A stretch of DNA of 37,968 bases from Candidatus Aenigmatarchaeota archaeon. Lineage in GTDB: Archaea; Aenigmatarchaeota; Aenigmatarchaeia; CG10238-14. A program made the position numbers and the translations under genes. Shown here one piece after another: positions 1 through 37,968 of the stretch. The stretch covers positions 1-37,968 of the forward strand of contig JAHLMN010000013.1 in NCBI GenBank assembly GCA_018920345.1. Reading direction: 5' to 3'. Each line of letters starts with the position of its first letter. Within the stretch, counting starts at the first letter, position 1. Below the pieces are notes generated by a model. It was not told the origin of the DNA. It saw only the letters and a list, made by a program, of their open reading frames with translations, and searched no databases.

Positions 1-87
1 AATGCTAATTTTTTAAATTTTGATTTTCTTTTTTATTGTTATGTCAGGTGAATGTTTTCCAATTAAATAAAATTGCTATTTCTTTAA

Positions 88-162
88 GGGGCAGTGGTCC
101 AGCTTGGTCTACGATTCCTGCCTTGGGAGCAGGCGACCCGAGTTCAAATCTCGGCTGCCCCA
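88..162 (+). tRNA. tRNA-Pro (TGG)
   Basis: Acceptor GGGGCAG/CTGCCCC with A73; anticodon arm CCTGC-CTTGGGA-GCAGG gives anticodon TGG; T-loop TTCAAAT. Confidence 0.95.
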
Positions 163-169
163 TCTTAAG

Positions 170-508
170 GTGACAAAAGTGGTAACTGTAGAGGAATTTC
201 AAAAAATTGATATAAGAGTAGGCAAAATAATAGATGTACAAGATTTTCCAGAAGCAAAAAAACCATCTTATAAACTAAAAATAGACTTTGGTGAATTAGG
301 GATAAAACATTCAAGTGCACAAATTACTAAATTATATAAAAAAGAGGATCTGATAGGAAAACAAATAATTGCAGTAGTAAACTTTCCACCAAAAAAAATA
401 GCAAACTTTGTTTCAGAAGTGCTAGTATTAGGAGTAGATGATAATAATGGCAATGTAGTGCTTCTTACTCCAGAAAGAGAAGCAAAAATAGGTGCTAGAA
501 TGTATTAA
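170..508 (+). CDS. CsaA / MetRS C-terminal-like tRNA-binding (EMAP-type OB fold) protein; GTG start inferred immediately after the tRNA
   Basis: EEFQKIDIRVGKIIDV...YKLKIDFGE...QIIAVVNFPPKKIANFVSEVLVLG is typical of the tRNA-binding domain. The ATG of the supplied ORF (104) lies inside the tRNA, so the in-frame GTG at 170 is preferred. Confidence 0.85.
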   Translation: MTKVVTVEEFQKIDIRVGKIIDVQDFPEAKKPSYKLKIDFGELGIKHSSAQITKLYKKEDLIGKQIIAVVNFPPKKIANFVSEVLVLGVDDNNGNVVLLTPEREAKIGARMY

Positions 509-518
509 AGGTGAAAAA

Positions 519-1952
519 ATGAGCGAGCAACTTGGTATAACAGTCAAAAAAGAGGAAAATTTCTCTGAATGGTATACTCAGGTTATTCAAAAATCTGAGC
601 TAGCTGATTATTCGCCTGTAAAAGGATGTATGGTAATTAAACCTTATGGTTATGCAATATGGGAAAATATTCAAAAAATATTTGACTCTTGGCTCAAAGA
701 AACAGGAGTTAAAAATGCATATTTTCCAATGTTTATTCCTGAAGCTTTGTTAAAAAAAGAAGCTGAGCATTTTGAAGGATTTACACCTGAAGTAGCATGG
801 ATAACTAAAGGCGGGGATAGAGATCTAGAGGAAAAACTGGCTGTTAGGCCTACTTCGGAAACTATAATGTATAGTATCTTCTCAGAATGGATAAGAAGCC
901 ATAGAGATTTGCCTCTAAGAATAAATCAATGGTGTAATGTTGTTAGATGGGAAACTAAAGCTACCAAGTTATTCTTAAGGACAAGGGAGTTTCTTTGGCA
1001 AGAAGGTCATACAGTACATGCTACCAAAGAAGAGGCCGAAGAAGAAGTAATGCTTAGGTTAAAACAATATAAAAAACTTGTCGAAGAATATTTAGCAATA
1101 CCTGTAATAGATGGAAAAAAAAGTGAAGGTGAAAAATTTGCTGGTGCACTTTTTACAACAACTTTAGAATCATTAATGAGTGATAAGAAAGCCTTACAAA
1201 TGGGTACATCTCATCATTTAGGACAACATTTTTCAAAGGCATTTGAAATAAAATTTTTGGATAAAGATTCAAAGGAAAAATATGCATGGCAAACTTCTTG
1301 GGGTATAAGCACAAGATTAATAGGAGCTTTAGTAATGGTTCATAGTGATAACAAAGGTCTTGTTTTACCACCAAAAATAGCACCATTACAAATAGTTATA
1401 ATTCCTATAGGAGCAGAAAAAACTAAATCAGTTATAAATAAAGCAAGAGAAGTGAAAAGAAAGTTAGAAAGACATTATTCTGTAGAAACAGATGAAAGAG
1501 AAGAATATACACCTGGTTGGAAATTTAATTATTGGGAATTAAAAGGTGTGCCTATAAGAATAGAAATAGGTCCAAAAGATGTTGAAAATAAAAAATTAAC
1601 AATATTTAGAAGAGATTTAAACACCAAGCAATCAATAGATGAAAAATCTTTTGAAAGAGAAATAAAGAATTTGATAGAAAATATACAAAAGAATCTATTT
1701 GAAAAAGCAAGAAAATTTTTAGATGAAAATACTTTTGAGGTAAACACATATGAAGGTTTTAAAGAATTAATAGAAAAAGGTGGTTTTATAAAAGCAAAGT
1801 GGTGCGGGGAAATAGATTGTGAAAAAAAGATAAAAGAAGATACAACTGCAACAGTTAGAGTAATACCTTTCAAACAAGAAAACATCAAAGGTAGATGTGT
1901 TTTTTGTGAAAGAGATGCTAAAATTATAGCATATTTTGCAAAATCCTACTAG
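519..1952 (+). CDS. proS: Prolyl-tRNA synthetase, archaeal/eukaryal type
   Basis: Class II motifs (RPTSETIMYSIFSEWIRSHRDLPLRINQWCNVVRWE; TREFLWQEGHT) and C-terminal CGEIDCEKKIKEDTTATVRVIPF...GRCVFC zinc-like domain. ATG at 519 has the upstream AGGTGA element. Confidence 0.97.
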   Translation: MSEQLGITVKKEENFSEWYTQVIQKSELADYSPVKGCMVIKPYGYAIWENIQKIFDSWLKETGVKNAYFPMFIPEALLKKEAEHFEGFTPEVAWITKGGDRDLEEKLAVRPTSETIMYSIFSEWIRSHRDLPLRINQWCNVVRWETKATKLFLRTREFLWQEGHTVHATKEEAEEEVMLRLKQYKKLVEEYLAIPVIDGKKSEGEKFAGALFTTTLESLMSDKKALQMGTSHHLGQHFSKAFEIKFLDKDSKEKYAWQTSWGISTRLIGALVMVHSDNKGLVLPPKIAPLQIVIIPIGAEKTKSVINKAREVKRKLERHYSVETDEREEYTPGWKFNYWELKGVPIRIEIGPKDVENKKLTIFRRDLNTKQSIDEKSFEREIKNLIENIQKNLFEKARKFLDENTFEVNTYEGFKELIEKGGFIKAKWCGEIDCEKKIKEDTTATVRVIPFKQENIKGRCVFCERDAKIIAYFAKSY

Positions 1953-2013
1953 TATTTTAGTTAACCAATAAATATTTATATCATTAATTATAGCATTATA
2001 TTAAACAAATTCT

Positions 2014-2667
2014 ATGGAGGTTGTTTTCTTGGAAGAACAAATGCAAAAATTAAAAACTGGTACAACAACTGTAGGTATAATTTGTAAAGATGGTGTAGTA
2101 CTAGCAGCAGAAAAAAAGGCAACACTAGGCTATTTAGTGGCTTCAAAAGATGATGTAAAAATAGTTCAAGTAATGCCTCATATAGGTATGACACAAGCAG
2201 GTGCAGTGGGTGATATACAAGCTTTAGTAAGATATTTAAAAGCTGAAGCTGCTTTGTATGAATTAAGAGAAGGTAGAAAAATAAGCGTAAATGCAGCAGC
2301 AACTTTGTTAGCAAACATTATGTATGGTGGTCGATGGTTCCCATATTTAGTACAGATAATACTAGCTGGATATGATGACAAAGGTCCACAATTGTTTATA
2401 TTGCACCCAGATGGATCTAAACTAGAAGAAAAGAAATTCTTTTCAACTGGCTCAGGATCTCCTATGGCTTTTGGTGTGCTTGAAGTATTATATAAAGATG
2501 GAATAACAATCGAGGAAGGAAAACAAATAGCAGTAAAAGCAGTAAAAGCTGCAGTAGAAAGAGATATAGCTTCAGGTGGAAAAGGAATAGATGTAGCTGT
2601 TATAGACAAAAACGGTTTTAGAATGTTAAGCGAGGAAGAAATTCAAAAAATGTTAAAAGCTAACTAA
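2014..2667 (+). CDS. psmB: Proteasome beta subunit (exact start uncertain: ATG 2014, a downstream TTG, or ATG 2041)
   Basis: LKTG|TTTVGIICKDGVVLAAEKKAT autoprocessing/catalytic Thr, GAVGDIQ, GSGSPMAFGVLE. Confidence 0.97.
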   Translation: MEVVFLEEQMQKLKTGTTTVGIICKDGVVLAAEKKATLGYLVASKDDVKIVQVMPHIGMTQAGAVGDIQALVRYLKAEAALYELREGRKISVNAAATLLANIMYGGRWFPYLVQIILAGYDDKGPQLFILHPDGSKLEEKKFFSTGSGSPMAFGVLEVLYKDGITIEEGKQIAVKAVKAAVERDIASGGKGIDVAVIDKNGFRMLSEEEIQKMLKAN

Positions 2668-2686
2668 AAATCCTAAGTTGGTAAAA

Positions 2687-4552
2687 ATGGAGATTTTAGA
2701 AAAAGTTAAATCTAGTTTTCCAAAGGATGTGATTGAAAGAGTAGAGCTTGAAGGCTGTGAAATAGTTATTTATACCAAGGATAAAGTTTTCTTTCTCGAT
2801 GCGGCTGAGCAAGTTAGAGAATTAGTAAGTGAGATAAAAAAAAGAATTGAAGTAAGACTAGAAAACAGCATGTGTTTAACACCAGAAGAAGCCAAAAAGA
2901 AAATTCTGGAAATTGTACCAGAAGAGGCTCAAATAAAAGATATTTATTTTGAGCCAGAAAGAAGTATAGTTTTCATAGTAGCTCAAAAACCTGGTGTTGT
3001 TATTGGAAAAGGAGGAGAAACACTTAAAAAAATAAAAGAAAGTATTTTGTGGGTTCCAAAAGTTGAAAGATCACCTGAAATTACCTCAAATATTGTTAAA
3101 TCTATAAGAAATTTGATTCATGAAGAAACTAAATGGAGAATAAAATTCTTAAAACAAGTTGGAAAGAGCATATTTTCTGAAAAATCAACTAATAGAGAAT
3201 GGGTTAGAATGTTCTGTCTTGGCTCTTTTAGAGAAGTAGGAAGATCTTGTATGCTTTTTGAAACACCTAAATCTAAAGTACTTGTTGATTGTGGTATAAA
3301 TGCAGGTGGCTCAGGAAATAATAGATATCCTTATATAACCGCAAAGGAGTTTGATTTAACTGAAATAGATGCAATAATTTTAAGTCATGCGCATTTAGAC
3401 CATTGTGGTTTTGTACCATATTTATATGAGTATGGTTATGATGGTCCTTTATATTGTACTCCTCCTGTACTTGATCTGTTTACATTGCTAAATATGGATT
3501 ATATTGATGTTATGCAAAAACAAGGAAACCAACCACTATTTACTGCTAAAGGTGTTAAAGAGGCAATAAAACATTCTATAACTATAGATTATAATGAAGT
3601 TTCTGATGTGGGGCCTGATATAAGATTGACTTTTCAACCAGCAGGACATATGCTAGGCGGTGGACAGGTGCATCTACATATAGGCCAAGGATTGCATAAC
3701 ATAGTTTATACATCTGATATAAAATTCACTCGTTCAAGGTTATTTGATCCAGCTTTTACTGGATTTCAAAGAATAGAAACATTAATAATAGAGTCTACTT
3801 ATGGCTCTAATAATGATATTATGCCTTCAAGGCAAGAAGCAGAGGAGACATTAATGGATATTGTTAATAGAACTATGGAAAGAAATGGTATATGCCTAAT
3901 ACCAAGTTTTGCTGTTGGAAGAGCGCAAGAAATAATGGCAATATTAGATTATTACAAGTTTGAATATCCTGTTTTTATAGATGGTATGATTTGGGATTCT
4001 ACTGCAATTCACACTGCATATCCAGAATATATGTCAAAAAGTATTGAAAGTAAGATCTTACAAGGAGAAAATCCTTTTACTAATCCCATTTTCAAGCGAT
4101 TGGCATCACAACAAGATAGAGAAAAGGCATGGGAAGACAGACCTTGTGTTATCATTTCAACATCAGGTATGTTAGAAGGAGGTCCTGTTATGTCACATTT
4201 AATAGCTTTGGGTGAAGATAAAAGGAATTCTCTTGTATTTGTAGGATATCAAGCTGAAGGTAGCTTGGGTAGAAGAGTGCAAAAAGGTTGGAAAGAGATA
4301 CCTATAAATGTAAATGGAAAAAATATGACACTAAAACTTGAGTTGGAAGTGAAAACTATTGATGGTCTTTCTGGTCATGCAGATGTAAAAGAGCTTACAA
4401 ACTATGTGTATAGGTTAAAATCAAAGCCAGAAAGAATAATAATAAATCATGGTGAAGAAAACAAACCAATATCTCTAGCTAGTACCTTACATAAAATGTT
4501 TAAGGTTGAAACTTTGGCCCCAAGAAATCTTGATGCAATAAGACTTGTTTAG
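2687..4552 (+). CDS. Archaeal CPSF-like ribonuclease (KH domains plus metallo-beta-lactamase/beta-CASP), aCPSF1/FttA family
   Basis: KH motif VVIGKGGETLKKI; HAHLDHCG; beta-CASP signatures; C-terminal SGHADVKEL and INHGEENK. Confidence 0.97.
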   Translation: MEILEKVKSSFPKDVIERVELEGCEIVIYTKDKVFFLDAAEQVRELVSEIKKRIEVRLENSMCLTPEEAKKKILEIVPEEAQIKDIYFEPERSIVFIVAQKPGVVIGKGGETLKKIKESILWVPKVERSPEITSNIVKSIRNLIHEETKWRIKFLKQVGKSIFSEKSTNREWVRMFCLGSFREVGRSCMLFETPKSKVLVDCGINAGGSGNNRYPYITAKEFDLTEIDAIILSHAHLDHCGFVPYLYEYGYDGPLYCTPPVLDLFTLLNMDYIDVMQKQGNQPLFTAKGVKEAIKHSITIDYNEVSDVGPDIRLTFQPAGHMLGGGQVHLHIGQGLHNIVYTSDIKFTRSRLFDPAFTGFQRIETLIIESTYGSNNDIMPSRQEAEETLMDIVNRTMERNGICLIPSFAVGRAQEIMAILDYYKFEYPVFIDGMIWDSTAIHTAYPEYMSKSIESKILQGENPFTNPIFKRLASQQDREKAWEDRPCVIISTSGMLEGGPVMSHLIALGEDKRNSLVFVGYQAEGSLGRRVQKGWKEIPINVNGKNMTLKLELEVKTIDGLSGHADVKELTNYVYRLKSKPERIIINHGEENKPISLASTLHKMFKVETLAPRNLDAIRLV

Positions 4553-4944
4553 AAGACATATCCTAAATAAAGCGTAAAGCTATAGACTTTGAATTGACCA
4601 TTTTCATAAACTACATCCAAAACAGTAGCCTTTTTAGCTTTTGTAAAATACAAGACTTTTGTATCTTTACCACTTGGCAAATTATCTATATCTTTCCACC
4701 AAACATAAGCAGAGTTGCTAGAAAACATATTTTTCATAAATTGTTCGAAAGAATTGTCATTTGTGGCAAAATTATATGTTTTTCCTGTTAAATCTATAAT
4801 ATTCAAAGTGTCTTGAACAGTTGTTTGAAGTAAAAGATCTCCCCACTCGTTTTTTGATTGATATTGAGGGAAAAAATAAAGAAATAGCATTACAATTATT
4901 GTTCCTGCTAAAGTGGCTTCAAGTATAGTTGTTATACCTTTCAT
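4549..4944 (-). CDS. Pilin-like / membrane-anchored exported protein of the T4P locus
   Basis: N-terminal MKGITTILEATLAGTIIVMLFLYFF hydrophobic segment; last ORF of the same-strand pilus gene run. Confidence 0.6.
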   Translation of the reverse strand: MKGITTILEATLAGTIIVMLFLYFFPQYQSKNEWGDLLLQTTVQDTLNIIDLTGKTYNFATNDNSFEQFMKNMFSSNSAYVWWKDIDNLPSGKDTKVLYFTKAKKATVLDVVYENGQFKVYSFTLYLGYVF

Positions 4945-4946
4945 TT

Positions 4947-5429
4947 TTACACCTGTACAACTAATTCAGCTATTCTACCATTATCAAAAATTGCATATCT
5001 TGTCACAGTAGCATTTATTTGATCTACTCTCAAGTTAGAAGAAAGACATGTCTTTAAAATTGATCTTGCACCTGTATTAGGATCTACTTCAAATATCATT
5101 ATATTAAATGGTTTTTGTATAGAAAAAAATTTATCAAGCAAATCACAAGGTAGTGCATTAATTTTTGAACGTTTTATCCAATTTGTCATATTAGTAGATT
5201 CATTTGCTAAACCAACTCTTTTAGGTGTTAAAGTATCCCAATTAATTGGTTCGCCAGGATCATTTATTAAAATGTCTGCTATTTGATATGCTTCTGCTCT
5301 TTTCTCTTCTTTTAAGACATCTTCCATAAAAGGAGTTATGTTTCCAATATATTGTAAATAAATGTATGTAATTAAACCCAAAAAGATTCCAAAAGCTATC
5401 ATATATTCTATTGAAATTTGCCCTTTCAT
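4947..5429 (-). CDS. Class III signal peptide (QISIEY-type) pilin-like protein
   Basis: MKGQISIEYMIAFGIFLGLITYIYL matches the archaeal class III QxSxE prepilin-like motif. Confidence 0.75.
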   Translation of the reverse strand: MKGQISIEYMIAFGIFLGLITYIYLQYIGNITPFMEDVLKEEKRAEAYQIADILINDPGEPINWDTLTPKRVGLANESTNMTNWIKRSKINALPCDLLDKFFSIQKPFNIMIFEVDPNTGARSILKTCLSSNLRVDQINATVTRYAIFDNGRIAELVVQV

Positions 5430-6371
5430 TTAAACACCTAACATCTTTAGTTTGACTAGAATAAATATTATGCCAAAAGATGTTGTAAGCATTATCATAC
5501 TATGTTTTATTCCGGCTCTAATAGAACCTTCACTTATCTGCCCTGCAACTAAACCACTGCATATAGATTGAACAATTATCATTGAAAAGAATAATCCAAG
5601 ATAATAGCACCCTATAGTTTCTTTATTAGTGCCTAGAAGAGTGCAAATGTTAAAATAAATGTAACAAGGAAAACAAGAGCCACTAGGCATATATAAACAC
5701 GACTCGCATGGGTTACCCATTATCGTACCTAATGCACCTATAGATGCACCTGTACTAGAAGAAAATATTGGTATCAATAATTTGCTTATACCAACGATTA
5801 TACCTATGAATATATAAGTAATTGCATACATTGCAACTACATATTGATTTAGCATGCTTTTTCTTTCATTCTGTGTTTCCTGAATAGTTAAGATAGCATT
5901 AGAAATAGAATCAAGAGTTTTATCTATTTCTCCACCTGTTTTGTAAGTTTCTATTATTATTCTCATATTTTTTGACATTATTTCGCTTTGTTTCAGTCTT
6001 TTTTCAGCCTGCTCAAAAACTTTTATTATATTGACACCCCAAGTTAATTGATGAGCCATTTTTTTTACTTCCTTACTCAGCTTTCCATAATCTACCTTTC
6101 CTGCATTTATCACAGCTTTATGTAAAGGCATACCTGATCTAATAGATTCAGTTAAATCTCTTAAGAAAAAAGGGAATTTTGCTTCCATATCTTTAATATC
6201 TCTATATTCTATATATGACATCAAAACTTGAGGTATGGAAACAATAAAAACTGATAATATTATGAAATTGCCTATTATTCCTATATCTCCTATTAGTATA
6301 CCTATTATCAATAAGAAAAGAGATATTGCAAGAGTAATTATTAATGTTTTTGTTCTTCTGTTTAACTCCAT
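5430..6371 (-). CDS. TadC/GspF-like type IV pilus platform membrane protein, with a cysteine-rich insertion
   Basis: FFLRDLTESIRSGMPLHKAV...YKTGGEIDKTLDSIS...MLNQYVVAMYAI; multiple TM segments; next to a second T2SF-like gene and the ATPase. Confidence 0.85.
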   Translation of the reverse strand: MELNRRTKTLIITLAISLFLLIIGILIGDIGIIGNFIILSVFIVSIPQVLMSYIEYRDIKDMEAKFPFFLRDLTESIRSGMPLHKAVINAGKVDYGKLSKEVKKMAHQLTWGVNIIKVFEQAEKRLKQSEIMSKNMRIIIETYKTGGEIDKTLDSISNAILTIQETQNERKSMLNQYVVAMYAITYIFIGIIVGISKLLIPIFSSSTGASIGALGTIMGNPCESCLYMPSGSCFPCYIYFNICTLLGTNKETIGCYYLGLFFSMIIVQSICSGLVAGQISEGSIRAGIKHSMIMLTTSFGIIFILVKLKMLGV

Positions 6372-7237
6372 TATTCTCCACCTGGCGAAGATGCTTTTAT
6401 CAATATTATAAATCCTGCACTAGTAAGTGGAATAAAAATAAACACCACAAAAAATTGAATAAATACTACATTACTTATGTTACCACCCAAACCCATCATA
6501 ATTGATGTTAAAATTGTGAAAAAAATAGCACCTAAAACTAAAATAGTAAGATAAATCTCAAGATAAATTGCTAAATTTCTTGAAAATTCATTTAATTTTC
6601 TTCTATAATTGTTTAAATAGGAAGTTGATCTTTCCCTTAAAAATATTGCCAAATCTCCGCCTGATCTTAAGATTGATGTAATAGACCAAAATAAATCTCT
6701 TAATTCTATTGATGGAACTCTTTCTATTGATCGAGATAAGGCTTCATATATGTTTAAGCCAAATGCTTTCATGTCCAACACTATTTTTTTAGCTTCTTTA
6801 GAAATTTCTCCATGATCTTCCAATTTCGAGAATAATTCAAATATTTTATTCGGTGGTACACCTGAACTGCTTATTGTTGAAAGGTAAATAGTTGCAAAAG
6901 GTAAGTTTTTTTCAATTGATTTAACTTTATCTTTGATAATAAATTTTGGATAGTTTAAAAAGAATAGAAAAAGTAGTATGCAAAATACAATTGAAATTGT
7001 TGTCGCAAAAAAAAGGCTAAACAAAGGGCCTAATTTTAATAAAGAAAATATAAAAGATAATAGAGGTAACTCGAAAATAAAAACAATTGTGCATGTTAAT
7101 AAAGTTGTTGACAAATATTCTAATAATGTTATACCCATATCACTTTTTTTTAAATCTTCTTTAAGCTCAGAAAAATATGGGCTAATGTTATTAGCAACTC
7201 CACCGAATATTTTCATTGCAAACTTTGAATATGACAC
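6371..7237 (-). CDS. TadC/GspF-like type IV pilus platform membrane protein
   Basis: LPFATIYLSTISSSGVPPNKIFELFSKL...SILRSGGDLAIFLRERS is the T2SF pattern; coupled to the neighbouring T2SF gene. Confidence 0.85.
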   Translation of the reverse strand: MSYSKFAMKIFGGVANNISPYFSELKEDLKKSDMGITLLEYLSTTLLTCTIVFIFELPLLSFIFSLLKLGPLFSLFFATTISIVFCILLFLFFLNYPKFIIKDKVKSIEKNLPFATIYLSTISSSGVPPNKIFELFSKLEDHGEISKEAKKIVLDMKAFGLNIYEALSRSIERVPSIELRDLFWSITSILRSGGDLAIFLRERSTSYLNNYRRKLNEFSRNLAIYLEIYLTILVLGAIFFTILTSIMMGLGGNISNVVFIQFFVVFIFIPLTSAGFIILIKASSPGGE

Positions 7238-8962
7238 TTAAATTTCACCAGAAATTGCATCTATTACTTGAGATGGGTTTCTGTAATATGCCTCTATTAT
7301 TTTAGCTACATCTTTATAATCAGTAATATTTTTTTGGAACATCCAATTTAAAATAAGCATCCTTCTTTTTATTTCATCAGTTATTTGTTTTTGACTAAAA
7401 CCATATCTTTTTCTTATTTTTTCTAGTATACTGCTTTTGTTTACAACTTCAAATTTATTTGTTTCTGAGTTCCATCTTATTATTTCTTTGAAAATAGGCT
7501 TGTTTTCAGAATAGTTAAAACCTACTATTTCATTTATAGATTTTACTTTTCTCACAAACTTTCCTTTATATCTTGTTGCTGTTACAAAAATTACAATATC
7601 TAAACTCTCTATTAAACTAGGTGGAAGTTGTATTGGCGGTGTTATTAGTCTATCTATTAATTTTTCCATTGATTCTGCATGTATTGTTGCAAGAGAATAG
7701 TGTCCTGTTGCCATCTGTTGGAATAAAACATAGGCTTCTTTACCTCTAACTTCGCCTACTATTATGTAATCAGGTCTTTGTCTTAGACTTTCTCTTAATA
7801 GATCAAATAAATCTATTTCTCCCCTAGATTTACCTTGCTCTGAGGCTATTGGTACTCTAGCTACTTGAGAAATCCAATGTGGATGAGGTAAAACAATTTC
7901 GCTTGTATCTTCTATACTAACAATCTTCATTTCAGGTCTTATAAAGAGTGAAAGGATATTTAGAAAGGTTGTTTTACCTGTAGCTGTTCCACCTGATAAT
8001 AGAACACTACTTCCATAATCAACTGCAGTCCAAAGAAATGCTAATGTTTTTACATCTACAGTTTCTGAGGCTAATATATGTGTAGGTGTGTATGGAGATT
8101 TTGAGAATTTTCTTATAGTAAAATTGCTTCCTCTTTTTGCAATATCAGTAGCTAATGTTCCTTGAATTCTAGAGCCATCTGGTAAAGCTCCGTCTAACAG
8201 TGGATTTAATATTGAAATAGAGTGGCCACATAATTGGGCGAATCTTATCAGAGTTTCGTCAAGTTCTTCTGGATCAGAAAATACAATATTGGTTTTTACT
8301 GAACCAATTTTAGGGTTTTTATGGAATACAAAAATAGGTATATTGACACCATCACAACTTATATCTTCTATATCAGGATCATGCATTAGCGGCTCTATTC
8401 TGCCTAGTCCAAGAAAGTCTCTATCTATATAATATTCTAAAATTAATTTCTCTTGATCTGTTATTTTTATGTTGAAAATCTTGATGATTTCTTCCAATTG
8501 ATTTCTTATATATTGTTTTGCTTCATCCTTCTTCAATTTATTGAAATCTATATTTAGCCTTTCCTCAATTAATTCTTTAAGTTTTGAAAAAATATTTTTC
8601 AATTCATCTGTTAGTGGTGGCTCTATCACATGATATTCATATATGCCTTTTTCATTATTCCATGTTATTTGAGCATAAGCCATTATTGGCTCATCCTTTG
8701 CAGGCTTTTCAGGTATTAATGGATAAGTCAAATGAAGCCTTTCTTCATCTTCTTCTAAACCAAAACTTGAAACTTTGAAAGAAAATTCTGGTATTTCAAC
8801 GCCTTCAAGCAAATATTTCTCTATTTCTTCTGGCTTTTTTATAGAAACTTCACCTGTAATTTGTATTGGTCCTTTAAGAATAGTTGTTCCTTGTACTGTT
8901 TGCAAATCTTGTTTGCTCAAATTTTTATAACCTCTTACCAATTTAGAAAAAATACCTGGCAT
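7238..8962 (-). CDS. Type II/IV secretion ATPase (TadA/CpaF/GspE-like)
   Basis: Walker A LLSGGTATGKTTFLN; SIEDTSEI; LRESLRQRPDYIIVGEVRGKEAYVLFQQMATGHYSLATIHAES. GGTGA element upstream of the ATG. Confidence 0.95.
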   Translation of the reverse strand: MPGIFSKLVRGYKNLSKQDLQTVQGTTILKGPIQITGEVSIKKPEEIEKYLLEGVEIPEFSFKVSSFGLEEDEERLHLTYPLIPEKPAKDEPIMAYAQITWNNEKGIYEYHVIEPPLTDELKNIFSKLKELIEERLNIDFNKLKKDEAKQYIRNQLEEIIKIFNIKITDQEKLILEYYIDRDFLGLGRIEPLMHDPDIEDISCDGVNIPIFVFHKNPKIGSVKTNIVFSDPEELDETLIRFAQLCGHSISILNPLLDGALPDGSRIQGTLATDIAKRGSNFTIRKFSKSPYTPTHILASETVDVKTLAFLWTAVDYGSSVLLSGGTATGKTTFLNILSLFIRPEMKIVSIEDTSEIVLPHPHWISQVARVPIASEQGKSRGEIDLFDLLRESLRQRPDYIIVGEVRGKEAYVLFQQMATGHYSLATIHAESMEKLIDRLITPPIQLPPSLIESLDIVIFVTATRYKGKFVRKVKSINEIVGFNYSENKPIFKEIIRWNSETNKFEVVNKSSILEKIRKRYGFSQKQITDEIKRRMLILNWMFQKNITDYKDVAKIIEAYYRNPSQVIDAISGEI

Positions 8963-8963
8963 G

Positions 8964-9374
8964 TTAGCTCACCTGAATAATCTTATTATTAATTTTGATT
9001 TCTATTTTTTTATTATTACTTTTAACGTTGCCTGAAAAATCAAATGTTTCGTTGATGTTATAAGTGGTGCTGTTAATTCTATCAGAAAATAAAATAACTT
9101 GAATTTTCTGTTTGTTAAATGTAACGTTATAATTTATTCCACCAATCTTTTGTGGAATTTCTTGATAAATTGTTATATTATCGCAGCCTCTACAATTACT
9201 AGATTTTATAATGCTCATTAATGTTGCTTTGTTTAGCAGTCTTGCTTGATTTTCTCCTATTTTTCTACTTAAAAATTCTGTTTGGTTATAAAACAAATAG
9301 CTTATTGTGGAAAATATAATAAAAGCTATACCAAACATTATTATAAATTCAACTATGTAATTTTGTCCCTTCAT
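8964..9374 (-). CDS. Pilin-like exported protein
   Basis: MKGQNYIVEFIIMFGIAFIIFSTISYLFYNQ N-terminal prepilin-like segment; in the T4P gene run. Confidence 0.65.
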   Translation of the reverse strand: MKGQNYIVEFIIMFGIAFIIFSTISYLFYNQTEFLSRKIGENQARLLNKATLMSIIKSSNCRGCDNITIYQEIPQKIGGINYNVTFNKQKIQVILFSDRINSTTYNINETFDFSGNVKSNNKKIEIKINNKIIQVS

Positions 9375-9982
9375 TATACTATTATATTTATTTCGGTTAT
9401 AGTTAAAGATTGACTAGTATATGACCTTAATTTCTGTATTCTTAAATAAGGTGTTGTGGTTTGTTTTATTTGATTATCTGTAGTATTGATTATAATTCTG
9501 TATTTTTGATTTTTTTCTCTGTCTAACAAATCTCTGTACCAAAGTTTGTATTCAATTTTTAGATAATCGTTCTCTCTTAAAGCCTTTCCTAATATAACGC
9601 CAAAACTATCTGTACCTAGTGTTGCTGTTTCATTACAATTTGAAGATAAACAAAGCCACTCACCTGGAGCAATGTTAGAAACTTTACTTGTAAAAACAAA
9701 ATTTATGCTATTATTGTTTACATCCATAATATTTGAAGGATATATTGTTAGTTTACCTGGAACATTTAGTTGTATTGACTCTTCTCCACCATTTTGAGCT
9801 ATATTTCTTATTTTAGAATCAAGTAAAATAAAAAAATTAAAAGCATCGTCAACTGCTTTTGCATCTTTTCTTTTTTGTATCATGCTCATTGACCAAGGTG
9901 TTATTGTGGCAATAGCAGCTATGGCTATTCCAATAATAAGAATAACAGAGACTACTTGTGTTTGCGCTTTCATCTTAAACAC
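9374..9982 (-). CDS. Archaeal pilin-like protein
   Basis: MKAQTQVVSVILIIGIAIAAIATITPW hydrophobic N-terminus; in the T4P run. Confidence 0.65.
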   Translation of the reverse strand: MFKMKAQTQVVSVILIIGIAIAAIATITPWSMSMIQKRKDAKAVDDAFNFFILLDSKIRNIAQNGGEESIQLNVPGKLTIYPSNIMDVNNNSINFVFTSKVSNIAPGEWLCLSSNCNETATLGTDSFGVILGKALRENDYLKIEYKLWYRDLLDREKNQKYRIIINTTDNQIKQTTTPYLRIQKLRSYTSQSLTITEINIIV

Positions 9983-10366
9983 TTAACAAAATACTTGCTG
10001 TTTTATTTGTGCAGATGGTGTAAATAATAAGATATTGTTGACACCTGAAACAGCACCAGATATAGTTGCAACCGCCGTTCCTCTAGGAGGTATAGGATAA
10101 CTCGATCCTGAAGCTAAAGTTAAATTATTTACATTACCTGAATTTAATGTATATTTTATATCACCATCTACTATTGGTTCTGTACCAGTATTTGTTATAA
10201 CTAAAGTTATGGTATTACCTGTACAATAACCAGGTTCTACTGTTATTACTTTATATGTACTTTTTTGCACAATATTGTTTATGTAAAAATAAGCTGTCAT
10301 TGCCAACCCAATTGTTATTACTAACAACAGCAAAGTTGCGATTACAGCGGATATTCCTTTTTTCAA
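9983..10366 (-). CDS. Archaeal pilin/archaellin-N-terminal-like protein
   Basis: MKKGISAVIATLLLLVITIGLAMTAYFYINNIV is the typical KKG-ISAVIATLLL prepilin N-terminus. Confidence 0.8.
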   Translation of the reverse strand: MKKGISAVIATLLLLVITIGLAMTAYFYINNIVQKSTYKVITVEPGYCTGNTITLVITNTGTEPIVDGDIKYTLNSGNVNNLTLASGSSYPIPPRGTAVATISGAVSGVNNILLFTPSAQIKQQVFC

Positions 10367-10370
10367 TTTA

Positions 10371-10940
10371 TCACCTCAAAGGTTTTTGAGTATTAGATGG
10401 TAAAGGTTTTATTGGCATAATAGGCTTAGGTGGAAGTGGAATGTTTTGCGAAACAGGTTGTTGAGGAGCTTGATTTATAGGTTGAGGTAAAACAGGTTGT
10501 GGTGAAGGTTGAATTCCAACAGGAGATCTTTTCAATCTTTTATTAACTTCATCTAATAGCTCCATCATTGCCTCATTTTTCTCTGCAAAAGATTTGTTTA
10601 TATTAACAAGATCTTCTAATTTTTCAACAACAGGTTTCATTATTTCTGGACTTAGACCTGTTTGCTCCACTTCGCCAGAAGCCTTAATAAAAGCTATTAA
10701 TTCCTTCATATCTGCTATTAATTCATCCAATCTACCAGGAATCTTAGATAATTCAATTCTTAAAGCATCATTTGATTTTGCGAGTTCATCTACTATTTGC
10801 TGATTCATTCTTACAATTTCAATAATATCTTTGAATATTGATTTAGGATCTTCAACTGAATAAGCCTCTAAACGTTCAATCCTTTTTTCTAGTCTCCTTA
10901 TAGGATTAACAGGTATTATTTCAAATTCTTCATCCACCAT
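10371..10940 (-). CDS. Coiled-coil protein with proline-rich C-terminal tail
   Basis: Heptad-like N-terminal two thirds, then QPSPQPVLPQPINQAPQQPVSQNIPLPPKPIMPIKPLP; heads the pilus run. Confidence 0.7.
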   Translation of the reverse strand: MVDEEFEIIPVNPIRRLEKRIERLEAYSVEDPKSIFKDIIEIVRMNQQIVDELAKSNDALRIELSKIPGRLDELIADMKELIAFIKASGEVEQTGLSPEIMKPVVEKLEDLVNINKSFAEKNEAMMELLDEVNKRLKRSPVGIQPSPQPVLPQPINQAPQQPVSQNIPLPPKPIMPIKPLPSNTQKPLR

Positions 10941-11111
10941 AAAAATATCACTAAATAATAAATTAATTTTCTGCTTTATATTATTTTAGTTTTTTTAAAA
11001 AATTAGAATTATAATAAAATGATTTTTGAACTTTTCACATATAAATTCAAAATAAAAACTTTTCAAATCAATAAGTTTTATTAAATAAAAAACAAATAAA
11101 TTTTAGATAAA

Positions 11112-11360
11112 ATGAAAGGCGAAGCAGAAAATACAATTGTTAGAATTGTTATTGCACTAATTGTTTTGGGTGTTATTGTAACTTTGCTTTATCTTGCACT
11201 TGGGCCCTTTAGAGATTCTGTTACTTATAATACCTGTTTAGCTTATCTAAAACAACAATGCATGAGCAAGCCACCTACTGAATATACACCAATAGATCAA
11301 GGTCCATGTAACTCTTTAAGAGATAAAAGTAAATTACCAAAAACATGTAAAGAAACATAA
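11112..11360 (+). CDS. Small single-TM protein with four cysteines
   Basis: MKGEAENTIVRIVIALIVLGVIVTLLYLALG...TC...QC...PC...TC; divergent from the pilus run. Confidence 0.6.
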   Translation: MKGEAENTIVRIVIALIVLGVIVTLLYLALGPFRDSVTYNTCLAYLKQQCMSKPPTEYTPIDQGPCNSLRDKSKLPKTCKET

Positions 11361-11373
11361 AAAAATAGAAAAA

Positions 11374-13023
11374 TTAATATTCCTCGTCTCCTCCACTAGG
11401 CATTTGAGGACTGCTTGGACCTTTTTCTAGTTTTGATGCAGCTATGACATCATCTATCCTTAATATCATCTCTGCTGCTTCTGCTGCTGATTTCAATGCT
11501 TGTGTCTTTACTTTTAATGGCTCTATAACTCCTTCTTTTAACATATCCATTACTCCGCCGTCAAAGACATTCACTCCCATTTGTATATTGCCATGTTCAT
11601 GCTCTGCTCTTAAAGCAACTAGTGTATCTATTGGGTCTAAACCTGCATTTTCTGCCAAGCTTCTTGGTATTATCTCCATAGCATCTGCAAATGCATTTAC
11701 AGCTAATTGCTCTCTTCCTTTCAAAGATTCTGCATATTTCTTTAATCCTTTAGCAACTTCTGCTTCTGGTGCACCGCCGCCAGGCACAACTTTTCCAACT
11801 TCTATTGCTGAAGCTACTGCACCAATAGCATCTTCTATTGCTCTATCAACTTCATCGACAACATGCTCTGTTCCTCCTCTTACTAGAATGCTAACTGCCT
11901 TTGGATTTTTGCAATCTCTTACAAATATCATTTGTTCATCTCCTATCTTTTGTTCTTCAACTAGTTTTGCATAACCCAAATCTTTTGCTTCTAGATCATC
12001 CAAGTTTGTTACTATTCTTGCACCTGTTGCCTTTGCCAAAGCCTCCATGTCAGATTTCTTTACTCTTCTAGCAGCTAGTATACCTTTCTTAGCCAAATAA
12101 TGCTGAGCTGCATCATCTATACCTTTTTGGCAGAATAAAACATTTGCTCCTGATTTTGCTACTTTTTCTACCATATCTTTTAGCAATTTTTCTTCTTGCT
12201 CTAAAAATGCTTGTAGTTTTAATGGATCTGTGATCTGTATTTGTGCATCTGTTTCTGTTTCTTTTACTTCCAAAGCCGCATCTACTAGAGCTATTTTAGC
12301 CTCTTTCACTTGTTTTGGCATACCAGGATGAACAACTTCTTTGTCAATTATTATTCCCTTGATCAATTCTGTATCTTCAGATGAGCCACCTTGCTTCTTT
12401 TCTCTCTTAATGTTTTCTGTGTCTATAACAATTTTACCATTTTTTTCTTCTGCAACCATTGTAACTGCTTCTACAACTAGATCAGCAACTTTATCCAAAT
12501 TACCATAACCAGATTTGCCTGACATGCTTGTCCTAGCAATCTTTATTAGCATCTCTTTATCCTTTATTGAAACAGGTTTTGCCATTTTTTCTAAAATTTC
12601 TATTGCCTTTTTCAAAGCCAAATTATAGCCTCTTATAATTACTGTAGGATGAATGTTTTGCTCTAGCAACTCACCTGCCTTGCTTAGAAGCTCACCTGCA
12701 ATAACTGCAGCTGTTGTTGTGCCATCACCTACTTCTTCATTCTGTGTTTTGGCAACTTCTACCAACATCTTTGCAGCTGGATGCTCTATTTCCATTTCTT
12801 CCAAAATAGTGACACCATCATTTGTTATTACAATATCACCTATGCTATCTACTAACATCTTATCCATTCCTTTAGGACCTAGAGTAGTGCGGACAGCATC
12901 TGCCACTGCTTTTGCAGCAGCTATATTGTTTTCTTGAGCTGTTTTACCTCTAGTTCTTAAAGTGCCTTCAGGCAATATAAGAACAGGTTGTCCCCCCAAT
13001 TGAGTTAATGTTGCATTCGTCAT
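11374..13023 (-). CDS. Thermosome (group II chaperonin) subunit
   Basis: [77 protein letters not shown] (complement of 13033-13039) precedes ATG 13023; ATG 13029 is an alternative. Confidence 0.97.
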
Positions 13024-13154
13024 TTTCATCAACACCTCCGTTAAACATTAATAGAATTTATTCATTATGACATGTATGAAAGCAAAGATAAATAATTAAT
13101 TTCTTTTTTCCAAAGAATTAATATTAAATCTTACAATTTAAATTTTTTTACATT

Positions 13155-13263
13155 GGGCCGGTAGCTCAGCCTGGTTAGTGCCTGTGGGCAACTAAAGCAA
13201 CGGTCTTATAAGGCCACTGAGCGTAAAAACCGTAGGTCGCGTGTTCGAATCGCGCCCGGCCCA
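13155..13263 (+). tRNA. tRNA-Ile (TAT) with two predicted 17-nt introns (13179-13195 in the D-arm; 13212-13228 in the anticodon loop)
   Basis: Acceptor GGGCCGG/CCGGCCC with A73; T-arm GCGTG-TTCGAAT-CGCGC. Removing both introns gives D-arm GCTC-AGCCTGGTTA-GAGC, anticodon arm ACGGT-CTTATAA-ACCGT, and a 75-nt tRNA with the archaeal Ile-type body. Confidence 0.88.
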
Positions 13264-13277
13264 TTTTTGATGATCTT

Positions 13278-13721
13278 ATGCAAAAAGAGCAAAAAATTGG
13301 TGTGTTGGCAATAGTTAATAGAGGTAAAAAATTTTTGTTCGTCAAAAGAAATTCTAAAAATAGGTTTGAGCCAAGTAAATGGGGGTTTGTTGGCGAAGCT
13401 GTGGAATATAAAGAAGATTTGATTTATGCATTAAAAAGAGGGTTGAAAGAAGAAGTGAATCTAAATCTTACAAGTGCAAAACTAATAAACGCTTATTCTT
13501 TTTATTTTGTTTCTCAGTATAATGATAAAGAAAGACATGCTATTGTATTAGCATATTTTTGTAAAGCAAAAGGAAAAATAAGGCTTAATCAAGAATTAGA
13601 AGATTATGCATGGCTTGAATTAAAAGATGCAAAAAAGATTGATTTAATAAATACCAACAGAATAATTATTAAAGATTTAGAAAAGTGGTTAAAATGGCAA
13701 AAAAAACAAAACCAAAAGTAA
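13278..13721 (+). CDS. NUDIX hydrolase-like protein
   Basis: WGFVGEAVEYKEDLIYALKRGLKEEVNL is a divergent Nudix box; general NUDIX N-terminus GVLAIVNRGKKFLFVKR. Confidence 0.85.
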   Translation: MQKEQKIGVLAIVNRGKKFLFVKRNSKNRFEPSKWGFVGEAVEYKEDLIYALKRGLKEEVNLNLTSAKLINAYSFYFVSQYNDKERHAIVLAYFCKAKGKIRLNQELEDYAWLELKDAKKIDLINTNRIIIKDLEKWLKWQKKQNQK

Positions 13722-14293
13722 CATATATAATTCTAGCAGCTAATGTATTACTGTTTTTCTTTACAATAATTCCGCCTGTTTTTTATACTCTAGCCTTAAC
13801 ACCAACTGAAGCCATTTATAATAAAAAGTATTGGCAATTTTTCACATTCATGTATGTTCATGGTAGTTTTGAACACATATTTCTAAATATGTTTTCTCTT
13901 CTTGTCTTTGGTCCAAGAATAGAAGCTGAAATGGGAAGAACAAAATTTTTCATATTTTATACAATAGCGGGTATATTTTCTGGAATATTTCATATAATGC
14001 TGACAGGAATAAATGCTATACCATTAATAGGTGCGTCAGGAGCAATTTTTGCTGTTTTAACTGCATTTGGAATGATGTTTCCAAAAGATATTGTATATGT
14101 TAACTTGCTTTTACCTATGCCTGCATATATATTTGTTATCTTAATGGGAATATTGCAGTTTATATATGGAATTTCCGGTGCTCAACCTGGTGTATCTAAT
14201 TATGGTCATTTAGGTGGAATGGTTGCAGCATTTATTATGATCAAATTTTTAGGTTTTGGTAAAAAAAAGATAAAATATTTTTGGGAAGATTAA
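13694..14293 (+). CDS. Rhomboid family intramembrane serine protease
   Basis: WQFFTFMYVHGSFEHIFLNMFSLLVFG; catalytic GASGAIFA; YGHLGGMVAAF. Overlaps the NUDIX ORF by 28 nt. Confidence 0.92.
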   Translation: MAKKTKPKVTYIILAANVLLFFFTIIPPVFYTLALTPTEAIYNKKYWQFFTFMYVHGSFEHIFLNMFSLLVFGPRIEAEMGRTKFFIFYTIAGIFSGIFHIMLTGINAIPLIGASGAIFAVLTAFGMMFPKDIVYVNLLLPMPAYIFVILMGILQFIYGISGAQPGVSNYGHLGGMVAAFIMIKFLGFGKKKIKYFWED

Positions 14294-14354
14294 CTTTTTA
14301 GTAGTAAATAAAATTATGTTATACTTTTATTTTTGAAAAAACAAAAAAAATTTA

Positions 14355-15896
14355 ATGACAAAAGAAATTCCACTAAAAGATATAATGGAAAAGAGAAAAA
14401 AAGCATTAGAAGAACTTGAAAAACTTGGCATTCATCCATTTAAAACCACAAGATATGATAGAACACATAACATTGCACAAATACAAATGAGATTTAGCAA
14501 AATTCAACCAGGAGAAAAACTTGAATATGAAACGGTTAAAATAGCTGGTAGAATTAGAAGTATTAGAAGCCATGGTAAAACAACTTTTATGGATTTAGAA
14601 GATTTTAGCGGAAGAATACAAATATTCTTTGCATTTGACACTTTAACTGAAAAAAAATATAAAGTAATAAAATATTTAGATACAGGAGATTTTATTGGTG
14701 TAGAAGGTTTTATATTCAAAACACAAAAAGGCGAACTAAGCATATGGGTTAAATCTTTTGATGTTTTAGCAAAAGCACTACGTCCTTTACCTTCAGAATG
14801 GTTTGGATTAAAAGATGTCGAAGCCAGATATAGACAAAGATATGTTGATCTGTTAATAAATCCTAAAGTAAAAGAAATTTTTATCACAAGAACAAGAGTC
14901 ATTGATTTATTGAGAGAAAAACTTAAAGCACTTGGATTTATAGAAGTTGAAACTCCTGTATTACAACCCATAGCAGGTGGTGCAAACGCTAGGCCTTTCA
15001 TTACTTATCATAATGCTTTAGGTATTAACTTGTATCTTAGAATAGCAACAGAACTTTATTTGAAAAGATTAATAGTAGGTGGTTTTGAAAAGGTTTTTGA
15101 GATTGGTCCTGATTTTAGAAATGAAGGCGTTGACACAAGACACAACCCAGAGTTTACTATGATGGAATTTTATTGGGCCTATGCTGATTATAATGATAAT
15201 ATGAAGTTGACAGAGGAATTGTATTCATCAATTGTTAAAGAAATAAAAGGAAGTTATAAGATTCATTATCAAGGTAAAGAAATCGACTTTACACCTCCTT
15301 GGAAAAGAATTACAATGGAAGAAGCAATAAAAGAGTTTGGTGGTGTTGATGTTATAGGCAAAAGTGAAGATTATCTAAAAAAAATAGCCAAAGTAAAAAA
15401 TATTGAAATAAAAGAAGATGCTACAAGAGGAGAAATAATAGGAATATTATTTGAAGAATTAGCTGAATCAAAAATTATCAATCCTACTTTTGTTATAGAT
15501 CATCCAGTTGAATTATGTCCTTTGGCCAAAAGAAAAAAGAATGATAGTAAAATAATAGAGAGATTTGAAGTAATAGTTGCAGGTAAAGAATTAATAAATG
15601 CATATTCTGAGATAAATGACCCTATTGATCAAAAAAAGAGATTTGAAGAGCAAGTAATGAAAAGGGCAAAAGGAGATGAAGAAGCTCATCCTTTTGATAA
15701 GGATTTTGTCAGAGCTTTAGAATATGGTATGCCACCAACTACAGGGCATGGTGTGGGTATAGATAGACTTGTTATGCTTTTAACAGATTCTCCATCTATA
15801 AGAGAAGTTATTTTATTTCCAACATTAAGACCTGAGCAAGAGATTATTTTGTTTGGCGATAAAATAAGTGATAAAAAGGATGAAGGTAAAAAGTGA
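14355..15896 (+). CDS. lysS: Lysyl-tRNA synthetase, class II
   Basis: OB-fold GRIRSIRSHGKTTFMDLEDFSGRIQIFF; ARPFITYHNALGINLYLRIATELYLKRLIVGGFEKVFEIGPDFRNEGVDTRHNPEFTMMEFYWAYADY; GVGIDRLVMLLTDSPSIREVILFP. Confidence 0.97.
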   Translation: MTKEIPLKDIMEKRKKALEELEKLGIHPFKTTRYDRTHNIAQIQMRFSKIQPGEKLEYETVKIAGRIRSIRSHGKTTFMDLEDFSGRIQIFFAFDTLTEKKYKVIKYLDTGDFIGVEGFIFKTQKGELSIWVKSFDVLAKALRPLPSEWFGLKDVEARYRQRYVDLLINPKVKEIFITRTRVIDLLREKLKALGFIEVETPVLQPIAGGANARPFITYHNALGINLYLRIATELYLKRLIVGGFEKVFEIGPDFRNEGVDTRHNPEFTMMEFYWAYADYNDNMKLTEELYSSIVKEIKGSYKIHYQGKEIDFTPPWKRITMEEAIKEFGGVDVIGKSEDYLKKIAKVKNIEIKEDATRGEIIGILFEELAESKIINPTFVIDHPVELCPLAKRKKNDSKIIERFEVIVAGKELINAYSEINDPIDQKKRFEEQVMKRAKGDEEAHPFDKDFVRALEYGMPPTTGHGVGIDRLVMLLTDSPSIREVILFPTLRPEQEIILFGDKISDKKDEGKK

Positions 15897-15902
15897 ATTT
15901 AA

Positions 15903-16586
15903 ATGAGAAAGCTTTTTTGGGAAGATGCTTATTTGAAAGAGTTTGATGCAACTGTTGTTAAAGTTGAAGGAAATAATGTTTGGTTGGATCAAACAGCATT
16001 TAATGGTAGAGGTGGTGGTTTACCAGGGGATGTTGGTTGGCTAAATGATGTAAAAGTTATTGATAGCATAAAAAATAATGATGATGTGATTCATGTTCTT
16101 GAAAAAACAGCATTTAAAGAAGGCGATAAAGTTCATGGAAAATTAGACTGGGAAAAGAGATACAAGATAATGAGAATGCATACAGCTGCTCATTTATTGA
16201 TTGGTTTGATGTCTAAAGAAGGTTTGCTTGTGACAGGAAATCAACTGGGTTATGAAGAATCTAGAATGGATTTTAACATGGAAATATTAGACAAGGAAAA
16301 AATATTGAAGTATGTTGAAGTGGCTAATGAAATTGCTGCAAAAGGAGGAAAAGTCAATATATATTTTATGAAAAGAGAAGATGCTTTAAAAGACAAAGGT
16401 TTAATAAAAATGGCTGCTGCAATGCCCCCAGAGGTTGAAGAATGGAGAATAGTAGATATAGGCATCGATAAACAACCAGACGGAGGAGTTCATGTAGCAG
16501 ACTTGAAGGAAATAGGAAGAATAAAGATAACTAAATTTGAAAATAAAGGAAAAAATAACAGGAGATTATATTTTGTTTTAGAATAA
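15903..16586 (+). CDS. AlaX-like alanyl-tRNA editing domain protein
   Basis: FNGRGGGLPGDVGWL; HTAAHLLIGLM; DGGVHVADLKEIGRIKITKFENKGKNNRRLYFVLE. Confidence 0.9.
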   Translation: MRKLFWEDAYLKEFDATVVKVEGNNVWLDQTAFNGRGGGLPGDVGWLNDVKVIDSIKNNDDVIHVLEKTAFKEGDKVHGKLDWEKRYKIMRMHTAAHLLIGLMSKEGLLVTGNQLGYEESRMDFNMEILDKEKILKYVEVANEIAAKGGKVNIYFMKREDALKDKGLIKMAAAMPPEVEEWRIVDIGIDKQPDGGVHVADLKEIGRIKITKFENKGKNNRRLYFVLE

Positions 16587-16620
16587 TGTTTTTGTTTTCT
16601 TTTTTGAAATAATTAATCAT

Positions 16621-17676
16621 ATGCTTTTCAAAAATGAAGAAGTGTTATCTCCTGAATACTTGCCTGAGATAATGCCACATAGAGAAAATCAAATACAAGA
16701 ATTGGCTAGAAACATTGAGTTATTAGCTAAAAACAAGAAACCAGAAAACATCTTTATTTATGGGCCACCTGGAATTGGCAAAACAGCTAGTGTAAAATTT
16801 GTGTTTAGGCAATTTGAAGAATTTTCAGGTATACATACTGTATATATAAACACATGGGATTATAATACAACTTCTGCTTTATTAACTAAGATTGTGTTAA
16901 GCTTAAACTATCCTATACCGAGAAGGGGTTTATCAAAAGATGAAATATTAGAAAAGCTTGTGGAGATATTGAAAAAATTAAAGAAAGGATTAATAGTTTG
17001 TCTGGATGAAGTTGATCAACTTATAATCAAAGATCAAAACGCATTATATGATTTAGTGAGAATAGGCCAATATGTAGAATTACCTGTTGCTGTAGTCATG
17101 ATCTCAAATTTTAAAAATATTTTAGCAAGATTAGAGCCTAGAATAGTAAGTAGTCTTGGTTTGACAGAAATAGAATTCAAACCATATACACTAATAGAGA
17201 TGAAAGATATATTGAATGAGAGGTGCAAGCTGGCTTTTAAAGAACCTGTTGAAGAAGGAGTTGTATTTTTATGTGCAAATCATGCCATTACCAGAGGTGG
17301 TGATGTCAGAGTTGGGTTAGAATGTTTGAGAAAAGCTAGTAGAATAGCTGAAGAGCAGAGTAGTGATAAATTGAAAGTAGAGCATGTTAAAGCAGTGCTA
17401 AAAGATGTAAAGTCAGTAAAGATGCAAATAGTTAAAGATAATTTAAATGGAGTAGAAAAGAATATAGTTGAGATATTGAATGATGGCAAGACATATACTT
17501 CTACTGAATTGCTAGATGAATATATAAATAGATTTGGACAAATAAGTCAAGTTGCTTTGTTAGAGCATATAAAAAGATTAAAAGATATAGGTTTAATAAA
17601 AACAAAAGAAGATAGGACTGGAAGTAGAGGAAGAAAGGTTTATATAAGATTATTAAAGAGAAAGAGATTTAAGTAA
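16621..17676 (+). CDS. Orc1/Cdc6 family replication initiator (AAA+ ATPase with winged helix)
   Basis: NIFIYGPPGIGKTASVKFVFRQF; LIVCLDEVDQL; sensor/WH region with GSRGRKVYIRL C-terminus. Confidence 0.93.
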   Translation: MLFKNEEVLSPEYLPEIMPHRENQIQELARNIELLAKNKKPENIFIYGPPGIGKTASVKFVFRQFEEFSGIHTVYINTWDYNTTSALLTKIVLSLNYPIPRRGLSKDEILEKLVEILKKLKKGLIVCLDEVDQLIIKDQNALYDLVRIGQYVELPVAVVMISNFKNILARLEPRIVSSLGLTEIEFKPYTLIEMKDILNERCKLAFKEPVEEGVVFLCANHAITRGGDVRVGLECLRKASRIAEEQSSDKLKVEHVKAVLKDVKSVKMQIVKDNLNGVEKNIVEILNDGKTYTSTELLDEYINRFGQISQVALLEHIKRLKDIGLIKTKEDRTGSRGRKVYIRLLKRKRFK

Positions 17677-17700
17677 AAAGTTCTTTGATAATATAGATAG

Positions 17701-17775
17701 AGCGAGGTAGAGCAGCCTGGAGTGCTCGCTGGGCTCATAACCCAGAGGTCGGAAGTTCAAATCTTCCCCTCGCTA
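17701..17775 (+). tRNA. Initiator tRNA-Met (CAT)
   Basis: Acceptor AGCGAGG/CCTCGCT with A1:T72; anticodon arm CTGGG-CTCATAA-CCCAG has the three G:C pairs typical of initiators. Confidence 0.93.
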
Positions 17776-17791
17776 TATTTATTAGAAATAG

Positions 17792-18325
17792 TTAGAAAAC
17801 AAATAACTTGTGTCTGTCTACTTCGTTCAGCTCATCAATTATTCTTTTCTTTATCATTTTTTTAGGCTCAGGTAACATTTCTACTCTTTTTCTCAGATCT
17901 TCAAAGCTTTCAAAAGGTTTTTCTTTTCTAGCTTGCAAAATAGCCCACATGTGTTTCTTTCCTATACCTTGTAAGAGCTCAAGACTATGCAATCTAGTAG
18001 TTAAAGGCCCTGCTTTGTTAAAAAAATCTACAAATCTTTTTTCATTTTCATCAATGATTTTATCTAAAGCCAACTCTAACTCTTGTTTAGCAAAACTTGT
18101 TAATTCATTATATTTTATTCTACCTTTTATCAATCTTACTTTATCCCATTTACCGTCTCCTACATATAAAAGCTCTCCTGGTTTTACATTTTCTTCAGGT
18201 TTGATAATAACTTCTAACAAATTGAAATATTTTGTCCCTATTCCTTGGGCTGTTGGCTCCATCCTTCTACTATTTGGATGTCCTGTTGGAAGAAAATCTA
18301 ACACTATTATATAATCTTCTCTCAT
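17792..18325 (-). CDS. DUF655 family protein (predicted RNA/nucleic-acid-binding, OB plus HhH-like)
   Basis: YIIVLDFLPTGHPNSRRMEPTAQGIGTKYFNLLEV; LLQGIGKKHMWAILQARKEKPFESFEDLRKRV; linked to rpoF and rpl21e as in many archaea. Confidence 0.88.
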   Translation of the reverse strand: MREDYIIVLDFLPTGHPNSRRMEPTAQGIGTKYFNLLEVIIKPEENVKPGELLYVGDGKWDKVRLIKGRIKYNELTSFAKQELELALDKIIDENEKRFVDFFNKAGPLTTRLHSLELLQGIGKKHMWAILQARKEKPFESFEDLRKRVEMLPEPKKMIKKRIIDELNEVDRHKLFVF

Positions 18326-18341
18326 AAGAGATCCTCCTCTT

Positions 18342-18668
18342 TTATTTCTGTTTAATAATATCTAGAATTAGATCTTTGTCTTGATCAGAAAAATTCTTGT
18401 AATCTTTTTCCAAGATGACTCTAAGGTCATCTCTATCTTTTGGAAGCAAATTTATTATCATGATTATTTGTCTCTCAGTTAGTTTACCAAGATCAGAAAG
18501 TTTTTGAAACATTTCCTTTGCCTTTTCATCATTAATAGTAGTGTATTTTTTCAAATGTTCTAAAGCATTTTTTTGCTCATAATTTAACTCTCTTTCTTTA
18601 GCTCTTTTCTCCAAAATAGAAAGAGCCTCAGCATTAGTAATCAATTTTTCTTTTAAAACCTCGTCCAT
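18342..18668 (-). CDS. rpoF: DNA-directed RNA polymerase subunit F (Rpb4)
   Basis: Rpb4-like helical protein in the rpl21e-rpoF-DUF655 order; ITNAEALSILEKRAKERELNYEQKNALEHLKKYTTI. Confidence 0.88.
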   Translation of the reverse strand: MDEVLKEKLITNAEALSILEKRAKERELNYEQKNALEHLKKYTTINDEKAKEMFQKLSDLGKLTERQIIMIINLLPKDRDDLRVILEKDYKNFSDQDKDLILDIIKQK

Positions 18669-18679
18669 TTAATTCACCT

Positions 18680-18964
18680 TTATATAGCCTTTAAATGCTC
18701 TGGCCTGGAGATTATTTGTTTTTCTTTACCTCCATCTTTCACTAAAATAATATAGGAATCTCCCCTTTTATCTATTACTACACCTGTCTTGCCTATAAAT
18801 CTCTTAAAAGGTCTCCCCTTAGGTTGACTGGGAACTAGATCTATCATTACTTTAGAGCCTATCTCAAATTCCTGCATAAACCTATTAACAGTAAACTTTT
18901 CTCTTAATTTTCTTTTCAATATCCTTCTAGTCCTTCTATGAGGACCTTTAGATTTTACTACCAT
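18680..18964 (-). CDS. rpl21e: 50S ribosomal protein L21e
   Basis: KSKGPHRRTRRILKRKLREKFTVNRFMQEFEIGSKVMIDLVPSQPKGRPFKRFIGKTGVV. Confidence 0.96.
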   Translation of the reverse strand: MVVKSKGPHRRTRRILKRKLREKFTVNRFMQEFEIGSKVMIDLVPSQPKGRPFKRFIGKTGVVIDKRGDSYIILVKDGGKEKQIISRPEHLKAI

Positions 18965-18969
18965 TTAAA

Positions 18970-20184
18970 TCACTCATGTATCTTTATTACATCTAATTCA
19001 ATATTTTTAACTTTATTGTTTAATAATTCTTGTATATTTGGCTTAGTCCTACCATTGTCTCCGTGTATAAGCTCTTTTATATACAAGCCTGACTGTGCTC
19101 TCACAATTAATTGAAGTTTTTTGTTGGATAACAATTTATATCTTATTTTTTTAACCTTTCTTTTTCTTAACATATCAGCTCTTCTTTGTAAAACTCTTAT
19201 AGGTGTCTGTTGGTTAATAATTGTACCTTCTAATGACTTGAGTTTTGATAAATCTTTTAAAGGTTTTGAAAATGTTATTATTGCCCTATATGTTTTATCA
19301 GGTTTTGCTGCTTTCAATTGCTTAACAACACTTCTATCAACAATCTTCAAGTCTTTCACTTTTACATATTTGTTTTTATTTATTTCCTTTAAAAGCTTCT
19401 TTAAATCAACTTTTCTTTTTTTAGGATTTATTACCTCTATAACAAAAGGCCTCCAACCAAGACAACGAACATCGACATCTTCTCTACCTTCACCATGAAA
19501 ACTTGTCTTTTCTCCATTTGTCTGTTTCAATAAAGGTTTTTCTATAACAGATTGTACTGATTTTTTATAAATTCTCGTCCTCCAATTACATTGAGGCATT
19601 TTTCTTGAAAATTTCTGATATCTGCCAAAGATAAAAATACTTCTAACAAGAAAAGTTATTCTTTTTTTGTTAAAATCATAAAGTATTGTTATATCGGGTG
19701 TCTTTCTATCAAGATCTTTTCCTGTTATTTTTGATATTATTTTACCTATCTCTCTGTTTATCTCTGTATTTATTGATTCTGCCCACTCTATACCATATTT
19801 TTCCCAAAACTCAACCTCTCTATTCATTAACTCATTAGGAGGATTTGTACCTACAAGAAATGTAGAAAATTCGTAATCTTTTATTTTGTCTATTATTTTT
19901 TTTGCTTTTTCTTCTAATTTTTCAAACAACCCATTACATAAATAACATTCTTCTTTTTCAGGTTTTAGCTTTACAAATCTAAAATTAATGCCATAAAAAT
20001 TTGTTTTTTTTATTTTCAATTCTTCGCCTGAATCTACCAAAAAAGCAATAAATGTTCTTATAACAAAACCTCTTTGTTTATTGCTATATCCAGAAAGCAA
20101 AGATGCTGTTTGTCTACCTAGGCAATGATCACATAAATAATGCTCTGATAATATTTCTTGTAAGAATTGCATCAAGCTTCTCAT
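18970..20184 (-). CDS. pus10: tRNA pseudouridine synthase Pus10 (Psi54/Psi55)
   Basis: CDHCLGRQ and CYLCNGLF zinc region; RTRIYKKSVQ; HGEGREDVDVRCLGWRPFVIEVINPKKR; HGDNGRTKPNIQELL. Confidence 0.95.
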   Translation of the reverse strand: MRSLMQFLQEILSEHYLCDHCLGRQTASLLSGYSNKQRGFVIRTFIAFLVDSGEELKIKKTNFYGINFRFVKLKPEKEECYLCNGLFEKLEEKAKKIIDKIKDYEFSTFLVGTNPPNELMNREVEFWEKYGIEWAESINTEINREIGKIISKITGKDLDRKTPDITILYDFNKKRITFLVRSIFIFGRYQKFSRKMPQCNWRTRIYKKSVQSVIEKPLLKQTNGEKTSFHGEGREDVDVRCLGWRPFVIEVINPKKRKVDLKKLLKEINKNKYVKVKDLKIVDRSVVKQLKAAKPDKTYRAIITFSKPLKDLSKLKSLEGTIINQQTPIRVLQRRADMLRKRKVKKIRYKLLSNKKLQLIVRAQSGLYIKELIHGDNGRTKPNIQELLNNKVKNIELDVIKIHE

Positions 20185-20732
20185 TCTTCTCGCCTATCTA
20201 ACTCATTTTGAATTATTGATATAACTTGTGAAGCAAGATAAATCTTTTTACCGACAGACATTTTTTCACCTTTTATATCTTCTTTTTTCAATCCTTTGTG
20301 ATCCCCTAAAATAAATAAGACATCTTTTTCAAAGATAAAATCTCTTATATCTTTTCCATCTTTGTCTAAAAAAATTATTTGTTTTTGTTTATTTTGTTGT
20401 TTCAAAAAATCTTCAAAACTTATATTATTTACTTCTATTCCAGGCATTTTTCTCCCCAATAAGCTTAACCTTATATGTGCAGCTACATTTCTTTCATCAG
20501 GATAAAGTCTTTTTAGTTTTTTTGGATCAAATGTTAAAAGTTTAGGGGGTGATGGTTTTCCTTCTAATAAAGCGTGAAAAATTGTATCTTTTCTTAATTG
20601 ATCTGATAGCCATAAACAAGCTGTCACAGCTCTACAAACAACATCCATTCTACCTGCTCCTGGTAAATCGTTTAGAGAAAAATCTCCTGTAACACCATTA
20701 GATTTAAGCAAAAATTCTCTCATAATTATCAT
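20181..20732 (-). CDS. trmY: tRNA (pseudouridine54-N1)-methyltransferase TrmY
   Basis: MREFLLKSNGVTGDFSLNDLPGAGRMDVVCRAVTACLWLS; LLGRKMPGIEV; FILGDHKGLKKED SPOUT features. Confidence 0.94.
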   Translation of the reverse strand: MIIMREFLLKSNGVTGDFSLNDLPGAGRMDVVCRAVTACLWLSDQLRKDTIFHALLEGKPSPPKLLTFDPKKLKRLYPDERNVAAHIRLSLLGRKMPGIEVNNISFEDFLKQQNKQKQIIFLDKDGKDIRDFIFEKDVLFILGDHKGLKKEDIKGEKMSVGKKIYLASQVISIIQNELDRREE

Positions 20733-22052
20733 TTAGAATTTCAAACCAAATTTCTTTGCTAATTTTGCTAGTTGCCCTCTTTTTAAAGAAGCTGTTCCGC
20801 CAACTTTCTTTATAACTTTTTTTGTAAGTTCATATTGTTTTAGTAAATCCCTTACATCTTTTTCTTGCACACCTGCGCCTTTTGCTATTCTTTTTACTCT
20901 AGATGCATGAATTATTTCTGGGTTTTCTCTTTCTTCTTTTGTCATGCTGTCAATAATATATTTGTATTTTTTCAATTTCTCCTCTTGCATATGAACAATC
21001 TCTTCTGGTAATGTTGTGCTTAAACCAGGAATCATCTCCATTATTCCACTTAAAGGTCCCATCTTTTGCATACCGGCTATTTGATCGTAAAAGTCTTTTA
21101 GCGTAAACTTACCTGAAATAATTCTTTTAGCATCTTCTTCTTTTAGCTCTGATTCTTTTATTTTCTCCATTAATGTTTGAAGATCGCCCATGCCAAGCAT
21201 TCTTGAAACAAATCTTACTGGATCATATTGCTCTAGCTGATCTAGTTTTTCACCTACACCTAAAAATTTGACTTTGGCCCCTGTTGCATAGCAAGAAGAT
21301 AAAGCTGCTCCTCCTCTAGCTGTACCATCCATTTTTGTTACTATAACTCCTGTTATACCAACTAGCTTGTTGAATTCTGCCGCTTGTTGACCTGCTACTC
21401 TACCTAGATCAGCAGGAATGACAAGCAAGACTTCATCAGGTTTGGCTATTTCTCCTAGTTTTTTTAGTTCTTGAGAAAGCTCTTTATCTAACGTATCTCT
21501 ACCGGCTGTATCAATAATTATAACATCACTTTTTTCAAATCTTTTTATACCTTCTTTAACAGCATTATATGGATTTCTTTCATCATCTATATGTATAGGC
21601 ACATTAAGCTGGTTTGCTATTTGTTTGAGCTGCTCTGTAGCAGCTGGTCTATGATAATCGCAAGCTATTAAAGCAGGCCGTTTGCCTTTTTTCTGAAAAT
21701 ATCTAGCTAGTTTACCAGCTGTCGTTGTTTTTCCGACACCATATAAACCCAGAAGCATTATCCTCCTTTTATCAGAAATATCTGATTTTTCTTTACCTAA
21801 CAAACCTACTAATTCTTCATAGACAACCTTTGTCACATGTTCTCTTAAAGTAAAGCCTGTTGGTATTTTCTCCTTAAAACATCGGTTTCTTATATTGTTT
21901 GACAATTCATAGACAAGTTTTACATCAACATCTGCTTGAAGTAATATTCTTTGCAAACCTTTTATTAGCTCTTCTATAGCATCCTTATCAATAGTAGATC
22001 TGCCTAGGATATTACTTACAAGCTCTGTTATCTTTTTACCAAAATCTAACAT
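20733..22052 (-). CDS. srp54: Signal recognition particle SRP54/Ffh GTPase
   Basis: LLGLYGVGKTTTAGKLARYFQKKG; DTAGRD; TKMDGTARGG; M-domain with LKDFYDQIAGMQKMGPLSGIMEMIPG. Confidence 0.97.
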   Translation of the reverse strand: MLDFGKKITELVSNILGRSTIDKDAIEELIKGLQRILLQADVDVKLVYELSNNIRNRCFKEKIPTGFTLREHVTKVVYEELVGLLGKEKSDISDKRRIMLLGLYGVGKTTTAGKLARYFQKKGKRPALIACDYHRPAATEQLKQIANQLNVPIHIDDERNPYNAVKEGIKRFEKSDVIIIDTAGRDTLDKELSQELKKLGEIAKPDEVLLVIPADLGRVAGQQAAEFNKLVGITGVIVTKMDGTARGGAALSSCYATGAKVKFLGVGEKLDQLEQYDPVRFVSRMLGMGDLQTLMEKIKESELKEEDAKRIISGKFTLKDFYDQIAGMQKMGPLSGIMEMIPGLSTTLPEEIVHMQEEKLKKYKYIIDSMTKEERENPEIIHASRVKRIAKGAGVQEKDVRDLLKQYELTKKVIKKVGGTASLKRGQLAKLAKKFGLKF

Positions 22053-22095
22053 ATTCTCTTTAAGATAAATGAAAAAAATAGTTTAAATATTAAAT

Positions 22096-23103
22096 CTAAA
22101 TCAAATTATTCACTATTTTTTCAGGCCTGTATTCTTCCAAATCTTTGTATTCTTGACCATTTCCTAAAAACAATATTGGTTTTTTAAGCACATAAGCAGC
22201 TGATATAATACTACCACCCTTGTTGGAGACATCATTTTTTGTCAATATTATTGCGTCCACTCCAACAGATTGATCAAACATTCTACATTGATTTATTATG
22301 TCATTACCAGTCATACTGTCAAGCACTAGAATCTTCAGATCAGGCTTGTTGACTCTTACTATTTTTTCAAGTTGATCCATCAAATTTTTGTTTGTATGAG
22401 CCCTTCCAGCTGTATCAGCTAAAACAACATCTATATTTTTTGCTTGAGCATGTTTAACAGCATCAAATATAACAGCAGCAGGATCAGCGCCATATTGATG
22501 TTTTATTATATTTATCTTTAGTTTATTGGCATGCTCTTCTAGCTGCTCTATACTTGCAGCTCTAAAAGAATCACCTGCAGCAAATACACAAGTGTATTTT
22601 TTAGATAAAAACCAATTAGCAACCTTGGCTAGTGTAGTAGTCTTGCCTGCTCCATTAAAGCCTAAAAAAACTAGTAAAGCCGGTTTTCCGTTTTTCTTTG
22701 CATTTTTAACTATTTCTTCTAGATCTATCTTAGGTGTGTTCACAGCATCATAGAGGGTTTTTCTCAGAGACTCTCTTATTTCTTGCTCTAGTTTAGATTT
22801 TTTGATATTTTTACCTACAAGATTCTTTTTCATATCTGCTTTTATTTTTTCTATTACTTCAACAGCAACATCTGCCTGTAATAACTCTATTTCCATTTCT
22901 TCAAATACTTCATCTAAAGTTTTTTCAGTGATTTCTATTTCAGTTATTTTTTTAATTATTTTTTCAGCAAAACTAGGTTTTTTTTCTCTAGTCTCTTTTA
23001 TTTTTTTCTCTCTTTCTACTTTTTCTTTACCTTTAACTTTTTCAGCTATCTTGCTAACAACACTATTCAACTTCTTCTTAAGAAAGTCAAACATTGACAT
23101 CAC
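22096..23103 (-). CDS. ftsY: SRP receptor FtsY
   Basis: [61 protein letters not shown]; charged N-terminal A-domain. Confidence 0.96.
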
Positions 23104-23519
23104 TCTTGAAGTTGCCTTTGTTTTTCAACAAAACTCCTTATTTCTGGCTCTAGCCTAACCAATTCATCTTGTATATTTATCATTTCTGTCTCTACTATAT
23201 TTAATGCATCTTCAAGAGTTTTTTTATTCTTTTCTATCATTTCCTTTGCTTTTTCTGTTTCAGTTTCTATGGCAATGTCTCTGCTTAAGGTGATTATAGT
23301 TTTTTTAGAATCATTTATACTAGCATTTATAAACACTCCGCCACCTAAAGGCACCAGAATATCCTTTTTATCCTTTATTTCTTCTAGACTTTGTGAAGAC
23401 ATATCTAGCTCTACTATTTTGCTTATCAAAAGTTGTCTTCTACTATTAAGCATTCTTATTTTATCACTCAAGAGTTGATATCTGCTTATTTTTTCCTGTG
23501 CTTCTTTTAGACTAACCAT
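23100..23519 (-). CDS. pfdA: Prefoldin alpha subunit
   Basis: Coiled coil with central [15 protein letters not shown] beta-hairpin; coupled to ftsY as in many archaea. Confidence 0.93.
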
Positions 23520-23586
23520 AAAATCCTCTCTAAATCATAACGTGAAAATATAAATAAAAAGCCTTTTATATAAAGAATTAGTTTAT

Positions 23587-24684
23587 ATGAAAAAAATAGT
23601 TATTTTCACAGCCATAACAGGCCATATGAGTCTTGCCCAAGCTGCTAAAAGTTTTCTTGAAGACTTGCCTAATAGTGAGATAAAGATAATAAATTTGATA
23701 GAAGATAGGTTTGCCTGGGGTTTTTACAAGGTTTCTTATAGGTTTATGCCATTTTTATCTAAAATTCCTTATGAAATAACTAAAAATAATAACATGGCGG
23801 AAATGATAAGAAGCTATTTTATAACAAAGTATAGGAAAAAAATTCTAAATGTATTAAAGAATGAAAAACCTGATGTGGTAATAACCACTTACTTTGGTTA
23901 TATACCTGTTTTAGATGAAATAAAACCTATATCAAATTTTGGTTTCATTAATATTATTTCAGATCCTGTTACTATTCATCCTTTAATATTTTCAAGGGAA
24001 GCTGATTATAACATTGGATATGGAAAATATTGTGTTAAAATGGGTAAAAAATTAGGATTAAAAAATGTATTATCTGCTGGTTGGCTTGTAAGGAAAGGTT
24101 TTTTTGATAAAATAGATAAAGAAAAGATAATAAAAAAGCATAAACTTGATAAAGTTTTTACTATTTTGGTTTGTGGTGGAAGTGAGGGTAGTAATGCAAT
24201 AGTTTTGTTACTACCATTTTTATTCTTCACAAAAATGGAAAGAGAATTTCAAATAATATTTATATGTGGTAATAATAAAGCATTAGAAAAAATAATAGAG
24301 CAGACATACAAGTTTGCTAAGACCATAAATCCAAATCCACCTAAAATTCTAGTAAAAGGCTTCACAAATGAATTAAATGAGTTTATGGCTGTTTCTGACC
24401 TAGTTGTAGGTAAAGCTGGGCCGAATTTAATCTTTGAAAGTGTTTCTATGAAAAAACCATTTTTAGCAATTACTCATATAAGTGGCCAAGAGGATGGAAA
24501 TATTGAAATGATAAAAAAAATGAAATTAGGTTGGGTTGCTGAAGATCCTGTAACAGCTGGAAATTTAATTAAAAAAATAATAGAAAAACCTAAAATTCTA
24601 GAGAAATTTAAGCATCTAGAAAAATATTCTAAAGAAAATTTTGAGACAGGACAAAAACTAAAAGAATTGGTAAGTAATTTTTAG
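23587..24684 (+). CDS. MurG/MGDG-synthase-like (GT28-type) glycosyltransferase
   Basis: ITGHMSLAQAAKSFLED; VCGGSEGSN; VKGFTNELNEFMAVSDLVVGKAGPNLIFESVSMKKPFLAI. Confidence 0.85.
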   Translation: MKKIVIFTAITGHMSLAQAAKSFLEDLPNSEIKIINLIEDRFAWGFYKVSYRFMPFLSKIPYEITKNNNMAEMIRSYFITKYRKKILNVLKNEKPDVVITTYFGYIPVLDEIKPISNFGFINIISDPVTIHPLIFSREADYNIGYGKYCVKMGKKLGLKNVLSAGWLVRKGFFDKIDKEKIIKKHKLDKVFTILVCGGSEGSNAIVLLLPFLFFTKMEREFQIIFICGNNKALEKIIEQTYKFAKTINPNPPKILVKGFTNELNEFMAVSDLVVGKAGPNLIFESVSMKKPFLAITHISGQEDGNIEMIKKMKLGWVAEDPVTAGNLIKKIIEKPKILEKFKHLEKYSKENFETGQKLKELVSNF

Positions 24685-25151
24685 ATATCTAATCTCAAAT
24701 CCTCTTTTGCAACATCCCTCAAAAGTCTTATCAAATTTACTAGACTTTTTTTCTTTATTGCTATTGCTCCTACTGAACGATATTTGCTGCTTGCTCTTAT
24801 CAAATTATCATGTTTAGTCTGATTTATCCTTATAATCTCTTCTTCGTCAGCATAATAGGGTTTGAAAATATCTATCCAAAGGGTATCTTGCTTTCCCTGA
24901 TCTATTTTTCCAACAAATTTACCTTCTCCAACATAATAGAATATTTTGGCAGCTCCTTTTTCTTCATAATTGACTCTTTTTTCTATTAAAAGTTTTTCAA
25001 GAATTTTAGTAACAGTATGTCTGTTTAGCTTTAATTTATCGGCTATTTCTGTTATTGTCAAACCTCTAATGTTGTTTTTCAATAAATCAATGATTTTAAA
25101 AGTGTTTTTAGTATCATATTCCACATTTCTTTGCTCTTTTTCTGTATTCAC
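24681..25151 (-). CDS. Winged-HTH transcriptional regulator
   Basis: IIDLLKNNIRGLTITEIADKLKLNRHTVTKILEKLLIEKRVNYEEKGAAKIFYY. Confidence 0.82.
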   Translation of the reverse strand: MNTEKEQRNVEYDTKNTFKIIDLLKNNIRGLTITEIADKLKLNRHTVTKILEKLLIEKRVNYEEKGAAKIFYYVGEGKFVGKIDQGKQDTLWIDIFKPYYADEEEIIRINQTKHDNLIRASSKYRSVGAIAIKKKSLVNLIRLLRDVAKEDLRLDI

Positions 25152-25240
25152 AAAAACTCACCTCTAATATTATTTATAAATCTCAGCTTAAATGTATTAT
25201 TATTAGTGTATATACATTAAAGAATATAAAAGGTGGTTGT

Positions 25241-25942
25241 ATGACTACGATAAGTTTGTATAGATTTAATGAATGTTTGCCTAAAGAACAAATAATAAAG
25301 CTCTTGGATGGAAGAAAAGAGAATGGTTTTTGGTTTAGAGCAAAACAGTCAAGATTTCGTGAAGGAGAAATAGAAATAGATGTTTGGTATGAAGAGGATA
25401 TAGAAATAGGTATGCATAGAGTTTTTGCAGATGAGGCTACAGAAATAGTACAATATCTTAGAGAAAATGGAAAAGAGAAAGTAATAAGAAAAATATATTG
25501 TTTTATAGATGTGGATAAAAAGACACTAGAAATATACAGAGGTTATGATATATTAACAGAAAAAATAAAGCAAAAGTTAGAGAAGGTTTTATCAACAAAA
25601 TTTGTTGCCTTCTCTTTGAGTTCACAAGCATTAATAGATATAGTAAATAACCACAGTAGTGAATTGAAGCAAGCAATGTTCAAATATATACATGGTTTGT
25701 GGTATAGTATAATAAGAGGGAAACATCTAGAAAAAAATGAAAAGTATAATAGTTATTTGCAGACAAAACCAGATTCATTAAGAGTCATATCTTTTGTGCC
25801 AAAGATAAAATACATGTCTCCAAGAGAATACATGGTAACATTAAATGCAGATAAAGGAACTATAAAAATGGCAGATGGATATTTCAAGTGGAAACCAAGA
25901 TTTGAGGTAAAACAAATAATTGATCTACTAGTGTCTCTTTGA
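25241..25942 (+). CDS. Conserved-unknown/hypothetical 233-aa protein coupled to a PIN protein
   Basis: Long ORF with normal composition and an AGGTGG element upstream of the ATG; ATGA-type 4-nt overlap with the next ORF. No family recognised. Confidence 0.75.
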   Translation: MTTISLYRFNECLPKEQIIKLLDGRKENGFWFRAKQSRFREGEIEIDVWYEEDIEIGMHRVFADEATEIVQYLRENGKEKVIRKIYCFIDVDKKTLEIYRGYDILTEKIKQKLEKVLSTKFVAFSLSSQALIDIVNNHSSELKQAMFKYIHGLWYSIIRGKHLEKNEKYNSYLQTKPDSLRVISFVPKIKYMSPREYMVTLNADKGTIKMADGYFKWKPRFEVKQIIDLLVSL

Positions 25943-26418
25943 TTTTTATGAGAGTTTATTTGGATACAAACATTGTTTTTGGTTTTTTTAAAAGATTTTT
26001 GGAAAGCAAATTTATGAAAAAACAATTTAGACTGCCTGAGAAAATGTTGATAGCAAATAAAGCCAAGGATGTTTATATTTCTGAGCTAGTATTATCAGAA
26101 GTTGTATCTGGAATGAAGAAATGGTGTGAAAAAAATGAGATAAAATTAAGCAAAAATGAAATAGAAAGCTTAGTTCAAGAATTTAGAAAAGAATTCAAAA
26201 TAAAAATATTGAAAAAGGTTGAAATAAAGGATTTGTTTTTACTAGTAAATTATGGGATTGATATAAATGATGGAATTCATTTAGAAATTTCAAAAAATAG
26301 AGACATGGTATTTGTTACTGATGATAAAAGGTTATATGAAGCGGGAAAATATTTTTATGGTAAAGTTTTGAGTTTTCATGAATTTAGAAAATTAGTAAAT
26401 GGGCCAACGCAGAATTGA
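25939..26418 (+). CDS. PIN-domain ribonuclease (VapC-like)
   Basis: MRVYLDTNIV; SELVLSEV; NDGIHLEIS; FVTDDKRLY: the four acidic PIN positions. Confidence 0.85.
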   Translation: MIFMRVYLDTNIVFGFFKRFLESKFMKKQFRLPEKMLIANKAKDVYISELVLSEVVSGMKKWCEKNEIKLSKNEIESLVQEFRKEFKIKILKKVEIKDLFLLVNYGIDINDGIHLEISKNRDMVFVTDDKRLYEAGKYFYGKVLSFHEFRKLVNGPTQN

Positions 26419-26471
26419 ACTGCGCTCTCAGCCTTGTAAGGGCTGCGTCCTAGCCGATAGACTATTGGCCC
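26400..26471 (-). tRNA. tRNA-Val (TAC)
   Basis: Minus strand: GGGCCAA ... CAGCC-CTTACAA-GGCTG ... GCGCA-GTTCAAT-TCTGCG ... TTGGCCC plus A73. Confidence 0.93.
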
Positions 26472-26497
26472 ATGAGATATTTGATTATTTTATGAAT

Positions 26498-27097
26498 TTA
26501 GTTTTTATCTTTTTGTCTCTTATATTTCTCTCTTGTTATTTCTAAAAACATTTCCTCTCTTCCATCTGGTGATGCTATATATAGTTGATTAAAGCCTAAT
26601 TTTTCATGAAGCCTTCTTGATGCTTCATTATCTGAATAATGAGAAGAAAATATTTTGTCAAATTTTTGTTCATTAAACAAATAATCAAAAAGGAGTTTTG
26701 CGGCTTCTGTTCCATATCCTTTTCCTCTTTCTCTTCCAAGCATTATCTTTAAATAGCCTATTCTATCCTGATCTCTGTGAGATTCATTGAAAGGTGTTAA
26801 TTCATCTCCTTCAACTACAACAGAAATATCACCTATTGGCTCTAAACCTGTAGGTGTCTTGAGATATATAATAAAATGAAGCTCTTTTTTACCCTTCATA
26901 TATTCATTAAATAAATCGTCTATATCAGAATCAGTATAATGATATGTTTCTCCAATTCCTTCTCTAACTTCTTGGTCATTATTTAACCAATCTCTATATG
27001 TTCTTCTTAACTCCTTATCTAACCCAACCTCACTGGTTGGTATTAGAACTACATGCTCACCTTCTAGTCTTTTCAAATTGTAATTCATAAAATTCAA
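26498..27097 (-). CDS. GNAT acetyltransferase (RimJ/RimL-like); start may be 27088
   Basis: IGYLKIMLGRERGKGYGTEAAKLLFDYLFNEQKFDKIFSSHYSDNEASRRLHEKLGF. Confidence 0.88.
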   Translation of the reverse strand: MNFMNYNLKRLEGEHVVLIPTSEVGLDKELRRTYRDWLNNDQEVREGIGETYHYTDSDIDDLFNEYMKGKKELHFIIYLKTPTGLEPIGDISVVVEGDELTPFNESHRDQDRIGYLKIMLGRERGKGYGTEAAKLLFDYLFNEQKFDKIFSSHYSDNEASRRLHEKLGFNQLYIASPDGREEMFLEITREKYKRQKDKN

Positions 27098-27132
27098 TAA
27101 AACTTAAAGCTTTAATTATTTTTAAGATTATT

Positions 27133-27390
27133 ATGTTTAGAAAAAATGAAGAAGAAAGGTTTGATATAATACTTGTCAAGCCAGAATTAAGGGCTTTAAG
27201 AGATATAAAGAGGGAAGAGCTGGAAGATAAAGTGGATGAAATTTCAAAGCAAGTTAATCTATTATCAAAATACATGAATCATTTATCTAGAAAGATTGAT
27301 GATGCTTTGACACTTATTAAAGTACAAGAAGAAAAGATAAAGGATCTAGAAAGTAGGATAGAAGCTTTAACAGCTAGAGAGATTGAATAA
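27133..27390 (+). CDS. Small coiled-coil protein
   Basis: Heptad-rich 85-aa ORF divergent from the GNAT gene; overlaps the 3' end of the HAD gene by 17 nt. Confidence 0.55.
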   Translation: MFRKNEEERFDIILVKPELRALRDIKREELEDKVDEISKQVNLLSKYMNHLSRKIDDALTLIKVQEEKIKDLESRIEALTAREIE

Positions 27391-28021
27391 ATTCTTTTGT
27401 TATTTCTTTATAATCTTTTATTTGTTTTAAAACTCCTGGATATTGAGGATCTTGTAAATATGGATTGTAAAGAGTTATTACTTTCATACCTGCTAGTTTA
27501 GCTGATGTAAAGCCTGTTGGCGTATCCTCAAAAACTAGACACTCTTCTGGCTTTACTTGAAGCATTTTGGCTGCTAATAAATATCCTTCTGGATCAGGTT
27601 TAGGTTTTTGTATATCTTCTCTTCCTATTATTACATCAAAATATTTCAAAATGTCAAATTTTTCTAATGTTTTCTTCAAAAATTCTTTTTTATTTGGTGA
27701 ATATAATCCTATTTTTATATTCAAAGAATGAATAGTTTTTATTATCCTTTTTGCGCCCTTTCTTAATTTTATTTTATCTAAAGCAATAGAGAGAAAGTGT
27801 TCATATGCATCTTTAGTGATTTTATCAATATCATAATCTTTTTTGTCTTTTAGCAATATCTTTGTTTTTTCAGCATAGGTCATACCAGCCAATAGGCCGA
27901 TTTGTTTTGGAGTAACTTCTACGCCTGTATTTTCCTTTATTGATTTAGCTAAAGATATGCAATGCAGTTCTTCTGAATCTACAAGAGTACCGTCAAAGTC
28001 AAATATAACTGCCTTAATCAT
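27374..28021 (-). CDS. HAD superfamily phosphatase (beta-PGM/GPH-like)
   Basis: VIFDFDGTLVDSEELH; GLYSPNKKEFLKKTLEKF; KPKPDPEGYLLAAKML...CLVFEDTPTGFTSAKLAGMKVI. Confidence 0.94.
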   Translation of the reverse strand: MIKAVIFDFDGTLVDSEELHCISLAKSIKENTGVEVTPKQIGLLAGMTYAEKTKILLKDKKDYDIDKITKDAYEHFLSIALDKIKLRKGAKRIIKTIHSLNIKIGLYSPNKKEFLKKTLEKFDILKYFDVIIGREDIQKPKPDPEGYLLAAKMLQVKPEECLVFEDTPTGFTSAKLAGMKVITLYNPYLQDPQYPGVLKQIKDYKEITKEFIQSL

Positions 28022-28055
28022 ATCTTTATAAAATGAATGAAATTAAATAAAAAAT

Positions 28056-28289
28056 TTAACACTCTTCTAGATCTTTTATAAGTATAGCTGTATAAAGCCA
28101 TAATACACCTGTGATGAAAAAGAGTACTAGGGATATTAGAATCATCACTATAGCATCTTCTAATGTTACTTGGGCAGAAACTTCAGCTTTGCTTGCTATT
28201 GACGCTGCCAACAAAGCAGTCATAGCACCTAATAGAATGAGCAAAACAACTTTTCTGGCTAAAAATTGGTCTATCCTTTTTCTTGGCAT
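28056..28289 (-). CDS. Small two-TM membrane protein
   Basis: 77-aa ORF with hydrophobic segments VVLLILLGAMTALLAASIA and IVMILISLVLFFITGVLWLYTAI. Confidence 0.55.
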   Translation of the reverse strand: MPRKRIDQFLARKVVLLILLGAMTALLAASIASKAEVSAQVTLEDAIVMILISLVLFFITGVLWLYTAILIKDLEEC

Positions 28290-28322
28290 TAGTTAAAATT
28301 TGGTAAAACTTATAATTAAAAT

Positions 28323-28586
28323 TTATAGGCCTCTTGTCATTTCTATTATATCTACTGTTTGCACACCTGGTAGTTTTTCTATCTCTGCTGCTAACTTGTC
28401 TGCCTCGCCTTCTATTTCTGGCAAAACCTTTACCATTTTTATAGCATTTAGCCCAAAAGCTATTGGCTCTATTTCAAGTTTTTGAGGTTTAAATTTTTGC
28501 AGAGCCTTTTTTAGTTTTTCTATATCTACTTCTAAACCTTCAGGCGTTATCTTATAAGTGACAATAACAGTAGCTTGTCCCATCAA
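28323..28586 (-). CDS. ef1b: Elongation factor 1-beta (aEF-1beta)
   Basis: IVTYKITPEGLEVDIEKL...EPIAFGLNAIKMVKVLPEIEGEADKLAAEIEKLPGVQTVDIIEMTRGL. Confidence 0.95.
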   Translation of the reverse strand: MMGQATVIVTYKITPEGLEVDIEKLKKALQKFKPQKLEIEPIAFGLNAIKMVKVLPEIEGEADKLAAEIEKLPGVQTVDIIEMTRGL

Positions 28587-28768
28587 GGTCCCTCAAAGCC
28601 ACACTTGGGGCATTTATAAATATTGGATAGTCTTCTACATTTAGAGCATCTAAATATATCTTGCTCACCACATTTAGGACATTTAAAATGGACAAAAGTT
28701 GTATCACCTAGCAAATTTGTTTTGCAGCTAGTACAAAACATCCATTTTTCGCCTACTTGAGTATTCAA
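28583..28768 (-). CDS. Small zinc-ribbon (HVO_2753-like) protein
   Basis: CTSCK...FKCPKCGEQDIFRCSKCRRLSNIYKCPKCGFEGP; four CxxC motifs; coupled to aEF-1beta. Confidence 0.9.
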   Translation of the reverse strand: MNTQVGEKWMFCTSCKTNLLGDTTFVHFKCPKCGEQDIFRCSKCRRLSNIYKCPKCGFEGP

Positions 28769-28833
28769 ACAATCACCTTTAGCTATAATACTTTTTTCTT
28801 TTAGGTTTAAAAGTTTATTAATATATCGGTATG

Positions 28834-28907
28834 GCTCCCGTAGTCTAACCTGGATAGGACAGGGCCCTGCGGAGGCTCTAATCCGAGTTCAAATCTCGGC
28901 GGGAGCA
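28834..28907 (+). tRNA. tRNA-Arg (GCG)
   Basis: GCTCCCG/CGGGAGC acceptor with A73; anticodon arm GGGCC-CTGCGGA-GGCTC; T-loop TTCAAAT. Confidence 0.94.
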
Positions 28908-28910
28908 CTT
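28887..28910 (+). repeat. att-like direct repeat, copy 1 (3' end of tRNA-Arg)
   Basis: gttcaaatctcggcgggagcactt; imperfect second copy at 29815-29836. Confidence 0.65.
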
Positions 28911-29035
28911 TCAAGGAGTTGAATGCTCTTCCTACATGTTTATTAGCAGATAGTGACATGTTAATTATAAACACAAATTCTTGATTAAAATATTTTATTT
29001 AAGATTTCCAAAAATTTATAAAATTTTTATATTAC

Positions 29036-29350
29036 TTAGATTTGTCTATCTTCACAGATTTCATAACCTCCATTTTCATCAAAACCCCAAACACATCTAT
29101 AATGTTTTTCACATTCTGTCTTGTTATATATCATACAAAAAGTCGCCATACAATAATATTCATTTGAGTGAAAATTTGTCCACATACAATCTGAAAACTT
29201 TTTACATATATTTTCGTCTTTTATATGACTACAAATACATTCCCAATCATCTTGGTTACATTTTGTTAAATCAATACAATTATTTTTAAAAGGAAAAAGC
29301 ACTAATAATACTATTAGAATAAATATTAACAAAACAACAAGAATTCTCAT
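29036..29350 (-). CDS. Cysteine-rich exported or membrane-anchored small protein
   Basis: MRILVVLLIFILIVLLVLFPF signal/anchor followed by about 80 aa with about a dozen Cys residues. Confidence 0.6.
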   Translation of the reverse strand: MRILVVLLIFILIVLLVLFPFKNNCIDLTKCNQDDWECICSHIKDENICKKFSDCMWTNFHSNEYYCMATFCMIYNKTECEKHYRCVWGFDENGGYEICEDRQI

Positions 29351-29440
29351 AAAAATATATTGTTTTTTTTAAATATTTTTTATAAACACACTAGTAAAAA
29401 CAAAAAACACACATTAATCGAATGCCAATAATAATTTTAA

Positions 29441-29707
29441 AGCTCTGTAGAAACCCTTAATTAATTTTAATAAAAAACCCATATGATTAAATTATTCTCC
29501 ATTCTAATCTTTCTGTATATGCTGTAAACTATATTTTTTGAGTTTAATTTTTTTCAACTTTAGCTTCTCTATTCGACTATAAGGTGCTTTACTGCTTCTA
29601 TTATAGCTATACTGTCTTTACAATAATGCGGGATTAACCTCTTGAAGGTTTATAAAAAGATAGGGTTTGATCCCTAATTTACTTTTCTATAGGATTTCTA
29701 CAGAGCC
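29441..29707. repeat. Non-coding segment bounded by near-perfect inverted repeats (decayed IS/MITE-like or structured RNA)
   Basis: Left AGCTCTGTAGAAACCC; right, reverse-complemented, GGCTCTGTAGAAATCC. The 12-bp core gctctgtagaaa/tttctacagagc is perfect (29442-29453 / 29695-29706). Confidence 0.5.
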
Positions 29708-29814
29708 ACGAAAAACATGCTTTTAAAAACTAATAGTTGTCAAAATTCATAAAAACCTTTCTTCCCTATTATTAATCAAGCCTTGCCAAGCCAAAAACAT
29801 TGCATTTGAAGAAA

Positions 29815-29836
29815 GTTAAATTCGGCAGGAGCACTT
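29815..29836 (+). repeat. att-like direct repeat, copy 2 (partial tRNA-Arg 3' end)
   Basis: gttaaattcggcaggagcactt aligns to 28887-28910 with two 1-nt gaps and one mismatch. Confidence 0.65.
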
Positions 29837-29864
29837 AAAAAATTAAAATACCAATTATATTATT

Positions 29865-30167
29865 ATGAGTATACCTAAATCTCTAAAAGGCGTCACTAGG
29901 TATATTTTAACATTTTATAGAACTGCTTCTAGTTATGATTGGAAGGAATTAGAAGATGCTCTAAGAAAAAGGGGTTATGAAATAGTTGTCAATCAACAAA
30001 ATGATGATGAAATAATAGCAGATGTTTATCTAAAAAATATAAATAGTCTAATTCCTTTGGTTAGCTTGTGTGAAGCAAATAATTGGGAAGTAGGATATTC
30101 AAATGAACCAAATAAAAGACTAATAACAACTTATATAAGAGGTCAAATCTCTATAATTAAAGTTTAA
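29865..30167 (+). CDS. Hypothetical protein (100 aa)
   Basis: ATG ORF with balanced composition; no recognised family. Confidence 0.55.
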   Translation: MSIPKSLKGVTRYILTFYRTASSYDWKELEDALRKRGYEIVVNQQNDDEIIADVYLKNINSLIPLVSLCEANNWEVGYSNEPNKRLITTYIRGQISIIKV

Positions 30168-30174
30168 TTTTTAA

Positions 30175-30190
30175 ACTACTTTTTAGTAGT
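30175..30190 (+). promoter_or_regulatory. Perfect 6-bp hairpin ACTACT-TTTT-AGTAGT upstream of the 30224 ORF
   Basis: Inverted repeat followed by AATATTTATATATAAA, a TATA-like tract. Confidence 0.35.
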
Positions 30191-30223
30191 AATATTTATA
30201 TATAAAAATGATAAATATAATTT

Positions 30224-30703
30224 ATGAGCGATAGAAAAGATAAAGGAAAAATAGTAGATACCTCTCATGCTTTAAAAAAAGGTGAATTTGAAGATGGTGA
30301 TATTGCAACACCAGGTGTTTTGGATGAAATTAGAAAAAAAAATCCAGCATTATATTCGAAATTCTTTACATTATTGGCTGCTGGTGTGGTTGAACTTTTT
30401 AGCATACCTGCAACCATTGAATGGTATTTATTAAAACTTACATTAAAATCTATAGCTTTAAGAAATCATCAAAATCCAAGTGAAACTGATGTCGAAGTTT
30501 GTGCGGCTGGTGTATATACACGCAAACCTGTAGCAAGTGAAGATAGAGATATAAATTATACTCTATTTCGTTATTACCTAAGTTTGGGTTTAAGAGCTGC
30601 TGGCTCTTTTATTCAATATTATGGTTTAAATTTATTATCAGATGGTAGATTAGCTCAATATGTTCAGGCTGAATTAAATCGGCTTTCACAATATATTAAA
30701 TAG
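30224..30703 (+). CDS. Hypothetical protein (159 aa)
   Basis: ATG ORF with TATA-like upstream sequence; no recognised family. Confidence 0.6.
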   Translation: MSDRKDKGKIVDTSHALKKGEFEDGDIATPGVLDEIRKKNPALYSKFFTLLAAGVVELFSIPATIEWYLLKLTLKSIALRNHQNPSETDVEVCAAGVYTRKPVASEDRDINYTLFRYYLSLGLRAAGSFIQYYGLNLLSDGRLAQYVQAELNRLSQYIK

Positions 30704-30724
30704 TTAAAGTTTTAATAACGCTTT

Positions 30725-31414
30725 ATGAAATTTCCGAGAACTCCGCATGTGTATGCAGAATATTCTGGCCTTTCTTTAGATGACAAAAGATATAGCACTA
30801 GAGAATCTGAAGAAATACTTGAAGGAAAATATGTTGTTTTAACAGAAAAATTAGATGGTTCGAATGTTTCAATAGAATTTGAATCAAATGGTGAATTATC
30901 GATTAAATTCAGAGGAAACCCTGCAGCAACGGAAGAATTTAATTTGTTAAAAAATATTTGTAATTCAAAACATGAAAGATTAAAAAATATTTTAGGTCAA
31001 AATTTAATACTTTTTGGAGAATGGGTTTATTGTCTTCATACTATAAGATATAGTAGACTGCCTCATTATTTATTTATATTCGACTTGTATGATAAAAAAA
31101 GAGAAATATTTCTTCCTTATAGAAGAGTCATTGATGTCTCTAATAATTTAAGATTTCCAACCCCAAGAATTTTGTATGAAGGTATTTATCCTGGTTTTGA
31201 GTATTTAAAAAACTTGTTAGATCTAACTTCAGCTTATGGAGACGAAAAAATAGAAGGTGTTTATGGAAAAATAGAAGATGATGAAAAAGTTATTTTTAGG
31301 TTTAAATTTGTAAACCCAGAATTTAGAAAAAAAGTTGACGAGAGTATTCATTGGAAGAAAAAACAACCTGAAATACAAGGTTTAATTGTAAATATTAACG
31401 AATTATTCTTATGA
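30725..31414 (+). CDS. ATP-dependent RNA ligase-like nucleotidyltransferase
   Basis: Motif I EKLDGSNVSIEF; motif Ia-like KFRGNPA; motif III-like LFGEWVYCLHTIRYSRLPHYLFIFDLYD; motif IV-like KIEGVYGKIED; motif V-like VIFRFKFVNPEF. Confidence 0.82.
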   Translation: MKFPRTPHVYAEYSGLSLDDKRYSTRESEEILEGKYVVLTEKLDGSNVSIEFESNGELSIKFRGNPAATEEFNLLKNICNSKHERLKNILGQNLILFGEWVYCLHTIRYSRLPHYLFIFDLYDKKREIFLPYRRVIDVSNNLRFPTPRILYEGIYPGFEYLKNLLDLTSAYGDEKIEGVYGKIEDDEKVIFRFKFVNPEFRKKVDESIHWKKKQPEIQGLIVNINELFL

Positions 31415-31995
31415 TATCACTAGAATACATAGAATCTCTCTATATAGCTTCTTGTCACCCCTATGAAGGTAGACCTTATGCTGATCTAGCAGAAGATTGG
31501 AAAAAAAAGATAATGAAAGGTGAAAGACAAATACCTGAAGAAGAGTTTGCTAAAGCATTTCCACATGCATATAAAATTTATAGATCAGGCAGACTTTTAC
31601 AAGATTATTTTGAATCTTTAAATGAAGGCTCGCATAATTGGCTTTTGTGGATGTTTTTAGTCAATGCTCAAAAAAGATTACCTCTTGAAGTTTTATCAAG
31701 TATATTAGTACATACAGAATATTGTTGTGTTAAAGTAGGGAGAAGAGATGATAAAATACATGTGCCTTCTTTAACAGGAGAATATGAATTTTCAAGAGAT
31801 CAATTTAATTTTTTATGTGAAGAAAGTGAATATTATTTTCTTCACGGCTTTGACGGCAAAATATATGCAATAAGACCTGCTTCGAAAGAAGATTTTGAAA
31901 GATTTGAAGAATGGTTTAACGAAAAAAGAAAATCTATTTTAAAGTCAACTTCATCATGTCCTTTGCCACAATTGTATCAGGAAATATCTTTTTAG
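31411..31995 (+). CDS. Hypothetical 194-aa protein translationally coupled to the RNA ligase
   Basis: ATGA overlap with the ligase stop; no recognised family. Confidence 0.65.
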   Translation: MISLEYIESLYIASCHPYEGRPYADLAEDWKKKIMKGERQIPEEEFAKAFPHAYKIYRSGRLLQDYFESLNEGSHNWLLWMFLVNAQKRLPLEVLSSILVHTEYCCVKVGRRDDKIHVPSLTGEYEFSRDQFNFLCEESEYYFLHGFDGKIYAIRPASKEDFERFEEWFNEKRKSILKSTSSCPLPQLYQEISF

Positions 31996-32842
31996 CTTGC
32001 TCCTCTAGCTCAGCTGTATCAGTATATCTTCTGCTTATATGTGTTAACACAAGCCTTTTTACACCTGCTGCTTTTGCTATCTCAGCTGCTTTTTTAACAT
32101 CAGAATGATATTTGCCACCAACATCCTCTTCTAAAAAAGTACCATCGTGGATAAGCATATCAGCCTCTTTAGCAATATTGGCTATATTTTTATGCGGTTT
32201 TGTATCGCCTGTATATACTATCTTTAAGCCTCTTTTGACATAACCTACTTCTTCTATAGTTATAACCTTGTCTTTTAGTTGATATTTGCCATCCTTTTTC
32301 AGTTTTCTTAACCAAGCTCCTCTTTTCAATCCTAGCTTGTCTAGCTTTTCTTCATCAATATTCCATTTGTCTTTTTCCTTAAAACAATAGGCAACTGCTG
32401 GCACGGTGTGATAGGCAGGTGTAGCATATACTTCATAATCGTCTGTCTCATCTATTTTTTTTATAGCATTCCCTTCAAAATCAACATTTCTAGCTTCTAT
32501 AGGGAAGCGCACACCAAAATAACCTAGATCAAGAATATTTGAAACAAACTTTTCAGCTTCTGGTCCATAAATAATTAATGGTTTTTTCCTTTTCTCCAAA
32601 TTCATTGTTTGTATCATTGGTATTAATCCAGCAAAATGATCAGCATGCCAGTGAGTGATGAATATCTTGCTTATCTGCATAAAGCTTATTCCTGCTTTCA
32701 TTAACTGCTTTTGCGTGCCTTCTCCACAATCAAACAGCAAGACATCTCTTGTGTTTGTGTAATGCTCTAAGACAATAGCCGGATGGTTTCTATCTAAAGT
32801 AGGAATACCAGATACTGTGCCTAAAAAGGTTATGACTATCAT
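31934..32842 (-). CDS. rnz: Ribonuclease Z (tRNase Z)
   Basis: FLGTVSGIPTLDRNHPAIVLEH; FITHWHADHFAGLIPMIQTM; GDTKPHKNIANIAKEADMLIHDGTF; LVLTHISRRY. Confidence 0.95.
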   Translation of the reverse strand: MIVITFLGTVSGIPTLDRNHPAIVLEHYTNTRDVLLFDCGEGTQKQLMKAGISFMQISKIFITHWHADHFAGLIPMIQTMNLEKRKKPLIIYGPEAEKFVSNILDLGYFGVRFPIEARNVDFEGNAIKKIDETDDYEVYATPAYHTVPAVAYCFKEKDKWNIDEEKLDKLGLKRGAWLRKLKKDGKYQLKDKVITIEEVGYVKRGLKIVYTGDTKPHKNIANIAKEADMLIHDGTFLEEDVGGKYHSDVKKAAEIAKAAGVKRLVLTHISRRYTDTAELEEQAKKIFPDTIVAKDMMKLTLK

Positions 32843-32917
32843 TGAAATAATTTAGTCAAGCAAAGGTTAATTATTTTCGCATAAGAAATTTAATAATTTT
32901 TAAATCAAAAAAAATAT

Positions 32918-33436
32918 ATGCCTCTAGCTGCAACACATGTGTTACTTGCAGTTATAATAGCTGATTTGCTAAGAGATTATTTTATTCATAAAAAATATTT
33001 TACAAATCATACAATATTTTTAGCCGGTATAGGTGGGTTGTTGCCTGATATAGATTTTCCTTTAAACTGGTTTTTTCAAATGCTGAATATTAAAACCACT
33101 CTTTTTAATCATGGAGGAATAACTCATACATTGTTTTTTGGTATGATATTTTTTCTGATTGGTTTTTATTTTCTAAAAAAAGACAAACATAAAATCTCGA
33201 CATATTTTTTTGCCATTTCTTTTGGTATAATTCTTCATATATTTTTAGATTTTATTTTAGGTGGTGGCGCATACGAAGGTATAATGTTTTTCTGGCCATT
33301 TTCAAATGAATCTTATAAAATTCATTTACTTTCAAAACTAAATTTATCTGATATACCTGCCGCAATAGATGCTATTATTTTGCTTGCTTGGCTCTGGCAT
33401 GAAGAAAAAAAGCATAAAATCACTGATTTCTTTTGA
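32918..33436 (+). CDS. DUF457/YdjM-like membrane-bound metal-dependent hydrolase
   Basis: MPLAATHVLLAVIIADLLR; GGLLPDIDFPLNW; HGGITHTLFFG; LHIFLDFILGGG. Confidence 0.85.
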   Translation: MPLAATHVLLAVIIADLLRDYFIHKKYFTNHTIFLAGIGGLLPDIDFPLNWFFQMLNIKTTLFNHGGITHTLFFGMIFFLIGFYFLKKDKHKISTYFFAISFGIILHIFLDFILGGGAYEGIMFFWPFSNESYKIHLLSKLNLSDIPAAIDAIILLAWLWHEEKKHKITDFF

Positions 33437-33468
33437 AATTTTTATTTACATAAAACAAAGATATTTTA

Positions 33469-34185
33469 ATGATTGATGTTGTTATAAGTGCAAAGAATTT
33501 GACAAAAAAATTTGGAAATTTGATTGCAGTAAATAATCTTTCACTTGAAATAAAAAAAGGTGAATTATTTGGTCTTCTAGGTCCTAATGGTTCTGGTAAA
33601 ACAACAACAATAAAAATGATGACAGGGCAACTAAAGCCGACAAGTGGAGATGTAAAAATATTAGGTATAGATGCTATATCTCAACCTATAAAAGTAAGAG
33701 AATTGGTAGGCATAATACCTGAACAAGAAAGTCCACCTAGTTTTTTAACTGCTGAAGAATATTTGCATTTTGTTGCAAAGATAAGAAAATTGGATAATAT
33801 AGAAGAGAAATGTAATTATTGGTTTGATTTTTTGGAGTTTGACGATCAAAGACAAATTTTATGCAAAGACTTGTCTAGAGGGACTAGACAAAAGCTAATG
33901 TTTGCTCAAGCTTTTTTACATGAACCAAAAATAGCATTTATAGATGAGCCTTTAATAAATCTTGATCCAATTATACAAAGAAAGGTGAAAGACTATCTTT
34001 TGGGTTATGTGAAAAAAGGTGGGACAATATTTTTTTCTACACATGTTCTTGAAATAGCAGAAGAGATATGCACAAGTATAGCTATAATTGATAAAGGAAA
34101 ATTGTTGTATCAAGGATCTTTGAAGGATTTGAAAAAGAAAAAGCAACATTTGGAAAGCTTCTTTTTAAAACTGGTGAAAGAATGA
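33469..34185 (+). CDS. ABC transporter ATP-binding protein
   Basis: LLGPNGSGKTTTIKMM; LSRGTRQKLMFAQAFLHEPKIAFIDEPLINLDP; FSTHVLEIAEEIC. Confidence 0.95.
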   Translation: MIDVVISAKNLTKKFGNLIAVNNLSLEIKKGELFGLLGPNGSGKTTTIKMMTGQLKPTSGDVKILGIDAISQPIKVRELVGIIPEQESPPSFLTAEEYLHFVAKIRKLDNIEEKCNYWFDFLEFDDQRQILCKDLSRGTRQKLMFAQAFLHEPKIAFIDEPLINLDPIIQRKVKDYLLGYVKKGGTIFFSTHVLEIAEEICTSIAIIDKGKLLYQGSLKDLKKKKQHLESFFLKLVKE

Positions 34186-35555
34186 TTGAAGTTTTGCTTA
34201 ATATGATTAAAGAAGAATGGCGAATGCATTCAGCATTGTTTGGAAGTGTTTTGTTTGCAATATTTCCTTTAATTATTTTCATATTTTCATTCTTATTTGC
34301 TTTCTATGCTTGTAATATAATTAATGTAAATCAGTTATTGCTTGTTTTTCATTATATCTTTATTTTAATGGGATTAAGTGTAGGTGCTTTTGGAATTTTA
34401 GGAAGAGAGGTTATGAATAGAAGGTTTGGACATGCAAGTCTAATTGCTTTTTCATCAAGAACTTTACCTTTATCTGAAAAATTCATCTTCTTTAATTTTT
34501 TTGTCAAAGATTTGATTTATTATTTAGCTCTTTGGATAATACCTTTTGTAGCTGGGGTTTATACTGCTTTTTCAATAAAATCAATTAATATTAATTTTTT
34601 CGTACTCCTAACATCTATTTTCTTGTCTTTTCTCACAAGTTTATCTTTATCTTTTTTCTTATCAACAATTTATGTTCATTCAAAAAGAATGGCTATAGCA
34701 ATTGTCTTTTCAGGAGTTGCATTTTCAAAATATATTTTTCCTATTTTAAAAATGCTGCCTTCTATATCTTTTATTTTTCAACCCTCTTTAAAAAACGTGT
34801 TTTATTCTTTTTTAATATCATCTACTCTTTCTTTATTTTCTATAATTTTTCTAAAAGTAGATTATCCTGAAAGAAAAAAGAGACATAAAAATATACTAAA
34901 GCTTTTAGAGAAAATTTTAAATTTTGGGAATTATGGGTATTTTATAGCAAAAGATTTTCTTGATTTAAACAGAAGTGAAGGTGGTTTGGCCAAACTAATA
35001 TTTTCATTAATTTTACCATCGCTCTTTTTATGGTTTTTATTATCATATTTTTTAAATTTTATACCATTTTCAGATTTTCTCACAGTATTTTCTATAATGT
35101 TAGGGATAATTTCGTCATCAACTTATAATTGGATTACTGAATTTGATTTATTTTCATCTTATTCTTTTATGCCAATAAAAGTTTCAAGTATAATAAAAAG
35201 TAAAATTATAACCTATTCAATAGTCAATTCATTCTGTATTATTATTCTTTTTATCAGTGCTACTAAAATAGGATTTAACACACTTTTTCCATCATTATTA
35301 GCATTTTTTGGTGTTTCTGCATATGTTCTTGCTATAAACATTTATTTAACAGGACTTCATCCAAATATGCTTTTATATAATGGTAAAATTTTACTCCAGT
35401 TTTTATTTTCAATTACACCAATTTTAGTCTTACTTATTTTTTTATCTAAAAATAATGTATTCTATTTCTTGATTTTATTTTTATTAGCATTTTCATATTT
35501 AATAATTAGAAAGAGTCTTGAAAAATGGGATCAAAAAGATGAAATTGTTTTTTAA
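34182..35555 (+). CDS. ABC transporter permease (polytopic)
   Basis: ATGA overlap with the ATPase; about 10 or more hydrophobic segments. Confidence 0.8.
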   Translation: MIEVLLNMIKEEWRMHSALFGSVLFAIFPLIIFIFSFLFAFYACNIINVNQLLLVFHYIFILMGLSVGAFGILGREVMNRRFGHASLIAFSSRTLPLSEKFIFFNFFVKDLIYYLALWIIPFVAGVYTAFSIKSININFFVLLTSIFLSFLTSLSLSFFLSTIYVHSKRMAIAIVFSGVAFSKYIFPILKMLPSISFIFQPSLKNVFYSFLISSTLSLFSIIFLKVDYPERKKRHKNILKLLEKILNFGNYGYFIAKDFLDLNRSEGGLAKLIFSLILPSLFLWFLLSYFLNFIPFSDFLTVFSIMLGIISSSTYNWITEFDLFSSYSFMPIKVSSIIKSKIITYSIVNSFCIIILFISATKIGFNTLFPSLLAFFGVSAYVLAINIYLTGLHPNMLLYNGKILLQFLFSITPILVLLIFLSKNNVFYFLILFLLAFSYLIIRKSLEKWDQKDEIVF

Positions 35556-36577
35556 TGTTTTTTATACCATTCTATTACTCTTTTTAAACCTTCATTTAAA
35601 TTTATCTTTGGGTTAAAACCAAGATACTTTCTTGCTCTACTTATATCGGGACATCTTCTTCTTGGATCATCTTTTATATCATAATTAGGTTTTGCATTCA
35701 ATATAATTTCAGATTTTGATTTAGTTAATTCTTTAACAAGTCTCGCCAATTCTAAAATGCTTGTTTCTTTATCATTACCTATATTAAATATATTGAAGGG
35801 TAGATCATCTTCTAACAAAAGTTTTGATAATCCTATTATCTGATCAGTTATATAACAAAAACTTCTTGTCTGTTTCCCATCACCATAAACTGTTATTGGT
35901 TGATTAAATAATGCTTGTTGAACAAATTTTATTAGTACTCTGCCATATTGTGAAGCATCTTGATCTAATCTAGGACCATATGTATTGAAGATTCTTGCAA
36001 TTCTAAATTTTATAGAAGGATATTTCTTTATAAAAGAATATATCATAGCTTCAGAAACTCTTTTCGATTCATCATACATGCTTCTCTCGCCAAAACTATT
36101 AACATAACCATAATAGTCTTCTTTTGTTGGTACTTGATCATCAGGAGGATTGCCATATACCTCACTTGTGCTAGTGAAAAGAAAGTTTGCCTTGTTTTTA
36201 ACAGCTATAGACAATGCATTTTTTGTGCCTATATAGCCTATATCTAATGTTTGCAAAGGATGTAGCTGATAAAGAGGTGGTGAAGCTATACTAGCCATAT
36301 GGATGACATAATCAACTTTTTTATTAAATTTCAAAGTACAAAAATCCTTTTTTATTAGCTTGAATCTTTTGTTTCTTTGCAGATGCTCTATGTTTTTCTT
36401 GCTTCCTGAAATAAAGTTGTCTACACATATTACTTTACCATTTAAAGAAAGTATTGTATCACAAAACCAGCTTCCAATAAAACCTGCTCCGCCTGTTATT
36501 AAAAATGTTTTATCTTCTATTTTATCTGCATATTTTTCTATTTCTTTTGTTATTTCATCTATTTCTTGAATCATCAT
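35552..36577 (-). CDS. NAD-dependent epimerase/decarboxylase, UXS-like extended SDR
   Basis: LITGGAGFIGSWFCDTIL; CVDNFISGSKKNI; YDESKRVSEAMIYSF; RIFNTYGPRLDQDASQYGRVLIKFVQQAL. Confidence 0.92.
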   Translation of the reverse strand: MMIQEIDEITKEIEKYADKIEDKTFLITGGAGFIGSWFCDTILSLNGKVICVDNFISGSKKNIEHLQRNKRFKLIKKDFCTLKFNKKVDYVIHMASIASPPLYQLHPLQTLDIGYIGTKNALSIAVKNKANFLFTSTSEVYGNPPDDQVPTKEDYYGYVNSFGERSMYDESKRVSEAMIYSFIKKYPSIKFRIARIFNTYGPRLDQDASQYGRVLIKFVQQALFNQPITVYGDGKQTRSFCYITDQIIGLSKLLLEDDLPFNIFNIGNDKETSILELARLVKELTKSKSEIILNAKPNYDIKDDPRRRCPDISRARKYLGFNPKINLNEGLKRVIEWYKKH

Positions 36578-36612
36578 ATAAAATATTTTATCGAAAAATC
36601 AATTATTAAATA

Positions 36613-36993
36613 ATGTTCTTTAGATTTTTGAAGATCGGTTTTTTTATAGGGGTTTTATTCAGTTCCTTTGCAATAATAATGACAAGAATATTGCAACCAA
36701 ATAGAGAGTTGCTGATATTGATTTTTTATATGATAATTCTTTCTAGTGTTACATCTAGTCTAGCAATATATTATGAGTTTTATTTTAAACCAGAAAAACA
36801 AAGAAAAAAGATAAAAAAACTGTTTAATGAAATAAATGATTTAAAAAATAAACTTGAAGAAAAATATAATTTTTATAATAATCTCCTTATTAACAAGCGT
36901 CAAACTTCGTATATGTTAGAAATTAGTTTAGAGAAAATAGAAGAAAAAATAGAAAAAATAGAAAAGGAGGTTATGGATAAGAGTAAGTACTGA
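36613..36993 (+). CDS. Two-TM protein with C-terminal coiled coil
   Basis: Two hydrophobic segments followed by a heptad-rich KIEEKIEKIEKEV tail. Confidence 0.55.
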   Translation: MFFRFLKIGFFIGVLFSSFAIIMTRILQPNRELLILIFYMIILSSVTSSLAIYYEFYFKPEKQRKKIKKLFNEINDLKNKLEEKYNFYNNLLINKRQTSYMLEISLEKIEEKIEKIEKEVMDKSKY

Positions 36994-37900
36994 CTGTATT
37001 GCCAGAAGCATCTTTCAAAGTAGCCGTATCCCCAGAGTCATTCCATATTGAGCTTGCTTTCCAGCATAATGATGTTTGACTATTTGTACAAGTGCTGTAG
37101 GCAGAGCCACTATAAATTCTTACAGTTGAACCTGGATTAAGTGTAAACCCTGTTGGGAATGTATAAACATTAGTTGAAGCGTCTTGCAATGTCCAACCGC
37201 CCATTGAAACTGGTTCTTCTCCTGTATTTACTATTTCAACCCATTCTGTTGTGTAGCTTATTGAGTTTATTCTTACTGTATATGTTTGTCCATTAGCTTG
37301 ACCACCGTTATTGTTATTATTTTGAGGCATTATTTGATTGTTTAAAACACCTATTTCAGGAAGCACTGTTTGAAGTTTTATTTGCTCCATTTTGTTGACT
37401 TCATTTTCAAGCATAACTCTAGCTGTCTGCATATCTGCCTGAAGCAATTCAGGGTTAAAACCTTGGAAGGTTTCGTTTATACCGCCATTTTGTTTTACTC
37501 TAATTATGCTACCATCTGCATTGCTAAACTCTTCTATGGTTTTGTCTGGATCTTGAGTTATCTTGAGCATATATTTATGTGTTGTCAGCTGCCAAATGCT
37601 TTTATCTGAAGTGGCTATCACTTTAACTGTTGTTCCTGGGCGGCTTAGCTCTTGCACTATATTGTCTGGCGCCATCATAAAATAAAACTTGCCAAATGCT
37701 GTTTCATAGGTACGCTCGAACCGATCAAAAGATAGAGTTTTGCTGGCTCTAGCAGGTATTTTTGTTACATCTGTTTCGTTTATGCCAAGTATGGCCTTAC
37801 CTGCTGGTATGTAGTCGCTATAAGAGTTGGTTGCTAGAAAGGGTATGCTTAGCAATCCTGTTATTATAGAGCCGACTATTATTATGTCGGTTAAGTTCAT
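36971..37900 (-). CDS. Secreted/membrane-anchored protein with C-terminal lamin-tail (LTD) domain
   Basis: N-terminal TM; NNNNNGGQANGQ linker; RINSISYTTEWVEIVNTGEEPVSMGGWTLQDASTNVYTFPTGFTLNPGSTVRIYSG...WNDSGDTATLKDASGNTV. Confidence 0.85.
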   Translation of the reverse strand: MNLTDIIIVGSIITGLLSIPFLATNSYSDYIPAGKAILGINETDVTKIPARASKTLSFDRFERTYETAFGKFYFMMAPDNIVQELSRPGTTVKVIATSDKSIWQLTTHKYMLKITQDPDKTIEEFSNADGSIIRVKQNGGINETFQGFNPELLQADMQTARVMLENEVNKMEQIKLQTVLPEIGVLNNQIMPQNNNNNGGQANGQTYTVRINSISYTTEWVEIVNTGEEPVSMGGWTLQDASTNVYTFPTGFTLNPGSTVRIYSGSAYSTCTNSQTSLCWKASSIWNDSGDTATLKDASGNTVSTYSYP

Positions 37901-37968
37901 TCCATCACTATTAGAAGAGTTTGCTAGATGGGCAGCCCGACAGGGCCTATTTTGGAGAGAAGGACTAT
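37884..37968 (+). CDS. Possible truncated CDS running off the window edge (MSVKFIPSLLEEFARWAARQGLFWREGL...)
   Basis: Open plus frame from ATG 37884 to the window end with protein-like composition; opposite strand to the LTD gene start. Confidence 0.35.
   Translation, partial: MSVKFIPSLLEEFARWAARQGLFWREGL

Follow-up and report, generated by a model that had tools for sequence, protein, structure and literature searches.

The window, a 37,968-nucleotide stretch of DNA from a Candidatus Aenigmatarchaeota archaeon, is contig C11 of an 816-kb genome that is 95.5% complete. Between a tRNA-Arg gene and a tRNase Z gene it carries four co-directional ORFs: a 100-aa ORF, a 159-aa ORF, an RNA ligase and a 194-aa protein (Table 1). 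The initial annotation had described the last two, their ATGA overlap and their position near tRNA-Arg and tRNase Z, all of which we confirm: the ligase and 194-aa ORFs share four nucleotides at 31411-31414, and the tRNase Z gene is convergent with the 194-aa gene and overlaps its 3' end. The two same-strand ORFs upstream of the ligase, of 100 aa and 159 aa, had not been mentioned there; only 21 nt separate the end of the 159-aa ORF from the start of the ligase.

Table 1. Features between tRNA-Arg and tRNase Z, with positions in the window
Feature	Position	Strand	Remarks
tRNA-Arg(GCG)	28834..28908	+	left edge of variable islet; flank 90% identical in both congeners
100-aa ORF	29865..30167	+	borders the insertion on the left; orthologous to the 102-aa ORF of G002
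Inserted segment (promoter, PIN and ligase)	30174..31410		about 1.24 kb; 100-aa ORF to its left, 194-aa gene to its right
Promoter-like TATA stretch AGTAATATTTATATATAAAAA	30187..30223	+	directly 5' of the PIN gene; common to the G002 module copy
Predicted PIN nuclease gene, 159 aa	30224..30703	+	divergent, Nob1/VapC-like PIN core without zinc ribbon; conserved partner of the ligase
Minimal ATP-dependent RNA ligase, 229 aa	30725..31414	+	adenylyltransferase domain alone, PF09414
194-aa protein gene	31411..31995	+	resident beside tRNase Z; patchy Aenigmatarchaeota family
tRNase Z (metallo-beta-lactamase)	31934..32842	-	right conserved flank

The islet next to the tRNA-Arg gene holds two further features. 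At 29442-29706, 16-bp terminal inverted repeats (GCTCTGTAGAAACCCT and AGGATTTCTACAGAGC) enclose a non-coding stretch of 265 bp, and contig C18 carries a degenerate second copy of it (partial matches of 88% and 80%); this is a MITE-like element. The tRNA-Arg 3' end with its flank, TCGGCGGGAGCACTT (28896-28910), recurs with one mismatch 926 bp downstream, at 29822-29836, and the repeat pair is an att-like duplication; the congeners do not have the low-GC stretch that lies between the two TCGGCGGGAGCACTT copies.

The ligase was identified in the initial annotation as a nucleotidyltransferase RNA ligase, and this assignment holds: it matches Pfam RNA_ligase (PF09414) with E 1.5e-24 and 87.5 bits (cut-off 27), and motifs I, III, IV and V are intact (K42-L-D44-G45, E99, E177-G178 and R192-x-K194; alignment A4). 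There was no match to the Rnl3 model TIGR01209 at E<=1, and with 229 aa, against about 380 aa in Rnl3, the protein lacks the dimerisation domain. Membership in Rnl5/DraRnl (TIGR02306), a family with an N-terminal OB domain, was rejected at 12.1 bits and E 0.065 against a cut-off of 151 bits. In a tree of 16 ligase sequences, poorly resolved and with long branches, Rnl3 is set apart. Neither the ligase profile nor the profile of the 159-aa protein found a confirmed relative among viral contigs. This ligase is the only PF09414 match in the genome, in which we found no Rnl3 homologue; since RtcB is encoded as well, the ATP-dependent enzyme is an additional ligase, in agreement with the earlier proposal that it is separate from RtcB. 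ATP-dependent RNA ligases of this fold require 5'-phosphate and 3'-OH ends, and RtcB acts on the other kind (PMC7824862).

The 159-aa protein directly upstream has no Pfam match at E<=1, PIN_5 included. Its sequence contains PIN motifs (VDTS, TPGVLDEIR, SETDVEV and SEDRDIN), and in its AlphaFold2 model (mean pLDDT 81.6) the elements follow the order of a PIN domain. A Foldseek search of this model against PDB placed archaeal Nob1 (2lcq) first, with probability 1.00 and E 2.8e-3; VapC and other PIN proteins came next, and TM-scores were about 0.5. Profile comparison with hhalign matched the protein to archaeal Nob1 (76%, E 2.3e-5) and brought their acidic residues into the same columns, although the alignment of the 159-aa protein is shallow (three sequences, one of them partial); control comparisons with unrelated alignments, including that of the other PIN protein of the window, stayed below 1%. 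Residues D12, E35, D89 and D107/D109 form the predicted acidic site and recur in the orthologues; this PIN is found in 3 of 156 genomes of the phylum. By structure search and Nob1 profile alignment, the 159-aa ORF is thus predicted to encode a divergent PIN nuclease. Nob1 itself is ruled out, as the zinc ribbon is absent and the protein has a single cysteine, against C126, C129, C139 and C142 in the archaeal Nob1 alignment. Searches for the Nob1 PIN (PIN_6) gave no match in the window genome or in the other 11 genomes of its family f1 that were searched, and found it in related families of the order; Nob1, the essential nuclease of the 16S rRNA 3' end, is missing, highly diverged or replaced in family f1.

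The initial annotation had linked the ligase to a PIN nuclease and to RNA repair. The link is plausible, but the PIN concerned is the gene directly upstream of the ligase, and not the PIN protein about 5 kb away that had been cited. The latter overlaps an upstream 233-aa ORF (25241-26418), and because the order and neighbourhood of these two genes are kept in both G002 and G003, they form a resident pair that is stable and unconnected with the ligase.

The 194-aa protein has no recognised family, as initially stated: searches of Pfam, NCBIfam, PHROGs, PADLOC and PDB sequences, and of phages, plasmids and viral contigs, were all empty. AlphaFold2 predicts an alpha domain and a beta-rich C-terminal domain (pLDDT 90.2). 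The structure search that had been suggested for it returned no confident PDB or viral fold; the best PDB match was the OB-like RMI2 at probability 0.41, and the best viral match reached 0.47. Members of the family occur in 7 of the 156 genomes, and the four genomes beyond the congeners have no match to the ligase profile. Three of these four further homologues adjoin NiFe-hydrogenase genes, namely those for the large and small subunits in G022 and G139 and for a HycI-type maturation protease in G032 (hydrogenase-side loci L089:4473-6772, L016:3123-6494 and L017:89-1308), and one homologue lies between the SBDS and tRNA-splicing endonuclease genes. In an alignment of six sequences C15, H75, H101, C105 and H145 are kept, which suggests a metal or redox site. 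The distribution points to a separate, patchy family and not to a conserved partner of the ligase.

Comparison with the congeners accounts for the present arrangement. In both congeners that have the two genes, G002 and G003, the orthologues of the ligase (62% identity in G002 and 59% in G003; 59-63% across searches) and of the 194-aa protein (58-62%) lie on separate contigs. The gene order is tRNA-Arg, 102-aa ORF, 194-aa orthologue and tRNase Z in G002, and tRNA-Arg, 194-aa orthologue and tRNase Z in G003, with no ligase at either locus. The ligase of both congeners is instead convergent with a 99-aa gene, which we take to be DUF1616-like, and is directly preceded by the orthologue of the 159-aa ORF; for the flanking gene of this ligase locus no orthologue was found in the window genome. 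At the base level, two stretches of the window, 28701-28905 (about 90%) and 31441-32899 (77-78%), correspond to the tRNA-Arg/tRNase Z locus in both congeners. The 100-aa ORF, whose orthology to the 102-aa ORF of G002 was recognised by protein resemblance in the ORF lists, aligns with it over 29953-30173 (blastn, 66%); the similarity to this empty site of G002 ends at base 30173 and resumes inside the 194-aa gene. The intervening sequence matches the other G002 contig, at 86% over the 36 bp of 30187-30222, which hold the same position there, and at 67% over 30473-31394.

At the empty site of G002 only 5 nt part the 102-aa ORF from the 194-aa orthologue downstream: the stop codon of the first is followed by TTTTT and then by the ATG of the second. 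In the window the promoter, PIN and ligase of the insertion come after the same TAATTTTT and before the ATG with which the 194-aa gene begins. We found no clear target duplication or transposase at the boundaries. Whichever state is ancestral, the PIN and ligase genes move as one and the 194-aa gene remains beside tRNase Z. The boundary of the insertion falls between the ligase and the 194-aa gene, the ATGA overlap arose by insertion and is not conserved, and it says nothing on functional partnership: a clear case in which a 4-nt overlap, usually taken as an operon signal, is explained by insertion. The pairing of ligase and 194-aa gene described in the initial annotation is accordingly a chance product of the insertion. 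The 194-aa gene is a bystander that may now be transcribed from the promoter of the module. The 100-aa ORF has no match to an antitoxin family in Pfam and is not adjacent to the module in G002 or G003.

We then ask how general the association of PIN and ligase is. Across 156 genomes of the phylum, ligase profile A4 matches only G000, G002, G003, G012 and G018, and in all five a PIN or PIN-like gene lies directly upstream of the ligase. This exact PIN-ligase pair is confined to three genomes; in these three species the order of PIN and then ligase is constant, while the flanking genes vary and two genomic positions are used. The G002 copy of the PIN gene is frameshifted, whether in reality or by assembly error, and the G002 ligase is intact. 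In G012 and G018 the upstream protein is of the PIN_3 type (E 5.5e-6 and 27.6 bits, cut-off 27, in G012; E 3.8e-5 and 24.9 bits, below the cut-off, in G018), and the ligases align with the window type at 96.7% in profile comparison. A sixth, weaker tandem pair occurs in G014, where the first protein is a PIN by motifs only and the ligase is below the Pfam cut-off. These second-type pairs of G012, G018 and G014 (L087:2701-4275, L088:1329-3040 and L086:2460-4156, respectively) have ligases of about 275 aa with PIN_3-like proteins upstream. The PINs upstream of the ligases of the phylum are not alike at the profile level. PIN genes are rare, with two PF01850 matches in total in the window genome, so that repeated adjacency by chance seems unlikely, although the three congeners count as one event. 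The conserved unit therefore appears to be a PIN nuclease and a minimal ATP-dependent RNA ligase; its composition, gene order, intact active sites and relocation are supported by sequence and prediction.

Several known systems resemble this pair in part. HARP, a protein-only RNase P of the PIN_5 type, is linked to Rnl3 in archaea and bacteria (mBio 2025, PMC12153264), and a toxin-antitoxin or sRNA-maturation role has been discussed for it (PMC12153264). What the two systems have in common is the genetic linkage, in extremophile prokaryotes, of an ATP-dependent RNA ligase with a PIN-superfamily nuclease. However, the window ligase, at about 229 aa, has no TIGR01209 match and no dimerisation domain, the window PIN has no HARP/PIN_5 match and aligns with Nob1/VapC, and the pair is a co-directional tandem, unlike the usually bidirectional HARP-Rnl3. 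With neither the HARP nor the Rnl3 family present, the pair is a new form of the PIN-RNA ligase linkage already reported in 2025; the open-access literature, to which our search was confined, yielded no description of it. VapBC shares the VapC-like PIN fold with the 159-aa protein; no VapB-type antitoxin family was found here, and the conserved neighbour is a ligase.

Bacterial plasmid ligases about 30% identical to the window ligase occur in two settings, in a HEC-03 candidate defence unit or beside an HD-polynucleotide kinase, with PARG in Deinococcus. The second setting includes the DRB0100-DRB0099-DRB0098 operon of D. radiodurans (ligase-like, PARG and HD-PNK), in which the ligase is of the same minimal type (28% identity over 220 residues) but the partners are PARG and a polynucleotide kinase, with no PIN. 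The first is a plasmid unit of the DUF3696 ATPase HEC-03B, HEC-03A and ligase in Aeromonas, Azotobacter, Tistrella and Rhodococcus. Here, too, the gene immediately before the related ligase (about 230 aa) encodes a small protein with PIN-like motifs (VIDTNVLL...DRK...QAxDxKW); these motifs suggest that HEC-03A is a PIN. Unlike the bacterial unit, with its DUF3696 AAA ATPase, the archaeal module does without one: none of the ORFs adjoining it in the window, in G002 and in G003 encodes an ATPase, and PADLOC gave no HEC-03 match. Homology of HEC-03A to the 159-aa protein was rejected (0.2% in profile comparison), leaving an analogy only, and profile comparisons of HEC-03A with Nob1 and with the second-type PINs failed. 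On an Acinetobacter soli plasmid (L072:2639-5296) a HEC-03 unit has an HNH endonuclease gene in place of the ligase, its DUF3696 ATPase being annotated as two ORFs.

The explanation we place first, at about even confidence, is that the locus carries a module of two genes, able to relocate, for cutting and resealing RNA: a PIN-type endoribonuclease with a minimal ATP-dependent RNA ligase downstream, in an accessory conflict or stress role. The PIN enzyme, metal-dependent, would cleave a specific RNA, tRNAs and rRNAs being typical targets; the ligase would reseal the same RNA species, reversing or limiting the damage. From sequence and models we infer the two activities, their shared substrate and the biological role of the module; an accessory part in conflict or stress is favoured by how patchily the module is distributed and by its changes of position in the genome. 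Direct resealing would work only with 5'-phosphate and 3'-OH ends. VapC products are stated in one paper to carry 5'-OH (PMC6459853), and with such ends the ligase would be unable to seal without a kinase; the end chemistry of PIN nucleases is not uniform in the literature. Against this reading stands DRB0100, the nearest characterised relative, which self-adenylates but ligated neither DNA nor RNA in vitro (PMC1997131). The missing Pfam match of the window PIN, its shallow alignment and TM-scores near 0.5, and the limitation of the exact pair to three genomes also count against it. If the frameshift in the G002 PIN is not an assembly error, the ligase there may not need the PIN.

Alternatively, the PIN could trim an RNA precursor and the ligase circularise or join the product, as HARP and Rnl3 would on archaeal C/D box sRNAs. 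We regard such a maturation role as possible but doubtful. It draws on the published gene linkage of HARP-Rnl3 and circularisation role of archaeal Rnl3 (PMC12153264), on the likeness of the window PIN to Nob1, an RNA-maturation nuclease, and on a genome where the sole PF09414 protein is this ligase; however, the restriction of this PIN to 3 of 156 genomes, relocation within the genus and placement in variable regions are more in keeping with an accessory role. General RNA repair, in which the ligase mends damage from other nucleases or heat and the PIN is a separate stress nuclease sharing its promoter, seems unlikely to us. The occurrence of related bacterial ligases with HD-polynucleotide kinase and PARG and no PIN, and the broken PIN beside an intact ligase in G002, would suit it, but the constant upstream position of PINs that are unlike at the profile level speaks against it, as does the fact that no kinase or phosphatase adjoins the archaeal ligase. 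Least credible by far, and refuted as a conserved association, is the initial proposal of an RNA repair system in which the ligase has the 194-aa protein as its dedicated partner. The ATGA overlap and shared direction that speak for it occur in this one genome, whereas in G002 and G003 the 194-aa gene lies beside tRNase Z on a different contig from the ligase, no 194-aa partner stands beside the homologous ligases, the family recurs in four further genomes without a ligase match, three times beside NiFe-hydrogenase genes, and the insertion boundary separates the two genes.

A wider form of the cut-and-reseal reading, which we put forward tentatively and think rather improbable as it stands, is that ligases of one clade have been combined with PINs of unrelated families (Nob1-like and PIN_3-like in archaea, and probably HEC-03A on bacterial plasmids) into a recurrent, independently assembled system. 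The ligase of such a system would be a built-in antidote, one that does not block the toxin but reverses the cut in the RNA by catalysis. If the PIN-ligase pair does work as a unit, the result would be either an antidote acting by RNA repair and not by toxin neutralisation, or a pathway of two enzymes for joining RNA beside RtcB in a minimal archaeal genome. It could also explain the adenylation without ligation of DRB0100-type enzymes, for which the ends or the RNA would perhaps be supplied by a partner. The linkage known from HARP-Rnl3 would then extend to further PIN and ligase families, and PIN-ligase pairs would be worth seeking generally.
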